Source of the DNA: Agaricus subrufescens
Lineage: Eukaryota > Basidiomycota > Agaricomycetes > Agaricales > Agaricaceae
Direction: 5' to 3'
Length of the DNA stretch: 64,000 bases
Assembly: GCA_029945375.1 (NCBI GenBank)
Contig: CM057062.1
Coordinates: forward strand, 2,185,564-2,249,563
Shown: in pieces, positions 1 through 64,000 of the stretch
Numbering within the stretch: position 1 is the stretch's first letter
Layout: each line of letters opens with the position of its first letter
Notes under the pieces: generated by a model
What the model saw: the letters and a program-made list of their open reading frames with translations, nothing else
Database searches by the model: none
Told to the model about the DNA's origin: nothing
Program-made: the position numbers and the translations under genes

Positions 1-1950
1 ATGGTATCTTCACGGATACATACAAGAACACCAAGAGAACCCAAACAGGTTTCCCTTACCCCCAGGTCCACAGTATTTCCCCATTATTGGAAGTCTCTTT
101 GCATTTCTGTGATACAAGGCTTGGCTGGAATATGATACATGGTTCAAGATATATGGTGGACATCTTCCATCTACTCATTAAAGCTACTACTGTATGTTGA
201 CTTGAGACTAGGTGATATGATTTACTTCAAAGTTTTTGGCCATGATTTTCTAATCCTCAGAAGCCTTGAGCAAGTGTACGACCTCTTTGAAAAAAGATCC
301 TCCAACTATTCTGACCATCCTCAATTGGTAATGTTGAATGAGCTGTTTGTAGTTTTCATATCTCAAAATTTAAAGTATATATTGAATTGGATCCCTTTCA
401 GGATGGGCTTGGATTATGCCCTTGCATTTCAACAATATGGAACATTGTGGAAGAAACACCACTGGCACTTTCATGACCACTTCCATCAGAATGCGATCTA
501 GAGGTATCACCCAATACTCCTTGATACATCTCATGAATTCGTCCATCGGCTACTAGGATCTCCAGAGAAGTTTAGATACTACATTTGATAGTGAGTTTAA
601 CTATTTTTAGAAACCTGTCATCTCATGGTACCCCAACAGCACCTTTGCGGACAGTATACTAAGGTCTGTATATGGCATGGATGTACAGAAAAACCAATCC
701 TATATTACACACACTGAGACTACACTTGCAGGGATAGCTGAAGTTGGCCACCCAGGGTCCTTCCTTGTTGATATGTTTCCCATCATGAAAATAATCCCAG
801 AATGGTTTCCTGGGGCTGGATGGAAGAGGAAAGCAGCTGTGTGGTGCCACATTAATTCGATCATTGTCAACTGCCTCTGAGGTATGGTAAAGGAACAAGT
901 GGTAAGACTTTTCCTCCTCATGGGGTATCACAGTAATAAACTTGTACACAGGAGACAGGAACAGCAGGGCCATGTATTGCTACAGCATTGTTAGAGAATA
1001 TGCCTGATGACAACAGTCTCAAGGGCACAGAGAAAGAAATTGCACAGTGTGATACATGTGCCGGTGCATTTCTTGATGGGCCTAATTCCCTATCTTGTTT
1101 CAGTCACTACTTATGTCATTTTGTGGGGGGTTCAGATATGGTGAGCATACCAGTTGACTGTGCTCAGGTTCTCAAAGCAACTCCACTAGATGGTTTCAAC
1201 AGTGACATCATTTTTTATGGCCATGGCACTATATCTGGAGGTTCAAAAGAAAGCACAAGCAGAACTTGATCGGGTCCTAGGTGGTAGCCTGCCCAAATTT
1301 CATGATAGGTCACACCTTCTGTATGTCAATGCAATTATTAAGGAGCTAGGACGATGGCAGCTAGTCAGGCCACTAGGTATGTATTTCTTTACCACCAGAA
1401 CTCAGAATTTTCAGGCTCCTGTAGGCATTGCACATAGAAATTCTAATGCAGATGAATATAATGGATATTATATCCCGAAGGGGACTAACATAATAGGGAA
1501 CTCATGGTAGAGTAATAATTAATGTGGTAAAATCTTCAATCCAATTAACATGTTCAATTCAGGACAATTTTACATGACCCTGAGATTTACAAGGATCCTC
1601 TTGTTTTTAATTCTGACAGATTCCTGAGAAACAGCAAACTCAATCTTTCTGCTCCTGATCCAACAGTTGCCTCATTTGGATTTGGGAGAAGAATCTGTCC
1701 AGGGCATTATTTCAGTGATGCTGGTTTATTTGCAACAGTAACTCACGTTTTGACTGTCTGTGACATCCAGCCAGGAGTGGATGAGAATGGAAGGAAGATT
1801 GAGATCATCCCAGACATGACAGATGGTGTAGTGTCATGAGTCCCACTCTTGTTGTTTGTTTTCATATTCTTGATATCTGGTAGGTATCCCAAACTGTTTG
1901 AGTGTAGAATCACACCTCATTTGAAAGAGGCAGTACAACTGATTCATTGA
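1..1950 (+). pseudogene. Decayed cytochrome P450, 5' end outside window
   Basis: Aligns along its length with the intact P450 at 4084-6122; base 1 corresponds to about base 4140 there, so the first ~19 codons lie before the window. Recognisable parts include the PPG hinge region near 60, the YNGYYIPKG segment near 1465, the heme loop FGFGRRICPGHYFSDAG (about 1677-1725) and the C-terminus ending at a TGA at 1948-1950. It is broken: a TAG at about 499 replaces the V-S-K-Y region of the intact copy, and a Trp codon has become TGA near 878 (C-L-W to C-L-stop). Many differences are CpG to TpG or CpA, so the copy is strongly CpG-depleted. Family identity is secure; loss of function is inferred from the stops. 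Confidence 0.85.
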
Positions 1951-4040
1951 AGTATTCCATTAATGGCTTGAAATTCTAACAAATTATCAGTCCCACATTT
2001 GAACATAGGATAGTAACTTTGTTGGTTATGAGGATGTTTTCTTTATACACCAGATATGCTCTACTTTGCATCTGACTTGTCTATTTCTCTCAAGCAAAGT
2101 GAGCTTTTACCTGAATATTTCCAAGTGACATTTGTTCTCAGTGCAAATTGAGATAAATTACACATACTATCTCTCCCTTGAGCCAGTTCCTTCTGGTCAC
2201 CATGCACTTTCATATGCCATTTGTGTCATACACTGTTCTCCCCTACTGGTGTTGCAACTGTGGCCATAGAGGTTTACAGATTAAAGAGGTGCACTTGGGT
2301 TCTTCTGTTGCTGTCTCAGATATCTTATAAGGTTATCTAGTGCACTAGGTGGCAAGCCAACTGTCATTGTGGAGAGTCACATCATACACTTACCAAAGTG
2401 AATACCAGTAGTCTGTCAGCCTCAGGGGTGTATTTTTATCATTTGCACTGAGGAATACTCTTGATATACCAAGACTCAAGAGCTGTGCTCAGTATCATTG
2501 GCTTGGTTTGGCTTACTGCACATAATTCAGCAGCTTTTTTGCACTTCTGGTACTGACTTTTGACTCAAGATCATTGACTATATCTCATCAAGATGAAGTA
2601 TTGGCTCCTTTGTTCATCTTCAATGATGGAACGATGAGCTACTTTGGGTTGCCCCCGCTGACCCAGTGACAACATTTGAGCCCTCTGAAGAGGGTATCAG
2701 GGTGTTTTATGTTTGTCCAGCATCATGGCATCATGTTCATGCCAGTGATACAAACTTAACCCGATGATGCAAGACTTTCCGATATTTCTCCGGAGATCGC
2801 CACCCTGATCCTCACGGCAACGACATGCCATTATCAGCTCATCCACTCGTTATGCAGCAACTCTGCGGCAACTTCGACAGCCATTTCCTGGGATGACATT
2901 TTCCTCTTGTGCAGTGCATCTGATAATTTTGATTATATTCTTCCCAATGTACCTTGTGAACCAGATTAAATATCTAGTCAAACTTTCCGATTATTGCATT
3001 TCTTTTGCCGGTTTCCCGGAACCACCTGCATAGCTTACGGAACCCTTGTGAATGCTGCATCAACTGTCAAAGTGCCTTTTGGTCAGCTTCAAGAGCTTGG
3101 TCGATGTCTTCTCTTTCACGTGTACCTCCCGAAGGAGTAAACCCGCATGATCAGCCGACTACGAGGTGCGTGTACCATCCAGATATGCAGTATATCCGGC
3201 CGGGGGCCAGCGAAATTTTTTTACTACTTTGAACAGTGGTATGAAGCAGTCCGCGGTAGTAGCTGGGAGGTTGAGTAAGGTGAAAGTTGCCAAACCGAGG
3301 CATATTGATGAACAATGTCAACGACGATCTTCTGAGAGGGGCGGCATGAGCAGGCAGTCACTCATACAGTCACAGTATTGGTTGATGGAAACTCGTGTCT
3401 TGAGCAAGCTATGAGGATTTGGAGCGCACTACACTCGTCACACAGAAACCTTCCTTTAAGCTGCTTTCACCGCCTTGGAGCCAATGAGCTCATTGAAGTT
3501 TGCCGATACGGTTGTCTGGTATCATTTCACTCAAATGGGAGCTGTCTTCCCTACTTGCTTGATACTGTCAGTGCGGAGAACTATTAGTCGGGTTGGTGGC
3601 GGTAAGCTACTCAGGAATTCGGAAACCGTAACACGACAGCACTTTATTCAGGAGATGACTGCTTCTCATTGGACCCCGGCCGTGGCCGATGGGTGAGCTC
3701 CTTTGCATTTACGTGAACCTTGCCAAACTCAAAGCATTCCCAACCTTCTTTTACACACTCTTTTGAAATAATGCCTAGTCAGAGTCCGAGTAACGGTATC
3801 ATACACTTACAAATGAAATCACGCGTACAGGAGAAAATTCTGATGGTCACCCAGAGTGCGTACGCCACTTTCGCCGATCCAACGCCTAGTGACGCAAAAC
3901 GCAGGCTATGCGTTACAAATAGGATCGCATGAATCGGTGGAACTTCCCTTTCCCTCTAGAATGTCCATCTCTATCGGTACCCGCACTTCCCCCAAGCCGA
4001 CACGAGAATCATTGCAATCCATCACAGTAACGTATGCTTC
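1951..4040. other. Intergenic, no recognisable gene
   Basis: I see no gene here. The part up to about 2750 continues the AT-rich, CpG-poor composition of the decayed P450; from about 2760 CpG-containing host-like sequence starts abruptly. Short open frames between 3005 and 4050 resemble nothing I know and look fortuitous. Confidence 0.5.
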
Positions 4041-4045
4041 TCGAC

Positions 4046-4053
4046 TATAAAAA
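4046..4053 (+). promoter_or_regulatory. TATA-like box of the intact P450
   Basis: TATAAAAA lies 30 bases before the ATG at 4084. It fits a core promoter with a very short 5' UTR; this is inference from position and sequence only. Confidence 0.4.
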
Positions 4054-4083
4054 CCACGAGAGTATTGCGCTCAGCCGCTGATC

Positions 4084-6122
4084 ATGTTATTCAACTCCAA
4101 CACAGATTTCCTCATTCTCACCGGCATCGCCCTCAGCGCATGGTACCTTCATGGATACATACAAGAACGCCGAGAGAACCCGAACAATCTTCCCCTCCCA
4201 CCAGGTCCACGGAGCTTCCCCATCATCGGTAGTCTGCTCGCGTTTCCACGATACAAGGCTTGGCTTGAGTATGATAAGTGGTTCAAGATCTATGGTGCGC
4301 ATCTTCCATCAACTCGCTCGGACTACTGCCATGTGTTAACTCGAGACCAGGTGACGTGGTTTACTTCAAGGTTCTCGGTCACGGTTTCCTGATTCTCGGA
4401 AGCCATGAACGAGCATATGACCTCTTTGAACGACGATCCTCTAACTATTCCGACCGCCCTCGATTGGTGATGTTGAACGAACTGTTTGAATTTTCTCTCG
4501 TTTCAGGTTTATAGCATATACTAAATAAACATGATTTCAGGATGGGCTGGGATTACAATTTTGCGTTTCGACAATACGGAACATCGTGGAGGCAACACCG
4601 CCGTCACTTTCATGACCATTTCCATCCCAATGTAGTCAGCAAGTATCACCCAATACTCCTCGATGCCTCTCGCACATTCATTCGTCGATTACTGGAGTCT
4701 CCTGATAAGTTTAGATACCACATTCGATAGTGGGTCTTGCTATTTTTAAAACAACCAGTCATCTCACGGTACTTGAATAGTGCCTTTGCGGACAGCATCT
4801 TAAAGTCTATATATGGCATGAATGTACAGCAGAACGAATCATATGTCGGGCACGCTGAGACCACACTTGCAGGGCTAGCAGAGACTGGGCATCCAGGCTC
4901 GTTTTTGGTCGATATGTTTCCTATCATGAAAATAATCCCAAGCTGGTTTCCCGGAGCAGGATGGAAGGGGAAAGCCAGGACATGGCGCAACATCAACGCA
5001 ATAGTCGTCAGCTGTCTCTGGGATGCGGTAAAAGAGCGAATGGTAAGACCTCGTCCTCTCGTGGTATAATATAGCGCCAATGACGTACACAGGAGGCGGG
5101 AACCGCTGAACCATGTGTTGCTACATCAATGTTGGGGGACGTGCCTGATGATGGTAGTTCCGAGAGCAAAAAAGAAGAAATCATCCGACGTGATACATGC
5201 GCAGCTGCGTTTGTTGGTAAACCTCCTCTTCTAACTCGGTTTTCGCCAGTGCTCACGATTATTCTCAGCGGGCGCTGACACAGTGAGGATACTAATAAAG
5301 TCATAAGACTACCACTTGCTGAGGAATTTCGCTAGACAGTTTCAACAGTTATATCGTTCTTCTTGGCCATGGCAATGTACCCGGAAGTCCAGAAGAAAGC
5401 ACAGGCTGAACTCGATCGGGTCCTCGGTGGTCGACTGCCCGAATTCAATGATAGGCTACAACTTCCATACATCAATGCAATAGTAAAAGAATCTGGACGA
5501 TGGCAATCTGTCGCGCCGCTAGGTAAGTGTTTCCTTTTTTACTGGCACTCAAGCCAAAAATTTCAAACTCCCTTAGCCATCGCTCATATGAGCTCTAATG
5601 CGGATGAATATAATGGTTATTATATCCCCAAGGGCACCAACATAATCGGGAATTCATGGTAAAACAATAATCAATGAAGCGAATTTTGAGATCTAATTGA
5701 CCTTAAGGACAATTCTACACGACCCCGAAGTTTATAAAGATCCTCTCATTTACAATCCAGAACGATTCCTCAAAGATGGCCAAATCGATCCTTCTGTTCG
5801 GGATCCGACAGTCGCAGCATTTGGGTTTGGGAGAAGGATCTGCCCAGGGCGATTTTTCAGCGATGCCGCTTTGTTCGCAACGGTTGCTCACGTCTTAACA
5901 GTGTTTGACATTAAACCGAGCCTGGATGAGAGTGGAAATGAGATTGAAATTGTCCCCAATATGACGGATGGCTTACTCTCGTGAGTTGACGGCAACTAGT
6001 CATAGTCTCTCATGGGTTCTAATAACTTGTTTCATAGGTATCCTGAAGCATTTGAGTGTAGGATTATGCCTCGGTCAAAAGAGGCGGAACAGCTAATGCG
6101 AAATTCCTCCTTGATGATTTGA
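4084..6122 (+). CDS. Cytochrome P450 monooxygenase, intact, 10 exons
   Basis: Heme-thiolate monooxygenase, expected to be ER-anchored by the N-terminal hydrophobic segment (residues about 8-25) followed by the hinge LPLPPGPRSFP. Exons inferred from homology and GT..AG: 4084-4294, 4351-4483, 4541-4729, 4781-5042, 5093-5216, 5269-5282 (a 14-nt exon), 5336-5522, 5577-5658, 5708-5980, 6038-6122. They total 1560 nt, 519 residues, with no frame break. The oxygen-binding I-helix motif AGADT is assembled across the 14-nt exon, the K-helix ExxR is ESGR, and the heme loop is FGFGRRICPG. It resembles multi-copy Agaricomycete P450s often labelled O-methylsterigmatocystin oxidoreductase-like; substrate unknown. 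A decayed paralogue lies just upstream in the same orientation, so the pair arose by tandem duplication. Confidence 0.9.
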
Positions 6123-6401
6123 ACTTTTCTGGGATTCGATATGTGGTAGTCTTTGACTTCTGTATCTTATGCTGTTAATGAATTTGAATCGTTGTTATCA
6201 CAAGTTTGCTGTTTGACTGAGGGCTGCAACATCGTTATTACGTGTTCGGATCTTGCCAGGGTTCGATCAGATCTATCTCGCCGGCGGGCGTCGCCGCGTG
6301 TGCTCGGCATCGTTCTTCTCCCCATCAACAACACCTGCACGAGAGTCTGAACTTGCACTGAACCCGCACCCAACAACGTCGCGAGAGGCTAACTACAAGA
6401 G

Positions 6402-7372
6402 ATGGCCTCCCTAAAAATCGCTACCCTTGTCATTCGGGTATGTCTTCTCGCGCTCATTTCGTTGCATTTCCTTAGGTGGAGCTGAAATAAAGGTGGTTTC
6501 TTTTGCTTTTCCTGCCGCTTGAAAACCGTCTGGTCCGAACCTTCTTGAAAATCACGACGCGGCACTTGGTATCGCCGTCACTTGTTGCAAATATCACTAG
6601 ACGGTTGCCAAACCCATAGCCTCAAGAATAAAAACACAAGCCAAGGAGTACGCCTGTCTTCCTTTCATCTTCTACCCCAACCTTGAGCACCCTCTTTCCA
6701 TCTGACAGACACGACCGTTTCCGTAATTTTTGCGTGGACCTTGCCCAACTCCTCCACCGTTCCGAAATTCAACTTCGAACAAACATCCTGGGTGAACCTC
6801 CACGACACAACATCAGGCCGCTATCAGAATCAAGGTTTGTAAAATTACCTCCTCCGCCCGTTTCACAACGACACGCGTTTTAAACAACCTAACTCAAAGG
6901 GCAATTGAGAACGGAGCCAACTTTCTCGCGGAGGGATTCTTATTCACTGTCGCCGCTTCATTAATAATAGGCGAGACTTGGCGTTCGTCTAGATCACAAT
7001 CTAAGCGGAGGGACACTGTGAACGATCAGCTACAAGACCTCAATGATCGAGTAACGGAGTTGACAAGTCAGGTGAACACACTAGAACAAAGATGGGGGGA
7101 CGAAATACAGAGTGTCAGAGACAGGTATAACACACCTGACTCAAAACGATGTAACCTCGTATCTGACCAAGTCACTGAACAGGAATGATGAGTTGACCCG
7201 GGTGCTAGAGCGCATACTTTGGATAGGGCTTAAAGGCGGTTGGACAGACGTTCATAGTGATGAATGGCAGCGCGAGTTCGATTCCATCGTACAGGCGATT
7301 GAAGAACCAAGTACCCAACAACGTAAATCCGACGGTTCACCTAATTCTAATTCCAACACTAGCTTGCCATAG
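6402..7372 (+). CDS. OPA3-like mitochondrial protein
   Basis: OPA3 family (optic atrophy 3), a conserved protein linked to mitochondrial membranes and morphology. Exons: 6402-6437, 6601-6647, 6709-6834, 6900-7124, 7183-7372; 624 nt, 207 residues, frame intact. The start MASLKIATLVIR is the usual family N-terminus, followed by TVAKPIASRIKTQAKE, then HDRFRNFC, HRSEIQLRTNILGEP and the hydrophobic stretch FLAEGFLFTVAASLIIGETW. A coiled-coil-like region follows (about residues 108-140). The last exon adds a tail that is longer than in animal OPA3. The NACHT gene follows 970 bases downstream on the same strand. This copy looks functional; its duplicate at 23510 is broken. Confidence 0.85.
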
Positions 7373-8346
7373 CATTCCTACTGTGTGGAGTTGCGTGAGT
7401 CCAAACCGCATTGAAACTCGTCGCTAATCATACATAATTGGCAAGTCATTAACTAGATGATGTATCTCTCGAAGTTATTAATATAGACCAACTCTATAAT
7501 ACCCCTGTCATCAATCCCTTTGCCGCTGCCCCATATACTTCTCCCGCTCACCATCCGGTCTCTTTATCCTCGTTGAGACCGCAGAAACTTTGATCATGCC
7601 AATCTTGTGCCACAACTGAATCCCGTCCTATCAGTCGTTGATCGTCCTAGAGTTGTTTTGTTGCATTCTTTGATCAGTTGCACTCCGAAATTCTCTCGAT
7701 TCTGCATGCCAAGTCAATTTGGTGATGGTTAATTGCTTGGACAGGTTCCTTTGAAAGAGACAAAATTCGATCACTCCGAGAAGGAAAAGTACAAAATGGT
7801 GTTTGGTAAACGTAAACAATAGGTGCGTACGTCTTTCAGTGAATCAAGGTTCTTGAAGGATTATCATCTTTTAGTTCTACAAGGGCCGCGGTAAGTCGAT
7901 AGAAACGTTCTTGCAACCCTCTCGAGATCTACCGGTGTTTATATGCGGGGCGGAACCTAGGGTTCAAGCGGGGACATATGACGGTCCAGCGCGGTGGTTT
8001 TCATGTTCATGGTTTACCTCAGTAATTTTTTCCGCCAACGGCCAGTCTTATACATGTTTTTGTCCCCTCTGCTGCTCCGAGGTCCTGCAGTGAGACGTGG
8101 GGTCATGTAGCGCAGCCTTCGTTTGTAGTTTATAATTAGCACAAGCACAGCACGTCTGTGAGAGAACTCATGCCCATCAGAGGCACGAGGCCAACTGATT
8201 TCTCTTCGCAACCCAACCCCGTACAGACAGATCCCCGCTCACGAAACTCCAACTCAAAGAGGTGTGGCTCGAACGTTATACTTTCGCAATCCTTGCAGCG
8301 GTCCTCTTGACACAGCTTCTATTTTCCGTTCGCAGCACTCTAAATC
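7373..8346. other. Intergenic between OPA3-like and NACHT genes
   Basis: No gene recognised. The interval is conserved in the duplicate (about 24490-25475) with scattered substitutions, so it was copied with its neighbours and may hold the NACHT promoter. No clear TATA box or repeat stands out. Confidence 0.5.
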
Positions 8347-11300
8347 ATGGCTTGTTGCTTCGGGCTGTTTAAACGTAGGCGTAGTAGCAGCGCGGTCGAT
8401 CAGCTTGGGCTGGGAGGCTCGTCTAGGTCCTTACCGGGAACTTCAGGTATGCTCCGTATCCTTGCACGAAAACACAGTCCGACCTTATGGTCGCTTCAGT
8501 CCCTCTCCAGTCTGTCCAGCCGATGCCCACCGCCATCATGGTCCTTGAGTCTGGCCCCGAAAATCGACCTTCGCCTCTGCCGGACACAGGAGGTGTGTTT
8601 CTGCGTATACTTGCATAAGAACACCAAATTCATGTCCGCCTCAGACCCTGTTCCACCCATCGAACCGACACCTATGGCCACCGTAGCCCGTGATGTCAGT
8701 ACCGAAAGTCATGTTTCGTCTTCACAAAATGCCCCAGGTGCGTTCTTGTGTGTATTTGTATGACGAGAAAGTCAAGATTCATGGTTGCCCCAGCCCCTCT
8801 CTCACCCGCCCCACCGATGCCCAACAACCCCGTGATCCATGACTCTAGTGCTGAAAATGATAACTCATCCTGGCGGGATATTGGAGGTGCGTCTTTGTGT
8901 GTATTTAAATGATGACAATCAGGGTTCATGGTTGCCTCAGCTCCGCCTGGTTCAGGCAGTCCCTTTAGCGGAGCTCATGACTTCAATATTTACGGTGGCA
9001 ACTTTACGGCAGTCTACGGTGGTACCGTCACGGGGATCCACGGAGAGGACAAAATACACCGTAGTAAGAAATATCATGTCATTCTTTCAGGAATTAAACT
9101 CATTCGCGTTATCTTCAGTGATGCAATTACTTTTAAAGTATGTTATGGACGGTGCCGCGCCAAACGATGCCTCCCGCAAGTATCGCCCCAGGTGTCATCC
9201 CGGCACACGCGAAGCACTTCTCAAATGGCTCCTGGCTTGGTTCGAAGACCCGTCCCGCTCCGAATCCCTTTTTCACCTTACTGGTCCAGCAGGCGTTGGT
9301 AAATCCGCCGTCATGCAGACCTACACAGAAAAGGCGGATCATCCCGTCATTTCTGTATTCATTTCACGACCGAACAAATGTAACGACCCGAACCGTGTGT
9401 TCACTACTATCGGATACCGACTCGCTGATCAGATCGAAGCATACCGCAACTGTATCGTTGACCGCGTTACTACTAGTCCCGACATTCTCAACAAAGACAT
9501 GGAGACTCAATTCCAAGTCTTCATCGTCGAGCCATTCGTAGTGAGGAATGTTGGAGCTGGCAGGCCGCCCTCGGCTATACTGCTGGATGGACTTGACGAG
9601 ATTGAGGGTGTAGACGCACAGCGACAAATTATCCGACTCATTGGCACGTTTATCCACGAACACCCAAATGCACCCCTTGCCTGGATCATTGCGAGTCGTC
9701 CAGAGTTCCATATAACCAACACGTTCAAAGAGACGCCAATCCAAGGGCGGTTCAAGTCATACACCATCTCCATCGACGACCCGGATGGTCGTCGAGACGT
9801 TGCTAACTTCTTGTCTGCCGGCTTCGACGAGATAAAACGCGAGTACGCTGACCTCATCCCCCAGAACTGGCCTGAGGGGACAAAGGTCGCGAAGCTTGCC
9901 GCTGCTTCCTCTGGCCTCTTCATTTTCGCTCAAACTGCGCTTCGGTTCATTCGGGATCTTGATCAATCTGACCCTGTTTCAAGCCTCGATCTTGTCTTAT
10001 CCGTCATTGATCGTTCGAAGGGTGTTCCGAGCGAGGAGCAGCCCTTCAGGAATCTCGACAACTTGTACACCGAGATTCTGTCGAAAATCTCAACGGCGAT
10101 GCTACCCACAACAAAACGCTTGCTTGCGCTGGCGTTGGCATTCCGCAGTGACAACTTTCTTGGGCTAAATGCTTCGTCGAAATCTCGTACTCTGAGAGGC
10201 ATGGCTCTGATTCTCCAGCTGGATCAGGATAAAGTCCATCTCGCTCTCATCAAGTGTATTTCAACACTCAAGATACCGCGCCGGAAGGAAGCACATAAGA
10301 TGCCGTTGACATTCTTACATGCTTCTTTTGCCGACTACCTGGTGGATGAGCAAAGATCGGGGAAGTTTTATATTGATGTTGATGGTATTGAGGACGATGT
10401 GTTACTGGGCTATCTCAACTTGTGGGATAAATATTCTGGGGAGGATTCAGGTACGTCTGAGTATATCATCATCGTGTTTGAGTAATGCTTATACCAGCTT
10501 TCAGCTGCTCGAGCCAAATTTACCAGTGCGGGAATGCCAGGACTCCCGGAAAAGGAAATTGTAGCATTTACCACAGATATTCTCGCGGAAATGGGTGACA
10601 GACTACTAACCGAGATAGTGAACAGGCATAAGCATCAGCAAGGGACTTCGTCACAATCGCAGCAAAAAGCTATTGAGGGTTTCGATGCCCTCCTAAATAT
10701 CAACATGATCAGGCTTTGCAACTTCAATGATAGTCTGTGGGCCGCTGACTACAGTTTTAGCATTGTATATGTATTTGTTAGGAGTGCATTTGAGGCATGG
10801 AAGGTAGTATTGGACTTGGTATCAAACATAGGGATTTCTGACTGTTGTTACAGGAATTTCGATATGAACTTGGAAAAAACGGGATGTTTCAAGAGGTCTA
10901 CTACAAGGATATAGATATTGACTTGAATGTTAATGGAAAATATATGGTTAAAGTGGTAAGTAAATGAGGCAGTGAAGTGTTGACTGTTATTGACTATTTC
11001 GTTTGACAAATGTGATGGATCAGCCTGTAAGTGGATGAGTTGGTGAAGTCTGGTCTGTCATTGACTATTTCTCTTCCACAAATCTCATCCATCAGGGTGT
11101 AAGTATATCAGTTAGTGAAGTCTGGTCTGTCATTGACTATTTCTCTTCCACAAATCTCATCCATCAGCTTGTAAGTACATGAGTTGGTGAAGTCTGGTCT
11201 GTCATTGACTATTTCTCTTCCACAAATCTCATCCATCAGGGTGTAAGTACATCAGTTGGTGAAGTCTGGTCTGTCATTGACTATTTCTCTTCCACAAATC

Positions 11301-12527
11301 TCATCCATCAGGGTGTAAGTACATCAGTTGGTGAAGTCTGGTCTGTCATTGACTATTTCTCCTCCACAAATCTCATGCATCAGCTTGTAAGTACATGAGT
11401 TGGTGAAGTCTGGTCTGTCATTGACTATTTCTCTTCCACAAATCTCATCCATCAGCCTGTAAGTACATGAGTTGGTGAAGTCTGGTCTGTCATTGACTAT
11501 TTCTCTTCCACAAATCTCATCCATCAGCCTGTAAGTACATCAGTTGGTGAAGTGTGGTCTGTCATTGACTATTTCTCTTCCACAAATCTCATCCATCAGC
11601 TTGTAAGTACATCAGTTGGTGAAGTGTGGTCTGTCATTGACTATTTCTCTTCCACAAATCTCATCCATCAGCATGTAAGTACATCAGTTGGTGAAGTCTG
11701 GTCTGTCATTGACTATTTCTCTTCCACAAATCTCATGTGTCAGGGTGTAAGTACATGAGTTGGTGAAGTCTGGTCTGTCATTGACTATTTCTCTTCCACA
11801 AATCTCATCCATCAGGCTGTAAGTACATGAGTTGGTGAAGTCTGGTCTGTCATTGACTATTTCTCTTCCACAAATCTCATCCATCAGATTGTAAGTACAT
11901 CAGTTGGTGAAGTCTGGTCTGTCATTGACTATTTCTCTTCCACAAATCTCATCCATCAGCATGTAAGTACATGAGTTGGTGAAGTCTGGTCTGTCATTGA
12001 CTATTTCTCTTCCACAAATCTCATCCATCAGGGTGTAAGTACATCAGTTGGTGAAGTCTGGTCTGTCATTGACTATTTATCTTCCACAAATCTCATGCAT
12101 CAGATTGTAAGTACATGAGCTGGTGAAGTCTGGTCTGTCATTGATTATTTCTCTTCCACAAATCCTTGTGATCAGCTTGTGAGTCCATCAGTTCCTGTTC
12201 TGTTATCTGTGCTTCACTATTTCTTTTCTACATAATCAGGGTGTAAGTACATCTGCTGATGAACTGTAGTTGGTTATTCATCATTTTCACTCTGCTTTAC
12301 AAGGTTATTGATAAAAAAACAAAACGGTTCTTAAAAAAGTCACCCAATCTACAAGTCCTTATATGCGGAGCAATTCCGGGTGGTCAAGTTGCAATTATTC
12401 CTGGAGATGACAAGAGGGACACATACTGTATTGTTCCTTACCACCCAAGAAGTACTGAACAAGTTGAGGAAGTAAGTCTAACATATTTTTTTTCTCTTCA
12501 TCTGCTGATCCTCGGGGACAGGTGTAG
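8347..12527 (+). CDS. NACHT NTPase (fungal NLR-like), copy A, with microexon array
   Basis: STAND-type P-loop NTPase of the class fungi use in self/non-self and stress recognition. Proposed exons: 8347-8446, 8500-8592, 8645-8737, 8794-8886, 8941-9063, 9119-10450, 10505-10803, 10854-10955, then 18 three-base exons in 10956-12303, then 12304-12471 and 12522-12527. Phases agree throughout; about 820 residues with all microexons, 802 without. The N-terminus is Ser/Pro-rich with three 31-residue repeats, followed by AHDFNIYGGNFTAVYGG, a motif typical of these proteins. The NACHT domain has KYRPRCHPGTR, Walker A GPAGVGKSAV, Walker B ILLDGLDEIEG and WIIASRPEFH. After the array comes a 56-codon exon (VIDKKTKRFLKKSP start) of unknown fold. 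I saw no WD40, ankyrin or TPR repeats. Splicing of the array and the last two codons are the least certain parts. Confidence 0.8.
8500..8886 (+). repeat. Three tandem 93-nt exons in the NACHT gene
   Basis: Exons 8500-8592, 8645-8737 and 8794-8886 are each exactly 93 nt (31 codons), flanked by the same phase and by similar introns of 52-56 nt that start GTGYGTNYTTG and end with a CATG..CTCAG-like stretch. The encoded segments share a Pro-rich start, a central V.....E and a Ser/Asn-rich end. This is tandem duplication of an exon plus its intron. Any of the three can be skipped without changing frame. Confidence 0.75.
10956..12303 (+). repeat. Tandem intron/microexon array A (19 introns, 18 three-base exons)
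   Basis: Starts immediately after the coding exon ending MVKV and ends immediately before the exon starting VIDKK. First unit 68+3 nt; units 2-17 are 72 nt each (69-nt intron plus 3); unit 18 is 61+3; the last intron is 61. The sum is 1348, exactly the interval. Each unit opens GTAAGT (once GTGAGT), carries a TGAC/TGAT branch-like site, a pyrimidine tract (TTTCTCTTCC) and closes CAG (the last closes AAG). The three bases between acceptor and next donor read, in order, as residues PGLGGLPPLHGAIHGILG, always codons of the form NNT. All introns are phase 0. Either each unit is spliced, adding one residue per unit, or the block leaves as one 1.35-kb intron. I found no CpG in the 72-nt units. Confidence 0.85.
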
Positions 12528-13013
12528 AATACTGGGATACAAGTTTGGCGAAGAAGAACATGAACTGTGTATAGTCTGATACTGTCATATGCTACTCTTT
12601 TCTTGCCGTGTTTTTGTCTCGTAAATGTACAACATATATCCATGCTGCCTTTTCAAAGTCTCCTCATCCTTACCCATTACCGACATCTGGAAAGACTACA
12701 AATTTTGGCGTCTCACCCTTCCAACTCTCACCATGACAATAGTACTTGAACAGCGTTATTGCTTTCAGTATGTTTTCCCATAGTATCATCCACCCCACTA
12801 CTCTCACCTCAATCCCAATGCACTTTCGACAACACTTATCACCAAAGTTCGCTATTCCCTGAATTAATATATATCATTCCTACTTAACATTGTACTAGAC
12901 GGAGCGAGTACCAATACAGAATCACACACAAGCCCAAGTAACGAACACAAAACAGAAAACAAACCAAACGAATCAACGCGCATGTGTAGACAGCATCACC
13001 GGTACCTTGTATG
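12528..13013. other. 3' flank of NACHT gene A
   Basis: No gene. The duplication homology with copy B ends near 12690, after the shared CCATGCTGCCTTTTC. Beyond this is AT-rich single-copy sequence. Confidence 0.5.
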
Positions 13014-14369
13014 TTAAGGTTCAACACTTGCAACAAACCTCATCGACACAACATTAGCCGTCAAACTTGAGAACCCATTCCCAATAAACCACCCCGCCCA
13101 CTGCCCAACATACATGTCTACAGCCTGCGCAACGTACTTGGTCTCCCATCCCAAACATAGATCTTGACTGGTCGAAATTTCGTCCCAGTCCCACATAAGA
13201 TTGAAATCGAAATCTGTAAGCAAACCCGAGTGTCGTCATCATCGGTGGCAGCAGCGGCAGCAGGAGAGAAGGTGGTGGTGGACAAATATCAAAGGGCGTT
13301 GATGTGCAGGTCCCTCTTTGAGTTCTTGTATGCATTTGGTGTCGCCGTTGGTCATGACGTAGATCTTCCTCAACATGTTTTTGATTTTTGATATTGAAGA
13401 TATTTTCGCTTCTTTGATGTTTAGCCGTTCCGAGCGCCACTCCCGCACCACCCTCACCGCGCTCTTTCTCATCATGCTGATATTGATGAGAGTTTTCTCC
13501 CTGTTTCTCTTCTTGGGCTCGTCCTTGGGTAAGACGTCTAAGAGGGTACTGTTCTCGGTGAAGAAACAGTCGGAGAGGGATGGGAGGGTGTTGTAGCCAT
13601 GGTATGTCGAGTTCCGTGAGACGAGATTATTGCAATGCTCGATGAAATCATCTCGGAGGAGGTGGATAGCAAGGAGCGGTAGAGGATCAGGTTTTGTGAC
13701 CGACGGCGTGGGTGACAGGGCAAGTCCACGCCCACCCCAGTAGTTGGAATGCGAGGCAGAGTCGCTGTTTCGAGAAATATAGGACAGCAGTATTTTCTCG
13801 AGTTTATATTGGTATCCGAGGTGGAGGGCGTGAAATGGTGCATAATTTTTCTAGAAAGCGTAATGAACCGGGGGTGACCAGGCAAGATCCTTCACAAGGG
13901 AGGAGTTCAATATTGTCGGCATAATGTTGTGCTACCCTGGAGCACCAAACAGCCTACGAGAGAAATTAGGCGATATAAGAATAAAATCAATTGTGTAAAT
14001 AATTACCAGATGCCGACGCGCTGTGGGTGTGTTGTTTTGGTCTCGACACAGCAATCCGGGATGCTTTGTAGTTTGTTGATCGGCACGTTCATTGTCTTCA
14101 GCGTGGTGATGTCCAAGGGAGGTATGTCTACGATAGCGGATGAATCAAGGCTGCAAGGGTCTGCAGGCGTGTTCGTAGGAGTGCCGGGAGACAACTCGAG
14201 GGTGGGTATGCGGAACTGATAGATTGGCGTATGGATACCCAATGGGTGGGCCGGCAAGGAGGGCAGCGAGAGGGATAAGTTGGGAGGGGATGCGTTTGTC
14301 ATTCAAGTTTGCGTATTCTGCACCAAGCTTCCAAACATAGCTGTCGAACACGAATCTGACAAGTGACAT
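13014..14369 (-). pseudogene. Relic of a fungal O-fucosyltransferase-like gene
   Basis: Read on the minus strand, pieces of one protein appear in order: FVFDSYVWK..AEYANLNDKRIPS followed by IPLAALLAGPP (14369-14200), then LLRDDFIEHCNN (about 13660), KIYVMTNGD (about 13350) and the end WETKYVAQAVDMYVGQWAGW with FIGNGFSSLTANVV (about 13150-13050). These match the GDP-fucose protein O-fucosyltransferase-like proteins common in basidiomycetes (xYVFDxYxW start, HLRRGDF-like core, GNGFSSLTSNVV end). The pieces sit in different frames without convincing introns at every join, so I call it broken. Family assignment is from memory of motifs. Confidence 0.5.
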
Positions 14370-14439
14370 TCAGCTTCCCTGACTTGAACGGTAGGCGAGG
14401 CGCAAAGAGGCATGGAGACTCACATTGAACCGGGGGCAT

Positions 14440-15020
14440 AGCCAAGCTAGGCATTCATGACGAGTTGCTGCGTGACATTTCCCTATCCGGCACCCGAAAC
14501 TTGACTAGCAAAATACACAAACTTGGGACTTGTGCGTTCGAGGGAGGGCAGCGCTTTGTCGCGCTGAGGAAACAAGCCCAGACAATAAGAGGTGCAATGT
14601 TGCCACAGCAGCGCTAGGGTGAGACCGAGACTGTATGGCGACGGTGGAGGAATTTTGTGAGGAATGGGGTGAGGAGGATAGCTCGGGAGCACGATGAAGC
14701 GCGAGCTGCGAAGCAAGGGTGGGAATTGTATGGGACCAGGAGCGGGTGCAAGGGCTACCAGAAAGAGCCAGGCGTGCCTGCGGGAGAGACAGACAGAGCG
14801 ACTGTGATAGTGAGCTAAGAGTGACGCGCCCCGCCTTGTTCACGGAGCCAGCAGCTACCCGTTCTGCGTTCTCTGACAAAATATCAATATGGACGCACGT
14901 TCCGTGTCACAAGATGGTTTCTCAGGAAAAAGCCGAGGTCCCTACTGCTTTCCTCCCACCACCACCTCTGTCTACGAAAGAGCTCACCAAAGGATAACGG
15001 CAAGCATCAAGGACGACAGT
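14440..15020. other. Copy 1 of a relic segment shared with 17.37 kb and 33.65 kb
   Basis: The stretch beginning near 14458 (GACGAGTTGCTGCGTGACAT, then TTTCCCTATCCG) reappears near 17370 and 33649, with the following GTGCTGAGGAAAC-type block. The minus strand has Pro/Ser-rich frames but nothing I can name. It looks like a decayed gene end carried along in duplications. Confidence 0.5.
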
Positions 15021-15445
15021 GGATGAATCAAGGTTCATTCTTCCTCGTGTTGTGTATGGTCGGAGGCGTCTTCGAACCTGTGCAACAATTCACTGTCCAA
15101 GTCCCAACGCACCCTTGACTGTAATGCAGCGATTGTACAGGACAACCCCACTCCTGTAGTACGAGGTAAGCATTTTTCTATCCCCATTTCCACTTGAGCT
15201 CAATGTCAATTGAATTCACATGGTCTCAGTGTTGCTCTAGCCTCTTCGATGGAACGCTCTTCCATTCAGGATGGGTGTGTGTGAAGCTACGGGTAGTTTA
15301 GATGGCCTATGCAGCTATCTCAGCCTGAAACAATTGGCCGAATTTCTGTCATCTATGGTAAACGGCCGCAATATCCGTAGTTTCCATCTTGGTGCTTACT
15401 CTTTTTTTTACAGTGTCTTCCATGAGCATTTAGTTATGCAGAACT

Positions 15446-16620
15446 TTGCCGTCGGTCAGCGCATGCATGTATCCGTCGTGTCAAAGCATTTTTCCCCCAG
15501 ACCGTTGCAATCGACACGATACAACTTCCTCCCTCCATCCTACTATCTCGACGCCGCTCATTGCAACAGAGTCCATACTCTCCCTTCTGTCGTTGCAGAG
15601 CTCCCGCGTCCCTTCTTCCCCTTCCCCTTTACGCGATCCGACCCTCCCACTCTCCCGGCCTCCTTCAACATTTGATGCACCGCCGCCGCTGGTGAGCTTC
15701 CACTTCGCGAATTTCTCATCTATAACTATCTCAACCTCTACACAGTGGCTTTGAGCTCAATGCATTTCTCAGATACGGCCTCCTACCACCAAATCCAATA
15801 TCTCTCTGCCTGACGCATCCTTGCTCATCAATCATCAACACGCTGATTCCGAGATACCTGCCATTATCACATGCCCTAGTGAACTGAATTCATCACACCA
15901 ATCGTTGATATCTCGCCAGTTGACTGTAAGCATTTCGTCTCATGCAGTTGAAGGTTCTGAAATAGAATTTGCCATACCACAGTACAGGAGTCAGGACATA
16001 CCCCAAAACATGTAACGCTTTTCGGTGTCGGGTGGGATGTTTACCAACCATTATGGGGGCAACAGTGAGAAGGCTTTGCGTCGCCGCATATCCTTCTATG
16101 ATAACATGTCTGACGGTCAATGTGACGAATGGTAGTTATTCTGATAATGGTGAGGAATGCTCCTCAAACATTCCCTCTCTACGCTGACTGTCCCCTCTTG
16201 CAGTCATGAAGATGCTTCTCAACGAAGCAGCACTAGGCGCGAAGAATGTGGATCCCTGGGGCGCGAAACTTGCACCAAGATGAAAAGGCTGCGCTGGGTA
16301 TTTGGCGCAGCAGGGTTCGGGAAGTCGGCAATTGTGAGCTCCATGACCGATTCTCTACTTGCCGTCGAAGCATTGGATGCTTCCGTTTTGTTCCCGGTCA
16401 AAGGGCGTAATGACGGAAATAAAATGATCAAGCTATCAGTCTGCAGCCAAGTCGGTGCGTTACCGACCCTTTAGTCAGGATGGGTTGAGAATGACCTGGC
16501 TGCCTATGGAAGAGCGATGTTAGCCTTCAAGTACCCCTCTTTCCCACTCGTATGGATTGTCGCTAGTCGTCCGGAATCCTACGTCGTGTCGTTCCTTGAT
16601 TAATAGGGGGTCACATTTGT
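15446..16620 (+). pseudogene. NACHT NTPase relic
   Basis: The first part (15446-16020) is Ser/Pro-rich and includes ISLPDASLLINHQHADSEIP, like the N-terminal tails of the intact NACHT genes. From 16279 a P-loop is visible: RWVFGAAGFGKSAIV, then a residue pattern like the post-Walker strand (FPVKGRNDGNKMIKLSV). Shortly after comes YPSFPLVWIVASRPES (about 16530-16585), which normally lies some 100 residues further on, so the Walker B region is deleted. The frame is then lost. A partial copy of its 5' half is at 19320-20380. Confidence 0.65.
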
Positions 16621-16744
16621 GTATGCTATATGGTGGACACCGCGGAGGCCCGGCAGGTTGTTGAAACATTTATTTGCGACGGGTTGGAGACTTAATGATT
16701 TTTACGGTCACATCACGTCACAACGTACCAATTGGTGGTCCCGT

Positions 16745-17350
16745 TGTCATGCCAGGAAAAGTGTTTTGTTTGCCAAGTCATGGGATTTATTTTGTACAGT
16801 CATGGTGCTGGTGCCCCGCAATAGAAAAACATTGTTTACAATTTCAGCGCAGCGGCGGAGACAAGTGAAAAAGTAGAAATATGAAGATCAGATTAATGGA
16901 AATTTACCTGTTGTCAGCGATTGGAACAGCAGTTAAGGGACTGGAGGCTCCGAGGACTTAAGTATTCTTGTTCCAGTGTCGTTCATCTCTACTGGCGAGT
17001 GTGTCATAGAAGTTGAATTGAATGACAATCCGTTGGTGTCGACTGATAGAATCAGACATCATCTTTCGTTGGAGGACCGTCAGAGGTATGAGAGTGCTGT
17101 ATAACACACTGTTCTACAATGTTGAATAACGAAAATGCTGATATATCATGACAAAGGCGTACATCCACACCCACCAAAATTGGCCCGAGGAAGCAGCCTT
17201 TGCGAACCTTGCTGGTGCTCTGACTGCCCGCCCTATTTTCGCCTCAAGTGCGAATCGATACATGGAGAAGCTAACTATGCTAGTGCTATTGCGGAGAAGT
17301 TCCGCACATGTATGTGTCGGTCAGATCATCCGCACATTCAAGACCTGAGG
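16745..17350. repeat. Duplicated segment, partner of 33030-33620
   Basis: Shares long near-identical runs with 33030-33620, for example TCAGCGATTGGAACAGCAGT and GGCGAGTGTGTCATAGAAGT. A shorter, more diverged third copy lies at about 39440-39640 (AATTGGCCCGAGGA here versus AACCGGGCCGAGGA). A frame NWPEEAAFANLAGALTARPI is partly kept in the copies, but I cannot name the gene. Confidence 0.7.
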
Positions 17351-17799
17351 CATAGCCAAGCAGGCCATCCATGACGATTTGCTGCATGACATTTCCCTAT
17401 CCGACACTTAGTACTTGATTAGCGAGATATGCAAACTTCGTACTTGAGCCCGAGGAGGAGGGTGGCCCGTCGTTGTGCTGAGGAAACGAGTTCCGATAAG
17501 ACGCGTATTGTTCGTACAGCAGCGGTAAGGGGAGACCAAGATCATATGGCGACAGTGGAGGGATTTTGCGAGGAATGGGATGAGGATAGCCCGGGAAAGG
17601 ACGGGGTGCGATGGGATGAGCCAAGAGTGGGTCTTGTATGGGACAAGGAGCGGGAGCCAAACTCAAAGCGCAAGGGCGACAAGAGAGTCGCGTGTACCTG
17701 CGGGAGAGACAGATGCGGAGGGCCATGGAGGACGAGCAGACAAAGCGACGTTGATAATGCGTGCCAGAGCTAAAGATAGTCCCGGTCACGCCAACTTCG

Positions 17800-18380
17800 C
17801 CAACACGTCTACCAACACTAGTACCCGTACCACCGGCGTTGGCCTCGATATTATCTCCCCCAACACATCATCCCGGATAGTTGTTCAATGCGGTTGCGCC
17901 GATTGATACGCTGACGGTGAATTTTGTTTGAAAACGCATACAAGTGATTGACTAGTTGCTTGACCAAATATTTGACAGGTTGCATTCAGCGGTCGGCGAT
18001 GCGAAAACCTTTGCAGGACGTTTATGAGATCTTGCATGAAACAACCAAAACCGGAGAGATTGGTTGTTACGCTTAGGATACCCGTCTGAGAGTAGTGGTC
18101 AGCAGTAGAAACTCAACAAAAGGGTAGGCCACGTACAACAGTGCATTCTGCAGGTGTATAACCCCCATGGCTCAAGTCCGGTGGGGAACACGCCAAAGTG
18201 ACACCCACGGATAAACTCTTCATAGTTCAAAGCCAGAATTGAATTGTTACTGTTGAGGAAATTGGGGTGGAAAATGATTTTCACGCGAACATGAGCGTTA
18301 TTCAACAATCTGACCCGCTGGATCTGGTCGAAAATTGGATCATTGGGGTCATCAGCCATGTTGTGTGTTGTGGCCGACGG
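17800..18380 (-). pseudogene. Glycogen synthase relic, C-terminal part, copy 1
   Basis: Glycogen synthase (GT3) makes glycogen from UDP-glucose. On the minus strand: [57 protein letters not shown], then after a gap GILSVTTNLSGFGCFMQDL, VKQLVNHLYAFSNK and RQRINRRNRIEQLS. These are the classic late motifs of the enzyme ([24 protein letters not shown] and SVTTNLSGFGCFMQ). The [13 protein letters not shown] signature is damaged, frames change and the conserved block before the tail is missing. The N-terminal and middle parts are at 21580-22135 on the same strand, in the order expected if one gene had been split. Confidence 0.8.
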
Positions 18381-18546
18381 AAGTGAATTTTGCTTCATAG
18401 CGAAGACACGTCGCTTGAAGTAGAGGAGTGTGTGGTGGCAGGCATGATGATGAAAGCGACGACAGAGATAGTTGATCCGGCTTTCCGTAGCCTATAGTTG
18501 AGACCTTGAGAAAGTAATCAGCACAGGGGGTGAACATTAGACTCGG

Positions 18547-19075
18547 GATTCAATGAACGCGACCAGGCCCTTGGTCCCGAACGGCAGCTCCTCCAGGAAC
18601 GGAAGCAGGAGTGCCCGCAACGGACATGGCTCCGTTCGTCCGGGGACGCGTGCTGAAACCAGTCGCCCAGCCACCCAGCTCAGAGGCGAGTGTCTCCCAC
18701 ATGCAAAGTGCCTGGAAGACTTCAGTCACTCTGCCACTATCTCCTACGCGACTTACCCGAGTGCCCATCCGCCATCTCTCCCTCAAGCGGACACTATCCC
18801 ACCGCATCGTACCCCACCCCTCCGTCGATTGTCACCAATGGCTGCACATAGACGCCTGTCCGCTCCCCGGAACAAACGACGCGTTCCAAGCGATTGCCGC
18901 TACGATCCCAGACCAGTTATTGCATAACACCTGCCATCCTGAACGGTCTGATACCCGTCCTCCAATTTCGGCTTGTGCTGTTTTCCATCTAGGTCAAGTC
19001 AATGCTAAAGCATTTCGTAGCCCTGCTGTCGATTGGGTAAAATCCTCTGAGTGTTGTACCAAGTGCCCATAGTCC
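18547..19075. repeat. Relic segment family, copy 1 (also 22.53 and 35.03 kb)
   Basis: Three diverged copies share GACATGGCTCCGTTCGTCCG-like and GCAAAGTGCCTGGAAG-like blocks and a 3' block before TTTTCCATCTAGGTCAAGTC. On the minus strand the shared frame runs through LASELG and MSVAG..SV.GGA; it may be a membrane protein, but I cannot identify it. Confidence 0.6.
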
Positions 19076-19319
19076 TCCTGACAAGCTGTCGTAGCCAACA
19101 AAGAAAGCCAGAGAGACAGACAGGGCAACTTTAATAAGGTATGCCAGAGCTAAGAATGACGCAGCCCGCCTTGTTCAGGGAGCCAGCAGCTAACTGTTCT
19201 TCGGGGTTGATAGGTACTTTCTATGTATGAACGTCACAAGACGCGTTCTCAGGAAAATGCCGGGTGCCCTTCTCTCCTCCCACCACCACCTCTGCCTACA
19301 AAACAGCTCCTCAAAACGA

Positions 19320-20380
19320 CAAGCATTAAGCACAATGGTGGATGAATCCACCCTTATTCTTCCTTGTACCATGTAGGGTCACCGGCGTATTCGAACATGC
19401 ATACCAATTTGGTACCGCGCAAGCCCCAACACCACCTTGATTATAGTGCGATGACCACAGGTCAATCCCACTGCAGTAGCGCGAGGTAAACAATCTCCTA
19501 GTCCCATGTCCACCCAAGCCCAAAGCTGATCGAATTCACATAGCCCCAGTGTTGCCCTGACCTGGTCGGAGAGACCTCTTCTTCTATGGAACGGTCTTGA
19601 GGATGAGTACCATACTCAGTGAGCGAAGAGCAGTCTACACGGTCTACGCTGCTGTCTCAGCTTGGAAAAATTGGCCGAAGTCATCTATGGTAAATGACCG
19701 CAATATACGCAGTTTGAATGTTGATGCTTACTCTTTTTTACAGTGTATTCCATTGGTATCTAGTTATACAGAACTTTGTCGTGGTTCTGCGCATGCACGT
19801 ATTCTTCATCAAGGCATCTATTCCTCAGACCGCTGCAATCGACGTGGTACAACTTCGCCCCCCGTTCTATCCTACTATCTCAATGCCGCTCCTTGCAACA
19901 GTCTGTACTCTCCCTACTGTAGGTGTGGAGCTTCAGCGTCCCTCGCTCTACTTCCCCTCTACGCCATCCAATCCTCCCACTCTCTCAGCCTCCTTCAAAA
20001 TCTGATGCATCGCCGAATACGCCCACTGGTGAGCTTCCGCTTTTCAAACTCGAGTATTGTCATCTATAACAACCTTAACCTCCTATACAGTGACTTTTAT
20101 CTCAATTTGCTTCTCCGATACACCTGTCTCTCTGCCTGACGCATCCTCGCTCGTCAATCATCAGCACCCTGATTCCGAGATACCTAGCATCATCACATGA
20201 TCTGGTGGACCGAATTCACCATAGCAATCTTTAACATCTCACCGGTCAACATTTCAACTGTAAGCACTTCGTCTCAAGTGCAATTGGAGGTTCTAAAATA
20301 GAATTTGCCATACCCCAGGACGCGAATCAGAGTATCTTCCAAGGCCTCCAACGCTTTTCGGGATATTCGCTAGAAGTCTC
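19320..20380 (+). pseudogene. Second relic of the NACHT 5' region
   Basis: Parallels 15020-16060: the same succession of blocks (AATTGGCCGAA.., GCGCATGCA, CTACTATCTC.ATGCCGCTC, CCCTGACGCATCCTTGCTC-like) occurs with indels. The P-loop part is absent. The sequence ends in host-like DNA near 20380. Confidence 0.55.
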
Positions 20381-21560
20381 AAGTTCACTGAGTGAGCCCA
20401 AACGCGTTTTACTCCTCCTCTTCAGAAGTACTCATCCCCCTTCTTCAGATTTCCAATTTCCTGCCGGTTCTTTTTCAGCTCTCCGAGAAAGATCACCCAA
20501 ATCCAAGCGTCGCTCTAGAATGCAGCCTCAACTAGGCCCATTCCGGGTCAACGCTGTACAAGTCTACGCGGTCAGGCGATCTTCAACCAAGAATACTCCT
20601 CGCGTAAATAACGCAGCAACACCAGAGCTCGACCTTGGCCCCAACTACACCTGGATCACCGAAACCTCCGTTATCACCATTTCCTGAATCCGCTTCAACT
20701 GGCTCTTCTGTTTCCTCGCCCTATGCTAGCACACAAACACTCAATCATGAGAACGACATCACCAGTTTACCGAGTTGGAGAAGACTTCCTAATCGAGTCA
20801 TGTCTATATTTGGGTCTCTCGCTAGAGGCGCAAGTACTACCAGTGTCGTCTTATCCTCGTCCTCGAGTAATACTCCACCATCTTCGCCTACGCGTGGTGG
20901 AGGAAGAACTTTTCGCAGAAGCGCTGTCATACTCGAAAGCGTTGTCAGTGAGCGAGCTTCTCAAGTCGTTGTAGACAGCAGATTTGGAGTCGATTCTAAG
21001 GACGCTATCATTGGTATGGGTCTGACAATGAAAAGTTGGTGTCACATATAACCCGCATATTATAATTGCCCCATACTGTGTTATAAATAGTATGTCAGTC
21101 GAATTGGAAACATTAATTCCCTCCATACCGAACGGTATACATGAAGAGGAAATGGATACTTGGCAGGCCAACACCTAGTCCTGACATAGAGATTTATGTT
21201 ACTGCTACGTCACTGATACTATCCCAAACTGGGTCTGTTTTGTAGATAAGAGATTTTTTCCTCCCTAGTAATTTGTCATATGGAGGTCAAGGATGTTCAA
21301 AACGCGTAGGAGTATGAGTTTCGATTCAGTGGTCTTAGAGCTAAAAAAAAAAAACAGGAAACGTTTTACGCGATTTTTCGGTTGCTGCATGGATATGTGA
21401 TGGTAGTGAGAATTTCTACTACGTAGGCACATGGTTGTATATAAATTTTTAGCCAGGCCTGGGCGAGAAAATGTTTGCCAGGGTTTTTTTTCTAAAAGGT
21501 CAGATCTGAGGGTGGGTAAAGTTTGAGGTGTGCATCACTGTCGTGTAACGAATGTTTCAA
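20381..21560. other. Unassigned region with a short Ser/Pro-rich frame
   Basis: A plus-strand frame at about 20635-21051 (SPKPPLSPFPESASTGSSV start, LPSWRRLPNRVMSIFGSLAR inside) could be an exon of a small protein, but no start context, partner exons or family are evident. The rest (21052-21560) is AT-rich with a poly-A tract at 21343 and no gene that I can see. Confidence 0.3.
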
Positions 21561-21579
21561 CTACGAGCTATTACATGTG

Positions 21580-22135
21580 AGAGTTTACGTGTCATGTCGT
21601 CGGATTTGCGTTGAGAAGATGTTCGCTTTCGTAGCTGTGATGTAAGAAACGGTCGTGAAAACGTTGGCACAGTGGGCTGCAGAGCATTCGATGCAGTATC
21701 AGTGATAGATGCTACGTTTTCAAGCTTCATGGTCAAGGTCAAGATACTGAAGGTTGTTGTAGGAATCGGCGGAGCTAGCACAGAGATATCTGCCCAGAAG
21801 GGGAGCATGGGTAGTCAAGACTGGTGTTACATTGATGTGGCTTTTGCGGCAAAGCGGGATGGCGAGGCCAGCTTGCCATTCATGAAAGTGGGCGACGGCG
21901 GCGGCGGAGAGCTAGTGGAATACATACTGAAGGGGAAATTAGGGGGGAAGGATAAGAGCGGAGTAGTAGGGAAAGTGGGCTCACGTCGCCAAGGACCAAG
22001 CAATGAAATAATAAAAGATGATTGTTTCGTGGAGGGCTTCGGATGTCTGCTAGGTTCCAGAGATTGGCCTTCCACTCGTCAAGGCGGGAGCACATGCTGT
22101 TGGTCACGAAAAGGAGGACCTGGGGATCGTCCTCG
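21580..22135 (-). pseudogene. Glycogen synthase relic, N-terminal/middle part
   Basis: Minus strand from 22135 downward: [37 protein letters not shown], then [52 protein letters not shown] and IYHRYCIECSAAHCANVFTT. These match glycogen synthase motifs ([43 protein letters not shown]). A stop replaces the Trp before LIE and another follows DHEA. It may be the 5' half of the gene whose 3' half is at 17800-18380, with about 3.2 kb between. Confidence 0.8.
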
Positions 22136-22529
22136 ATGAGCTAGCGACTGTGACGCGACCCCAACCACCAACGAGGTAATCACCGACGATGCCAGATTCA
22201 CCTGCGCACTGTTAGCGATAAACCACCCAACACGCCACACACGCACCTGGTTGTTCGTGAGCAGGTTAAGCCCACTGATCACCTCGCCCTCGGCCCACGA
22301 CGCGTCCTACAGAACGACTGTTTTTGAGTAGCGTGTTTGCTGAATGGTCGCACCCATCAGGGAATAAACCTGTCGCTTTTTGTTACTGTCAGCGGCCCAG
22401 TTGTCGCAATATCTGACGCAGCAGGCTGCCAAAGAAGGCAACAAAGGCACCCCACAATACGAGAGACAACGCCACGGGGCCCCGGTCCTGTCTGCACTTC
22501 ACGTTCTCGAAGACGAGAGTGAACGACAT

Positions 22530-23045
22530 GAAGACCCCGGTGGCAGCACCCCCAAAAACGGAAACAAGACTGCCTGCAACGGACATGGCTCCGGTTGTCC
22601 GGGGGCATGCGCCGGAACGAGGTCACCAGCCAAGCTCAGAGGCGAGTGTGTTCTCTAGACAGCATGCAAAGTGCCTGGCGATTGTCAATAAACCTGCTCA
22701 CTCCCTCCTGCGCGACTTACCAGAGCAGCCCAAAAGGCCCGTCTGCTATCTCTCTTTCGAGCGGGCACCACCCCACCCACCATCGACCGCCAACATCACC
22801 GCACAATCCATGGCTGTCGCTGCCTGGCAGAAACAACGCGTTCCAGGCGACTCCCGCTGCGATCCCAGACGCGCCATTGCACAGCACCTGCCACCCGCCT
22901 CCTGATATCCGTCCTCCAATTTCGCCTTGCGCTGTTTTCCATCTAGTTCAAGTCAGTCCCAACTCATTCTCTCTCACTATACACGCACTTTTCGTGGCCC
23001 AGCTTCCAATTAGATAGAATCCTATGAATGTGGTGCTAAATGCCT
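22530..23045. repeat. Relic segment family, copy 2
   Basis: Matches 18547-19075 and 35030-35590 (CAACGGACATGGCTCCGGTT, GCGAGTGTGTTCTC, GCCATTGCACAGCACCTGCC). No intact frame. Sequence before it (22140-22530) contains a minus-strand frame ISGLNLLTNNQ that I cannot name. Confidence 0.6.
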
Positions 23046-23509
23046 ACGGTCCCCCAGACAAGCTGCCGTAGCCAACAAAGAAAGCCATCAAGGCGCCACT
23101 TGGCGAAATCTTGCTTGGGCCATAAAAACTGAAGAATAACGCGAGTAGGACGGATACGACCTGCATCTCCAGTTCTGAGGACAACTGATGCCTTCCACGT
23201 GCCTTTGTAATAATTCACGGCCTTTCTCACATTGTATATCACTTGAGAAATTTTATGGATCGCTGCCGCTGTGAGAGGCAAAGTTTGATCCTTGAGTCTA
23301 GCCAGATTGTTTTAATTGCGTGGCGGCAAAGTTTGCTCGGTGGCTCGAAAAACCTTGAATAGATTTGCTGTTGAAGTAAAAATAGTATCATTTATTTTTA
23401 CATCGTGCGCTCAGCATCAGTCTTCTCCCCATCAACAACACCTGCACAAGAGTCTGAACCTGCACTGAGCCTGCGCTCCAGCAGCGTCGCGAGAGATTAA
23501 CTACCGGAA

Positions 23510-24489
23510 ATGGCCTTCCTGAAAAACCGCCACTTTTGTCATTCAGATACGCCGTTTTGCGCTCATCTCGTCGCATTTTCATGAGTGGAGCTGAAATAAA
23601 GGTGGTCTCTCGTGTTTCTCCTGCCATTTGAAACTCGTCTGGTCCGAACCTTCCTTACATTCACAACGTGGCATTCGATATCGCCAGTACTTGTCGCAGA
23701 TCCTACGAAACGGTTGCCAAACCCATAGCCTCAAGAATAAAAACCCAAGCCAACTTGCGAAGGAGTACGCCTGCCTTCCTCTCATCTTCCGTCCCAACCT
23801 TGAACATCCTCTTTCCACCTGACAGACACGACCGTTTCCGTAACTTCTGCGTGGACCTCGTCCAACTCCTCCACCGTTCCGAAATTCAACTTCGAACAAA
23901 CATCCTGGGTGAACCTCCACGACACAACATCAGGCCACTATCAGAATCAAGGTATGTAAAATTACCTCCTCCGCCCGTTTCACAACGACACGCGTTTTAA
24001 ACAACCTTACTCAAAGGGCAATTGAGAACGGAGCCAACTTTCTCGCAGAGGGTTTCTTATTCACTGTCGCCGCTTCATTAATAATCGGCGAGACTTGGCG
24101 TTCGTCTAGATCACAATCTAAGCGGAGGGACACTGTGAACGATCAGCTACAAGACTTCAATGATCGAGTAACGGAGTTGACAAGTCAGGTGAACACACTA
24201 GAACAAAGATGGGGGGACGAGATACAGAGTGTCAGAGACAGGTATACCACACCTGACTCAAAACGATGTAACCTCGTATCTGACCAAGTCACTGAACAGG
24301 AATGACGAGTTGACCCGGGTTCTAGAGCGCATACTTTGGATAGGGCTTAAAGGCGGTTGGACAGACGTTCATGGTGATGAATGGCAACGCGAGTTCGATT
24401 CCATCGTACAGGCGATTGAAGAGCCAAGTACCCAAGAACGCAACTCCGACAATTTACCTAATTCTAATTCCAACATTAGCTCACCATAG
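23510..24489 (+). pseudogene. OPA3-like gene, copy B, broken
   Basis: Exons 2-5 are recognisable and similar to 6402-7372, but the first exon is damaged: an indel changes the frame after MAFLKN and the GT donor that follows the start exon in copy A is lost (CGGGTATG became CAGATACG). An extra 8 bases (ACTTGCGA, about 23756) before the next donor shift the frame again. An in-frame ATG at 23668 would give only an unnatural N-terminus. Copy A probably carries the function alone. Confidence 0.75.
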
Positions 24490-25475
24490 CATTCCTACTG
24501 TGTTGAATCGCGTACGTGCAAACCGCATTGAAACTGGTCGCTAATCATACGCAATTGGCAAGTCATTAACTAGATGATGTACCTCTCGAAGTTATTAATA
24601 TAGACCAGCTCTGTAATACCCCTGTCATCAATCCCTTTGCCGCAACCACATATACTTCTCCCGCTCACCATCCGGTCTCTTTATCCTCGTTGAGACTGCA
24701 GGAAAAATTGATCATGCCAATCTTGTGCCACAACTGAATCCCGTCCAATCAGTCGTTGATCGTCCTAGAGTTGTTTTGTTGCATTCTTTGATCAGTTGCA
24801 CTCCGAAATTCTCTCGTTTCTGCATGTCAAGTTAATTTGGTGATGGTTGATTGCTTGGACAGGTTCCTTTGAAAGAGACAAAATTCGATCACTCCGAGAA
24901 GGAAAAGTACAAAATGGTGCTTGGTAAAGGGAAACAATTGGTGCGTACGTCTTTCAGTGAATCAAGGTTCTTGAAGGATTATCATCTTTTAGTTCTACAA
25001 GGGCCGCGATAAGTCGATAGAAACGTTCTTGCAACCCTCTCGAGATCTACCGGTGTTTATATGCGCGGTGGAACCTAGGGTTCAAGCGGGGACATATGAC
25101 GGTCCAGTGCGGTGGTTTTCATGTTCATGGTTCTTCGTTATGTTGCCTCAGTAATTTTTTCCGCTACCGGCCAGTCTTATACATGTTTTTGTCACCTCTG
25201 CTCCTCCAAGGTCCTGCAGTGAGACGTGTGGTCATGTAGCGCAGCCTTTGTTTGTAGTTTATAATTAGCACAAGCACAGCACGCTTGTGAGATACCTCAT
25301 GCCCATCTGAGGCACGAGGCCAGCTGATTCCTCTTCGCAACCCAACCCCGTACAGACAGATCCCCGCTCACGAAACTCCAACTCAAAGAGGTGTGGCTCG
25401 AACGTTATACTTTCGCAATCCTCGCAGCGGTCCTCTTGACACAACTTTTATTGTCTGTTCGCAGCACTCTAAATC

Positions 25476-28400
25476 ATGGCTTGTTGCTTCGGGCTGTTTA
25501 AACGTAGGCGTAACAGCGACGCGGTCGACCAGGTTGGGCTGGGAGGCTCGTCTAGGTCTTTATCGGGAACTTCAGGTATGCTCCATATCCTTGCACGAGC
25601 ACCCAGTCTGACTTTATGGTCGCTTCAGTCCCTCTCCAGTCTGTCCAGCCGATGCCCACCGCCATCATGGTCCTTGAATCTAGCGCACAAAATTGTCCTT
25701 TGCCTCCGCCGGACACAGGAGGTGTGTTTCTGCGTATACTTGTATAAGAACACAAAATTCATGACCGCGTCAAACCCTGTTCCACCCATCGAACCGACAC
25801 CGATCGCCACCGTAGCGCATGATGTCAGTGCCGAAAGTCATGTTTCGTCTTCACAGGATGTCCCAGGTGCGTTCCTCCGTGTATATGTATGACGAGAGAG
25901 CCAGGATTCATGGTTGCCCCAGCCCCTCTCTCACCCTCCCCACCGATGCCTATCACCACCGTGGTCCATGAGTCCGGTGCCGAAAATCGCGATTCGTCCT
26001 CACCGGATATTCAAGGTGCGTCTTTGTGTGTATTTGAATGGTAACACTCGGAGTTCATGGTCGTCTCAGCCCCGCCTGGTTCAGGCAGCCACTTTGCTGG
26101 AGCTCATCACTTTAATATCTACGGTGCCACCTTCACGGAGAGCCACGGAGAGGATAAAGTACATCGTAGTAAGAAATGTCGTTTCATTCTTCCAGGAAAT
26201 AAGCTCATTCGCGTTGTCCTCAGTCATGGAATCACTTTTAAAGTATGTTATGGACGGTGCCGCGCCAAACGATGCCTCCCGCAAGTATCGCCCCAGGTGT
26301 CATCCCGGCACACGCGAAGCACTTCTCAAATGGCTCCTGGCTTGGTTCAAAGATCCCTCCCGCTCCGAATCCCTTTTTCACCTTACTGGTCCAGCAGGCG
26401 TTGGTAAATCCGCCGTCATGCAGACCTACACAGAAAAGGCGGATCATCCCGTCATTTCTGTATTCATTTCACGACCGAACAAATGTAACGACCCGAACCG
26501 TGTCTTCACTACTATCGGATACCGACTCGCTGATCAGATCGAAGCATACCGCAACTGTATCGTTGACCGCGTTACTACTAGTCCCGACATTCTCAACAAA
26601 GACATGGAGACTCAATTCCAAGTCTTCATCGTCGAGCCATTCATAGTGAGGAATGTTGGAGCTGGCAGGCCGCCCTCGGCTATACTGCTGGATGGACTTG
26701 ACGAGATTGAGGGTGTAGACGCACAGCGACAAATTATCCGACTCATTGGCACGTTTATCCACGAACACCCAAATGCACCCCTTGCCTGGATCATTGCGAG
26801 TCGTCCAGAGTTCCATATAACCAACACGTTCAAAGAGACGCCAATCCAAGGGCGGTTCAAGTCATACACCATCTCCATCGACGACCCGGATGGTCGTCGA
26901 GACGTTGCTAACTTCTTGTCTGCCGGCTTCGACGAGATAAAACGCGAGTACGCTGACCTCATCCCCCAGAACTGGCCTGAGGGGACAAAGGTCGCGAAGC
27001 TTGCCGCTGCTTCCTCTGGCCTCTTCATTTTCGCTCAAACTGCGCTTCGGTTCATTCGGGATCTTGATCAATCTGACCCTGTTTCAAGCCTCGATCTTGT
27101 CTTATCCGTCATTGATCGTTCGAAGGGTGTTCCGAGCGAGGAGCAGCCCTTCAGGAATCTCGACAACTTGTACACCGAGATTCTGTCGAAAATCTCAGCG
27201 GCGATGCTACCCACAACAAAACGCTTGCTTGCGCTGGCGTTGGCATTCCGCAGTGACAATTTTCTTGGACTACATCCTAGGACGAAATCTCGTACTCTGA
27301 AAGGCATGGCTCTGGTTCTCCAGCTGGATCAGGATAAAGTCCGTCTCGCTCTCATCAAGTGTATTTCAACACTCCAGGTACCGCCCTGGAAGGAAGCACA
27401 TAAGATGCCGGTGACATTCTTACATGCTTCTTTTGCCGACTACCTGGTGGATGAGCAAAGATCGGGGAAATTTTATATTGATGTTGATGGTATTGAGGAC
27501 GATATGTTACTGGGCTATCTCAACTTGTGGGATAAATATTCTGGGGAGGATTCAGGTACGTCTGAGTATATCATCACCGTGTTTGAGTAATGCTTACACC
27601 AGCTTTCAGCTGCTCTCGGCAAATTTATCAGTGCTGGAATGCAAGGACTCCCGGAAAAAGAAATTGTAGCATTTACCACAGATATCCTCGCGGAAATGGG
27701 CGAAAGGCTACTAACCGAGATAGTGAACAGGCATAAGCCTGAGCAAGGGATATCGTCACAGTCGCATCAAAAAGCTATTGAGTGTTTTGATGCCCTCCTA
27801 AATATCAACATGATCAGGCTTTGCAACTTCAATGATAGACTGTGGACTGCTAACTACAGCTATGGCATTGTATATCTATTTGTTAGCAGAGCATTTGAGG
27901 CATGGAAGGTAGTATTGGACTTGGTATCAAACATAGGGATTTCTGACTGCTGTTCTAGGAATTTCGATATGAACTTGGTAAAAACGGGATGTTTCAAGAG
28001 GTCTACTACAAGGATATAGATGTTGACTTGGATGTTAATGGAAAATATATGGTTAAAGTGGTAAGTAAATGAGGCAGTGAAGTGTTGACTGTTATTGACT
28101 ATTTTGTTTGACAAATGTGATGGATCAGCCTGTAAGTGGATGAGTTGGTGAGGTGTGGTCTGTCATTGACTATTTCTCTTCCACAAATCTCATGCATCAG
28201 CTTGTAAGTACATCAGTTGGTGAAGTCTTGTCTGTCATTGACTATTTCTCTTCCACAAATCTCATGCATCAGGATGTAAGTACATTAGTTGGTGAAGTCT
28301 GGTCTGTCATTGACTATTTTTCTTCCACAAATCTCATGCATCAGGATGTAAGTACATCAGTTGGTGAAGTCTTGTCTGTCATTGACTATTTCTCTTCCAC

Positions 28401-29780
28401 AAATCCCATGCATCAGGCTGTAAGTACATCAGTTGGTGAAGTCTGGTCTATCATTGACTATTTCTCTTCCACAAATCTCATCCATCAGCTTGTAAGAACA
28501 TCAGTTGGTAAAGTCTAGTGTGTCATTGACTATTTCTCTTCCACAAATCTCATGCATCAGGATGTAAGTGCATCAGTTGGTGAAGTGTGGTCTGTCATTG
28601 ACTATTTCTCTTCCACAAATCTCATGCATCAGATTGTAAGTACATCAGTTGGTGAAGTCTGGTCTGTCATTGACTATTTCTCTTCCACAAATCTCATGCA
28701 TCAGGTTGTAAGTACATGAGTTGGTGAAGTGTGGTCTGTCATTGACTATTTCTCTTCTGCAAATCTCATGTATCAGGGTGTAAGTACATTAGTTGGTGAA
28801 GTGTGGTCTGTCATTGACTATTTCTCTTCCACAAATCTCATGCATCAGGGTGTAAGTGCATCAGTTGGTGAAGTGTGGTCTGTCATTGACTATTTCTCTT
28901 CCACAAATCTCATGCATCAGATTGTAAGTACATCAGTTGGTGAAGTCTGGTCTGTCATTGACTATTTCTCTTCCACAAATCTCATGCATCAGGTTGTAAG
29001 TACATGAGTTGGTGAAGTGTGGTCTGTCATTGACTATTTCTCTTCCACAAATCTCATGCATCAGGGTGTAAGTGCATCAGTTGGTGAAGTGTGGTCTGTC
29101 ATTGACTATCTCTCTTCCACAACTGTCATGCATCAGCCTGTAAGTACATGAGTTGGTGAAGTGTGGTCTGTCATTGACTATTTCTCTTCCACAAATCTCA
29201 TGCATCAGCATGTAAGCACATGAGTTGGTGAAGTCTGGTCTGTTATTGACTATTTCTCTTCCACAAATCTCATGCATCAGCCTGTAAGTAGATGAGTTGG
29301 TGAAGTCTGGTCTGTCATTGACTATTCCTTTTCCACAAATCTCATGCATCAGGTTGTAAGTACATGAGCTGGTGAAGTCTGGTCTGTCATTGATTATTTC
29401 TCTTCCACCAATCCTTGTGATTAGCTTGTGAGTACATCAGTTCCTGTTCTGTTATCTGTGCTTCACTATTTCTTTTCTACATATTCAGGGTGTAAGTACA
29501 TCTGCTGATGAACTGTAGTTTGTTATTCATCATTTTCACTTTGCCTTACAAGGTTATTGATGAAGAAACAAAATGGTTCTTACAAAATTCACCCAATCTA
29601 CAAGGTCTTATATGTGGAACAATTCCTGGTGGTCAAGTTGCAATTTTTCGTGGAGACTGCAAGGGGGACACATACTGTATTGTTCCTTACCACCCGAGAA
29701 GTACTGTACATGACATTGAGGAAGTAAGTCTAATATATTTCTTTTTCTCTTCATCTGCTGATCCTTCGGAACAGGTGTAG
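25476..29780 (+). CDS. NACHT NTPase (fungal NLR-like), copy B, with microexon array
   Basis: Same layout as copy A: Ser/Pro-rich N-terminus with 93-nt exons, GAHHFNIYGATF motif, NACHT core with KYRPRCHPGTR, GPAGVGKSAV, ILLDGLDEIEG and WIIASRPEFH, then the exon ending MVKV, an array with 20 three-base exons (28061-29552), the VIDEETKWFLQNSP exon and a conserved GTG-TAG after the last acceptor (29778-29780). The core open frame has no stop. Difference: the acceptor of the second 93-nt exon has changed from CAG to CAA at 25771-25773, so this exon is probably skipped, which keeps the frame. The NACHT core differs from copy A by only a few bases per kb. Probably expressed; not certain. Confidence 0.75.
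28061..29552 (+). repeat. Tandem intron/microexon array B (21 introns, 20 three-base exons)
   Basis: Lengths: first unit 68+3, eighteen units of 69+3, one of 61+3, last intron 61; the sum 1492 equals the interval exactly. The three-base exons read PLDDALDIVGGIVGPHPVLG, again all NNT codons in phase 0. The first and the last three units match array A in position and type, while the middle differs in number and codon order. Donors are GTAAGT with single variants GTAAGA, GTAAGC and GTGAGT; acceptors are CAG except one TAG and a final AAG. Confidence 0.85.
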
Positions 29781-29936
29781 AATACTAGGGTACAAGTTTG
29801 GTGAAGCTGAACATGAACTGTGTATGGTCTGATACTGTCATATGCTACTCTTTTTTTGTTTTTGTCTCATAGAAGTACAACATATCTCCATGCTGCCTTT
29901 TCCAACTCCCCTCATCCTTACCTATCATCGGTCTGT

Positions 29937-31440
29937 GTAGACGAAGGAAGCGTAGCAAAGGGTGCCGTGTAGTCTTTCGACATCGCGAAGTTGACAGCGG
30001 CTGGTGGAAAAACAGTCTAGGAAGCGGGAGACACGAGTGAAGTATTTGGAGCGCTTGTGAGGGGGTAGGGAAACGGTCTTGCCCTCGATGTCCCAGGATA
30101 GGCCGATGAAGGTAAATGTGCCATAAAATCCATCGGTGCCCTTGTCTGGGTGCCAGGGGATCCTGAGTGGGGCAACAAGGGCGAGAGCCCTCGCCTTGTC
30201 ATACGGGTATGTCACGAGAGGCGGGGTGTCGCTGAAGGATAGCGGAAAACGAAAGAGGGCCAAGTCGTCCTCGTATTTGACTATGGGCTTGACACCCATG
30301 GCGCACCAGATATCCACTGCGGCATTGATGATTTGCCCCGCGTTACCACTGGCCGAAGAGGCCCCAAAAGGGTGAGCATGGTCTATGTAGAAATTGCCAG
30401 GGCGGCCTTGGAAGACCAGCCAGGGTTTATGATCAGGGATGACGGGGCATGTGCGATGGAACTTTGCAATGTCAACGGTACAGGCTTGTGTGCCTGGTGG
30501 CGCAAGCGCGACCTGAATGAAAGCAGTCAGCGTTGTGACTGGAGAAGGATGAGACCGGATGACGGTCGGAAGGGGAGGCCAAAAATGGCCGGCGCTTATG
30601 AAAGCTAAAGGACTCACCAGCTCAGCTACCTGGGCGGCAGTGTCAAAGCGAGTAGGAAAAAGAGTCGTCCGAATGAATGAGTTGACGGACATGATGGAAG
30701 AGCTGGCCTTGGACAAGTGCCGGCATATGCGGATTTTGTCAGGCTCCCCTGGGGCTTGGGGTTGGGATACGACGACAAGAGGGGAGGATTGGAAGTGGCC
30801 CCGCAAGATGGAAAAGATTTGAGAAGAAGAAAATGGTCCGTCAATACGGCCGGAAGAGACTTCTCCAGAGAGATAGTCGTCAACAAGACCAGGGTGAACA
30901 AAGATGGAAGGATGATTATGTAGGATATTAGTGCTCGTGAGAGCGGGCATATGGCCTATTGGAAAGCCTTGGCGAAGGGAAAGTACAAGATCGGGGTATG
31001 AACTCGAAAGTTTGAACTTGTCAAGAAAGAAATCGAAAGCAGAAGGGTCATATGGAGTGATCGTTTTTTGGAATATCTCGGGTCGAGTGTGGATAGATGG
31101 GTTGAAGTGGGGGCGCCGCACGACGGAATCTAGGAGGTGGGGGTAGGAAAGGCGCGGGGGTTGTTGGAAGGCCACTGCCTCAGGGCTGGGTGTTGGGTGA
31201 ACGGCGACAAGACCAGCCGAAAGCTGGGTGGGGGCCGCCGCAGAAGGTGCAGGCATGGGTACGAGCGCAGGTGGGGGGGCATGACTTGTTCGTGAAATTG
31301 GCGAGGTTGAACAAGAAACAAGGTTTGGTGCCATCCGGAAGGAGGAGCTTGCCGTCGGTGACGTGGCAGTATGAGGATTTTCCATCATCAAAGGAGTCGG
31401 AAAAATTGCGGGAGATGTGGACGAACACGGTGTGATCTTT
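29937..31440 (-). pseudogene. DIRS-type reverse transcriptase, 3' truncated
   Basis: The frame open from 31493 to 29925 contains RICRHLSKASSSIMSVNSFI, FPTRFDTAAQVAEL, VDIAKFHRTCPV, then FGASSASGNAG and the catalytic VKYEDDLALFRF (YxDD-like core), and GLSWDIEGKTVSLP. This order is that of DIRS reverse transcriptases. It ends RLHGTLCYASFVYTDR at the junction, where RNase H should follow. The N-terminal part overlaps the gag ORF in another frame, so translation may need reinitiation or frameshifting; the true start is unclear. Confidence 0.75.
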
Positions 31441-32706
31441 GGCGCAGGCGAGGCAGAAACCTGGGCGTGAGGAGGATGGTTTTGTCGGACCATTCTTCCT
31501 TTTGGATTTGCCGTCTGACCGAAAAAACTGGCTCGATGATGAGGATTGGGGTGGAGGGGGTTTGGAGGGGTTCAAATCATGGAGGCGTCGACCCAGCGCA
31601 GCCTCAGCTTGAGCACTTGACCTTGCAATCAAGAAATGTTGCTCATATTCAGAGAGGCGGAAAGGTAGGTTGTCCACAAGGATGTTGTGCCGGAGTTCGT
31701 GCTCGTGCACCTTCCAAAACGGGAAAAGGGTGCCGGTATCTTTTTTCCGCTGGAAAAAGGTAAAATGATTGAACCAAGTCTTAGACCAGCCTCCCTCGTT
31801 GCCAGGTGCGAGAGGATTCTCAGAAATGTCACGGCTAGACTGAAAGCGGACGTAGTTGTTTGTGGACTTGAGATATTTATCGTATGTAAACGAGGGGGAT
31901 AGATCGTCACCGAAAAACTCGGCCAACTTGGTGATATCCAGAACGACGCGGCCCTTGGGCTCACCCGATCTAGGGTTGATGCGAGTGAGGGGAATTGTCG
32001 CCAAGTTGGTAGCGACATGGCGGATGGCATCCGGGTGAAAGAAGGAGAGGGGAAGGAAGGCCCGCTCGTCCTCGGTGGTATAATAAATGTCAGGGAAAGT
32101 TATGGGCAGATCATCTGTGTCCTTAACCTTCAGGATGTCGCCATCCATACGACGCCTGTTTGTGGGAGGGGCGCCACATGGGTCGTTTGATTGCCGTCTC
32201 TTTTTGAATGAATTGAGTTTACGTCTTATGCAATCTGGCATGCTGTCTGAAAAGGATGCTGCGTAATCAGGATCACAAAGATCCTCATAATCTTCAGAAG
32301 GAAGTGAGAGGATAGAATCGTCATCGGAGATATCGAAAAGATGAAAATCCCTGTTGTTGATTCTGCGGAAATCCCGCTCGGCATTTTTTCTCTCTCTCTC
32401 CTTGTTCCATTCTAAACGAGCCCTAAGGCCAAGGCCGTTGAAGAATTTTACGAGTTCCGGGTTCCTGTGCTTGTCTGCGGCACGCCAGGTGTGGAGTCGA
32501 GGTTCCTGACCGTTGTTTCGGTTGGGAGGGCCGGCCTCGTTGTGATTATGAGTGCCCTGATTTTGATCGCCGTGATTCTGATTGTTTGACCCTGGGTCCT
32601 GTTGGTTACGTTCACCTTGGTCAGGACCTTGTTGTTCTTGGTTGTTACCCGGGATAGGGGAGGCAGGGTGATTGTCGTTCGGTGCCGAAGAATTAAGGTC
32701 GGTCAT
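31180..32706 (-). CDS. DIRS gag-like protein
   Basis: Open frame of 508 residues from the ATG at 32706. The N-terminus is Asn/Gln/Gly-rich, the middle has acidic and basic patches (FKKRRQSNDP), and the C-terminus is Cys/His-rich (FCLACAKDHTVFVH, CPPTCARTHACTFCGG), as in nucleic-acid-binding Gag ends. The frame is intact although the element is truncated. Function is inferred from position before the reverse transcriptase. Confidence 0.6.
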   Translation of the reverse strand: MTDLNSSAPNDNHPASPIPGNNQEQQGPDQGERNQQDPGSNNQNHGDQNQGTHNHNEAGPPNRNNGQEPRLHTWRAADKHRNPELVKFFNGLGLRARLEWNKERERKNAERDFRRINNRDFHLFDISDDDSILSLPSEDYEDLCDPDYAASFSDSMPDCIRRKLNSFKKRRQSNDPCGAPPTNRRRMDGDILKVKDTDDLPITFPDIYYTTEDERAFLPLSFFHPDAIRHVATNLATIPLTRINPRSGEPKGRVVLDITKLAEFFGDDLSPSFTYDKYLKSTNNYVRFQSSRDISENPLAPGNEGGWSKTWFNHFTFFQRKKDTGTLFPFWKVHEHELRHNILVDNLPFRLSEYEQHFLIARSSAQAEAALGRRLHDLNPSKPPPPQSSSSSQFFRSDGKSKRKNGPTKPSSSRPGFCLACAKDHTVFVHISRNFSDSFDDGKSSYCHVTDGKLLLPDGTKPCFLFNLANFTNKSCPPTCARTHACTFCGGPHPAFGWSCRRSPNTQP

Positions 32707-33029
32707 GGTGTGAGAATTTGGCGAGCGAAAACGACTGGACGGGGATCAAAACGGCCAGGAAGGAAAAAAGGTAAAGGCGAAAATTTTTTTGATGGCAAAC
32801 TTAATGGTTCAGTTTGCGAGGGTTATGCAGCACCTTCATCAGCTGTGTCATCTTATCCGTTGATGGGATTACATCTCATCTTGGATTCCGTCGTCACGCC
32901 AGGAAAAGAGCAGGCTCCTACCCAGCTCGCTCACGTGCGTACGTCCTTATAGCGGACTCAACCAAACACGAACAAAGTAAGGGTTTGCTAACGCAGTTAG
33001 CGGCTGGCACCATATGCGTTTCGGGCAAA

Positions 33030-33620
33030 AGAGTTTTTTTTTTGGCCAAGCCACGGGATTTATTTTGTACAGTCATGGTGTTGGTATCCCGCAGTAGAAA
33101 TACATTATTAACAATTGCAGCGCAGTCGCGGAGACAAGTGAAAAAGTAGAAAATATGAATGGATCAAATTAAAGGAAGTCTCCCTGTTGTCAGCGATTGG
33201 AACAGCAGTTAAGGAACTGGAGGCCCCGAGGATTTAAGTATTCTTGTTCCAGTGTTATTCATCTCTACTGGCGAGTGTGTCATAGAAGTTGAATTGAATG
33301 ACGATCCGTTGGTGTGGACCTGTAGAATCAGACATCGTCTTTCATTGGAGGAGCGTCACGTCAGAGGTATGAGAGTCCTGTGTTACACACTGTTCTACAA
33401 ATGTTGAATAACAAAAATGCTGGTATATCATGACACAGGCGTACCTCCACAACCCGCCAGAACTGGCCCAAAAAGACAGCCTTTGCGAACCTTGCTAATG
33501 CTCTGGCTGCCCACCCTATTTTCGCTCCAACTGCATCGCTACACCGGAGAACCTGACTATGCTAGTGCTATTGTAGAGGTCCCGCACGCGTATGTCTTGG
33601 TCAGAGCATCCGCACGTTCA
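33030..33620. repeat. Duplicated segment, partner of 16745-17350
   Basis: Near-identical to the partner over most of its length and continuing into the shared block near 33649/17370. The DIRS element lies immediately before it, so the element may have inserted at or mediated this copy. Confidence 0.7.
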
Positions 33621-33989
33621 ACTTGAGGCATAGCCAAGCAGACCACTTATGACGAATTGCCGGATGACATTTCCCTATGTGGCATCCGATACTGGATCAG
33701 CGAAATATGCACTTGGTACTTGAGCCCTCGGGGGAGGGTAGCGCTTCCTTGTGCTGAGGAAACGGGTCCTGATAAGACGCATATTGTTTGTACAGCGGCA
33801 GTAAGAGGAGACCTTGTGAGGAATGGGGTGAGAATAGCCCAGGGAAGGACGGAGCGCGATGAGATGAGCCAAGAGTGGGTCTTGTATGCGACAAGGAGCG
33901 GGGGTCAAACTAAAAGTGCAAGGCGACAAGAGAGCCGGGTGTAGCTGCAGGAGAGACAGACGTGGAGGGCCACGGCAGATGAGTAGACA

Positions 33990-34640
33990 AAGCGACGTTG
34001 ATAATGCAAGCCAGAGCTAAGGATAGCCCCGGTCACGCCTACTTCGCTAACATGTCTCCCAACACTAGTACCCGCACCACCCGCGTTGGCCTCAACATTA
34101 TCTCCCACAAACCCATCATCCTCAACACCTTCCACATGTTCCAAAGCCTCAAACGCATCAGGATAACTGTTCAACGCGGTTGCGTCGATGTGATACGCCG
34201 ATAGCGTGTTTTGTTTGTGAATGTATACAAGCGATCGGCTAGTTGGTTGACCAAATCTTCGACAGATTGCATTCGGCAGTCGACGATGTAACGACCCTCT
34301 TCTGCAGGACGTTCTATGTGATCTTGCATGAACAACCAAAACCCGGAAAGATTGCTTTTGCTCGGAGTACCTGTCTAAGAATATTGGTTAACAGTCTAAA
34401 GTTAAACAAATGGTAGAGACGTACAACAGTGCATTGCGCGGGTGTATAACCCCCATGGCTTAAACAGCTAGGGAACACGCCCAAGTGATGCCCACTGACA
34501 AACTCTTCATAGTCCAAAGCCAGAATCGCATTGTGAGCGCTGAGAAAATCGGGGTGGAAGATGATTTTCACGCGAACATGAGCAGTCATTGGGATCATCA
34601 GCCATGTTGTGTGTTGTGACGGGCAGAAGTGAAACTCACT
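33990..34640 (-). pseudogene. Glycogen synthase relic, C-terminal part, copy 2
   Basis: Parallel to 17800-18380. Minus strand shows [38 protein letters not shown], then a damaged PWGYTPA, SGFGCS and, further on, the enzyme's tail-like SYPDAFEALEHVEG. Frames and signature residues differ from copy 1, so the two decayed independently after duplication. Confidence 0.75.
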
Positions 34641-35029
34641 CAAGAGCGAAGATGCATTGCTTGAGCAGGATTCGATCTTGTTCTGATATCAAATCATGCG
34701 CACTTGGGATGATGTTGTGTTGCTGGTTTGAATATAGGCTTGAGCCTTGGATCTGGGTATGCAAGAAACTACGTACCTTGTGAAACGAGCGGTGCGGTCG
34801 CACAAACGTTGACCGATACGCTTTTGGATTTCGGTGACGGTATTGCGCAGTTGTTTAGTGACAGCTTGGCCTTTAACAACATCAATGGTATAGGAGTGTG
34901 TGGCGGTAGGCGTGACGATGGGGGCGACGACAGGGACCGTTGGTCTGGCTTTCTGTAGCCGGTAGTTGAGACCTTGATAAAGTAATCAGCGCAGTGAAGG
35001 AACAACGGGCCAATCAACTTACGAGCGCG

Positions 35030-35590
35030 GGATTCAATGAACATCACACCCTTGGTCCATACAGTGGCACCCCCAAACACGGACATGGCTCCGTTCGTCC
35101 GGGGGCACGCGCCGGAACAAGGTCACCAGCCACGGCCCGCCGTGAGCCAGGATGCCCAGCTCAGAGGCGAGCGTATCCCCCAGACAACATGCAAAGTGCC
35201 TGGAAGGCTTCAGTCACTCTGCCACCATTCTCCGCACAACTTACCCAAGTGCACCAAAGCTCCACCCGTCCGCTATCTCTCTCTCTCAAGCGGACACTAT
35301 CCCACCGCTTCGTCTCCCACCCCTCCCTCGACCGTCATCAATGACTGCACAACAGACGCCTTTTTGCTCCCCGGAACAAACAACGCATTCCAAGCGGTTG
35401 CCGCTACGACCCCAGACGAGCTATTGCACAACACCTGCCACCCTGAACGGTCTGATACCCATCCTCCAATTTCGCCTTGCGCTGTCTAGGTCAAGTCAAT
35501 GCTAAATCATATTTCCTCTCTCTATACACGCACATTTCGTAGCCCTGCTTCCGATCGGGTAAAAATCCTATGAGTGTTGTACCAAACGCT
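35030..35590. repeat. Relic segment family, copy 3
   Basis: Third copy of the segments at 18547 and 22530, following the glycogen synthase relic in the same order as at 17.8-19.1 kb. This shows that a block of at least 2.3 kb (16745-19075) was copied to 33030-35590. Confidence 0.65.
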
Positions 35591-36682
35591 CATAGTCCTC
35601 TTGACAAGCTGCTGCAGCCAACAAAGAAAGCCATCAGGTCTCCGCTTGGCAAAACCAAATTTTTGCAAAAGCCATGGAAACTCAAGAGGAACGCGAGTAA
35701 GAGGGAACGACTTGCCCTTCCTGTGCTGGTTCCTGAAGACAGTTGGTGCCTTCCACGTGCTTTTGTAATAAATAACTGATCTTTCTCACATTCTATATTG
35801 CATCGCTTGGCATTCCATTATCTCATAAGTGCTTGTCAATTTTTTCTATTGCAAAACTTGTTGTTCAGCTGCAACCCGATCCAACTCTCAGTCCTTCCTA
35901 GTGGATTGAGCGATAAAAGGTGAGATTCAGAGGGACAATTACACCGCAAATAATGGCTGGGGATGCTTCTACCGCTGTACAAATTAAAGGCCGGACCAAG
36001 ACGCTTAAAATCCGTGGCAGTGAAGCCCGCCAAAAGATCCGAAAAGTCTTGCTTAAAAGGACAGACTCGACATTGGCGCTCCTACTTCCTGATCGGCATT
36101 GGCGCTCCTACTTCCTGACCGCCTTCCACACCGACACATGTTGTCTCAAGACCGAAAGCCCGGGGAATACCTAACTTCATCTACCACGGACAATTACCTG
36201 GCATGCCTTATACGCGTAACCACAACGTGGGGCCTGTGTTCCAAACGCATAGACTGCCTAGTCGTCTCAGCTGACTGGTATATCCCAGACTAGAGTCTAT
36301 CACGGTAAACTCCATGAGGTTGTCCATGATCAAGCTGTGAAATTTGGGTCCAGACGGTTTATGTGAGCACGGGGAAACGATTAACCCTTCTAATTTGAAT
36401 GGCTGATAAATTCGTCACTCTTCTAGCTGTACAGTAGTCGTGCTCTAAGGCTGTCCCACTGATCCATCTCGCATCATTACTTCCATCTCAACAATCGGAT
36501 GCCATCGACTTGCCTGTCTCAGATACACCTGACTTTCACATCCAGATGCGGCTTGTACCACATGGTCAACTATTTGCTTGCGGGCACTGATCAGTGGACA
36601 TAATAAAATCTCAATTGCCCCACAGTTTCCGCTCAACTTTTGCTAGTAGTATCTTCTTCTCTGGCCAGATTAATCTCTCCTC
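35591..36682. other. Intergenic before the third P450
   Basis: No gene recognised. A 24-base tandem duplication (CATTGGCGCTCCTACTTCCT..) lies at about 36072-36119. The last 60 bases are the likely 5' UTR of the P450. Confidence 0.5.
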
Positions 36683-39118
36683 ATGTCTTCCTCGCTCACG
36701 GCCTGCATCCAGCATATCCTCGGCTTTGCTTATGAATGCAGATTCATCATAGGCACTGTCACCCTTCTTGCACGTAAGTAACCTCTCTCGTCCTCAGCTC
36801 CTTCCTAATACTTACGGCGTTGTTAGTATCTATCATCTACAAAACTATACTATATCCTCTTTATCTCTCCCCCCTCCGGCACATCCCCGGCCCACCCCTC
36901 TTCTCCTTCCCAAAATCAAGCAAAAACCCATTCTCATACTTACTCTCTCCAATCAAAGGTCAATTTCCCGCTATAATCAATGGCGAAGCCGGTATACCTC
37001 AACGCGAATGGCTCAAACAATACGGTGGTGAAAAGGGTATCGTAAGGGTTGTTGGTCCTGTAGGAATTGAAGGATTGATTTTTTTGAGTCCGGAGGCTTG
37101 TGAGAGGATTTTAGTTAAAGACTGGGCTGAATATCCTCGAGTAAGCCCGCGGATTGCTTTTTTTGGTGTTGATGTTGATTGTAAATTGATGATTTGGGCG
37201 TATGGTGTGAAAGCCGCGATTTATGAGAGATATTTTGGGGATTTTTGTGGGGTATGGACTGATGACGAGCACGGGAAATGAACATAGGCAGATGCGCAGG
37301 ATGATGAGTCCTGCTTTTTCATTACCAAGTTTGATTTCCCGTGCGTTGTTCTCCATTCTTCTCTCTGTATAATCCCTCATCGAGTGTTTTTTTTTAGAAA
37401 TGAACGAATATTATAATGCGATCCACAGGTCATTGTGTTCCTCCCTTTCCTTGAAATGCACGCTTACAGTAATCTAATGTTGTTTGTAGCCTGCTAGATA
37501 TCCTCCAGAGCCGAATCACAGCAAGCAAAACCCCCGAATCAGGCATCGTCTTACCAATGTACAAATGGAGTACGTTTTTACATTTCTTTAGTGATAAAAA
37601 AAAGGTCATCCACTGCTCACTAATCATCTCCGGCAGTGTCCAAAATCACTTTAGACATTATCTGCTCTACAGCCTTTGCTTACAACGCTGACTCTCTTCA
37701 CAATCCGCACAACGAACTCGCACTAGCATACGAAAAACTCATTGAAATGCAAGATGGTCGAAATTTGGCTTTCTTTATCGGTTTAGTATCTCTGATCCCC
37801 AGGCTTTCGACGTTTGTGAATAGCAAGTTTGCGTGGAGGGTGAGAAAACTTATGCATCCCATTCCAAGCATCGGTAAAAAAAAGTCACTCTACCCAATTA
37901 TATATTTCTCATCGCTCATTTGGTGACAAAAGGGCTTCTTGCTATATCCATTGATTCAATGTATAAAATCCGATCTATATCAAAACGCATGTTGGAACAG
38001 AAAATGCTTGAAAGTCAGACGGATGTGATGGAGAAAGAGAGAAAGAAGGATATTCTGAGCTTACTTATTGGTGCGAGGAAGGAGAGCTTGGAGAGTAAAC
38101 CTGGTGCTTGGAGCTTGAGTGATAAAGTTATGATGGATCAAGTCGTGCGTTTGGTTTACTGATCTGCGCGTGACTTACTGGTTTTTTTTTTTGTTAGTTG
38201 ACGTTTTTGGGTGCTGGACAAGAAACTACGGCTTCTGGACTTGCTTGGGTACGTCCCATTCATACACTTCTGTTTACCATGCCGAAAACTTTGTTCTTCT
38301 TTTTTTTTTTGAAGACGTTATACTTGCTTGTGGCAAATAAAGAAGTTCAAGATCGACTTCGCAAAGAAGTTGTTCCCGTATTCTCCAAAAATCCAAGACC
38401 GGAATATAAAACTCTCAAAGAGTTACAATATTTAGACTGTGTCATGTAAGCGCTGCTGCCTTTCTTCCTCAGTTGTCTGATTTTTATGATAATCAAAAGA
38501 ATGGAGGGCTTCGGATATTACCTCCTGCACCTATGACGTTCCGTGAAACCGCAAAGACGGATTATATAGATGGAGTTCTGGTTCCTAAAGGTACTTTACT
38601 TTATATCCCTGTACGCTTTTTCTTCGTTGGGATTCGGTAGAGTGCCGAGTGCTAACTTTTTTTTTTTTTTTTTTTTTATTCTTATTAGATTCGAGTGATT
38701 AATATATGGAAATCTACATGGGGCCCGGACGCTGAAGAGTTTCATCCAGAACGATGGTTGAATTTACCAAAGAGTTACAACTCTCAATATTCTCTTATGT
38801 CCTTTATTTTTGGTCCGCATGCCTGTATTGGCAAGACGATGGCAATTATTGAGATGAAGACGGTGATTGCGTGAGTCGAATCTCCCCTCACGAGTACACA
38901 TTGACTGATTTTGTGATGGTTTACATGCAGATCGTTGATTGCGAATTTTGAATTTGATCTTGCGTATGAGGGACAGATACCCAAACCCACGGCTGCGATT
39001 ACCACGAGTAAGTGATCTTCTTCTTTCTTTACTATATGATGATTATGAACGAACGTGTTTCTTGTTAGAACCAAAGGATAACATGCCCTTGAGAATCCGT
39101 TTGATCAATCGTACCTGA
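36683..39118 (+). CDS. Cytochrome P450, 13 exons, one apparent 1-nt deletion
   Basis: Exons by motif and splice site: 36683-36773, 36827-37140, 37214-37340, 37398-37428, 37490-37569, 37637-37873, 37933-38144, 38198-38248, 38315-38445, 38500-38610, 38689-38870, 38931-39007, 39069-39118. Motifs: N-terminal membrane anchor, HIPGPPLFSFPKS, NEHRQMRRMMSPAF (C-helix), LGAGQETTASGLAW (I-helix), HPERW and heme loop FIFGPHACIGKTMA with His where Arg is usual. All phases agree except exon 10, which is one base short exactly at the ExxR helix (ATGGAGGGCTTCGG). With one more base it would read M-E-G-L-R, and the total would be about 564 residues. Either a recent pseudogene or a homopolymer error in the assembly. 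Substrate unknown; not closely related to the pair at 0-6 kb. Confidence 0.8.
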
Positions 39119-42100
39119 TGTTTTGGCTGCTAGACCACTGTTTCTTTGTTTTCCGAAGAGTTTTGTTCAGATCTTGATTCCTTTGTATAAGTTCGAAAGA
39201 AAAGTTTATTTGTGTAGTATTTTCTGTATAGTATTCGATGTTGTATGAATGGGCTGAAAGATCGAAGATGTATTTCAGTTTTTTTGTGTGCATCACGCCT
39301 GAGAATGACATGAAGTACGTGAGGTAAATCTATCCGACATTTTGAATGAGATGATGCTACGAGAACGCTTTGAAGTAACCATCTCTATCAACTCGTAGGA
39401 AACCTGTGAAGATAATAGGCGTTTCCCGTAGGACAGGTTCAATGACATACACACAGAACTTCCCAAAACCGGGCCGAGGAGCCAGCCTTCGTGAACCTCA
39501 CTGATGCCCTGGACGGCCTCTTTTTTTTGTTGAAAACTGCGACCGAGATCCCGGCCAAGCTAATCCTATTGTGGAGGAATCTCACACCTATTTATGTCGG
39601 TCAGATTATTCAATCATCCTAATTTGTTGCGAGCAGCCTGGCAGGCGCCATGGTTTGCGAACAGATATTTGTGGCTTTCATGGCAAACGGATTGCAGAAG
39701 CCCGTGATACTCATATTTATAGCTATCTTCGTGTACAGGACCGCTCTGATCGTCGCAGACATGAGGCAGAGAAGAAAGATGAAATCGAAAGTGAATGCAA
39801 CTCGTTCTAATCATAGCTCCCAGAAGGCCTCGACCCACAGGTTCAGTTACGACACTATACCCTCCGGGCGATTATTGTACCTCTTTTGTTCGCTCTAGTA
39901 ATCCGGTTCAGGGTGTGTTCCCTTTAACGGTATCGTCGGCTCACTGACGTTTGACGAAAATGGCCGTGAAGGTACTTCGAGGTCTTCGCCCGGATCAGGG
40001 CTTCTTATGCTACTGGATGGGCACAACGAGACTGAGGCTGTTATAATTTTACTAAATGATGCTTTCCACATGCCTTTGTAATACGGACTAATAGTCTCAT
40101 TCCTTCATATTGCTCAACCGAGGGTCCCCGTCTCTGGTGTTCAAAGAGTTATTGATGCCTACTACGGCAGCGTGTTCCATTCCACCCAAGAAACTTCTAA
40201 TCGCATGCAAAGATAATGTTCCATTGTTAAGATACAGAAATAGTATGCAATTTAATCCATCAGCATTAGCCCCACAGCTCTCGCCTTCATCCAATCCAGC
40301 CTTCAAAAACAAGGGGAAGACGTTCAGCGAATCCCACACCCCTGGACCATGCGCCAACGCAACATGGGCCACGACCGAAGTCTTTTCCGGAAAACGCAGT
40401 GAATCTCAGAGGATCCAGTGGCCATATAGGGTATCTCCTAGGAAAGACCCCCCGCATTACACGAGGCAAATGACCTAGGAGTCTTGTGGTTCAGGCGGAG
40501 CAGCAGTACACAGCCTCAAGACTCGAAAGCGAACAAGGATAAGGAAAAATATAGAGAGAGTAAATTAAGAAATTAATCTGCCTGTAGATCGGTAATCAGA
40601 TTATTAACGGTGAGCACTGATTCGCTTACCACGTATATGCTAATTATAGATAAACAACATGATAATCGTTCATATAATGTAAAGGGGTGCTATGGCTGGC
40701 TTTATGCATATATATGTGAGTGTAAAAGCGTTGACAACTTGGGATACAATACCTGTTTCCTTGGGTTATGAAGTGGTAATAGAGGAGGAGCCAATAAAAT
40801 TCAGTAACACAATAAGAGCAGTGGCGCCTAGGTCAACGTCAATTCAGAACAAATGATGTTCTATGGCAACGTACTCTGGCCACAAATGTGGCGACTCGGT
40901 CAAGTGCCGAGGGCTATGAAGAGAAAATTGAACGGCGGAGACAGAAATATCTATTCTCGTATACGTGAATCAAAAGCACAGACAACTCGTGACTCATTAC
41001 CTGTCTCCCAGAGAGAGGGATGAAGGTGAGTGGCGTTATGGGCTGAAGCGGAGGTGGCAATTGTGGCGCGAAATAAGCAAACAAGATTCGACGCACCATA
41101 CAATCATAAGGATCATAAACAATGCACTGCATATAATCTCTTGAAGACACTGAGATCATCAAGCCTCCTACTCAACTCCCGCCACGAAAAACAGCGAGGA
41201 GAAGATACTCACCAGCAAACAAGGAACGGCATCGGATCGGAAAGAGACATAAACCAAGACTTCTCAACAGACTTACAACTCGCAGGCCCAGCCGGCGAGT
41301 ACAGGATGTCGAGGTCGAGGTCGAGGTCGAAGTGAAAGTAAGAAGTCAAGAGAGATGGGAGAAGAGCAGAGCAGGAAGAGTGGTTTATATATGCTTCCTG
41401 GCGGGGTCTCACATCTCAATATAGGCATGTCTATGCGTCGCTAACCAGTCAGGTGTTAGTATTCCTTGTGATACTTTTGAATATTCCATTTGATTGACAC
41501 CCATGAATCATCGGGAGGTCAAGTACACCACGGCCACAAATGATAATTCCGATCAGAAAGAACGCAAGTGTACCAGAGTGTTTGGACCAGATAGCATGTA
41601 TTCACCACGTATCACTGGAAACAGCGGATTATTTGTAAGTATTCCATTGTTCTAGTGGACGTGCAACGCATGAATACAGTGAGTGGGCGGGCACGGGTGG
41701 AATGTATTATGCCCCGATAAGGAAACCAAGAATCGCCTGCTCCGGAGCCAAAAAGAAGGTTTTTGTAGCAGACACAGCCCCCCCATAAAGGGACTAACCC
41801 GAGTCATCTTCCGTAAGAATGACCAGGAGTAATTCCGCGCTGTGTCACTTGTTCCGTCGAAGGCCGATTAATTTAAAAGGAACATAACAGCTTCAGTGAA
41901 TGGGCCAATTTTGCGGATCAACCAATCATGATCTATTTAACGTGATGTATAAAACACAATAAATAAAATACACTAATTAAAGCAGTCCCATAGCAAGTGG
42001 TCTACACTATAAAAACACAAGACAATCCGATAGCATAAACAGCCAAAAAACAGATAATCGCCAATAGCGAATCAAGACAGACGGGCGGACTACATAGCGG

Positions 42101-42213
42101 GGAAACAAACACTAAAGGTGTTTTTGTTCCTGAAAAAGAAGAATAAAAAAACCAACGCAATATGCGAAAGAGGTTATTCGGATACTTTTTATCATGCCGC
42201 GAGAAAATCGGAA
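39119..42213. other. Intergenic with a small relic copy
   Basis: About 39440-39640 is a diverged copy of the segment at 17150 and 33440. A frame at 40097-40372 (minus, MAHVALAHGPGVWDSLNVFP) resembles nothing I can name. A short GTCGAG repeat is at 41310-41333. The rest shows no gene. AT-rich sequence at 41920-42160 is probably the 3' flank of the ZIP gene. Confidence 0.4.
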
Positions 42214-44244
42214 TTACTCTCCCAAACCAATCAAAACCATTCCACCGACGCCGGCGAGGAGACTTAACACCGCCAAAACCTTCTTTCCGACCTTTCCGTG
42301 ACGTTGCTGTAACTCATGCAAATCATGGCCATCATCCTCATCCCCATCTTCTACGTCGGACATGCCATTCACACCCATTTCTTCATCCCCCTCCGCACCA
42401 GCACCATCGCCATCTCCCGATCGCCTGTTCCGCTTCGGCTTATCATTTCCCAACCCAGACAGATCATGTGAATGACCATGATCATGACTATGTCCTTCAA
42501 CATCGCCGAACACGAAATCTCCAGCAATCATCTCCACAGTGGACGCGTATATGAGCATCCCAGCGGAGATAGCAGACATCACTCCTTGAGTCAGATACAT
42601 TCGGGCTGTAAGAGGATATTTAGCATTAAAGTCAACGGATATTAGTTCAAAAGACTAACCGAGCTCAATGCCTTGTTTTTCCGTCCCGACTTTGAATACG
42701 ATTAATCCAATGCCCATCCCAGCAGGCGCCGTAACACCAAATAAGATGGCCAAAGCAACTTTCAAAGTCCCTCCAGCACCGAGTAAACTTCCAAGTAACC
42801 CTCTCGAATGCCGCTTGATCCCAAGAGCAGATAGTTCAGCATCAGTAGAAGGCGGCGGGGGAAGAGAGGCGATACGGATGCCAAGTGATAAGCCTTCGAA
42901 GAGCTGATGGAATACCACCGCTACAGTTAGAGAAGCTAAGAAGATTGAGTAGGAGAAAGGCTTAATTAGTAATGTGAGATTAGAAGCTTGATAACAATCA
43001 CTTACTGAAGTCACTGCCAGTAGTTATGGCCAGGGTCAAACCAATGACGAAACTGTGAATCATTATCCCTAATTGTAAAACCAATAACCCGATAACCTGC
43101 CGCCTTCTTCCAATTGACGGCTTTTCGTCCTGATCTTCATCCCTTTCTATCGCTTCTCTCCGATCAAGAATCCGTTCAGTGCCTCCAGGACCATATTCTA
43201 CAATCGGCGAAGCAAGGCTAGCAGCGCTAGCGCGATGGGAGTGAGAGATCGAACGATCGCGGCTCATTGTACCTTTCAATAGAGTCATTTGACCCGGAGC
43301 ACAGGCACACGAATGCACGCATGTGCAACCCCGCATTTTTAGGATCCGAGGCGAATTCGTCAATACCTCAAATGGAACGGCACCTGCTGCATTCTGTGTC
43401 GCTAGAGGAGGTAAATGAACATGGTGTGAAAGATTGGGGTGTGATGAATGAACGGGAGCTGATCCGAGACGAGGATGGTTTACAAGAAGCGGGGTGCTTT
43501 CGTGAGCGTCTAGCCCGCCTCGGTGTGAAGTGGAAGGAGGGACTTGTAAAGTTGCCGCTGCTGCGGGTGTAAAAGTAGGGTACGGAGAATGTTCCCGCGA
43601 CGGCGTCTGAGATATTGCGGGTGACGGAGGTTGGGACGGTTCAGCATGAAGATGGTCCACATAAGAGTTACAAAAGTCTATACAATAGATAAGCTCGAGT
43701 TCGTTCGAGGAAGAAAGGATGAGAAACACCCACATTCAATAAGAAAGATGGTGAGAAGGGATGTGAGTCTAAATTATGATAAGAGTCAGGGTCACACGTG
43801 CCGCATACGGACATGCGGCAGCACGCACATGATGAGGCCCGTATACTCCCCAATATGATTGAAATGTTCCTTGACAGCACGTTTTTCAAGGGATTCGAAC
43901 GAGTCTTGAAGTAGATGAATAAAAGCCGTGGCCAGGATAACACCTTGACGGGAGATCAGACTCACGACATCGTAGAAAAAAAGAGATGAGAACACGCACC
44001 CGTGCCAAAATGCTTGCCAATAAAGAAGAAAATGGCGGGTATGCGAAGGCGAGGAACCACCTGCGATATGCCGGGGAAAGACACAGCTGGAGGCAACGAC
44101 GGCTTGAGTGTCGGCGAAAAAAAAAAAGTATGCTGAGCACTGACCAAGGAGGGAGATGACAAGGACAATGATCATGACCTCCAAGCGAGGCTCTGGAGGC
44201 TGAAGATGGGGGGCGTCGGACATGGGAGAGGGGGAGAAAGGCAT
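42214..44244 (-). CDS. ZIP-family zinc/iron transporter
   Basis: Zn2+/Fe2+-regulated transporter-like permease of a cellular membrane. Exons (minus): 44244-44145, 44086-44000, 43943-43829, 43768-43734, 43677-43006, 42935-42660, 42605-42214; 1677 nt, 558 residues, frame intact. Hydrophobic segments: MIIVLVISLLAVSFP at the start, GVILATAFIHLLQDSFESL (ZIP TM3), then a long Pro/Ser- and Cys-rich cytosolic loop (CTCVHSCACAPG), then IMIHSFVIGLTLAI (TM4, metal-binding HSxxIG) and VVFHQLFEGLSLGIRIA (TM5, HQxFEG). The last exon has ISAGMLIYASTVEMIAGDF, a His-rich GHSHDHGHSHD loop and a final hydrophobic helix. An ATG at 44223 is an alternative start. Confidence 0.9.
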
Positions 44245-44601
44245 GGACAACGGGTGTCTGTCGGGCAGGAGCACCCAATATATGACACACATCTGGGGAC
44301 CGCACCGGTCGGCACGTGACCCTCCTAACTTAACCGCGTCAACTCGCCAGAGTCGGATTCAAAGAGCAGGTCTATAAATGCCTCCAACGCGATCCAGTCT
44401 CCTCCACGCCCGACATCGGCTTCGCACACACCCCTATTAGTCCGCCTGCCCTAGCAGCCAGCCTTAAATATATACCTATTAAACAGCAATTATACCGATG
44501 GATGTCCATGACTCCATATGACTATCCCCCTCTATCCTATCCTAACAGAACGAAAGCAAATGTCTATACGACGTACACACTAGTCCGAAGCCGAATAAGA
44601 A

Positions 44602-46667
44602 TTATGGCGATGCATCGAGCCGGTTCAGTTCCTCATCAATTGAAAATTTCAACCTTCTTTGTGTTTTTGGAGCTTTGCGACCACCAGTGTGCCTGCCAAC
44701 GTCCAACAGTCAGAAATAGCACACCGAAGAGAAGCATCAAGCGCATTACCTTTGTTCCTGACATACGAAACTCTCAGGAGCTCCTTCCCAGTCATCTAGC
44801 ACATATTTGCCTGATGACATTACCTTATCCTCCTCCTCGCCATCCCGGACCTCGAACAAATCCCTTGCCAATTGCGTATGCGTCACTCCCGCATACGTGG
44901 TCGGACACCGAGGATTCACAAGTATCCTCGCAGGCCTGAACGCAGAGTTGGGTATCAACAACTTGTCGAATTCTGGGGGCGGAGGAACGTCTTCGCCTCC
45001 CTCCTCGGGTGGTATAGCGTCATAATCTGAACCCGCATTGGCATCTGGGTCACTCTTCTTCCTATCCGCAGCACCGCCATCATTTACTTCTTCCAAGCCC
45101 CCGATCCCAGCAACAGCAATTTTGATTTCTTCTTGATGGTGCTGTTTCTCCTCCAGTTCTCCCTCGCGCTCCACGAGTTGACCTTCTTCTCCAGGTGTTT
45201 TCTCATCATTCCGTCTATACATCTTGGCATCGCCTCCACCAGCTTTAGCACCACTACCCGCTCTATCACCTTCCTCTTCTATCGCGTCACGAGCCGTCTG
45301 CACCCAAAGGTCTCGGCAAAACCAAGCCTGGCTACTGTCCAGGCAAGAGGCGTCTGCATCCCGGGCAGGAACACCATCTGACCTACTCAGATTGTAGAAT
45401 TCCGTACCGGACCGATACTGTATGTTCTTATAATACGATTGTGCAGGGTCAACGACATGAGTCCCAGACTCGCAACAGAAGACTTGGAACGGAAGGTGCT
45501 GAGCGTATCGTAATGCTCCCTGTTTATCTCTAGGCGGTACCGCATCGGGTTTAGATGTCGATCTTGACTGTCGAAATTGATCACCTTCAATATCGCGCGT
45601 CCGCCATCTATCAAAAACATGCTGTCAGCGCTGGTAGCCAAAAAAATAGATAAATAAAAAAGATATAAAAGACAACTGACCTGTCCGAAAACACAAAATA
45701 ACCATTATGCTCCGCCCAATCCATCCCACACACCATCGCCGCTTCATTCTCAAAGCTAATCTTCAAAGTTTCGAGTATATCATTCGGACAAGTAAACCCC
45801 TTCAACCACACCACCCTCGAAAACGTCACACTGCGCTTCGTCTTGAGTTCATGTAGCGGTTCCAACACCAAATTCCGCGTATACGCCTCTTCCAGAGGAT
45901 AATACGCAGTAGCAGGGTCGACAGTCATGCCAGGTACACGTCGAATCCGGAAAGGCACATTGAGCAGTGTGAGGACAGCTTCGCATAGATCCACAAGGGT
46001 TTGCGTAGCATCAGCGGAATCGTAATCCAGCATCGACACGAAGATATTCGAACTTCCCAGTCGTCTCGCCATTTGTACTATAACTGCCAACTGATCCACG
46101 AGGAAATGGTCGGCGGAATGGATGACAAGGGCGATATAATACAGATGATCCTCTTCAATAAGGTCATCATATGCCATCCTACTCTGACCAAATGGACGAA
46201 TCAGAGTTGGACAGAGTGCTGCCACCCAACCATTGAGTGAGAGAAGTTCGTCGATGGCGCTAAAGACGTGCTGAGCGTCAGTAGACGACGTGTCTTTGTT
46301 AGTGATACTGCTCAACCAGTCAGTGTCATTCTCAACAAGCATATGAGCGGAAGCAAACGCACAAAGGTAGCTGCAACCTCGTCCAATAGTCCAGCATCCC
46401 TCCATAAATCAAATCGTCGAAAATGTCAGGTCTCTCATCCCTCCCAAACCGAGCCTGCAAAAACGGGTAGCGTTGCACATTCAGAGACTTGTCCGAGCGC
46501 GTGGCACGTTCTATAAAGTTGTGCTCCTTGATTTGGTAGGACTGAGAGGACCTCAAGCGAGTTGTGGAGGAAGAAAAGAAGACTAGTCGGATAATGAGCC
46601 CGATGGCGAGTAGAGGGGCAATACGTAAGAGGGCCGTGCGAGGACGGACGATGGGCATAGCTGGCAT
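44602..46667 (-). CDS. GT69 alpha-1,3-mannosyltransferase-like (CAP59/CMT1 family)
   Basis: Type II Golgi-membrane glycosyltransferase family known from cryptococcal capsule synthesis and present in other basidiomycetes. The start at 46667 (MPAMPIVRPRT) precedes one transmembrane helix (IAPLLAIGLIIRLVFF). Main exon about 46310-45680 carries DHLYYIALVIHSADHFLVD, NIFVSMLDYDSADATQTLV, then WLKGFTCPNDILETLKI and AAMVCGMDWAEHNGYFVFSD. The next exon has HLPFQVFCCESGTHVVDPA and CLDSSQAWFCRDLW, then an acidic insert with a coiled-coil-like stretch, and RILVNPRCPTTYAGVTHTQL followed by YVLDDWEGAPESFVCQEQR. A final intron (donor GTAATG at 44748) joins HTGGRKAPKTQRRLKFSI, ending at 44602. If unspliced, the frame stops at 44746. 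A transposon end begins 130 bases upstream of the start. Confidence 0.8.
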
Positions 46668-46796
46668 TGAATGCCCTTTCTGGAGATGGAAAAGAAAGAA
46701 ATGGAGGGGCAATATAGCAAGTAAAAGAAGCCAGACGGAATGGAATAAGGACGAGAGGAAATTACCCGTGGGAACAAACTCCTGATCGGTCCTAGG

Positions 46797-47325
46797 CACT
46801 GCGTGTGGGTTACAACAAACCCTAGGAGGTTTTAGTGACTTATTTTCGAGCATTTGTTAAATCAAACTCGGAATAGACTCCGACATCTATTAGTAAGTTA
46901 ATTTTGAACTTATGTTAAAACAAATTACAGCCAATTGTTCTAAATTATTTGTGTGGTTATCATGACTCGGATAGCTAATATATGGCTAATAATAGGTTTG
47001 ATAAAACTCCTATACATTATACTGAACTCATTGTATAATAAAGTCACCATAAATACCAAATATACCACATTTCTGAAATTATGATAACTTTTTAATACAG
47101 TGCATTCACTATATTGTATGGGAGTTGTTTCTAACATATTTTTGATCATATGTTAGTTAGCCAAGTCACGAAATAGTACATAACATTTTACAAAAAACAC
47201 CAGTAACTCACTCTAACATAAAATCATGATAAACTTAAAATATGATGTCAGAGCTTGTTCTGAGTTTTGATTACTCTGAAATATCAATAAGAACCCCTAG
47301 GGTTTATGGTAACCTACATGCAGTG
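46797..47325. mobile_element. MITE-like element with imperfect TIRs, TAGG duplication
   Basis: Left end CACTGCGTGTGGGTTAC and right end (reverse complement CACTGCATGTAGGTTAC) continue as imperfect inverted repeats through AAACCCTAGG. TAGG flanks both ends, suggesting a 4-bp target duplication. No ORF. The left ~180 bases also match, inverted, 57285-57470. A second palindromic partner (AGGTTACCATAAACCCTAAG) starts at about 47389, so related ends are piled up here. Confidence 0.6.
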
Positions 47326-47499
47326 TAGGACACATTCATTACTTCATCACACATTGATGATGTACTACACATGCAATTAAACACTGTGCAGGTTACCATA
47401 AACCCTAAGGGTTCTTATTGATTTATTTTGGAGTATTTTTTAATCAAAACTCAGAACAAGCTCCAAAATCATATTTTAAGTTAAAATGAGATTACTGTA

Positions 47500-47754
47500 T
47501 CATTACAACCTTATGTTCACTGTCAATTACATAAGTGTGACAGGTGTCAACGGAGTGTTAGTTCACAGTGCATTTTTGGTCTTATAAATTCCCTTTTTTA
47601 GGTATATCTTTCCATTTTGGGATATGTTTTGATGGATGGGAGGCAAGTTCAGTGTTCACACTTGGTTCACACCCCTGTTTTCATGTTAACATGAGCTTAT
47701 TTTAGTTCAAAAATTGGCCATTTAATGCTTAATGTGAACATAAGGTTGTAATGA
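47500..47754. mobile_element. 255-bp MITE with TA duplication
   Basis: Ends TCATTACAACCTTATGTTCA and its inverse TGAACATAAGGTTGTAATGA are perfect 20-bp inverted repeats flanked by TA on both sides (47498-47499 and 47755-47756). No coding capacity; Tc1/mariner-type MITE by its TA target. Confidence 0.75.
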
Positions 47755-47761
47755 TACAATA

Positions 47762-48880
47762 CAGTGGCTCAAAAAACTGTCCCAATGCTTTGAAGTATTC
47801 AACTGTTTCAGCTATAGCGCCATGGGAACAGTTCAAAACCTTATGTAATAATTATCTATTGTAGTCTAGCATGTGATCTACTGGTAGCATTTTAGAATAC
47901 ATAAATTGATTGGAAATTGATTGAGAAATCAAATCAACAAAATAATTAATCATTGGGACAGTTTTTTGACTCTCTACTCTTGTTGTAACTAATACTTGAT
48001 ATGACCACCTTTAGCCTTGATAACTGCCTGGCACCTCCTAGGCATACTTTCTATAAGTCTTTTACACTCTTCTGAAGTGATTTTGTTCCACTCTTCAGCC
48101 ACAAATCATGAACTCCTCTAGGTGGTTTGAGAAATTCCTTTGACTTGTCCCTGAGGTTGATCCAAAGGTGTTCAATGGGGTTTAAGTCAGAAGATTGGGC
48201 AGGCCAGACTAGGACTTTGATGTTATTGTCTTTAAACCACTTGTCTGTTCTTTTTGCCATGTGCTTGGGATTATTATCATGTTGGAATATCCTCTTCCCC
48301 TCCTCCATCTCTAGTGTTTCAAAGCTGTTAACAACTCCAGTGGCCAAAGTATCACAGTATTGCTCAGAATCCATGATACCTGAACCTCTGTAAGCATCCC
48401 AACTCCCTCCCATCCCATACAGCCCCATACCATAAGGTTATTCCCCCCTCCATGTTTGACTGCAGGAGTAGTAGTCTTATCAGAAGGGCTCTCACCATTT
48501 TTCTTCCATGTATGTCAGAAAACTAAAACTGGCCTGATCCCCTTATGTTTGCCTGATCTGAAAAATGGCCTGATGCTTTCTGACCCACCCTGATTAGACT
48601 GCCTGATCTTACCTGATCCTATAGGATCATGAACCTGAAGGCCAATGGTATCTGATTTGGTAGAATCAGGCAAATGTAAACTGATTTAGCTTGATCAGGT
48701 TAATTTCAGTTTTCCAACATATACATCCTTCCATCTGACTGAATCCTATTAATCTTGGTTTCATCTGACCACAAGATGCTTTTCCAGTCCTCCACTATCC
48801 AATTCTTGTGGTAATGAGCAAATTTGAGATGGTCTCTTCTATGTTGCTGTTTGAGGAGAGGTCATTTCATCTTTACATAG
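47762..48880 (-). mobile_element. Degenerate Tc1-type transposon
   Basis: The end CAGTGGCTCAAAAAACTGTC starts after TA (47760-47761). An inverted copy, GACAGTTTTTTGA, lies at about 47958-47970. The transposase, on the minus strand, shows RIFQHDNNPKHMAKRT, VLVWPAQSSDLNPIEHLW (DDE-type motifs with the second Asp and the Glu) and, upstream, a Trp-Lys-rich block DWKSILWSDETKINRIQSDG around 48790-48740. It is split by a MITE (48513-48719), has frame breaks, and its 5' end is lost at the long-TIR element starting near 48884. Not functional. Confidence 0.8.
48513..48719. mobile_element. 207-bp MITE nested in the Tc1 transposase
   Basis: Terminal inverted repeats TGTCAGAAAACTAAAACTGG and TGTTGGAAAACTGAAATTAA (inverse) followed by CCTGATC in both, flanked by TA. 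It interrupts the transposase region, so it inserted later. Internal CTGATC/GATCAG motifs recur. Confidence 0.75.
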
Positions 48881-48883
48881 GTG

Positions 48884-50583
48884 CGGTTGATGTGGGCTGT
48901 CCATGAGTAAGTGCAAGAGATCATGAGGGTTGTGCATGGATGTATGTGGATGCTTGGTTCAATGTATGGGACTCGCAAGGCCTGGACACAGACCCACAAG
49001 TACTCATGAGTAGTGGCATGGGAACAACAAGGTGTCTGTGCAGACAGACATGGGTGCACATGGACCAATGAGGATCAATGTGGAAAAGCATTCAAAGGGG
49101 GGAAGTGAATGAAATAAAGCAAAGAATTAATACCATATACATGTACTATTCATGTCTAAGTTGCTTTGTTACATGTATCTCCCTCATTCTTGCTCAATTT
49201 GAAAAGACCTTTTGTATTCAATAGGGATAGTCAATAGCTACTGCTCTATGCTTTTATTAGAAGATATTATAGAAGAAATGTGTTTATAAACTATATTTTG
49301 TACCCTGGAAATGCAAATTTGCAGACATGCTCACTGCAGCCTTTTTGTCATCAAAGTGTAATTGGATTATATGTCCCCCATTTCCTCTTGAAAAGTTGCA
49401 AAGCTACATTTGCTGGAAAGCCCTTTTGCATAGTTTTGTCTCCATATACTGTATATTTTGTCTAGAACAGCCAGGAACTGCACCCACAACAGCTCCTTTT
49501 GTACCAAGAATTTTAGTAGCTTATATCTTTCCCATATTTTAGCCTAATATTGCACAAGTACATTTGTTGGAAAGCCCTTAACAAGGGCTCTCTATCGATG
49601 TGCATTTCATTTGGAGGAACCCAAAAATGCGCTCACAGTAGCCCTTTTTGTGCCCTGGAAAAGCGCTGCCATATCAGGCAATATGCTGCTCAGTACCACA
49701 TAATACTGCATAAATATAGACATATTATGTATATTAAAGTATATTTCAAATTTCATAACAATTGAGCAACCATTTATTGCACTACCACTCTGATGGGACT
49801 GATGGGATTGTTGATGGGAGGAGTGATGGTGATGGCAGAAATGATGTATCAATGAACAAGATTGATGCCCAGATTAGCTTTTGATGGCCTGATTGCCTAT
49901 TGATGGCCAGAATGATGGGTAAAATGGTGGGTAATGAAATGAAAATGGTTATGAAGATATGCAATGAATGAAGAAGTCTATTGGAACAATGAAGAAATAG
50001 TTATGAAGATATGCAATGAAGGAAGAAATCCATGGGAAGGATATATAATGAATGAAGATTTTATAGGAAGAGTGGGTTGGTAGTTATGATAATGAAAGGT
50101 TATCAGGAATTATGAAGATTGCATCTTTGGATAGTCCCAATAAATTATCATTAAATTGCTAGCTACTAGTGGATTGAGTGAGGATGATCAGTGTGGTCAG
50201 TAAGAGGTCCAAATGCAGGTTGGTCAGTGTAGCCACAGCATGATTGCACACACCAACAAATGGTGTGGAATAGATGTAGATGAATCTCAAATTATCTGTT
50301 GGGTCTATTAGTGGGTGGGTAGTTATGATAATAAAAGGTTATCAGGAATTAGTCCACATTGATCCTTGCTCAGTCCACATTGATCCTCATTGGTCCATGT
50401 GCACCTGTGTCTGTCTGCACAGACACCTTGTTGTTTCCATGCCACTACTCATGAGTACTTGTGGGTCTGCGTCCAGGCCTTGCAAGTCCCATACATTGAA
50501 CCAAGCATCCACACACATCCATACACAACCCTCATGATCTCTTGAGCTTACTCATGGACAGCCCACAACAACCACACCTACCT
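48884..50583. mobile_element. Non-autonomous element with ~200-bp terminal inverted repeats
   Basis: 48884-49083 and 50378-50583 are inverted copies (for example GTGGGCTGTCCATGAGTAAG and its inverse) at roughly 90 percent identity. The interior has no transposase; it holds direct repeats such as GGTAGTTATGATAAT near 50079 and 50319 and the TTGGAAAGCCC blocks near 49410 and 49568. No clear target duplication found. It separates the Tc1 relic from the Ty3 gag. Confidence 0.65.
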
Positions 50584-50599
50584 GCATTGTTTGACCAGA

Positions 50600-53017
50600 G
50601 ACCATATCACTTGATTAGTTAAGTAACCTGGTTGGGTACATTATAACTCCTGGTCTCTGGCATGAGCATGGTTTACAGATACCTAGAAGGGTTATTTGTG
50701 ATGAAGAGCCCAATTTCACATTCATAGGGAACATTGGTCTCATGTTATCTTTGGCAAATTCAGGCCACATCCATCTTTGAGGTTGTAGAGATACATTGAG
50801 TAAGTAGAAATCATATGCTTTCTCAGCAAGGAATTTAGATGCAATGGATACTTCACATTCTTGTGGTGCATGACTATCAGTCAAATATTCATTGGTTTGC
50901 TTAATGAACCTGAAGAATTTTTGAATTCAGTTGAAGGAGAACCATCATATTTTTTGGGCGGAATAGGTTTGAACAGTGAGCAGGCATTATCTCTAGTCCT
51001 GGACCTTTGATTGGTCCTGATTCTGTGGTTAACCAAGCTCTCATAGCTTGAGTCCAATGAAGCATCATTTGTTGTGGTCTCTGATGATGAGTTGCTGGTA
51101 CTGCTAGAATCACTGGATGAACTAGATGGGGAGTCTGATAAGTCAGATGGTTGGTGTTTGCTTTTGGGATCACTTGGTATTGGCAAGGAGATGGGAGACT
51201 CATTCTGCTGGTGAGAGGATTTCCTTTTGGAGTTTCTCTTTTTATGATTAGGTTGACCTCTTTTGCTTTGTTTAAGCTTCTTTTTATGCTGTCTTGGGTT
51301 TTCGGCTTTTTCAGGAGCAGCTAATCATGTCTCAGTTTGTTGAAAGTAGTTTCTTGGATTAACCATGTCAATTGGTCTATTGATCCCTGATGTATTTAAG
51401 CCAATATTTTCAGTATGTGAGTGTTCTCTGTTTATATTGTAGTTTTCTTGGATAAATTTGCTTATTCCTAAGCCTTGTCCTTGGCTATTTTGTGTATCCC
51501 TTGAGTTTAATTGACTACCTCTCTCCAGTGTATTAGTCTTGGACATTGTGCTGCTTTGCCTCTTTGGGTCTCCTGACTCTTTTATTTAAAATATGTCTCA
51601 CTTCTTCCAAAGCACAGTGTTGAGAATCTGGGTCCAGTCCGGCTTCTGGGATACCAGGGTTACCCCAATTTCTGGGATCAACATGTTTTCCTTTTTCTTT
51701 TGAGGGTCCAGCTTTAGCCATGTTTGCTATTGTGACATTTGCATTTCTGTTGGTGATGATATCCCTCTGTTCATCAGTGAGATTGGTGGCCACCATACTG
51801 ATGTCTTGAGTCCACTGTTTGTCATTTGATTGTGAAGGGGACTCATCCTCTATGGGATTTATAGATTATAAGGCTGTATAAAATTTTTTGTTCCTACTAG
51901 ATTTGACATTTTCATTTGGAGCCAGGAGCAGAGCGCTCATGGAGTTGACTACTTCTTTGAAATCATGAGATATATTGTTCAAACTAGTTTTGTCTTTATA
52001 CTCAATGCTTGCATCCAAGACATTGGGGCTTGTGTACAAGGTTGGGGATTTCCCCTTATTGTCTGTGGAAGGGGTTGGATCACCTCATGGGTCAATGACT
52101 TCAACTTCTGATTGAGGTACGAGGACCTCACTTGATACAGGAGGTCTTGTTATGAATTCTTCTTCCAAGTAGTGAAGTGTGGGCTCAGCTCAGCTCAAAA
52201 GCCTGGGCTTGGGCTCAGCTTTGTAGGGCTTGGGCTTTCAAAAATGCTGAGCTGAGCCCAGCAGGTGGGCTTGGGCTTGGCTCAGCTCAGCTTGGGCCTG
52301 AGCCCAGGCTTGTTAGTGGGCAAGCTGATTTTTTTAAGGCTTCCAAATTTGCTTGGTCTGTCCAGTTTTCACTTATTTGTAGGCAGTTCTCATGATTTTT
52401 GGGCATGTTCTAATATGCTTTCATCATGTTAGGGGCAAAGTGTGTCATCAACAATTGTGGGGAGTCAGTTTAATGCCTTTCCCATGGTCATTAGAATCCA
52501 GAGCAAGCAAATGGGCAGCATGGACATCCTTTTGATGAGAAGTAGTGGCATCAGCAACATCACTATCTAAGCTTTCTGAGTGGTTGCTGATCCCACTGAG
52601 CACCAGCAGCTGCAGCTGCAATCAATGCCATAGGTTCAACTTCAAACCCCGCTCTGGGATGAAGCCTGGGCTCAGGCCCTGGGCTTGGGCCTGCTCATAT
52701 CCCAAGCCAAGCCCAAGCCAAGCCCAGGCCCTCCTGCGGGCTCAGCTCGGCTCAGGCCTCAGGCCCGAGCCTGCACTTCACTACTTCCAAGGGAGGAAGG
52801 AGGTGAGCAGGGACTGGTAGTCCAGGGGCTGTGCTAAAGAGAATTTTTTGGTTGATTTTTGAGAGATGGGCTCACCTTTAAGTTCATCTTGTGGGGAGCT
52901 TGGAGTGACACGGCTACATAGATTGTATCGAGACATATTGTTGACGTTGTTTAGGGGTTTGATGACTATAGAAGTTAATTCTTTTTGGTTGACTGATTGG
53001 ATTACCTGGGTGGCCAA
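50600..53017 (-). mobile_element. Ty3/Gypsy retrotransposon, gag region, decayed
   Basis: Minus strand from the ATG at 53017: ELTSIVIKPLNNVNNMSRYN and KKFSLAQPLDYQSLLTSFLP, after the hAT insertion RRPKEAK-type and PSKEKGKHVDPRNWGNPGIP, then FKPIPPKKYDGSPSTEF and AEKAYDFYLLNVSLQPQRW, all typical of Agaricomycete Gypsy Gag. Frames are interrupted several times. Protease, reverse transcriptase and integrase would lie to the left but are absent; sequence switches to the long-TIR element near 50583. CpG-poor. Confidence 0.8.
52170..52783. mobile_element. 614-bp non-autonomous hAT element with 8-bp TSD
   Basis: Ends TAGTGAAGTG and its inverse CACTTCACTA are flanked by a perfect 8-bp duplication CTTCCAAG (52162-52169 and 52784-52791), the hAT hallmark. 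Both subterminal regions are rich in GGGCTTGGGC/GGGCTCAGCT motifs that pair with each other. It is inserted inside the Ty3 gag. Confidence 0.85.
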
Positions 53018-53088
53018 ACCGGGGTTTTCCAGACGTCGAGAGAGTATAGAGTTTTTTAAGAGAAGATAGTTGGGGGTTGTCGAAAATA

Positions 53089-53294
53089 TGTAACGTGAGC
53101 AGTAGCGGTCACGCTACACTAGAGACTTTCAGTCGGAGGAATCGACAGGGTAAAACTATCGGTTTAAGAAAATCTAACCAGTACAAACAGTAAAGACTAC
53201 TTTATATACTAGGTATGCTGTTTGTCCTGGATGGATAAAGAAAACATAAAGAAATACGAGGTCACGATACTAGACGTTGATAGCCGACGCTACA
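53089..53294 (-). mobile_element. Probable 5' LTR of the Ty3 element
   Basis: On the minus strand this 206-bp piece starts TGTAGCGTCGG and ends GGTCACG..TCACGTTACA, i.e. TGTA...TACA, with a central TATATAAAG that could be the promoter. It lies directly upstream of the gag start. A 30-bp hairpin (53089-53118) ends it. No second LTR is left to compare, so this is inferred. Confidence 0.5.
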
Positions 53295-53348
53295 AAGAGG
53301 CGTTATCATATATGTATATATGATCGCGTGGCCAACCCACTGATTCAA

Positions 53349-54797
53349 ATGACAGACAATCAGTCCGCGACCTCGAAAAAACAAATCATCGCTGTTTGGG
53401 CAGGATGGTCGGTGACGAAGGAGTACACACCCGAAGAACAGGCTGGCCAGCCACCACTCAGGGAGATCGTGACCGGGCTCTCGTTAGATGTCACAAATCA
53501 GCTTGTCCGGGACTTCAGTGTCAACCCTCCAAGTTTCCGTCGCGCCCTACCCATTCCCGCCTGTGGGTACCACTGCTAGCTTCCTTGACTCCTTCCTTGA
53601 ATCTTCACTTGTCTTAGATCCAGAGAACTCGACTCTTGCGGATATGCCTAACGATACGCCCCTCGTAGTCCTGGTTTCACACCCGCGGAGTTTTACAGAA
53701 AATGTCAAGCAAAGCATCCACCAACAGCGTAATGTCCTATGTTCAAATTGTCTTTGTCGTATATTTAATCATAGTGGTAACTAGGTGACACGTTGTCCGA
53801 AATTCGGGAGATGATGGCCCAATTGCAGCAGCAAAATGACAAGAAGATGGAAGGGATGCAGAAAACGATGAGCGAAACGATAGACAAAAAGGAGCGTCAA
53901 AACAATAGCAAGATGGAAGAGTTGCGCAAGACACTTAACAGAGAACATGACAAAAAGATAGAAGAGTTGCAGAAAACGATGAACGAAACGATAGACAAAA
54001 AGGAGCGTCAAAACAGTACCAAGATGGAAGAGTTGCGCAAGGCACTTAACAGAGAACATGACAAAAAGATAGAAGAGTTACAGAAGACGCTAAACGGACA
54101 ACGGGACAAGAAGATAGAAGAGATTCGGAAAGCAATGAACCAAAGGATAAACGAAAAGGAACGTCAGAACAATAAGAAGATGGAAGATATGCGGGAAACG
54201 ATCGACGGACAGCATGACAAGAAGATGGAAGAGATGCGGAGAACGATCAACGGGCAACATGACAGGAAGATAGAAAAGATGGAGCGGCAACATGAGGAGG
54301 AGATCGACAGCTTGAAGAATGATCTGAAGGATACAAAACAAAAAACGACCCAACTCGAACGGAATCTGGCGGACCTGCGGACCTCGCACGAACAGCTACG
54401 ACGTGTAAGTTGCCCAATTTTCTTACCACGCCCAGACTTATATTTCCAGTCCATTTTCTATTTGCATCTCCGGTACCTCCTCGATCAAGCACGGAGCAAA
54501 ATCGCAGCAGAGTTTGAAAAGAAGACTTGGGATTCGCTTTTGAAAACCTATCCAGACAAACCGGCTCTGGTAGGACACATTTACTCTCATTTCGCTAATT
54601 CCTCCACCGCGCTTTCCGACAAATGCATCCGTCTCCTTTGTTATCCCAGCGATATCCGTGATGAGGGTGATCATACAGCTCATAGTGCAACAAAAGATGA
54701 GGTTCTTCTCGCTATCATGGAGTTGCAGGTGCGGAATCATCGTGCAGAACTGGCGATGTTATTTCACTATGTGTTTGGGGATCATCTGGCTGTTTGA
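53349..54797 (+). CDS. Coiled-coil protein of unknown function
   Basis: Proposed exons 53349-53562, 53618-53728, 53785-54404, 54450-54797; 1293 nt, 430 residues, phases consistent. The N-terminal ~105 residues are soluble and unrecognised (VWAGWSVTKEYTPEEQAGQP, with VLVSHPRSFTENVKQSIHQQ at the end). Residues about 110-300 are a long coiled coil made of near repeats of the type HDKKIEELQKTMNETIDKKE with strong heptad spacing. The C-terminal ~115 residues form a separate helical-looking domain (DKCIRLLCYPSDIRDEGD). The third intron is only 45 nt and could be retained without frame loss. An upstream in-frame ATG at 53277 would add 24 residues. Confidence 0.65.
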
Positions 54798-55134
54798 GTA
54801 CCCTAGTTTCTTTTTAAGCCGAATAGATTGATATTCATCAGTACGCTTTACGTACTTCGGAACTCTCCCTTTCTCCACCGCGTCCATTCTCATACTTTAT
54901 AGCCCATTGCCTTCCTCGTTCCATCTCCCCATCTCCCCGCTCCCCATGGCTGATCTCTACCCTCCTGCCCACGCCCGCTCGCAACACTCCTCCCCTTCCC
55001 CCCCAGCTTCCAGATCGTATACCCCCAGCTCATCTCCTCTCAGCACTCCACCCCCAACAATGCCTCCTCCGAACATAATGATCCCCCCGGCCCCTCCAAA
55101 TCAAATCCTGACCACCGGCCACCCAAAACAGAGT

Positions 55135-55185
55135 ACCTTTCTCACCAAGCTACCTTTCTCACCAAGCTACCTTTCTCACCAAGCT
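55135..55185 (+). repeat. 17-bp triplication inside the HSF DNA-binding domain
   Basis: ACCTTTCTCACCAAGCT occurs three times head to tail. The first copy is in frame with the ATG at 54946 (TFLTKL); only the third leads to TATGC and the splice donor at 55192. One copy would restore the frame. Confidence 0.9.
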
Positions 55186-56334
55186 ATATGCGTACGTGCC
55201 GACCGCTCACAGCTCTCCGTCTCGCTCACTCCTTCTCCGAAAGCCTTCTTGAGCTGCCAGAGAACCACCACATGATTCGCTGGGACCCACCCGGCGAACA
55301 TATCATCGTCGAGCTTGCTCTCCATGTCCTTCCAAGCATTTATTGTCAATCGAGATTCGCGAGCTTCACCCGGCAACTAAATGTCTGCCTTCTTTCATTC
55401 TCCATTCTCTTCCTTAATTCACCACCGCCATGTTCTTTTAGATCTATGGTTTCATACGCAAAGTTAAGCTGCGCAATGTCGATCCCGCCATCGATGACCC
55501 CGACGCGAGTACATGGTGTAAGTGCCCCGATTCGCGTGACCCGTCAACCGATCGTTGTTGATTATTGTGGCAATACAGCGCCCCCGACTCTCAATCGCCA
55601 CTCCTCGCCCGAAGTCGTAGCCAACTTCAAGCGCAGAGTCCCGCCCCGTCTCCCAAAACCCCGCAAGCGCGATATCCACGGCCAGCCACCTGTTCCACTC
55701 CCTCGCTCTGCAATCGGCTTGGGCTCCGTCCCTCTCACCGTTCCATCCTCGTCATCAGTCCCAATGCGAGAGCAAAGCGCGTCATCTGTCTCCCCCTCAA
55801 GCCGGCCTACCACTGGATACTCTATGTCGTCTCTACCATATCGGGAGGATCTCCATGATTATGCCCGACCAAACTCTAGCCACCACCGACCAAACTCCCC
55901 TCAGCTCCCCCAGTCCTCGAAATCCAGTTATCCCACTGGAACCCTTAGTGTTCGTCGCGATCGCCGGCACAGTCACGCGACGAGCCCTTATCCCAGCCCT
56001 TATGACCATCGCGATCAACGACCCTCAAGTTCCCCGCAGCCAGTTGATGACCACCAATCGTCAGGGATTCCTCGAGTGCGGAGTAACTGCTTTCAGCCGG
56101 CGCATATAGCTTCAACCCTTCGCAAAATGAGTTTTCCTATTCAGCGTCACCGGGCGCAGTCAACCATACATGGATTCAACGAATGAAACTAATGGCTGCA
56201 GTCATCGGAACGTGCGACGCTCAACATCAACGTCTTCTATATCTGCTGTGAATGGTGAAGTTCAAGGTGAAGGCGACCCTCTGCAAACGCTAGCAGCTTC
56301 AAGGCCTCTGAACCACCGCTGGTTCCCTTTGAAC

Positions 56335-56753
56335 CTGACTTTGTAAGTATCCTGCATGTCTCCGTTCAAGTTAGGTTAAACATGTTTTCCAGGGCTGGGA
56401 CACTAATGGAGACACAGCTACTGCTGTAGAATTTGTAAGTATCCATTTATCCCTGTTACAGGTAAATTAAACATGTTTTTGAGGGCTGGGCAACTAGCGG
56501 TGGCATGGCGGCTCCTGCGAAATATGTAAGCATCCCGTACGCCTCCTTTCCAGTTAAGTTGAACATATTTTGCAGGGCTGGGGCACTAATGGAGACACAG
56601 CTGCTGCTGTAGAATTTGTAAGTATCCCGTTTGTCCCTGTTTCAGGTAAATTAAACATGTTTTCAACGTGTTTTTGAGGGTTGGGCAACTAGTGGTAGCA
56701 TGGCGGCTCCTGCTGTGTCTGGATGGACGGTTCCAGCAAATTCTGAAGAATCG
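56335..56753 (+). repeat. Tandem 42-nt exons at the 3' end of the HSF-type gene
   Basis: Exons 56393-56434, 56484-56525 and 56576-56617 are 42 nt (14 codons) each; a fourth, 56679-56753, is 75 nt. They encode GWDTNGDTATAVEF, GWATSGGMAAPAKY, GWGTNGDTAAAVEF and a longer GWATSGSMAAPAVSGWTV.. form. Introns of 50, 50 and 61 nt share GTAAGTATCC donors and AACATGTTTT..AG ends. The A-B-A-B order shows duplication of a two-exon unit. Confidence 0.8.
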
Positions 56754-57851
56754 GTAACTATCCGGTACTAACAACAGTGGGTTTGTTGCAGCAGAGGCAG
56801 CGGAGTCCCAACAGGATCTCTAGTCAATTATCTATAAGCTTTCAGTCTATTATTAGCTAAAAATGACATCGGAGAGCAGGTAAGACGAGCTCAAGGATTA
56901 TCTGCTCTTCGTCAATAGTCCAATAGCCATTATAAGTGCCAGATGTAATATAGGACCAACGATTCCATCATGCCTCATCTCCACCAGTCCACCTGTCAGT
57001 GACTATCCTTGAGTAGGAAATTTAGTCGAGAAGTGTTCTAGAAGCCTATATTTACCAACTTTCATGGTGGTGGCAATAGAAGTTAAAGTGAAGTAGAAAC
57101 CCATGAATCAAAAAGTGGTTCATAGATGAAAATCACGTTGGGAAACATAAACGGATGACTGGACAGCACACCACAAAACCCAAATCTCTAAAGTTAACAG
57201 GGCATATGGGTCAGTGTTGTGTGACTCATGAGTATTGGTCAGCCTCATGAACACGGATCATGGGTAACTCATGAGTATGTTAGCTAGCCGAGTCATGATA
57301 AACACACAAATAATTTAGAACAATTGGCTGTAATTTGTTTTAACATAAGTTCAAAATTAATTTACTAATAGATGTCGGAGTCTATTTCAAGTTTGATTTA
57401 ACAAATGCTCGAAAATAAGTCACTAAAACCTCCTAGGGTTTATTGTAACCCACATGCAGTGCATAGTTGGCTCAAAACACAAACCTTATGATGCTGTCAA
57501 GGTTGAATTGAAATTCCTATTTTTATATTATGGAATCAAACAAAAGTCATTTATGGTATGACAAGGGTATCTTTTTTTGTGTAAGTAAAGCTGCTTCTTA
57601 GAATTGTGAATCTATGTCTCAATTAATGATAATTTGGGATATATAAGCAGAGTCATCAGCCTCTCTCAGGAATCTCTTACAAACATGCCCCAAGCACCAT
57701 TCCTGCTCCTGTCAAACAAAAAATTTACCATATACTATTCTCTTTGTTCACCCTGTCAAATGAAATTGGTCAGTTACATGGGGTCATCAGTCTGCTCCTT
57801 CCATCATCACTTTATTGATAAAAATCTTCCACAAGCAGTGTTTGCAATTCA
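56754..57851. other. CpG-poor repeat-derived sequence
   Basis: 57285-57470 is an inverted copy of the MITE end at 46797-46978 (ends GTAACCCACATGCAGTG). Before it (56760-57284) I see nothing definable; CTCATGAGTA motifs recur near 57220 and 57270. After it (57471-57851) a leaky frame leads into the SUN-like ORF and may be its 5' part. Confidence 0.5.
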
Positions 57852-58583
57852 GTGCTGGCTACCTTGGAACAATCCCAATCTCAGTGCCAGTTTTCTACAC
57901 ATTCCATTGACAACCTAGATGTGCCTGCCATTGAGCATTGTCTCACTATTTTGGAAAAATTTCTTCAACCACAGCCTCTCCTACAAAATTTTGGCACACC
58001 TGGAGATGGAGCCAAAATTCTGAGTGAGTATACATCATCCTACAGTAAAGTTCATATGCACCTTCACAGCAGAATTCTATGCACCTTTAACCCATTTCTC
58101 CCTCAAACAAACTCACTAGCTTGTGCCCTGAGGGATATCATTGAGGTTGGGGATTGTTGTGAGCTTCCAGGGCAATCAGGCCAGCTAGGGATCCATCTCT
58201 CTGAGGCTGTCAATGTATCCATGCTGAGTGTGAGACATGTCCAGCCTAGCCTGGTATCATCCTCTTCTGCAACCAAGGCTCCCAAAGATATCCTGCTTTG
58301 GGAGTTTGTTAATGATTTGCATGACCTACCTCCAGTTGTGCAAGTCCATGCACCAGCTGAGTTGCTACTCAAAGGCTCTTTGCTGCATCATTCCTCCACA
58401 GGGGGGTTTGTACTTCTGGCCAATGGAACATATTCACTCAAGCTTGCTGCTGCATCTGAAACTTGGCAACTCTTCCCAACTTTGAGTACCTTTCCTTTAT
58501 GTGTCATTGTACTGGAAATAGTAAATAACTGGGGTTCAGCCTTGACCTGTCTATATTCTGTTGGCATACATAGCTCATCCTAG
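57852..58583 (+). CDS. SUN-domain-like protein (C-terminal domain), CpG-free ORF
   Basis: An uninterrupted frame ending at 58583. The C-terminal ~150 residues follow the Sad1/UNC-84 pattern: DCCELPGQSGQLGIHLSEAV, then VSMLSVRHVQPS, APKDILLWEFVND and, at the end, CVIVLEIVNNWGSALTCLYS with VGIH. SUN proteins sit in the inner nuclear membrane and bind KASH partners; no transmembrane helix or coiled coil is visible here, so the N-terminal part is missing or in upstream exons. The first ATG used is only the frame limit. The ORF contains no CpG as far as I can see, which is unlike the host genes nearby. It may be a captured or ancient duplicate domain inside a repeat block. Confidence 0.55.
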   Translation: MLATLEQSQSQCQFSTHSIDNLDVPAIEHCLTILEKFLQPQPLLQNFGTPGDGAKILSEYTSSYSKVHMHLHSRILCTFNPFLPQTNSLACALRDIIEVGDCCELPGQSGQLGIHLSEAVNVSMLSVRHVQPSLVSSSSATKAPKDILLWEFVNDLHDLPPVVQVHAPAELLLKGSLLHHSSTGGFVLLANGTYSLKLAAASETWQLFPTLSTFPLCVIVLEIVNNWGSALTCLYSVGIHSSS

Positions 58584-58806
58584 AAATGTCAATAATTATG
58601 ATATATATACCTACGCATGTGCATTCCCAGTTGAAGACTAAGTGCAGTGCTGTGTGCTAAGGGCCTAGGCAATCAAGTTGATGTGGCCAACTTGGCCATA
58701 AAGTCGGTACTAACCATATAGGGAATGACTAGAGTCTGAGAAAGTTGCGTCTAGACAATCATCCCACACAACCCAGGGAAAGCCAGGATGGCAGTGGGGG
58801 GCAGCA

Positions 58807-58906
58807 NNNNNNNNNNNNNNNNNNNNNNNNNNNNNNNNNNNNNNNNNNNNNNNNNNNNNNNNNNNNNNNNNNNNNNNNNNNNNNNNNNNNNNNNNNNNNN
58901 NNNNNN
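58807..58906. other. Assembly gap (100 N)
   Basis: Exactly 100 undetermined bases, the conventional size for a gap of unknown length. It cuts off the C-terminus of the NACHT gene to its right. Confidence 1.
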
Positions 58907-61900
58907 CTTCGGAGGCCCAGAATGCATAAATAGGTATCTCCACTCCGACACCCCGTCATTTGGATCCACAAATGACATTTCTACATGACACATCTGAGTC
59001 CCATCCACAAAGAACGTAGCAAGTAGATCCTGGTTGTCCATAAAGTGGTGTGCGAAGCGTCGCGTGCAGGAAAAACACGTAGCAGTAGATGAATATATAG
59101 TATCAATTCCAAACCATGGCTCATGAGGTTCTTGATGTGCGGAAACATAAAATCGAGGGAAGTCTGTATTTCCGTCATCGTCTGCGCCCGAGCCAACTTG
59201 ATGGTACCTTTTAAACGAAGTTGACCATTCCTGCTGCTGCTCTAAACCATCTACGCTAGCCCTGCGATGCTACGTCGACAAAGATTGAGTATACTCTGGA
59301 CATTCACTGAATTATAACTCACCTTGCATGACGGATTCCATGGATCTGGAATTGTGAGATTACTTTCAGCAGGGCTTGTAAACCGCAACTCTACATTTCC
59401 ACAAACTGCGGCATAATCAAATAACCGGAGAGGCGCTTGCTTCAACTTTCCAAGCTTTGCAAGTTCATCACGGAAGCACCCCTGACAAGAGGCTTCAGCG
59501 TTCAAAACTGGATGAAATCTAGTAAAACTTACGAAAGCACAGGCTCGCATCCCATAAAATGGAAAATCATTTGCAGGCTTAGTAAACCGTGTTGTCAACA
59601 CATGAAAGTACGATGTCCTCTTTTGAAGATCACCGTAACTGGAGAAAACTATACGTGCTTGATTCAATGCCTCTCGGTACAACGTGATGCGGATGTCCTC
59701 ATCAGTTTTTTGAAACCGCTCATCGCCAGGCCACGAAAGTGGAATGTTGTCACAGTAGCCTTTTGTGAGACCGGTTGAATCAACGCAGATATCGCCATCC
59801 TTGGCAACACCATCATCGTGAAGATCCTCAATAATCTTGAGCGAAGTCGAATTATCGAGTTGATAACCCTCGGAATCAAAGTCGCGAGAAAATCCAGACC
59901 GATCGAAGTCATGTAGGAAGTCATTGAATGATTTGTGATAATATGAAAGATCATCGTCAGCCTCGTTAGGTTCAGGGATCTTCATAACAGCGTGCAGGTG
60001 ACAAATGGCATCATATGCATCCTCTTCCGTGAGCCCCAGTGCATTGCATTGCGTACGGAACCCAAGACGTGTAAATCGGTTATATGAATGCAAAATCAAT
60101 AATTTTCTTGTGTTCATCATGACGTTCTCGGGAATATTGGAAAGAATCCTCCTATACAACGCATCGAGTCGGTCCATCGGATGGTTCCTGCCCGCCACGG
60201 CATCCTTAGCGCTAGTATGAATGACCTCGAGCACACGACGAAGCTGAGCAGCTGGGCCCCCATGGGTACGATCACCTATAAAGCGAGTCACCGTCGCAGC
60301 ATAAGCAAACAACCCGCCCGCTGCAGAAGCAATTTTGGTAAATTCATGCTCCAAGGGCCATTCTCGCTTGTGCCTCAGCGTAGGATGCTCATCTTTAATC
60401 TTCTTCAGCTCGTCACGAAGATACCGTTGCACTTCTTCGCATGCTTCATCGGAATCAATTTGGATTTCCTCCTTTGTGTAAGCCCGTTTGACTTCGGCCT
60501 TGTCAAAAAATAATGTAATATGGGGTTCGGGGCGACTGGCAATAATCCACGCAATGGGCGAGGTAGGGTGTGAGATGCAAAAATCAGTGATCAGCTCGAG
60601 GAGCTTTCGTTGAGTGAGATGGTTATCGCATTCGTCGAGGCCATCGATTGCCACTAAGAACCGGCGGGAGGGCTCAAAGAGGTGTCCAAACATGAATGGT
60701 TCCACAATGAACTTTTTGAATTGAACCGTTATTGATTTTCTAAGGAGGGATGGGTCTAGCATGACCTGATCACGGATGAACTGCCGATAGGGCCCACATT
60801 TGACGGCAAGCTGATAGGCGATGGTCAGAATAGTCTTGCTCCCATCTCTGCGCCCATTGACTGAAAGGAAGATGGAAACAAAGACAACATCATCAGGAAC
60901 CGTTTCAGTGACCATCTGCATGACAGCCGATTTGCCGACACCAGCAGGACCAACTACCCAACGGACCTTTCCTTCGTCGATGCACCGTGTAATGAAGTCT
61001 AAGCACCTCTGTATAATTGCTAGGCGAGTGCCAGGATGGCATCGTGGGGGAGGGTCGCGGTCGGAAGAGTCGAATTCGGCTCCAATTATTGTCCTTTGCA
61101 AAAGCTCCTTCATGACTAGCGGAGATATCATTAAGCGTATGAATTGCAACGTTGACATTCCTTACAGTTGTCCCCGCCCATGTTGATGTTCTCAATAAGC
61201 GTCGTATCTTTCATAACAAAATCGTGCGCTTGATTGAACAACTGCTGAAACAAACCCTTTGAGAAAAATCCTTAAATGTAACAAGACACTACTCACACCT
61301 GGCCCTTGATACTTCAAATCTTGTCCTGGGGAGAGCGGAGGTGGAGGAGGTGCTTGGTACATATGCGAGTAGTTCCGACTGGCTGAGTTTTCTGCGTGAT
61401 AGGTAGGGGACTGGGGGCTCAAGTTCGAAGGAGCATTTGCAGGATTTGAAGTCGAAGTAATGGAGGCCGTCGACAGTGAGGGTGGATGTGATGTGAATGC
61501 AGGTGGGGGCTCAATATCCGCATAGTGAGGGGAAGTATTCATTTTACTTGAATTAACGGGTGACGGAGAATGTTGGTGAAGAAGTAAAGTTTGAAGGGAA
61601 GGGGACATGCTCTGTGGTGGGTGGGCAGGTACGGTCGTCGTAGCGGAAGGAATGGAGGCGTTTGGAACTAGGAGATGATGAGAAGGAGATGCGAGGGGAG
61701 AGTCGGTAGTATCTACAGGAAGACCTGTAATTTCTAGATTTCCTGCATCATCACTGGACGTAGGAGGGTGCATGCGAGAAGGGGGGCTTGACGAAGGATA
61801 CAGGCTTGGTGACGAGTGAGCAGGTATGGAATTTGCAGTGGAATGTACGGAGACACTTGAGGCTGGCGGTTGGTGGGGGGCAGGCACGGGCGATACATCC

Positions 61901-62082
61901 CTATCTGTACGATCAGCGGGTGTGTCTAGGCCTTCCGTACTATTGCCGGGTGAACGAGAACACAGCTGAACGGAAGAAGCAGGAGACGGAGAGGAGAGCG
62001 GGGAAGGCGCAAGTTTCTTGAAATGGCGGGAAAACCAAGAAGGAGCGCGACTTTTCGAGGTTGGAGTATGTTTCCCGGACAT
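58907..62082 (-). CDS. NACHT NTPase (fungal NLR-like), C-terminus lost in gap
   Basis: Exons (minus): 62082-61297, 61244-61166, 61115-59533, 59481-59323, 59269-58907 (into the gap); phases agree, about 990 residues so far. The first 262 residues are Ser/Pro-rich and basic at the start (SKSRAPSWFSRHFKKLAPSP). Exon 2 gives NQAHDFVMKDTTLIENINMG, the usual linker. The NACHT domain: DRDPPPRCHPGTR, Walker A VVGPAGVGKSAVMQ, Walker B FLVAIDGLDECDN, WIIASRPEPHITLF, then the winged-helix-like region. A C-terminal part (YAAVCGNVELRFTSP, CFSCTRRFAHHF, VDPNDGVSEWRYLFMH) is shared with the next gene. The ATG at 62082 is preceded in frame by no better start. The divergent N-terminus and lack of a microexon array set it apart from copies A and B. 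Confidence 0.85.
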
Positions 62083-62884
62083 GCTCAAAGGCGGAGGGAA
62101 GAATCAAAGAAGAGTGGGAGAGGTGATCCCAGCTATATATGGCGATCAAGCCCACGAGGAATGTCACAGCCACGCCCTGAATTCGGGATCTTCCTTAGGC
62201 TGTAGCGGGGCTGTGATTCCGCCGTGGCTGAACCACTCAGAACCACAATCCACAGTCATCGCTTTTTGAAAGAGCCTGCTTGTCGACGAGTGATGAATCA
62301 CAGGTGAATGGTAAACAAAAGTACAAACAAAGGTACCCAAAAGGTCAGGGTCACGCGGAACGGACATATCCGTTCACAATTCAAAAATGACTTGTGCCCA
62401 AGATTCCTTTTCCGCTGGAACTGCTGCCATGTGCGCAGCTATCTCAGCTGCGTCCTCGAAAACCTCACAGTTCTCTTCGAAACCGACGATGAGATCTATC
62501 TATCTCGAAAGGGAGCCCAACAGTAATTCACCTAGAAGTACCTTGGCGGCAAGTAACATACCAGCTGTTGAGCCTTTTTTCTACTTTTATATCTTTGCGC
62601 GGAGCAATTTCTCAATAGTTTGAGTCCGTCTGTTTGTTCATATTTAGTACAACACTTATTGGGTTATTGCAAGATGGCCGCGACTAACTGGGAGCCCCTT
62701 TAGCATCCACTAACTATCTAAGGACAGTCAGTAGGTTTTCCAGAAGACGCTTACTCAGTATCTGAGATAGCGCAAGGCGGGCAGATAGGCTGTACATTTT
62801 TTATCTTCGTGAAGCAGTCTGTCTCAGGATCAGAGTGGTATAACGTACATTTACAAGCTATCGCTACCAGTAAGGAAGTGTATA
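62083..62884. other. Intergenic between two NACHT genes
   Basis: No gene recognised. Contains the promoter of the left NACHT gene and the 3' flank of the right one; both are on the minus strand. Confidence 0.5.
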
Positions 62885-64000
62885 CTACATAGCGATACCA
62901 CTCGGACGTCCAGAATGCAAGAATCGGTACCTCCACTTTGAGACCCCGTCAGCTGGATCGATGAATATTACTTCTACATAAGACATCTCAGTCCCGTCAA
63001 CAAAAACCGTAGCGAGTAGATCTTGATTGTTTATGAAGTGTTGTGCAAAGCGTTGCGAGCAGTGAATGCAGGTAACCGGATATGTACTTGACCGATTGCT
63101 CTCATACCATTTCTTGTGCGATGGTTGATGTATGGAACAATGAAAGCGGGGGACGCTTGTATCTTTGTTATCCTCAGTGCCCGAGTCAATTCGATAATAC
63201 CTTTTGAACGTGGTAAGCCATCCTTCCCGCTGCCATAAATCGTTTACTCTTCCCCTCCAGTGCTAAATTACCTGTCATTGAGTGAAATCACGACAGCCAC
63301 CGAATTATAACTCACTTGACATGACGGGTTCCAGGGACTAGAACCTTTAATAGGTTTTCCAGTAGGACTTAAAAATTGCAACTTGACGTTTCCACAGACA
63401 GCAGCATATTGAAGTGTGCGGAGAGTCACTCGCTTCAACTTTCCGAGCTTTGTGAGCCCATCACGAAACCGGTCCTAATGATGATTTTCAGCATTTTAAA
63501 ATACAATGAGACCTAAAGAAACTTACAAAGACGTTCTCTAGGAATTCATCAAATGGAAAATCATACGGAGATATTGTAAAACGTGTAGTCAACACATGAA
63601 AGCAGTATATACTCTTCTGAAAATCTTTATTAGAAGAGAAAACTATACGTGCTTGTCGTATTGCGTTTTGGTACAATATGATCCGGTTCTCCTCATCAGT
63701 CATGTGAAAACGCTCATCACAGGGCCACGAAAGCAAGATATTGTCACAGTGACCTTTCATGAGGCCATGCGAATCAACGTGGACGTCTTTATCCTTAGCG
63801 ACACCACCATCGTGAACTTCCTCTATAATTCGCAACGAAGTCAAATTGTCAAGTTGGTGACCCTCGGCTCTAAAGTCCCGAGAAAACCCAGACCTCTTGA
63901 AGTCCCGCAGAAAGTCATCAAATGATTTGTGATAGTACGACAGCTGGTCATCCGCTTGGCCAGGTTCGGGAATCTTCATAACGGCGTGTAGATGACGGAT
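62885..64000 (-). CDS. NACHT gene 3' part (5' part beyond window)
   Basis: Exons (minus): 64000-63527 (continues off the window), 63474-63316, 63262-62885, stop TAG at 62887-62885. The middle exon is 159 nt, exactly as in the neighbour. Residues match it closely: VMKIPEPGQADDQLSYYHKS, FDDFLRDFKRSGFSRDF, YAAVCGNVKLQFLSP, CIHCSQRFAQHFINNQDLLA and the end WRYRFLHSGRPSGIAM. The P-loop part is outside. It supplies the C-terminal end that the gap removes from the left copy. Confidence 0.8.

Follow-up and report, generated by a model that had tools for sequence, protein, structure and literature searches.

Can a segment of a protein be written one codon per exon? The question is raised by a gene, here called gene A, in the 64,000-nucleotide stretch of the Agaricus subrufescens genome that we analyzed (the window). 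A preliminary description had proposed that 19 introns separated by 18 exons of 3 nt fill positions 10956-12303 of this window exactly. Direct reading and parsing of the sequence bear this out, since the 19 introns and 18 x 3 nt sum to 1348 nt, equal to 12303-10956+1. The codon exons lie at 11024-11026 and every 72 nt thereafter until 12176-12178, with the last at 12240-12242. They share phase 0 with the exons on either side and read PGLGGLPPLHGAIHGILG. Of the introns, 18 of 19 begin with GTAAG and 18 of 19 end in CAG, the 18th starting with GTGAG and the last ending in AAG, and 16 of 19 measure 69 nt, the others being 68, 61 and 61 nt long. The parts of gene A are as follows.

9145-10450, plus strand: NACHT/NPHP3_N-type NTPase exon, from Pfam and Agaricus bisporus homologs; the 5' end of the gene is provisional
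10505-10803, plus strand: exon 2, from its open frame and splice sites; kept in 12 of 13 loci of the 72-nt class
10854-10955, plus strand: exon preceding the array (EFRYELGKNGMFQEVYYKDIDIDLNVNGKYMVKV), ending in phase 0; kept in 12 of 13 72-nt-class loci
10956-12303, plus strand: array A, introns of 68, 16 x 69, 61 and 61 nt with 18 single-codon exons coding PGLGGLPPLHGAIHGILG, from the parsed sequence
12304-12471, plus strand: exon following the array (VIDKKTKRFLKKSPNLQVLICGAIPGGQVAIIPGDDKRDTYCIVPYHPRSTEQVEE); kept in 12 of 13 72-nt-class loci, with 31 genome matches

A final exon giving V-stop, read by eye, is likely. The window also holds a second array, absent from the preliminary description, at 28061-29552 within a paralogous gene (gene B).

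26250-27555, plus strand: gene B NACHT-type exon, 96% amino acid identity with A, from comparison with gene A
27612-27908, plus strand: gene B exon 2, matched part, 82% amino acid identity with A, from comparison with gene A
27959-28060, plus strand: gene B exon preceding the array, from comparison of 72-nt-class flanking exons
28061-29552, plus strand: array B, 21 introns (68, 18 x 69, 61 and 61 nt) and 20 single-codon exons coding PLDDALDIVGGIVGPHPVLG, from the parsed sequence
29553-29723, plus strand: gene B exon following the array, from comparison of 72-nt-class flanking exons

These two arrays belong to a family. We read 22 array loci in the genome, one of them an exact copy and one partly degenerate, and they fall into two unit classes of 72 nt and about 71 nt. 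A scan for a pair of successive 3-nt exons set among GTAAG...YAG introns 45-75 nt long gave at least 323 matches in the 44.65-Mb genome (163 and 160 by strand), compared with 0 for the reversed control pattern, which excludes a chance origin of the arrays. The 72-nt unit accounts for at least 211 matches at 13 or more candidate places, and at least three further array places were seen and left unread (C25 near 128.8-129.4 kb, C27 near 64.5-65.5 kb, and the start of C25). Every array locus read is a NACHT (NLR/STAND-like) gene, and the position of the array introns is identical at all loci where both flanking exons were found. Among the matches listed, the arrays read occupy one site of one gene family, whereas introner elements are dispersed, as copies of one intron with an insertion signature, over many sites or genes. 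Four paralogs carry an ordinary single phase-0 intron of 60-62 nt at this site (R|P). At the DNA level, the 20 arrays have 4-31 exons of 3 nt each, and their introns measure 45-75 nt, merged (broken) units aside. L033, identical to L032 over 8441 bp, was excluded from array counts and column statistics, the partly degenerate L056 from all statistics, L038 (5 introns) from splice-site counts and nearest-intron-neighbor statistics, and broken units merged with a neighbor from codon counts.

What kind of protein would carry such a segment? The NTPase exon of gene A matches Pfam PF24883 above cutoff (E 9e-13) and PF05729 NACHT below it (E 2e-4; 21.7 bits against a cutoff of 26.7). The array-gene sequence contains GPAGVGKS and LLDGLDE, which we take to be the P-loop and Walker B motifs. 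In a PDB comparison limited to the NTPase part, the modeled structure of an A. bisporus homolog matched the NTPases of Cdc6/ORC, CED-4 and plant NLRs. Pfam, motifs and structural matches together identify the array gene as a STAND/NACHT-type NTPase. In the homolog model (mean pLDDT 83; alignment by eye) the array site falls between a strand at 650-654 and a helix at 659-675. Exon 2 and the post-array exon, scanned as separate pieces, matched no Pfam family, WD, ANK, TPR and LRR included. The spliced C-terminus of gene A found no homolog at E<=0.01 among 5.8 billion proteins, a weak test because A. bisporus relatives were missed as well. The nearest A. bisporus protein, P0011, recovered only itself at E<=0.1 when its C-terminus was searched against the same number of proteins. 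P0011 is judged by eye to be about 20 residues longer at the array site. No Rfam family reached the gathering score in the window.

We consider it probable, from sequence comparison, that the codons are real exons and that the arrays were built by tandem duplication of an intron plus one codon into a recognition loop of 4-31 residues. Splice-site conservation, codon-position variability and the absence of stops across 20 arrays support the earlier interpretation that an NLR-like gene contains successive functional introns with translated exons of one codon between them. The accompanying idea of a single-residue repeat was wrong: the residues differ, with all 20 amino acids represented among 358 codons, and the product would therefore be a variable loop.

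The splice sites are the first line of evidence. In 19 arrays with 375 units we observed 17 broken splice dinucleotides, where about 150 would be expected if they changed as fast as the introns themselves. Loci L054, L055 and L058 have introns of 54-75 nt that lie about 20% off consensus, with no broken GT or AG and the 3-nt spacing kept. In four old arrays, T+6 (0.87-1.00) and Y-3 (0.93-1.00), positions that the parser does not force, exceed the inner mean of 0.78-0.89; A+3 and A+4, which it forces in part, reach 0.87-1.00 against the same mean. A branch-type T[AG]A[CT] motif is found in 14/15, 22/22, 30/30 and 13/17 introns of these arrays, which is weak evidence because the motif is short. 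At the sequence level, the units conserve the GT...branch site...AG makeup of spliceosomal introns. Clear splice-site constraint was not found in 5 of 19 arrays (L034, L040, L041, L057 and L062; P 0.10-0.62, array P-values that overstate independence because units share ancestry); L034 and L041 sit in genes whose tested exons are free of stops.

These observations bear on the alternative that survives best, namely that each array is a plain minisatellite in one long intron (1348 nt in array A), with incidental internal splice-like sites and removal of the array as a whole. Such a reading would account for a tandemly repeated unit that is alike inside arrays and for the existence of outer splice sites. 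It would also fit the persistence of some arrays in damaged genes: L032/L033 have a stop in the NACHT exon, L040 has stops, L035 lacks the downstream exon and L039 the upstream exons, and some of these arrays are as tidy as those of intact genes (L032 has 0 broken units). It would not account for the old arrays of L054, L055 and L058, for triplets that are most variable at positions 1 and 2 and mostly not at position 3, or for the lack of stops in all 358 triplets. We therefore regard it as unlikely.

The codons themselves form the second line of evidence. Across 20 arrays, in-frame stops interrupt 190 of 358 introns, and no stop occurs among the 358 codons; zero stop codons is insignificant alone, with 2.4 expected. 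NAG codons number 0 against 4.1 expected, and 310 of the 358 codons end in T. Within arrays of the 72-nt class (12 arrays), units differ pairwise by 0.64/0.74/0.11 at codon positions 1/2/3 and by 0.063 in the introns. The three most variable of the 72 columns include both codon position 1 and codon position 2 in 11 of these 12 arrays, the exception being L038 with 3 units. Position 3 is invariant in 8 of 12 and less quiet in L034 (0.40), L037 (0.50) and L041 (0.30), where it is T/A. Between nearest-intron neighbors (339 units, 19 arrays) introns differ by 0.063 and codons by 0.52/0.63/0.14, and among 106 pairs of units whose 69-nt introns are identical, 88 have different bases at codon positions 1/2.

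Variability of this kind might also arise if the single-codon exons are real and the triplet acts as a local hotspot of mutation, as might result from error-prone repair or recombination at the junction, in which case it would say nothing about selection. In favor of this view, 53 of the 106 identical-intron pairs differ at both codon positions, and most codons differ between distant paralogs at modest intron divergence. Arrays A and B differ at 55/1294 intron sites and 14/18 codons, L031/L039 at 40/804 and 8/11, L034/L037 at 62/1169 and 15/17, L059/L062 at 54/738 and 7/10, and L040/L041 at 35/605 and 6/8, all pairs whose introns are too alike for sure unit correspondence. Distinctive units, on the other hand, keep their codons: L054 and L055 have 38/1055 intron sites and 0/15 codons changed, and a duplicated 5-unit block in L032 has 17/345 intron sites and 0/5 codons changed. 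A tenfold rate predicts about 16 changes at the 40 position-1/2 sites of these two comparisons; the intron rate predicts 1.6, so that they are no proof alone of purifying selection. That codons stay and introns drift where units are securely aligned argues against a hotspot, which would also not spare position 3. A hotspot is not favored as the source of codon variability, and we judge this alternative quite improbable. The within-array pattern can be explained by purifying selection on the codons together with neutral homogenization of the introns. In the flanking exons, dN/dS is mostly <1 and no positive selection was found (9 listed of 28 pairs; 8 intact genes).

Serial insertion of introner-like elements between the codons of an older, continuous peptide, instead of tandem duplication, would likewise yield diverse codons between near-identical introns. 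Unit blocks recur along with the codons they carry (HHIYA occurs twice in L032, and Y and M units alternate in L060), most codons share a final T, and units resemble others of the same array by eye; all of this speaks for duplication and makes insertion very unlikely. A coding tandem repeat, with the 72-nt unit as an intronless 24-residue protein repeat with one hypervariable residue, has a unit that is a multiple of three, 87/358 introns open in the codon frame and one open stretch to its credit, and is refuted as a general reading by the introns with in-frame stops (all 19 counted in L034), by 159/358 array introns that are not a multiple of three (all 31 in L063) and by the conserved splice signals.

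Under the preferred reading of tandemly duplicated intron-codon units, the starting state would have been a NACHT NTPase subfamily with one ordinary phase-0 intron in the C-terminal domain. Tandem duplication of a segment comprising this intron and one adjacent codon could then have given rise to arrays with every codon in a separate exon. Separate splicing of each intron by intron definition would give an mRNA with 4-31 added codons, as we infer for 20 arrays, and these might form a loop between the beta strand and the helix of the C-terminal alpha/beta domain. Introns would be homogenized inside an array, with splice sites and codons held by selection. The frame would be preserved whenever complete units were gained, lost or exchanged, or were skipped in splicing, so that recombination could reshuffle loop length and sequence without frameshifts. 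By analogy with the diversifying repeats of other fungal NLRs, the loop is likely a surface for non-self recognition. A more far-reaching possibility, which we offer tentatively, is a 'codon cassette' receptor in which 4-31 one-codon exons have interchangeable splice sites, and recombination plus optional in-frame skipping create a combinatorial, CDR-like NLR loop, possibly with many variants per gene.

If transcripts confirm this arrangement, each codon of a protein segment would occupy an exon of its own, and the introns would serve as exchangeable spacers. Variable protein loops could then be assembled and rearranged in a novel manner, and the frame-safe lengthening, shortening and reshuffling of a receptor loop would have an effect comparable to antibody or TAL-repeat diversification. 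The arrangement would also demonstrate that spliceosomes can deal with some 20-30 exons of 3 nt in direct succession, which would put intron definition to a severe test. Because annotation pipelines are likely to overlook arrays of one-codon exons, others may have gone unnoticed elsewhere.

No such array of one-codon exons was found in the literature that we searched, and several known systems share features with it. Tandem duplication across an intron-exon boundary similarly yields a new intron that inherits its splice signals, but as one event, whereas here there are up to about 30 repeats and the codon is the sole exonic part. The aphid bicycle genes are reportedly a fast-evolving family with many small exons; they are insect effector genes, and we know of no tandem identical introns in them. 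RPS24 is said to have a 3-bp exon. A single-nucleotide exon with transcript support is described for Fusarium CYP621A (PMC12940212). Such cases indicate that spliceosomes, fungal ones included, can include exons of 1-3 nt, but these exons are isolated, without a tandem array or variable codons.

The micro-exon genes of Schistosoma mansoni encode secreted trematode proteins and have introns of 0.1-5 kb and exons mostly of 15 bp, with a minimum of 6 bp given in the body of the source and a range of 3-81 bp in its abstract (PMC10526429). They resemble our arrays in that very small exons, usually divisible by three in length, follow one another in runs and are tied to splicing-based protein variation (PMC10526429). 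The fungal arrays share the many symmetric micro-exons at the DNA level and lack the trematode family membership and the long introns; they differ in having exons of exactly 3 nt, near-identical introns of about 69 nt and a location in NACHT genes. Fungal NLR repeat domains are WD, ANK or TPR coding repeats under concerted evolution and positive selection (PMC4986451). They share with our arrays NACHT genes, homogenized tandem repeats of variable number, few hypervariable positions and a link to non-self recognition (PMC4986451). Their high-identity repeats are protein-coding, unlike units in which more than half of the introns (190 of 358) carry a stop; in the A. subrufescens arrays the homogenized part is the intron, with one coding codon per unit.

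A preliminary description had claimed that 19 introns separated by single-codon exons fill the interval 10956-12303 exactly and that the array is in phase 0 on both sides, and each of these points held. The introns measure 68, 16 x 69, 61 and 61 nt and the 18 exons 3 nt each, the total of 1348 nt equals the whole interval, and the upstream exon ends and the downstream exon starts in phase 0. Since the exons on either side are in phase 0, the triplets of array A can be read as codons. A paralogous gene carries a second array:

10956-12303, array A: 18 single-codon exons, translated in order as PGLGGLPPLHGAIHGILG
28061-29552, array B, in the paralogous gene: 20 single-codon exons between 21 introns, translated as PLDDALDIVGGIVGPHPVLG

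Tandem Repeats Finder describes array A as 17 copies of a 72-nt period with 93% matches, and genes A and B are part of a 6-kb duplication (6297-12237 vs 23404-29341, 92%). Column 11 of the 72-nt class (in 10956-12303) is the most variable intron column, mainly C or G. G creates an in-frame TGA upon intron retention, with a stop in 75/75 introns carrying it, and 71 of the 83 introns with C are without a stop, so that most stay open when retained; this column could be a retention switch, or the pattern could be chance. Other repeats occur in the window. At 56340-56740, in a different gene, introns of ~50 nt alternate by eye with 42-nt exons (period 92, 3.5 copies) that encode GWDTNGDTATAVEF-like and GWATSGGMAAPAKY-like segments. 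The stretch 53836-54281 contains tandem repeats nested at 45, 111 and 156 nt, with a putative K/E/R-rich product, possibly a coiled coil.

Arrays of this type form a family in the host genome (44.65 Mb searched). The 72-nt unit gave 211 matches; those listed fall at 13 candidate places (contigs C6, C8 and C9), and each place was inspected at sequence level. The exon following the array, used as a protein query, gave 31 matches. Twelve belong to the 72-nt class, and nine (loci L054 to L060, L062 and L063) have arrays of another, ~71-nt unit consisting of a 68-nt intron and a codon, that of L056 being partly degenerate. L061 and L064 show a single junction within 1.5 kb upstream and a stop in the downstream exon; L066, L067, L068 and L070 have one ordinary phase-0 intron of 60-62 nt at the array site, between R and P. 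The paralog L065 (C7:2389499) has at this site, by eye, a 9-nt micro-exon (CACGATTGG) flanked by two short introns, a possible intermediate. As a DNA query, the 71-nt unit gave 159 matches and at least three further array places, one of which precedes the L069 exon by ~1.8 kb. Across the genome, two successive 3-nt exons between GTAAG..YAG introns match 323 times vs 0 for the reversed control; some of the matches beyond those listed may lie outside the array family. L032 and L033 (C6, ~2.40 and ~1.84 Mb) share 8441 bp with zero mismatches, reflecting either a duplication in the very recent past or a region assembled twice. L059 (C1) and L060 (C25) are 98.4% identical across 3.1 kb, yet their arrays differ by units (DDSPNPMYMLFPLFPWH vs DDSPNPMYMYMYLFPWH); they are perhaps alleles.

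To the question of whether the triplets would be exons, four lines of sequence evidence say yes. Across 19 arrays (375 units), 17 GT/AG sites are broken vs 150 expected at the rate of the remaining intron, with broken sites scored as merged units and the combined P-value not to be taken literally because the units share ancestry. L054, L055 and L058 have no broken site although their introns span 54-75 nt and 20% of sites are off consensus; five of the 19 arrays (L034, L040, L041, L057, L062) individually lack clear splice-site constraint. In four old arrays, signal positions unforced or partly forced by the parser are conserved above the inner mean. Codon positions 1, 2 and 3 have mean pairwise differences of 0.64, 0.74 and 0.11 in 12 arrays, and introns 0.063. 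The first two rank in the top three of 72 columns in 11/12 arrays; the third is invariant in eight of the 12 and reaches 0.30-0.50 in L034, L037 and L041. When each of 339 units in 19 arrays is compared with its single nearest neighbour, the codon values are 0.52, 0.63 and 0.14 vs 0.063 for introns.

Unit pairs with identical introns differ in their codon in 88 of 106 cases, and paired arrays give a mixed picture.

Differences between paired arrays (intron sites; codons)
Securely alignable L054/L055: 38/1055; 0/15
Securely alignable L059/L060: 16/1134; 2/16
Securely alignable B/L036: 5/1225; 1/17
Securely alignable L032/L033: 0; 0/23
Securely alignable five-unit block repeated within L032: 17/345; 0/5
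Distant A/B: 55/1294; 14/18
Distant L031/L039: 40/804; 8/11
Distant L034/L037: 62/1169; 15/17
Distant L059/L062: 54/738; 7/10
Distant L040/L041: 35/605; 6/8

We read the arrays as homogenising their introns while keeping their codons, with new loops probably arising chiefly where units are gained, lost or exchanged; comparing distant arrays unit by unit would then set different units side by side. A mutation hotspot at the triplet in some lineages is an unlikely alternative. A third line of evidence for exons comes from the 358 codons of 20 arrays, which represent all 20 amino acids. They include no stop (2.4 expected; alone not significant) and no NAG triplet (4.1 expected), which would make a second acceptor. 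The fourth line is that 190 of 358 introns contain a stop in frame and 159 of 358 are off frame (each array's last intron excluded), which also rules out a 24-residue coding repeat.

The array gene encodes a NACHT/STAND-type NTPase (Pfam PF24883 over and PF05729 under the cutoff) whose best named homologs are from Agaricus bisporus (up to 58%) and Macrolepiota, which points to a probable host in the Agaricaceae. Leaving aside its 5' end, the gene runs from the NTPase exon through exon 2 and a 34-codon exon into the array, which is followed by a 56-codon exon. All four exons are stop-free in 8/13 loci of the 72-nt class (A, B, L031, L034, L036, L037, L038, L041); one stop interrupts the NTPase exon of L032/L033, several stops occur in L040, and exons are missing from L035 (the downstream one) and L039 (the upstream ones). 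The A. bisporus homolog P0024 was modelled with AlphaFold from a 37-sequence alignment (mean pLDDT 83); the model, compared with the PDB for its NTPase part, has a C-terminal alpha/beta region. There, in an alignment by eye, the array site falls in the loop that joins strand 650-654 (TWITH) to helix 659-675. This loop is short in A. bisporus (RPRS), and array-encoded residues would lengthen it by 4-31 across the 20 arrays. Between genes A and B, dS is 0.02 in the NTPase exon (9145-10449, 26250-27554), 0.20 in exon 2, 0.06 in the pre-array exon (one change) and 0.16 in the post-array exon; the low NTPase value suggests gene conversion of that part. On possible diversifying selection, the nine pairs listed give a dN/dS of the NTPase exon of 0.28-0.37 in six deeper pairs and 0.79-0.92 in three close ones, and of 0.26-1.10 for the C-terminal exons.

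The anatomy, gene family and conservation patterns come from the DNA itself; from them we infer splicing and function. Arrays probably originated by tandem duplication of an intron plus codon, and every intron would be removed sequentially by intron definition. The resulting loop would probably serve recognition, and its units could be reshuffled without loss of frame. As the splice sites are alike, skipping of units during splicing would be a further option that preserves the frame.

A literature search of titles and abstracts, with few subscription papers and no bioRxiv preprints, found no such array. Its nearest counterparts are the micro-exon genes of schistosomes, fungal NLR repeats under concerted evolution, isolated exons of 1-3 nt, and intron gain via tandem duplication; as far as the published descriptions consulted go, none joins one-codon exons and homogenised introns in a tandem array. 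While each component is already known, the architecture appears to be new.
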